A DNA stretch of 9,105 bases, taken from contig MHDQ01000219.1 in the NCBI GenBank assembly GCA_001803565.1, positions 3,997 through 13,101 on the forward strand. Direction: 5' to 3'. The translations under genes were made by a program, and so were the position numbers. Of the stretch, positions 1-9,105 are shown piece after piece. Within the stretch, counting starts at the first letter, position 1, and the number at the start of each line of letters is the position of its first letter. The stretch is from Nitrospinae bacterium RIFCSPLOWO2_12_FULL_45_22. Its GTDB lineage: Bacteria; 2-12-FULL-45-22. The notes beneath the pieces were generated by a model that saw only the letters and a program-made list of their open reading frames with translations, was not told the origin of the DNA and made no database searches.

Positions 1-76
1 ATACAAACTGAATTAGACAGGATTTACCGGATAGAGGATTTATTATTTGGCTTAACTTTTGTTTCAATTATATTCA

Positions 77-325
77 GGACGCAGATTTGCGCAGATAACT
101 ACTTTCTAAAATTGGAAAATGCTTTCCGCTTAGTCTCTGGTTTAGGTCCAAAATTGAGTAAAATTCCAACTTCTATCTTGGTTGCTTTTAGATAATTTAA
201 AAGCTGTGCCTCATGCTCATCAAAGCCATAGCCTAGTTTGTTATAAACTTTATAAAAGGTTCCAATGATCTTTTCCGTTAATTCTTTATATTGAAAATCT
301 TGAAAATCTGCGTTCATCTGCGTCC
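77..325. repeat. Inverted-repeat-bounded cassette around a GxxExxY remnant
   Basis: The segments 77-96 (ggacgcagatttgcgcagat) and 306-325 are inverted repeats of 20 bp that match at 17 positions. They bracket the truncated GxxExxY gene tightly: its stop codon begins 3 nt inside the left arm and its start codon lies within the right arm, so the first residues (MNAD) are encoded by the repeat. Each arm also holds an internal GCAGAT doublet. This arrangement suggests a small non-autonomous mobile cassette or a dispersed repeat that carries the gene. No transposase is present and no target duplication was recognised. Confidence 0.6.
99..317 (-). pseudogene. GxxExxY-family protein, internally deleted remnant (72 aa)
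   Basis: The N-terminus (MNADFQDFQYKELTEKIIG, then FYKVYNKLGYGF) and the C-terminus (HEAQLLNYLKATKIEVG, then LLNFGPKP) match both ends of the GxxExxY family, which has a PD-(D/E)XK-like fold and is usually about 120-130 residues. The middle 55-60 residues are absent. The protein jumps in frame from GYGF at residue 32 to DEHEAQ, removing the GxxExxY signature itself and the region expected to carry the acidic/lysine nuclease-like residues. The frame is still open, so a short product may be made, but the expected active site is missing. No Shine-Dalgarno sequence is evident; the start lies inside the flanking inverted repeat. Family assignment is by recall of typical members; the deletion is inferred from that comparison. 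Confidence 0.7.
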
Positions 326-351
326 AAAACGAAAATTACTATGCTACAAAT

Positions 352-774
352 TTATTTCAGTTCCTGAAGGTTTTTGTGGCAGGAGAAACAGAAAAGCTGA
401 CCCGGCATTGTGCGTCTTAGAAAGCTGGTTTTCTGTCTACCTTCCGTGTTGATAAACCCTTCGTGAAAGGTATGACAGGTAATACAGGCGATTTTACCAT
501 CTTTATCCAGGGGCATATCGGCCGGAACAGGCATCGATGGGACAACCTTTATGGGGTGAGAAAAATGGCTATGCGCCTGATGGCATTCCATGCAAGCCCT
601 ATTGACCGTTTCCGTAAAGAAAATCTGGTGTCCAGCAAAGGGTAACCGCTCATGACACTGGAGACAGCCTATCATCACAATATCATCGTGAACCCCGAGG
701 CTATACCCTGCATTTTCTGAAAGATAGAGGAGCCCGAGCAAAAATAGGGCTATGCCATATAAGCTGAATCTCAT
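352..774 (-). CDS. Periplasmic four-heme c-type cytochrome (doubled-CXXCH type)
   Basis: Predicted 140-residue exported electron-transfer protein. Residues 1-24 form a signal peptide or N-terminal membrane anchor with a hydrophobic core (LYGIALFLLGLLYL). Four CxxCH heme c sites follow: CLQCH 37-41, CMECH 61-65, CITCH 97-101 and CFSCH 129-133. Additional histidines (H49, H68, H70, H73, H104) are possible distal ligands. The block HPIKVVPSMPVPADMPLD between hemes 2 and 3 is characteristic of small doubled-CXXCH cytochromes. It is the last gene of the minus-strand operon. Its ATG overlaps the TGA of the preceding HAMP gene (ATGA, 771-774) and there is no strong ribosome site, so it is probably translated by coupling. 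Heme loading would occur in the periplasm after Sec export. The redox partner is unknown. An obvious terminator is not seen downstream. Confidence 0.88.
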   Translation of the reverse strand: MRFSLYGIALFLLGLLYLSENAGYSLGVHDDIVMIGCLQCHERLPFAGHQIFFTETVNRACMECHQAHSHFSHPIKVVPSMPVPADMPLDKDGKIACITCHTFHEGFINTEGRQKTSFLRRTMPGQLFCFSCHKNLQELK

Positions 775-1355
775 CTATTAAATATCTTCAATCCATCTTC
801 GAAGGCCCTAATATCCTCCATCGCCTTCTTTTGTGTGTGGACCAGGATATCAGGCTTCCCCGATGCTTTTTCCATTTCTATGATGGATTTGGTGAGAGCC
901 TGTGAGAGGTGTTTTAAATCTAAAAATCTTTTCCTGAAACCCTCAACCATAATGTTCAATTCCGCTGCAAAATCTTTGAATTCGTCTTTGCCCCTCAAGA
1001 TGATAGAAAAACTCAGATCCCCTTGAGATATCCTGTATAGATCAGTCCTGATTCTATGCAAAGGGCCAGTGATGGTCCAGAAGATTAGTATCGTGGCAAA
1101 AATAAACACGAGAAAAACAAAAAAAAGGGCAAAAAGATTGGCATACAGTATTTCGCTGAAAAGGAGCTGGCCGGTTGATTCGGTAAAGATATGGATCTTA
1201 TACTGCATTTGATCGAGCTTCCTGTATGCCAGAAAATTAAATAACCCTATGGCCAGAACCCCACCTAGGGCGGCGACCAGGGAAAACTTCAGGACAAATT
1301 TACCCTGAAAGCCCTTCTTTATGAAGTAATTTCTCCTTTTATACGGCTTTTTCAT
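771..1355 (-). CDS. HAMP-domain membrane protein without output domain (second copy)
   Basis: Predicted 194-residue inner-membrane protein. The start chosen is the ATG at 1355, preceded by GAAAGG nine bases upstream. The frame is open 16 codons further to 1403, but those codons come from a palindromic repeat. Layout: basic N-terminus (MKKPYKRRNYFIKK), TM1 about 20-43, a loop of about 28 residues, TM2 about 72-94, then a HAMP domain about 95-143 with the usual proline (TGPLHRIR) and GDLSF motifs, and a short helical tail. No histidine kinase, GGDEF, EAL or methyl-accepting domain follows; the protein ends about 50 residues after HAMP. It shares architecture with the gene immediately upstream and is probably a diverged duplicate of it. 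The role is not known. The operon suggests a membrane adaptor between the NHL propeller and the cytochrome, or a partner of a separately encoded signalling protein. Confidence 0.85.
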   Translation of the reverse strand: MKKPYKRRNYFIKKGFQGKFVLKFSLVAALGGVLAIGLFNFLAYRKLDQMQYKIHIFTESTGQLLFSEILYANLFALFFVFLVFIFATILIFWTITGPLHRIRTDLYRISQGDLSFSIILRGKDEFKDFAAELNIMVEGFRKRFLDLKHLSQALTKSIIEMEKASGKPDILVHTQKKAMEDIRAFEDGLKIFNR

Positions 1356-1456
1356 ACCTTGTAACCTTTCAGCCACAGGGACACGGAGCCACAGAGAAAC
1401 CATTCATCTCAGTGACTCTGGGTCTCTGTGGCAAATGTTTTCCTACTGAATGGTTA
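1356..1456. repeat. Palindromic repeat spacer between the two HAMP genes
   Basis: This 101-bp gap holds nested inverted repeats. Segments 1372-1388 (gccacagggacacggag) and 1416-1432 are complementary at 14 of 17 positions. The inner copy gccacagag (1388-1396) also pairs perfectly with 1424-1432. A third arm pair, aaccattca (1398-1406) with tgaatggtt (1447-1455), matches 9 of 9. The sequence resembles the ccacagagacacagag type of dispersed repeat seen in environmental bacterial genomes. The structure would lie in the operon mRNA and could alter transcript stability or the ratio of the two HAMP proteins. It lacks a T-tract and does not look like a terminator. Confidence 0.6.
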
Positions 1457-2023
1457 TCATACCTTGATGCCTGAGAGGATTCTGCTAATATCTTCTGCCT
1501 TCTCAGCAGCATCATCAATCACTCGCTGTGCTTCTTCAGATGTTCCTCTCACCGTTAAAGCTTCCGTTTTCTGGGAGATTTCCTTTAACGCATGGATTCC
1601 TCTTTCCAATTGCTGAATGATCTCGCTGTAGTTTCTGGTTATATCATTTAAAGCATCAGCCAATGGGTGGATTACATCCTTCTCTCTTAAGTGGACTTTT
1701 ACTCTGAGGTCTCCCTCGGCAATGATTTTGGCGGTTAACCCGAGCCGGTAAATAGGCCCCGCTACCCTGTGAGAATACAGAAGGGTCATAACTGCTACGC
1801 CGATCAGGAAGAAAGAAGTAGCAGAATAGACCATAATGGTCTTATATAACAGTTCCTGTTTAAGCTTTGCAATCAGTTCCAGGCTTTCTTTATAGGAAGG
1901 TCCAAATTCTTCATAAATGGCAAGATAAAATACCGCCACTGTCATAATAGCCCCGGCAGTTATGATTAAAAGGGACTTGAGAGCGAGTTTATAGGGAAAG
2001 GACCTGGAAATAATCTCCTTCAT
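1457..2023 (-). CDS. HAMP-domain membrane protein without output domain (first copy)
   Basis: Predicted 188-residue inner-membrane protein. The start used is the ATG at 2023, one base after the TAA of the NHL gene, with GAGGTA seven bases upstream inside the end of that gene; a start ten codons earlier would overlap the NHL gene and lacks this ribosome site. Layout: basic amphipathic N-terminus (MKEIISRSFPYKLALKS), TM1 about 13-36, a 25-residue extracytoplasmic loop, TM2 about 62-84, HAMP about 85-137 (VAGPIYRL and EGDLRV motifs, then DVIHPLADALN), then a coiled-coil-like tail about 138-188 (EIIQQLERGIHALKEISQ). There is no recognisable catalytic or MCP signalling domain. Gene order and the near-zero gap tie its synthesis to the secreted propeller. 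The extracytoplasmic loop is too short for a typical ligand-binding domain, so input would have to come through another protein. Confidence 0.87.
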   Translation of the reverse strand: MKEIISRSFPYKLALKSLLIITAGAIMTVAVFYLAIYEEFGPSYKESLELIAKLKQELLYKTIMVYSATSFFLIGVAVMTLLYSHRVAGPIYRLGLTAKIIAEGDLRVKVHLREKDVIHPLADALNDITRNYSEIIQQLERGIHALKEISQKTEALTVRGTSEEAQRVIDDAAEKAEDISRILSGIKV

Positions 2024-2024
2024 A

Positions 2025-3332
2025 TTATTGTACCTCAACCACAATGCTGTCACATGTCGCGTATGCGGGATTGTAGACCCCGTTCAGGTTCCTATCCAGA
2101 CAGAGATAGAATGTAAGGTCAATTGCGGGAAACCCTGCGGTACTACTAAAGATCGGCCAAACAATATCATTCAGGACAGCGGGTACGGTGAAGCTATTGA
2201 GCAGCGGGGCTATCTCTGTATAGGCACTAACTTGCCGCACGCCGCCGGTAATATCCAGGGAGAATTTCAAGTCCCTGCCTTGCAATCGGGTCTCTACCCA
2301 GGCAAAGACCTCTGTGGCCGCCTCTCGCCAGTAAGTGTTTGACTGGATGTCAAAACTTAGTGTGATCGGCCCGGGGATGGCAACAGACTTGCTGGTGGCA
2401 CCATTCTCAAAGACGAAAATATCCGGCTTAAAGACCACCACCCGGTCATTGAAGCTATCCGCTACATAAACATTGCTGCCCCAGTCAACCGTCAGACCTG
2501 TCGGGTTACTGAGGGTATCAGCGCCCCATTCCGCAAAAGTCCCATCAGGAGATAGCTTCTGTATCCGGTCATTTCCCGTATCGGCCACATAGATGGTGCC
2601 GTCCGGCCCGATCGCTATCCCTTCCGGCGCACTGAATTCTAAAGGGCCGGAACCCTCTGACCCACCGGCAGCTATGAATAGCCCCTTTGGGTCAAAAAGC
2701 TGAACCCTATTGTTATCGGTATCTACCACAAAGACATTGCCAGACCTATCAGTGGCCACATCTTTCGGGAAACGGAGATCTCCCTCTTCATTGCCCCCAC
2801 TGCCCCAGGCGGTTATAAAAGTTCCATTAGCATCAAATTTCTGTATCCTGTGATTGTCCGTATCTGCCACATAAACCGAGCCATCCGGCCCAACTGCGAT
2901 ACCTGAGGGGGCGTCAAATTGCCCGTTGCCATCGCCGCTAGAGCCCCATTCCGACAGCAACGCACCGGTTGGGGAGAATCTGAGCACCTTGTCAAAGAAA
3001 TTGGTGACATAATATAGGTCTCCACCGCTATTGGCCGCTATACCCTGGGGGAAGAAGTTTGTGGGGGTCCATTGAGACAAGAAATTCCCGAAAGGATCGA
3101 ATCTGAGTATCCTCGTGTTTGATGAGTCCGCGATATAGAACGTCCCATCAGGGGCAATAGCCACATCAGTCGGGCCGGTAAGAGAGCCAAAGGCCCCGGT
3201 CTCGAACTCTTTTAATATGGAATAAGTCTCTGCACCTGCTACAGCGGCTATGGCCAGTAAGAAAAAGCCACCTAAGATTACAGATTTCAGGCTTGCTTTA
3301 CAGCTTTGTAGCGCTCCCTGTTTCTCGTTCAT
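2025..3332 (-). CDS. Secreted six-repeat NHL beta-propeller protein with extra C-terminal domain
   Basis: Predicted 435-residue exported protein. The ATG at 3332 has AAGGAGGG six bases upstream. Residues 1-34 are a signal peptide or uncleaved anchor (hydrophobic VILGGFFLLAIAAVAGA, possible cleavage at AGA-ET). Six NHL repeats follow at about 53-84, 93-124, 140-171, 187-218, 234-264 and 275-304, each with the pattern P.G(I/V)A..PDG..YVAD(T/S).N.R(I/V)..F, enough for one closed six-bladed propeller. Blade 2 is the most diverged (YYVTNFFDKV). Residues 305-435 form a separate domain, probably beta-rich, ending in a short Asp/Asn-rich loop (DRNLNGVYNP) flanked by the only mature cysteines, C411 and C427, which could form a disulfide. 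NHL propellers bind proteins or other ligands; no catalytic role is evident. It leads a cytochrome-containing operon and is the likely scaffold or binding component. Confidence 0.9.
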   Translation of the reverse strand: MNEKQGALQSCKASLKSVILGGFFLLAIAAVAGAETYSILKEFETGAFGSLTGPTDVAIAPDGTFYIADSSNTRILRFDPFGNFLSQWTPTNFFPQGIAANSGGDLYYVTNFFDKVLRFSPTGALLSEWGSSGDGNGQFDAPSGIAVGPDGSVYVADTDNHRIQKFDANGTFITAWGSGGNEEGDLRFPKDVATDRSGNVFVVDTDNNRVQLFDPKGLFIAAGGSEGSGPLEFSAPEGIAIGPDGTIYVADTGNDRIQKLSPDGTFAEWGADTLSNPTGLTVDWGSNVYVADSFNDRVVVFKPDIFVFENGATSKSVAIPGPITLSFDIQSNTYWREAATEVFAWVETRLQGRDLKFSLDITGGVRQVSAYTEIAPLLNSFTVPAVLNDIVWPIFSSTAGFPAIDLTFYLCLDRNLNGVYNPAYATCDSIVVEVQ

Positions 3333-3333
3333 C

Positions 3334-3399
3334 CTAACCCTCCTTTTCCTCTACCTTCCCCTCCAGATAGGCTACCCTCTCCTCTAATGTAGCTGCCAT
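3334..3399 (-). CDS. 21-residue leader ORF overlapping the NHL gene's ribosome site
   Basis: ATG at 3399 is preceded by GGGAGG about six bases upstream and reads MAATLEERVAYLEG..., ending in KEG and a TAG whose last base lies one base before the NHL start codon. The final codons (AAG GAG GGT TAG) are also the ribosome-binding site of the NHL gene, so a ribosome terminating here would be placed to reinitiate on it. The acidic heptad-like composition resembles the start of small coiled-coil proteins, so it may be the stump of a longer gene. Its first four codons and last three codons are repeated in the leader upstream of the Uma2 gene. Translation is inferred from the ribosome site and frame, not proved. 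Confidence 0.5.
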   Translation of the reverse strand: MAATLEERVAYLEGKVEEKEG

Positions 3400-3403
3400 C
3401 CAA
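3388..3403. repeat. 16-bp direct repeat, copy downstream of the Uma2 gene
   Basis: tgtagctgccatccaa here is identical to 4018-4033. Read on the minus strand, each copy is TTGGATGGCAGCTACA and supplies the start codon of a leader ORF. The pair brackets the Uma2 gene, with a repeat-to-repeat offset of 630 bp. Either the leader start was duplicated with the Uma2 unit or the repeats are the outcome of recombination or insertion at this site. Confidence 0.75.
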
Positions 3404-3437
3404 GACCTCCCGTTAACCATTTACCCGTATAGGCAGC

Positions 3438-3998
3438 TCAGAATATCGCCTTTAATCCCACCTCAAAACCAGGCAGGATGATAGACCCTATCTCACCCTC
3501 TTCTATTGCCTTTCCCACAAGGACAAACTCATTGCCCCGGTTCTCATATAGCTCAATACTCCTCTCCCCCGGGTCAACTATCCAATACTCCTTCACCCCA
3601 TGCCTGGCATAAATAGCCTTCTTATGCCTTAAATCATAGTAGGCCGTAGAGGGAGATAGGATCTCTACCACCAGATCAGGTGCACCTTCGACTTTATCCT
3701 CTTTTATTATATCAAGCCGTTCTTTTGCGATAAAGATAAGATCGGGCTGATAGGTCTCCCCCTCTTCCAGATAGACATCAATAGGAGCAAAAAATACTTT
3801 ACCTAACTGGTTTTTACGTTCTACATATTCATAGAGCATGAACTCAAGCCGCTTTAACACTTCTTGATGATATGGCGTGGGAGAAGGTGTCATGATGAGC
3901 TGTCCTCCAATCAATTGGTATGGTGCCCCTTCGGGTAGCTTGGCATAATCTTCATAGGTATAAGATAGCCTTTTCGGGATCGTCTTTAACACGGCCAT
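3438..3998 (-). CDS. Uma2-family (DUF820) PD-(D/E)XK nuclease-fold protein
   Basis: Predicted 186-residue cytoplasmic protein that matches the Uma2/DUF820 family over its whole length. Recognisable blocks are SYTYEDYAKLPEGAPYQLIGGQ at the N-terminus (split here: SYTYEDYAKL, then YQLIGGQLIM), YQPDLIFI around residues 83-90, APDLVVEILSPST at 107-118 and YARHGVKEYWIVDP at 130-143. D86, D108 and E112 with the lysines at 126-127 are the probable nuclease-like acidic/lysine set. Substrate and role are unknown for most of the family, which is abundant in cyanobacteria and many environmental bacteria and often behaves as a mobile or orphan gene. The ATG at 3998 follows AAAGGAGGG by about eleven bases, inside a 7-codon leader ORF. 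It lies between the promoter at 4074-4102 and the NHL operon, so it may be co-transcribed with it, but it looks like an insertion rather than a pathway member. Confidence 0.88.
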   Translation of the reverse strand: MAVLKTIPKRLSYTYEDYAKLPEGAPYQLIGGQLIMTPSPTPYHQEVLKRLEFMLYEYVERKNQLGKVFFAPIDVYLEEGETYQPDLIFIAKERLDIIKEDKVEGAPDLVVEILSPSTAYYDLRHKKAIYARHGVKEYWIVDPGERSIELYENRGNEFVLVGKAIEEGEIGSIILPGFEVGLKAIF

Positions 3999-4005
3999 AA
4001 CCTGT

Positions 4006-4029
4006 TTAGCCCTCCTTTGTAGCTGCCAT
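4006..4029 (-). CDS. 7-residue leader ORF overlapping the Uma2 ribosome site
   Basis: ATG at 4029 follows AAAGGAG by seven bases and reads MAATKEG then TAA. Its last codons (AAG GAG GGC TAA) form the ribosome-binding site for the Uma2 start at 3998. The start (MAAT) and end (KEG) equal those of the 21-residue leader ahead of the NHL gene, with 14 codons missing between them. It may be a minimal leader for termination-reinitiation or simply a decayed copy. Translation is inferred only. Confidence 0.4.
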   Translation of the reverse strand: MAATKEG

Positions 4030-4033
4030 CCAA
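4018..4033. repeat. 16-bp direct repeat, copy upstream of the Uma2 gene
   Basis: Identical to 3388-3403 at 16 of 16 positions. The flanking bases differ, so the identity stops sharply at both sides on the upstream flank. After the repeat (minus strand) both copies rejoin a common AAGGAGGG-stop segment, 42 bases later in the downstream copy and immediately in this one. Confidence 0.75.
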
Positions 4034-4073
4034 ATGCTCCTTTATTAGGCGGTATTTCTCAGATACAACCCAG

Positions 4074-4102
4074 ACTATACCTGAAAAGATATTGGGTGTC
4101 AA
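4074..4102 (-). promoter_or_regulatory. Sigma70-type promoter for leader-Uma2-NHL-HAMP-HAMP-cytochrome transcript
   Basis: On the minus strand TTGACA (4102-4097) and TATAGT (4079-4074) are separated by exactly 17 bases. The -35 is a perfect consensus and the -10 differs at one position. Transcription would start near 4067, about 38 bases before the 7-codon leader. No terminator is visible between this promoter and the NHL gene, so it probably drives the whole minus-strand cluster. Confidence 0.75.
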
Positions 4103-4133
4103 CGGAATGAAAGCTTATGGGGTACTTCCTGGA

Positions 4134-4168
4134 ATTACTATTCACTATTTACCATTAACTCATTAAGT
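4134..4168. repeat. Degenerate 7-bp-period repeat (TTNACTA type)
   Basis: Successive heptads attacta, ttcacta, tttacca and ttaactc keep a 7-bp register, with neighbours sharing 4-5 of 7 bases; the last unit (attaagt) is mostly lost. It lies in the gap between the toxin-like gene and the Uma2 promoter. The function is unknown; it belongs to the same structural class as the heptad arrays at 5600-5634 and 8449-8551 although the unit differs. Confidence 0.45.
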
Positions 4169-4212
4169 GGTGGATCGAAGACTCCCCCTGGCAGCCACAA
4201 AATAAGCAAAAT

Positions 4213-4240
4213 AAGGGGGTTGTCTCCATATTTCTGTCCC
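4213..4240. repeat. Fragment of a GGGACAGA-type dispersed repeat
   Basis: Immediately after the stop codon of the TumE-like gene the minus strand reads GGGACAGAAATATGGAGACA followed by ACCCCC. This pattern resembles dispersed ggggacagaaatat/gggttgtctcc repeats found near IS200/REP-type elements in environmental bacteria, recalled and not searched. The hairpin at 8388-8418 carries the related core ggggacagat. The rest of 4034-4240 contains only the promoter and the degenerate heptads listed separately. Confidence 0.35.
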
Positions 4241-4612
4241 TTAAGCTTTAATGATCCTCCTCGCAAATTCCAGGACGGTTCTTATAGCCTCCTCCGGATT
4301 ATCGCTTAAATTACTCTCTACCACATTTTCCTGGGCTTTATCATGGAAATGTTTTGGATAGGTTTGGAGCTTCTTAGCTTCACGGTCAGGCAAGTTATTA
4401 TATCGATATATTGTTCCATCAACTTCTCTTCTTTCCCAATGATAGGCATATACTCCTTTTTTCTTCACTGAAAGCCAAATATCCATAAAAGTCTCATCCT
4501 TAAATAAAAGCCGTAATTTTCCTTCCATCACAGTTATGCCTTCTACAATATCTCCAAAATCGCTTACGGCGATCTGTCTAAATTGGGAATAAATTTTGTC
4601 TCTGGATATCAT
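4241..4612 (-). CDS. TumE/DUF6516-family protein, probable toxin of a type II-like module
   Basis: Predicted 123-residue cytoplasmic protein. The block YAYHWERREVDGTIYRYNN at about 55-73, followed by LPDREAKKLQTYPKHFH at 74-90, is the recognisable core of the DUF6516 (TumE) family, whose members are paired with small antitoxin genes. The biochemical target is not known to me; conserved His58, His88 and His90 with nearby Arg/Lys residues are candidates for an active site. The ATG at 4612 is two bases after the stop of the upstream small gene, and AAGG lies about ten bases ahead, so the two are translationally coupled with the antitoxin-like gene first, the usual toxin-antitoxin order. Length matches the family, with no sign of truncation. 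Confidence 0.75.
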   Translation of the reverse strand: MISRDKIYSQFRQIAVSDFGDIVEGITVMEGKLRLLFKDETFMDIWLSVKKKGVYAYHWERREVDGTIYRYNNLPDREAKKLQTYPKHFHDKAQENVVESNLSDNPEEAIRTVLEFARRIIKA

Positions 4613-4614
4613 TA

Positions 4615-4896
4615 CTAAGTTGCCTTCTGCAATAATTTGGCAACTTTTTCCTTTTCTAACTCAAGATACTCGATCCTGCCCAAATCATCAAAACACTCCC
4701 CCTCGGTTACCTCACCGGCCTCAAGTTTTTTCCATAGCCCCTCAAATGAATCCACACCATAGCGGTTTGATAATTTCTTTATTTCTATAGATAAATTTTT
4801 TAATTCTACTTCCAGATAGCGCCTGATTCCTTCTTCAACCAACCGTTTTTTAGGGATCTTTAATTCCTTCTCAACCATTTGTATTAGGCTCGGCAT
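4615..4896 (-). CDS. Small helical protein, probable antitoxin partner of the TumE-like gene
   Basis: Predicted 93 residues. The N-terminal 30 residues (LKIPKKRLVEEGIRRYLEVE) resemble a ribbon-helix-helix-like or short helical regulator segment, followed by a charged helix. Residues 48-75 (VDSFEGLWKKLEAGEVTEG, then ECFDDL) are acidic and match the partner-binding style of small antitoxins. The ATG at 4896 follows GGGGTGG by six bases. It is the first gene of a two-gene transcript with its own promoter at 4957-4985. Autoregulation is likely by analogy with toxin-antitoxin operons; the 8-bp palindrome tcatatga at 4917-4924, between promoter and start, is a possible operator. The antitoxin call rests mainly on context. 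Confidence 0.6.
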   Translation of the reverse strand: MPSLIQMVEKELKIPKKRLVEEGIRRYLEVELKNLSIEIKKLSNRYGVDSFEGLWKKLEAGEVTEGECFDDLGRIEYLELEKEKVAKLLQKAT

Positions 4897-4916
4897 TTAA
4901 TCCCACCCCCATTTAC

Positions 4917-4924
4917 TCATATGA
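4917..4924. promoter_or_regulatory. Possible operator of the toxin-antitoxin module
   Basis: tcatatga is a perfect 8-bp palindrome located between the predicted transcription start (near 4950) and the antitoxin ribosome site. Direct gtaaa motifs lie on either side on the minus strand. The length is too short to be distinctive, so the assignment is tentative. Confidence 0.25.
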
Positions 4925-4956
4925 TTTTACTAACAAAGATTTGTATTTATGATTCA

Positions 4957-4985
4957 ATAATAGCTTTTTGAGTTCTATTGGTCAA
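4957..4985 (-). promoter_or_regulatory. Sigma70-type promoter of the toxin-antitoxin module
   Basis: On the minus strand TTGACC (4985-4980) and TATTAT (4962-4957) are separated by 17 bases, each one base from consensus. The start of transcription would be near 4950, leaving about 53 bases of leader before the antitoxin ATG. Confidence 0.72.
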
Positions 4986-5032
4986 CCAGGTTAGAAAACC
5001 CTCAGCAATTCCCGGTCAAATTATAAACCGTT

Positions 5033-5185
5033 GGGATTGCTTCGCTATCCCTTCGTTGTCCGCCACACCTCGCTCGCGGCTCCGGATCAGAGCTAAAGGC
5101 CCTGCGCAATGATAGAAAAAGTCTTCCTCATGTCATTGCAAGGCTTGTCCCGAGCATAAGCGAGGGGACCGGCCGAAGCAATCTC
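5033..5185. repeat. Dispersed palindromic repeat of the gattgcttcg...cgaagcaatc type
   Basis: The outer arms gattgcttcg (5035-5044) and cgaagcaatc (5174-5183) are perfectly complementary. The inner arms gcaatgata (5106-5114) and tgtcattgc (5131-5139) match at 8 of 9. Between them are the familiar aggcttgtcccgagc and agcgagggga segments. This is a variant of the long inverted repeat often seen as gagattgcttcg...gcaatgac copies in environmental bacterial genomes. The left half is diverged or rearranged. It is non-coding. Confidence 0.65.
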
Positions 5186-5250
5186 AAAAACCGGATCGGA
5201 ACAGGCTCCGCAATCTTATGATAGTTTTGACCGGGAAGTGCTTGCCTGGC

Positions 5251-5300
5251 CATATATTATATGCGCCATATGACGCATATGCGTGGCGCCATATGGCGCC
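5251..5300. promoter_or_regulatory. Cluster of stacked CATATG-centred palindromes
   Basis: Fifty bases contain four adjoining or overlapping palindromes: catatattatatg (5251-5263, symmetric about one T), an 18-bp element 5261-5278 (atgcg-c-catatg-a-cgcat, one mismatched pair), the perfect 12-mer acgcatatgcgt (5273-5284) and the perfect 16-mer ggcgccatatggcgcc (5285-5300). The decamer gcgccatatg occurs at 5263-5272 and again at 5286-5295. Centre-to-centre spacings are roughly 12-15 bp. Such clustering is much more than random and is best read as multiple binding sites for a dimeric regulator, lying about 85-150 bases upstream of the candidate sigma54 promoter. A recombination or transposon-end site is an alternative. 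Confidence 0.55.
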
Positions 5301-5384
5301 TAACACGCATCTTCCAGATGCCCGACTCCTGGGAGCAAACCGTTTAAATCATTGCCATATAACGAATCCCGCATGCCCCTCCCT

Positions 5385-5402
5385 TCGGCATACTATTTGC
5401 CC
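5385..5402 (+). promoter_or_regulatory. Candidate sigma54 (-24/-12) promoter for the nine-heme cytochrome gene
   Basis: tcGGcatactatttGCcc places the invariant GG (5387-5388) and GC (5399-5400) exactly ten bases apart, with GGCA and TTGC elements kept. The position before GG is C instead of the preferred T, and the base after TTGC is C. Start of transcription would be near 5412, about 240 bases before the gene. The palindrome cluster at 5251-5300 sits where enhancer-binding activators usually bind. No convincing sigma70 promoter was seen in this stretch. Confidence 0.35.
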
Positions 5403-5428
5403 TTCTTAATTATACCCCCTAAGAATGT

Positions 5429-5444
5429 GTGTGAATATTGACAC
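5429..5444. promoter_or_regulatory. Near-palindromic possible operator
   Basis: gtgtgaatattgacac is symmetric at 14 of 16 positions and lies just downstream of the candidate sigma54 start. It has the general look of a dimeric regulator site (CRP/FNR-like or Rex-like half-sites TGTgA/TgACA) but the spacing does not match the consensus of either family. Confidence 0.3.
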
Positions 5445-5527
5445 GATAGAAGCGAGAGAAAAGAAAGGAGGGATATGAGTTTTGAGCGTGATCAAAGATA
5501 CGGGGTGATGCCTCGCAGTTTATGTAG

Positions 5528-5547
5528 GGCAGGGCTTTAGCCTTGCC
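5528..5547. repeat. Short hairpin repeat (gtagggcagggctttagccttgcc type)
   Basis: ggcagggct (5528-5536) and agccttgcc (5539-5547) form a 9-bp stem with one G-T pair and almost no loop. The sequence belongs to the common gtaggggcagg...cctgcccc class of dispersed intergenic repeats. There is no T-tract, so it is not a canonical terminator. Confidence 0.5.
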
Positions 5548-5599
5548 GCAATCTATCATTATTAAACGTTCAGCCCTTGGCAAAGGAGGCTAACCAATA

Positions 5600-5634
5600 T
5601 TGGCTGAAAGCTGATGGCTGAATGCTAATGGAAG
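5600..5634. repeat. 7-bp-period repeat (ATGGCTG type) ahead of the cytochrome gene
   Basis: Heptads ttggctg, aaagctg, atggctg, aatgcta and atggaag follow in register. The first four share GCT at the same place. It immediately precedes and partly leads into the ribosome site AAAGGAGGT (5637-5645) of the gene at 5653. Confidence 0.5.
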
Positions 5635-5652
5635 AGAAAGGAGGTTAGGTAG

Positions 5653-8373
5653 ATGAAGCAAAAGAATAAATGGCGATTTTTGGTAATTTTTCTTGCCCTG
5701 GCCATCCCGCTTTTATTAACTACAGATGCCAAGGCATGGCAGGGCGATACCTTCTGTCTGCAATGTCACAAGACGGGCGGTGTAGTGGCGCTGGATAAAG
5801 AGAGCTATCTGAAAACGGGCCATAAGAATATGCTGCGGGAGGTATGTCCTAACAATGTATGTACCCCTTTGGCCGGCCCTGATGGGGTTATCTATCTCAC
5901 CGACGCCAGTCTCAATCCGATTAACTGGGCTACCGGAACGGTTAATATTGGCGGGGTAGATAAGATACTCTATTACATCCTTGATGGCTGGTTTGTTGAG
6001 AATACTCTACCCTCGGCGATATATGGGAGTGCAAATCCTGCGGATCCTCCTGGTCCTAATTACAGTTGCGCCAAATGCCACACCACAGGGTACGAAGCTG
6101 ATAATAATCAAACCCCTCTGCCAGCGGCGCATATAACAAACAGAACTGGAACTGGTTTCAGTACTACCGTTGGTGGTGTAGTTACTTCCTGGAACCTTGA
6201 TGGGATACAGTGCGAGCGCTGCCATGGTGGGATGAATCCCCCATTCGCAGGCCACCCAATTTTAGGGAGTTTAACTTGCACAAACTGCCATGATGGGACC
6301 AATCCACTAAATCACTCCAACTCAAGCCCAACTAATTGGTATGACCCTACACATCCGGAATACGAGGCAACAACTGAGCTGTGTATGAACTGCCATAGCC
6401 AAAATGCACTTCCACCTGGTGGATCTGGCTGGAGCACGCCGCAGCCGAAGCCCCTTGTAGTTGGGGCCCACGGTAGCTATGCCGAGGATTTTTCGGGCCA
6501 CCCCATAGGTGATGAGTACTTAAACAGCCCGAAGGCAAGGTTCCAGGGAACTTCGGCAGAGTTAACTGTCTCATCAAAATATCATAGCCATTTCTGGACT
6601 AGCGGCAAAAACAGGGGATGTGTCGGTTGTCACGATGTGCACGAAAGTACTGTGGATGTGATAGAGGCATCGCCGATACCCGCAGACAAAGAATGTACCG
6701 ATTGCCACGGCTATAAGAAAGTGGCAGATATACGCCATCCCTCCGGAGAAGAAACGCCCATTGAAGATCCCACCGTACAAAGTATGGACCCCTGTGTGGT
6801 CTGCCATATGCCTAAACTTCATCACGGAGAAGGGCTCAGGACCCATCTCTACCGGATAAACATTGACCCTGCCTACCGGACCTTCCCTACCCCAATGGAA
6901 TTCTATGGTGGGGTATGTAATGACACGCATGACGGTAAGGGTGGTGGTCCAGATGGTGATTGTGATGATTATATTGACACCAATGGCAATAAGAAATGGG
7001 ATGTTGGTGAACCAATAGAGAATAATAAGGCGGCTGGAAAGACCACAGCTTATACCGCTTCTGATGGCGAATTGGAAGAAGCGGTCTGGCTGGATCTGGA
7101 CAGTGCCTGCGGCCAATGCCACGGTGGTGGGACAGATAAGGCTGAAACTACCGGCTCAATCGATGCGAAATCGATGACTTTAACGGTGGCAGATGCTACC
7201 GGCTTTATTGCGGGTGAAGTCATTGAGGTTGAGGGTGCAGGAACCAGTGATCTGGAAGCCGTGATCGTCAGTATTAGTGAAAATTCAATTAAGATTGTGC
7301 CCGGGGCAGCAACTACTGTAACTGATGCACACGTGATCCAAAATCCTCCAAAAAAAGGTATGCCCTATATGAGCAAGGCCTACCTGGCATCCTGGGCGGT
7401 CAATATCCATCAGACACCTGAGGGAAGGTTCAACTGGATGCATGGCACAGACTGTTACCAGGTAAACTTCGATGCTACCATGAACCGCGGTGCCACTGAT
7501 ACCGTCACTAAGTTTGCTTGGAATTTTGGTGATCTTAAAACTTGGAGTAAGCCTGCCGATAATGATGCAAACACAAACTGCAATGACAAAGGGACCATTT
7601 GTAGTCATACCTATGCCGCACCAGGCACTTATGCCGTTACCCTGACCGTTAATTACAGCCTATCCCGCATCATGCTGGTAACGGCAAAGGGTAACAGTGC
7701 CGTTCCGGATAGCTTCTTCGATGTGTTTACCAATTATGATGGGGCATGTACGGATGGTAATCCATGCACCGATGATCCAACGGGTATGACAGCACGGGTA
7801 AAAGATGGCTCGGCTCCCAATTCCTGTGGGGCAACCACCGCTGGTACCGCCTATGTCATGTGGGGAGATGGGACCACTACGCAAGAGGGCATTACTCTTG
7901 GAGACGCAGAGTGGGATCACGAGTACAATAACCCGGGCACATACCACATCACTTACTGTGTCAAGGACAGCAATGGTAACAAGTCCTGCGCACCTAAGGT
8001 AACTGTGAATGTACCTGACAAGCCAACGGCGGTATATGAAGTGAGTGGTCTAATCACCTATGACGCTGATACACCGTGCTATGACTTAAATGGCGATGGT
8101 GATTGTACTGACCTTGGCGAAGTGGGTCCCGGGAATGGTGCTGCCAACGTCACCCTCTACCTGAAAAACGGCTTGACCATTGTCAAGATGGGTAAGACCG
8201 ATACTTCAGGCAACTATGAGATAAACAATGTGCCAGTATTAGACACTGATGGTGACGGAGTTGAAGACCCCTACACCATAGTGCCAAAGAGGAACGGATA
8301 CTTCTTCACACCTGAGACGCAGGAAGTGGATAGCTCAAGTCCGATGGCAGACTTTGAAGCCACTTCAGAGTAG
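5653..8373 (+). CDS. Secreted nine-heme c-type cytochrome with PKD and Cna-B/SdrD-like domains
   Basis: Predicted 906 residues, exported; AAAGGAGGT lies seven bases before the ATG. Signal peptide 1-28 (cleavage after DAKA). Nine CxxCH sites: C35, C139, C187, C209, C244, C323, C348, C381 and C486 (first cysteines). Blocks such as YLKTGHKNMLREV near 52-64, YSCAKCHTTGY at 137-147, GIQCERCHGG at 184-193 and GCVGCHDVHEST at 322-333 are typical of large multiheme cytochromes of anaerobes. A Ca-binding-type loop (DYIDTNGNKKWDVGEP, 439-454) and a beta-rich insert (about 500-562) split heme 9 and the tail from the rest. Residues about 600-668 (FAWNFGD, PGTYAVTLTV) and 730-787 (MWGDG, PGTYHITYCV) are PKD-like; about 795-906 is a Cna-B/SdrD-like or carboxypeptidase-regulatory fold with Asp-rich loops. 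No CxxCK or enzyme signature is seen, so electron transfer or surface adhesion is more likely than a reductase. Confidence 0.92.
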   Translation: MKQKNKWRFLVIFLALAIPLLLTTDAKAWQGDTFCLQCHKTGGVVALDKESYLKTGHKNMLREVCPNNVCTPLAGPDGVIYLTDASLNPINWATGTVNIGGVDKILYYILDGWFVENTLPSAIYGSANPADPPGPNYSCAKCHTTGYEADNNQTPLPAAHITNRTGTGFSTTVGGVVTSWNLDGIQCERCHGGMNPPFAGHPILGSLTCTNCHDGTNPLNHSNSSPTNWYDPTHPEYEATTELCMNCHSQNALPPGGSGWSTPQPKPLVVGAHGSYAEDFSGHPIGDEYLNSPKARFQGTSAELTVSSKYHSHFWTSGKNRGCVGCHDVHESTVDVIEASPIPADKECTDCHGYKKVADIRHPSGEETPIEDPTVQSMDPCVVCHMPKLHHGEGLRTHLYRINIDPAYRTFPTPMEFYGGVCNDTHDGKGGGPDGDCDDYIDTNGNKKWDVGEPIENNKAAGKTTAYTASDGELEEAVWLDLDSACGQCHGGGTDKAETTGSIDAKSMTLTVADATGFIAGEVIEVEGAGTSDLEAVIVSISENSIKIVPGAATTVTDAHVIQNPPKKGMPYMSKAYLASWAVNIHQTPEGRFNWMHGTDCYQVNFDATMNRGATDTVTKFAWNFGDLKTWSKPADNDANTNCNDKGTICSHTYAAPGTYAVTLTVNYSLSRIMLVTAKGNSAVPDSFFDVFTNYDGACTDGNPCTDDPTGMTARVKDGSAPNSCGATTAGTAYVMWGDGTTTQEGITLGDAEWDHEYNNPGTYHITYCVKDSNGNKSCAPKVTVNVPDKPTAVYEVSGLITYDADTPCYDLNGDGDCTDLGEVGPGNGAANVTLYLKNGLTIVKMGKTDTSGNYEINNVPVLDTDGDGVEDPYTIVPKRNGYFFTPETQEVDSSSPMADFEATSE

Positions 8374-8387
8374 TAAATGGAGAGGTT

Positions 8388-8418
8388 AGCGGGGACAGAT
8401 TCCAAATCTGTCCCCGCT
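8388..8418 (+). terminator. Strong hairpin after the nine-heme gene, terminator or REP-like element
   Basis: agcggggacagatt (8388-8401) pairs perfectly with 8405-8418, giving a 14-bp stem with a three-base loop (cca), 15 bases after the TAG. Only a weak T-run follows (ctcttt). It may end or attenuate the transcript between the two cytochrome genes and protect the upstream mRNA. The ggggacagat...atctgtcccc core is also a widespread dispersed hairpin, so it may have arrived as a repeat. Confidence 0.6.
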
Positions 8419-8448
8419 CTTTAATCCTTGGCTGAATAGGGGGTGCCA

Positions 8449-8551
8449 GGGGTTATAGGTACAAGGGAGGTTCTAGGTTCGACGTTAGAAGTAAGGACCT
8501 AGAACGATGAACTCAGAACGGAAAACGTAGAACGTCGAACGAATAAACGAA
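8449..8551. repeat. Heptad tandem array with inverted symmetry
   Basis: From 8502 to 8543 six units keep an exact 7-bp period (gaacgat, gaactca, gaacgga, aaacgta, gaacgtc, gaacgaa), followed by taaacgaa. To the left the same spacing continues with the opposite motif (gttctag 8470, gttcgac 8477, gttagaa 8484, gtaagga 8491) and ggttata, ggtacaa at 8451-8464. The halves are partly complementary: gttctaggt (8470-8478) with acctagaac (8497-8505) and gttcgacgtt (8477-8486) with aacgtcgaac (8531-8540). It fills the spacer between two cytochrome genes and is non-coding. Confidence 0.7.
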
Positions 8552-8571
8552 TAATGGAAGGAGGGAAGAGG

Positions 8572-9105
8572 ATGAAAAAAACGATCAGTTTAATAATCAT
8601 GTTCCTTGCCCTGTCCCTTTTCCTCTGCTCAGGTAGTGTTATAGCAGCGGATTATAGTTCAAAGACTCCGGGGACAGGCATCGAGGATACAGCCCATGAC
8701 CTCCGGTATGGACATCCTGCCGGTGATGTTTATGGGGCCAATGATGTCGATAATGAATATGGTGGCGGTGACCTGAACCGGATATGTATCTGGTGCCATG
8801 CACCACACCATACCCTCAGGCCGGCCGATTTTGCCGGGGATATTGACTATCTACCCCTGTGGAACCATACCACCACGACCATGGTTTATCAGACCTATAG
8901 CAATGGGGCGGATGATCCGGATGACCCAAACCATGCCTCTACGGCAGAGATCCTGGCCAATCAACCGGGCTCAGTATCCAAGCTCTGCCTGAGCTGTCAT
9001 GATGGTACCGTGGCAGTCAATGAGTATGGTTTTGCCCCGGGTGACATCAAGTCCAGTGGTGTACGCAAGGGAGATGCCCCGGTCTTTATCACGTCCCAGT
9101 ACCGG
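8572..9105 (+). CDS. Secreted multiheme cytochrome, OmcE-like, 5' part (runs off the window)
   Basis: 178 codons are present with no stop before the window end. AAGGAGGG lies six bases before the ATG at 8572; an in-frame ATG at 8554 would read through that ribosome site and is less likely. Signal peptide 1-26 (LIIMFLALSLFLCSGSVIAA, cleavage near IAA-DY; a lipobox is not convincing). Two heme c sites are visible: CIWCH 72-76 followed by APHHT, and CLSCH 139-143 followed by DGTVAVNEYG. Between them lies PLWNH (95-99) and a Gly/Asp-rich loop. The series HDLR, CxxCHxPH, PLWNH, SKLCLSCHDGTVA is the pattern I associate with small tetraheme outer-surface cytochromes such as OmcE; two further hemes would be expected beyond the edge. 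It follows the nine-heme gene on the same strand after a 198-bp spacer with a hairpin and heptad repeats. Confidence 0.85.
   Translation, partial: MKKTISLIIMFLALSLFLCSGSVIAADYSSKTPGTGIEDTAHDLRYGHPAGDVYGANDVDNEYGGGDLNRICIWCHAPHHTLRPADFAGDIDYLPLWNHTTTTMVYQTYSNGADDPDDPNHASTAEILANQPGSVSKLCLSCHDGTVAVNEYGFAPGDIKSSGVRKGDAPVFITSQYR

Follow-up and report, generated by a model that had tools for sequence, protein, structure and literature searches.

Several described systems resemble parts of the locus considered here. The HAMP-only receptor Af1503 has an extracellular domain of its own and, to our knowledge, no cytochrome partner. DcrA of Desulfovibrio is a c-heme chemoreceptor grouped with the Geobacter heme-MCP sensors GSU0582 and GSU0935. 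A redox-linked ligand change above the HAMP domain has been proposed for the two Geobacter proteins (PMC8396549). In the SRII-HtrII system, the sensor acts in trans on a two-helix transducer (PMC12917780). Heme ligands may also be supplied by a partner subunit: a heme of NrfH takes a lysine from NrfA (PMC8840924), and in OmcS and OmcE a neighbouring subunit provides histidines to the hemes (PMC9473688). In the open-licence literature we found neither a paper nor a described family for the pair of HAMP protein and tetraheme cytochrome presented below.

The window (the whole stretch of DNA analysed, 9,105 nucleotides) comes from contig C219; the draft genome has 3.67 Mb in 321 contigs. On its minus strand four genes follow each other in the order of transcription: an NHL beta-propeller (2025..3332, 435 aa), HAMP1 (1457..2023, 188 aa), HAMP2 (771..1355, 194 aa) and the tetraheme cytochrome c CYT4 (352..774, 140 aa; identified by Pfam and the family alignment). 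The gap between the propeller and HAMP1 is 1 nt and that between HAMP1 and HAMP2 is 101 nt, and HAMP2 overlaps CYT4 by 4 nt. From this spacing we infer that the four genes are co-transcribed; promoter and terminator scans of the operon gave only chance-level results. The four genes, with their gaps, overlap and domains, are all as an earlier note on this DNA had given them. It had also called the propeller secreted and the cytochrome periplasmic. Both start with hydrophobic segments (a signal in the propeller, a signal or anchor in CYT4), from which these locations are predicted. The propeller contains five NHL repeats (Pfam NHL, 8.7e-43) and a C-terminal extension of about 130 aa. None of the four proteins is named by NCBIfam above its cut-offs. 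A gene for a 906-aa cytochrome neighbours the operon.

HAMP1 and HAMP2 have the layout of transducers, two transmembrane helices followed by the HAMP motif (GP..R, G-L, R..D). The chains stop about 60 aa past the HAMP domain, contain no known output domain (MCP, HisKA, GGDEF) and have no CxxCH motifs. The periplasmic loop between the helices comprises about 25 residues, and there is no periplasmic domain. The Pfam HAMP matches are weak (2.6e-4 and 0.019; 21.7 and 15.7 bits, below the gathering score of 25 bits), and the family profile and tree support the HAMP assignment of both proteins. HAMP2 is a canonical 2TM-HAMP protein with a short HAMP domain and a coiled coil. Its ATG at 1355 lies where the conserved N-terminus of the HAMP family begins, and its cytosolic motif RRNYFIKKGFQ (1305..1337, minus strand) represents the conserved family motif [KR]RR.YFIK..FQ.(R/K)F. 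HAMP1, starting with the ATG at 2023, is the divergent partner: its HAMP domain is intact and the N-terminal motif is absent (no YFIKxxFQ). In a low-confidence single-sequence AlphaFold model of HAMP2 (pLDDT 60.9), helices are predicted at 15-55, 62-109, 118-165 and 171-193; neither this model nor that of CYT4 (pLDDT 43.6) is good enough to judge ligand geometry or to search by fold.

HtrII chains are among the matches of the HAMP profile (2f95_B, E 1.3e-5), and the arrangement of the HtrII type is found in the window, with its loop of about 25 residues and a separate CYT4 gene alongside. The likeness to SRII-HtrII comprises a transducer of two helices that has no sensor domain in the periplasm, a separate sensor protein and a HAMP relay. 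However, the proposed sensor would be a periplasmic multiheme cytochrome instead of a 7TM rhodopsin, and there is no MCP output domain. With GSU0582 and GSU0935 the system shares periplasmic c-type heme over two transmembrane helices and a HAMP domain. In those sensors, however, one heme is carried in the same chain together with an MCP output, whereas the window has four hemes in a separate protein and no output domain. The profile also matches the HAMP domain of Af1503 (4gn0_A, E 0.027), where HAMP is likewise the last domain and is followed by no output.

With HAMP1 as the query, matches at E <= 1e-6 were found in 62 of 386 phylogenetically spread genomes. Most of them are 2TM-HAMP proteins that stand alone and have a length of about 140-250 aa. 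The HAMP signature, the N-terminal FQ motif and the C-terminal aromatic/coiled-coil tail are largely kept across the family, which fits the expectation for a transducer; a few cytochrome-linked members have degenerate HAMP motifs (L159, L061_10194). A Pfam tally of the neighbours of non-cytochrome HAMPs revealed no single partner (pilin N_methyl in 8 of 99, TPR in 6, ComEC in 4). One such HAMP, in G027, adjoins a SurA/PpiC foldase.

The conserved core of the locus is a stand-alone 2TM-HAMP protein of about 190 aa with an adjoining tetraheme CYT4. After the set found with HAMP1 had been extended by phylum-wide searches with the HAMP alignment, such pairs were present in at least eight phylum-level lineages, the window included. 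From the HAMP side the groups are G265, G386, G387, G388 and G389; G207; G227; G335, G420 and G425; G148 and G286; and G108, G400, G406, G372, G405 and G244. G119 was reached from the cytochrome side. Several of the HAMPs retrieved with HAMP1 are immediate neighbours of a multiheme cytochrome that is homologous to CYT4 in its N-terminal part. Gene order within the loci varies, and the genes mostly are separated by short gaps or overlap. When the CYT4 alignment was in turn used as the query, 15 matches of at least 100 bits were obtained. One of these (G356:C164) begins at a contig end and was left out; a HAMP neighbour was observed in 13 of the 14 testable matches, the sole exception being the second CYT4 copy of the source genome itself, on contig C3. 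A chance neighbourhood is ruled out by the searches from both sides, and the condition under which the earlier note would have been refuted, that the homologues never cluster elsewhere, does not hold for HAMP and CYT4, which cluster in many lineages. A search for related loci in the genome contigs yielded only a weak archaeal multiheme match (L008), and no match was found when viral sequences were scanned with the cytochrome alignment. In the phylum of G265, one HAMP-CYT4 copy sits between rplM and rpsI, and the second belongs to an operon that resembles a conduit and also encodes a putative barrel, lipoproteins, a SurA-type foldase, c25 and c16.

The four genes had been proposed to form one unit. 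Its HAMP-CYT4 core recurs and the HAMP pair recurs in some lineages, whereas the propeller occurs in a minority, and the exact order NHL-HAMP-HAMP-CxxCH was found nowhere outside the window. HAMP-CYT4 has propellers (NHL or related) in its neighbourhood only in the window and at L050, L069 and L188; the lineages are that of the window, G207 and part of the phylum of G265, where some members of the conduit-like operon have one. On contig C3 of the source genome, a propeller is found near CYT4-like cytochromes. These cases, together with the tight packing of the genes in the window, speak for a dedicated four-part module. However, propellers are absent at L043, L054, L061, L066, L189-L192 and L194, and NHL genes stand beside other multiheme cytochromes where HAMP is absent (L167, L169, L172-L175, L177), so that we consider such a module improbable. 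NHL proteins are found in clusters of Desulfovibrio ferrophilus too (PMC9769857). As a general core partner NHL was ruled out, the propeller being absent from most HAMP-CYT4 loci; it is an accessory, part of a wider electron-transfer neighbourhood.

CYT4 matches the Pfam families Paired_CXXCH_1, Cytochrom_c3_2 and Cytochrome_C7. Its heme sites are CLQCH (652..666), CMECH (580..594), CITCH (472..486) and CFSCH (376..390), all on the minus strand. The family has four CxxCH motifs but three conserved extra histidines, in a near-N-terminal (P)H, in SHP and in CHxPH. The HAMP-linked members L132 and L134 have three extra histidines per four hemes and L110 has three per five, too few for bis-histidine ligation of all hemes. 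All ten HAMP-less CYT4 arrays have at least one extra histidine per heme. CYT4 of the window has six extra histidines and thus could be self-sufficient, so that the ligand argument there is one of conservation only.

A candidate for the missing ligand is His55 of HAMP2 (codon 1191..1193, minus strand), which lies in the periplasmic loop and is proposed as an axial ligand for one CYT4 heme. A loop histidine is present in 26 of 31 cytochrome-adjacent HAMPs and in 2 of the 60 that have no cytochrome beside them (Fisher p 1.4e-15), a p-value that overstates the evidence, as the correlation partly reflects shared ancestry. The independent contrasts number only two to three on well-supported branches and eight to ten on the best tree. 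Each of the five cytochrome-adjacent HAMPs without the histidine is the second of a pair whose mate has it, and one HAMP of every cytochrome-linked locus carries it. The two His-bearing non-cytochrome HAMPs are low-scoring, poorly aligned rows. The histidine is also present in L159, L166 and L180, found later from the cytochrome side, two of which have degenerate HAMP motifs. Cytochrome-linked and other HAMPs were compared by column in the subset retrieved with HAMP1, itself devoid of the histidine, as the query; most of the columns that separate the two groups best belong to the loop in the periplasm (Y51, A53, H54, K58, L64 and P66 in model columns). The loop histidine looks like a heme-binding contact, and from the correlation and the ligand counts we propose that it may coordinate a CYT4 heme. 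The capping between subunits in OmcS/OmcE and NrfH is a precedent. Histidine ligation between subunits would be common to the OmcS/OmcE filaments and HAMP-CYT4, although here the donor would be an inner-membrane HAMP protein; the sequence match between CYT4 and OmcS is short and weak (E 5e-4).

The HAMP protein might instead be a maturation or export factor that holds nascent CYT4 until the hemes are in place. Genes similar to ccm are found near L050 and a CcsA-like gene in L194, and SurA/PpiC foldases adjoin the HAMP gene in L069, L185 and L188, as well as the non-cytochrome HAMP of G027. On the other hand, maturation-type genes are missing from most cytochrome-rich loci, and the loop-histidine correlation is tied to one cytochrome family and not to cytochromes generally. 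We regard this explanation as quite unlikely. For the cytochrome-assembly role considered in the earlier note there are only weak, circumstantial indications, namely these ccm-like and CcsA-like genes and the SurA-type foldases in the phylum of G265.

Trios of the order HAMP-CYT4-HAMP were observed in G108, G400, G406 and G425, while the order in the window is HAMP-HAMP-CYT4. In each of these loci, the window included, one HAMP has the loop histidine and its mate lacks it. In a first tree HAMP1 joins the His-less HAMP of G108 and HAMP2 joins its His-bearing mate (SH-aLRT 82 and 87), groupings that are weak because the branches are long. In a second tree the grouping of HAMP2 is kept at 81 and the placement of HAMP1 is not resolved. 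The division within the pairs, together with these groupings, suggests, but does not prove, that HAMP1 and HAMP2 form a heterodimer of old standing.

The recurrence of HAMP-CYT4 and a periplasmic histidine resembling a heme contact suggest a redox sensor split over two proteins. We tentatively propose that HAMP1, HAMP2 and CYT4 constitute a split HAMP-based redox receptor in which the loop histidine caps a CYT4 heme, a proposal that we hold at slightly below even confidence. It builds on the operon, the HAMP-CYT4 linkage, the correlation of the histidine with the cytochrome and the shortage of conserved distal histidines in CYT4; direct binding, ligation, heterodimerisation and signalling with its output are postulated. 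Firstly, two 2TM-HAMP chains would form a four-helix membrane bundle without a sensor domain of its own, the chains being HAMP1 and HAMP2 in the window and presumably a homodimer where there is a single HAMP gene. Secondly, CYT4 would dock onto the periplasmic loop of about 25 residues, and His55 of HAMP2 would cap one of its four hemes as the distal ligand. The ligation would then change, and the helices shift, upon reduction or when a small ligand takes the place of the histidine. Finally, the HAMP domain and the C-terminal coiled coil would relay this shift to a putative cytoplasmic partner. The propeller would belong to this electron-transfer locus as an accessory.

A candidate output can be named in some lineages. 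The trio of G108, G400 and G406 adjoins or overlaps the gene of a T2SSE ATPase and is followed downstream by T2SSF and pilin genes, which makes a secretion or pilus machine a candidate output there. HD-GYP genes lie upstream in the same three genomes, joined there by GGDEF genes in G108 and G400. The trio might have as its proper function the redox gating of an assembly ATPase, in the manner of type II secretion or type IV pilus control. However, secretion genes are found neither near the operon of the window nor in other lineages, and we think this very unlikely as an explanation of the family; more probably, the receptor is the same and this output is specific to the lineage.

The main rival to the split receptor is an electron-transfer anchor, in which the HAMP-derived four-helix bundle would serve mainly as a membrane dock for the multiheme cytochrome, perhaps with a quinol-oxidising site and a role similar to NrfH/NapC, signalling being secondary or lost. 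CYT4 relatives are often fused to electron-transfer domains, reaching 10-11 hemes and including a C554 domain (L066; L159, L166, L180). The operon of the G265 phylum resembles an outer-membrane conduit, with its barrel-like protein, lipoproteins, c25, c16 and propeller, and the periplasmic loop is retained even where the HAMP domain is degenerate (L159). Like the NrfH/NapC quinol dehydrogenases, the system would have a membrane-attached tetraheme c and, as in NrfH, a heme ligand from a partner subunit. However, anchor and cytochrome are separate proteins in the window, and CYT4 does not reach the cut-off of the NapC/NirT domain Cytochrom_NNT (PF03264; E 0.079, 13.1 bits against 24.1). No quinone-site signature was recognised in the sequences. 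Most members have retained the HAMP signature, the FQ motif and the coiled-coil tail, features common to about 60 relatives without a cytochrome neighbour, which argues against an anchor. This possibility appears rather unlikely, although it is to be taken more seriously than the other alternatives.

For the HAMP-cytochrome part of the locus, the trans-envelope redox-sensing module suggested in the earlier note is the best reading, whereas the propeller falls outside the core. There is a real chance that HAMP-CYT4, although akin to those HAMP transducers whose sensor holds heme or acts in trans, is a class of its own. Somewhat less likely than not, this would be a widespread and undescribed class of receptors: a transducer reduced to HAMP would have a multiheme cytochrome of the periplasm as its sensor in trans, and a histidine given by the transducer to a heme would couple the two. 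Redox sensing of the periplasmic cytochrome pool in metal- or partner-respiring cells is a largely open question. The pairing with CYT4 is the first context for a large unnamed family of output-less HAMP proteins. If the proposal is true, electron flow through the periplasm would be read directly into the cytoplasm, through a direct physical link between a multiheme wire and a signalling helix bundle that is marked by one mutable histidine.

NHL propellers also accompany other multiheme cytochromes. A trio of a three-heme protein, an NHL propeller (~270-295 aa) and an 18-heme cytochrome (about 650 aa) recurs at loci L167, L169, L172, L173, L174 and L175, and at L177 the propeller is paired with a 17-heme cytochrome. 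No HAMP gene was observed at any of these loci. The same holds for L013, on contig C3 of the window's own genome, which encodes a seven-heme CYT4-like protein, two large multiheme cytochromes, an NHL propeller and a 128-aa MshEN-like protein.

Several genomes belonging to a single phylum carry the HAMP-CYT4 pair as an insertion between rplM and rpsI, two genes for ribosomal proteins (loci L057, L198, L199, L200). At L061, L191 and L192, HAMP(His)-CYT4-HAMP, where His is the proposed heme ligand, abuts or overlaps T2SSE, with T2SSF and pilin genes beyond; HD-GYP genes are found upstream in all three, and GGDEF genes in two of them. In the CYT4 members L057 1372-1899 and L103 915-1442, the second heme site is an apparent long C-X(n)-CH (CMRGEENKTINGIGCH) and not CxxCH.

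The stand-alone 2TM-HAMP family as a whole has no Pfam name. Its cytochrome-less members often have pilin-like (N_methyl), ComEC and TPR genes nearby (L048, L053, L095, L101). HAMP genes with in-frame TAA/TAG stops (L054 2689-3063 in genome G335; L042/L145 in G356) are either truncated or assembly errors.

In the window, HAMP1 and HAMP2 are separated by 101 nt, in which lies a perfect 10-nt inverted repeat, GCCACAGAGA/TCTCTGTGGC (1388-1432). Beyond the operon lie genes for a Uma2 family protein (3438-3998) and, on the minus strand, a TumE toxin domain protein (PF20126; 4241-4896), which with an adjoining 93-aa ORF likely forms a toxin-antitoxin pair. Divergent from the operon, the plus strand encodes a multiheme cytochrome of 906 aa that contains PKD domains (5653-8373) and a second, doubled-CXXCH cytochrome continuing past the window end (8554-9105).

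Left of the window, the same contig (C219; L011 1-4012) carries genes that converge on the operon and encode a HAMP-containing histidine kinase, a protein of the HD-GYP/receiver type and a sigma-54 regulator of the NtrC type. These three proteins are possible candidate partners.
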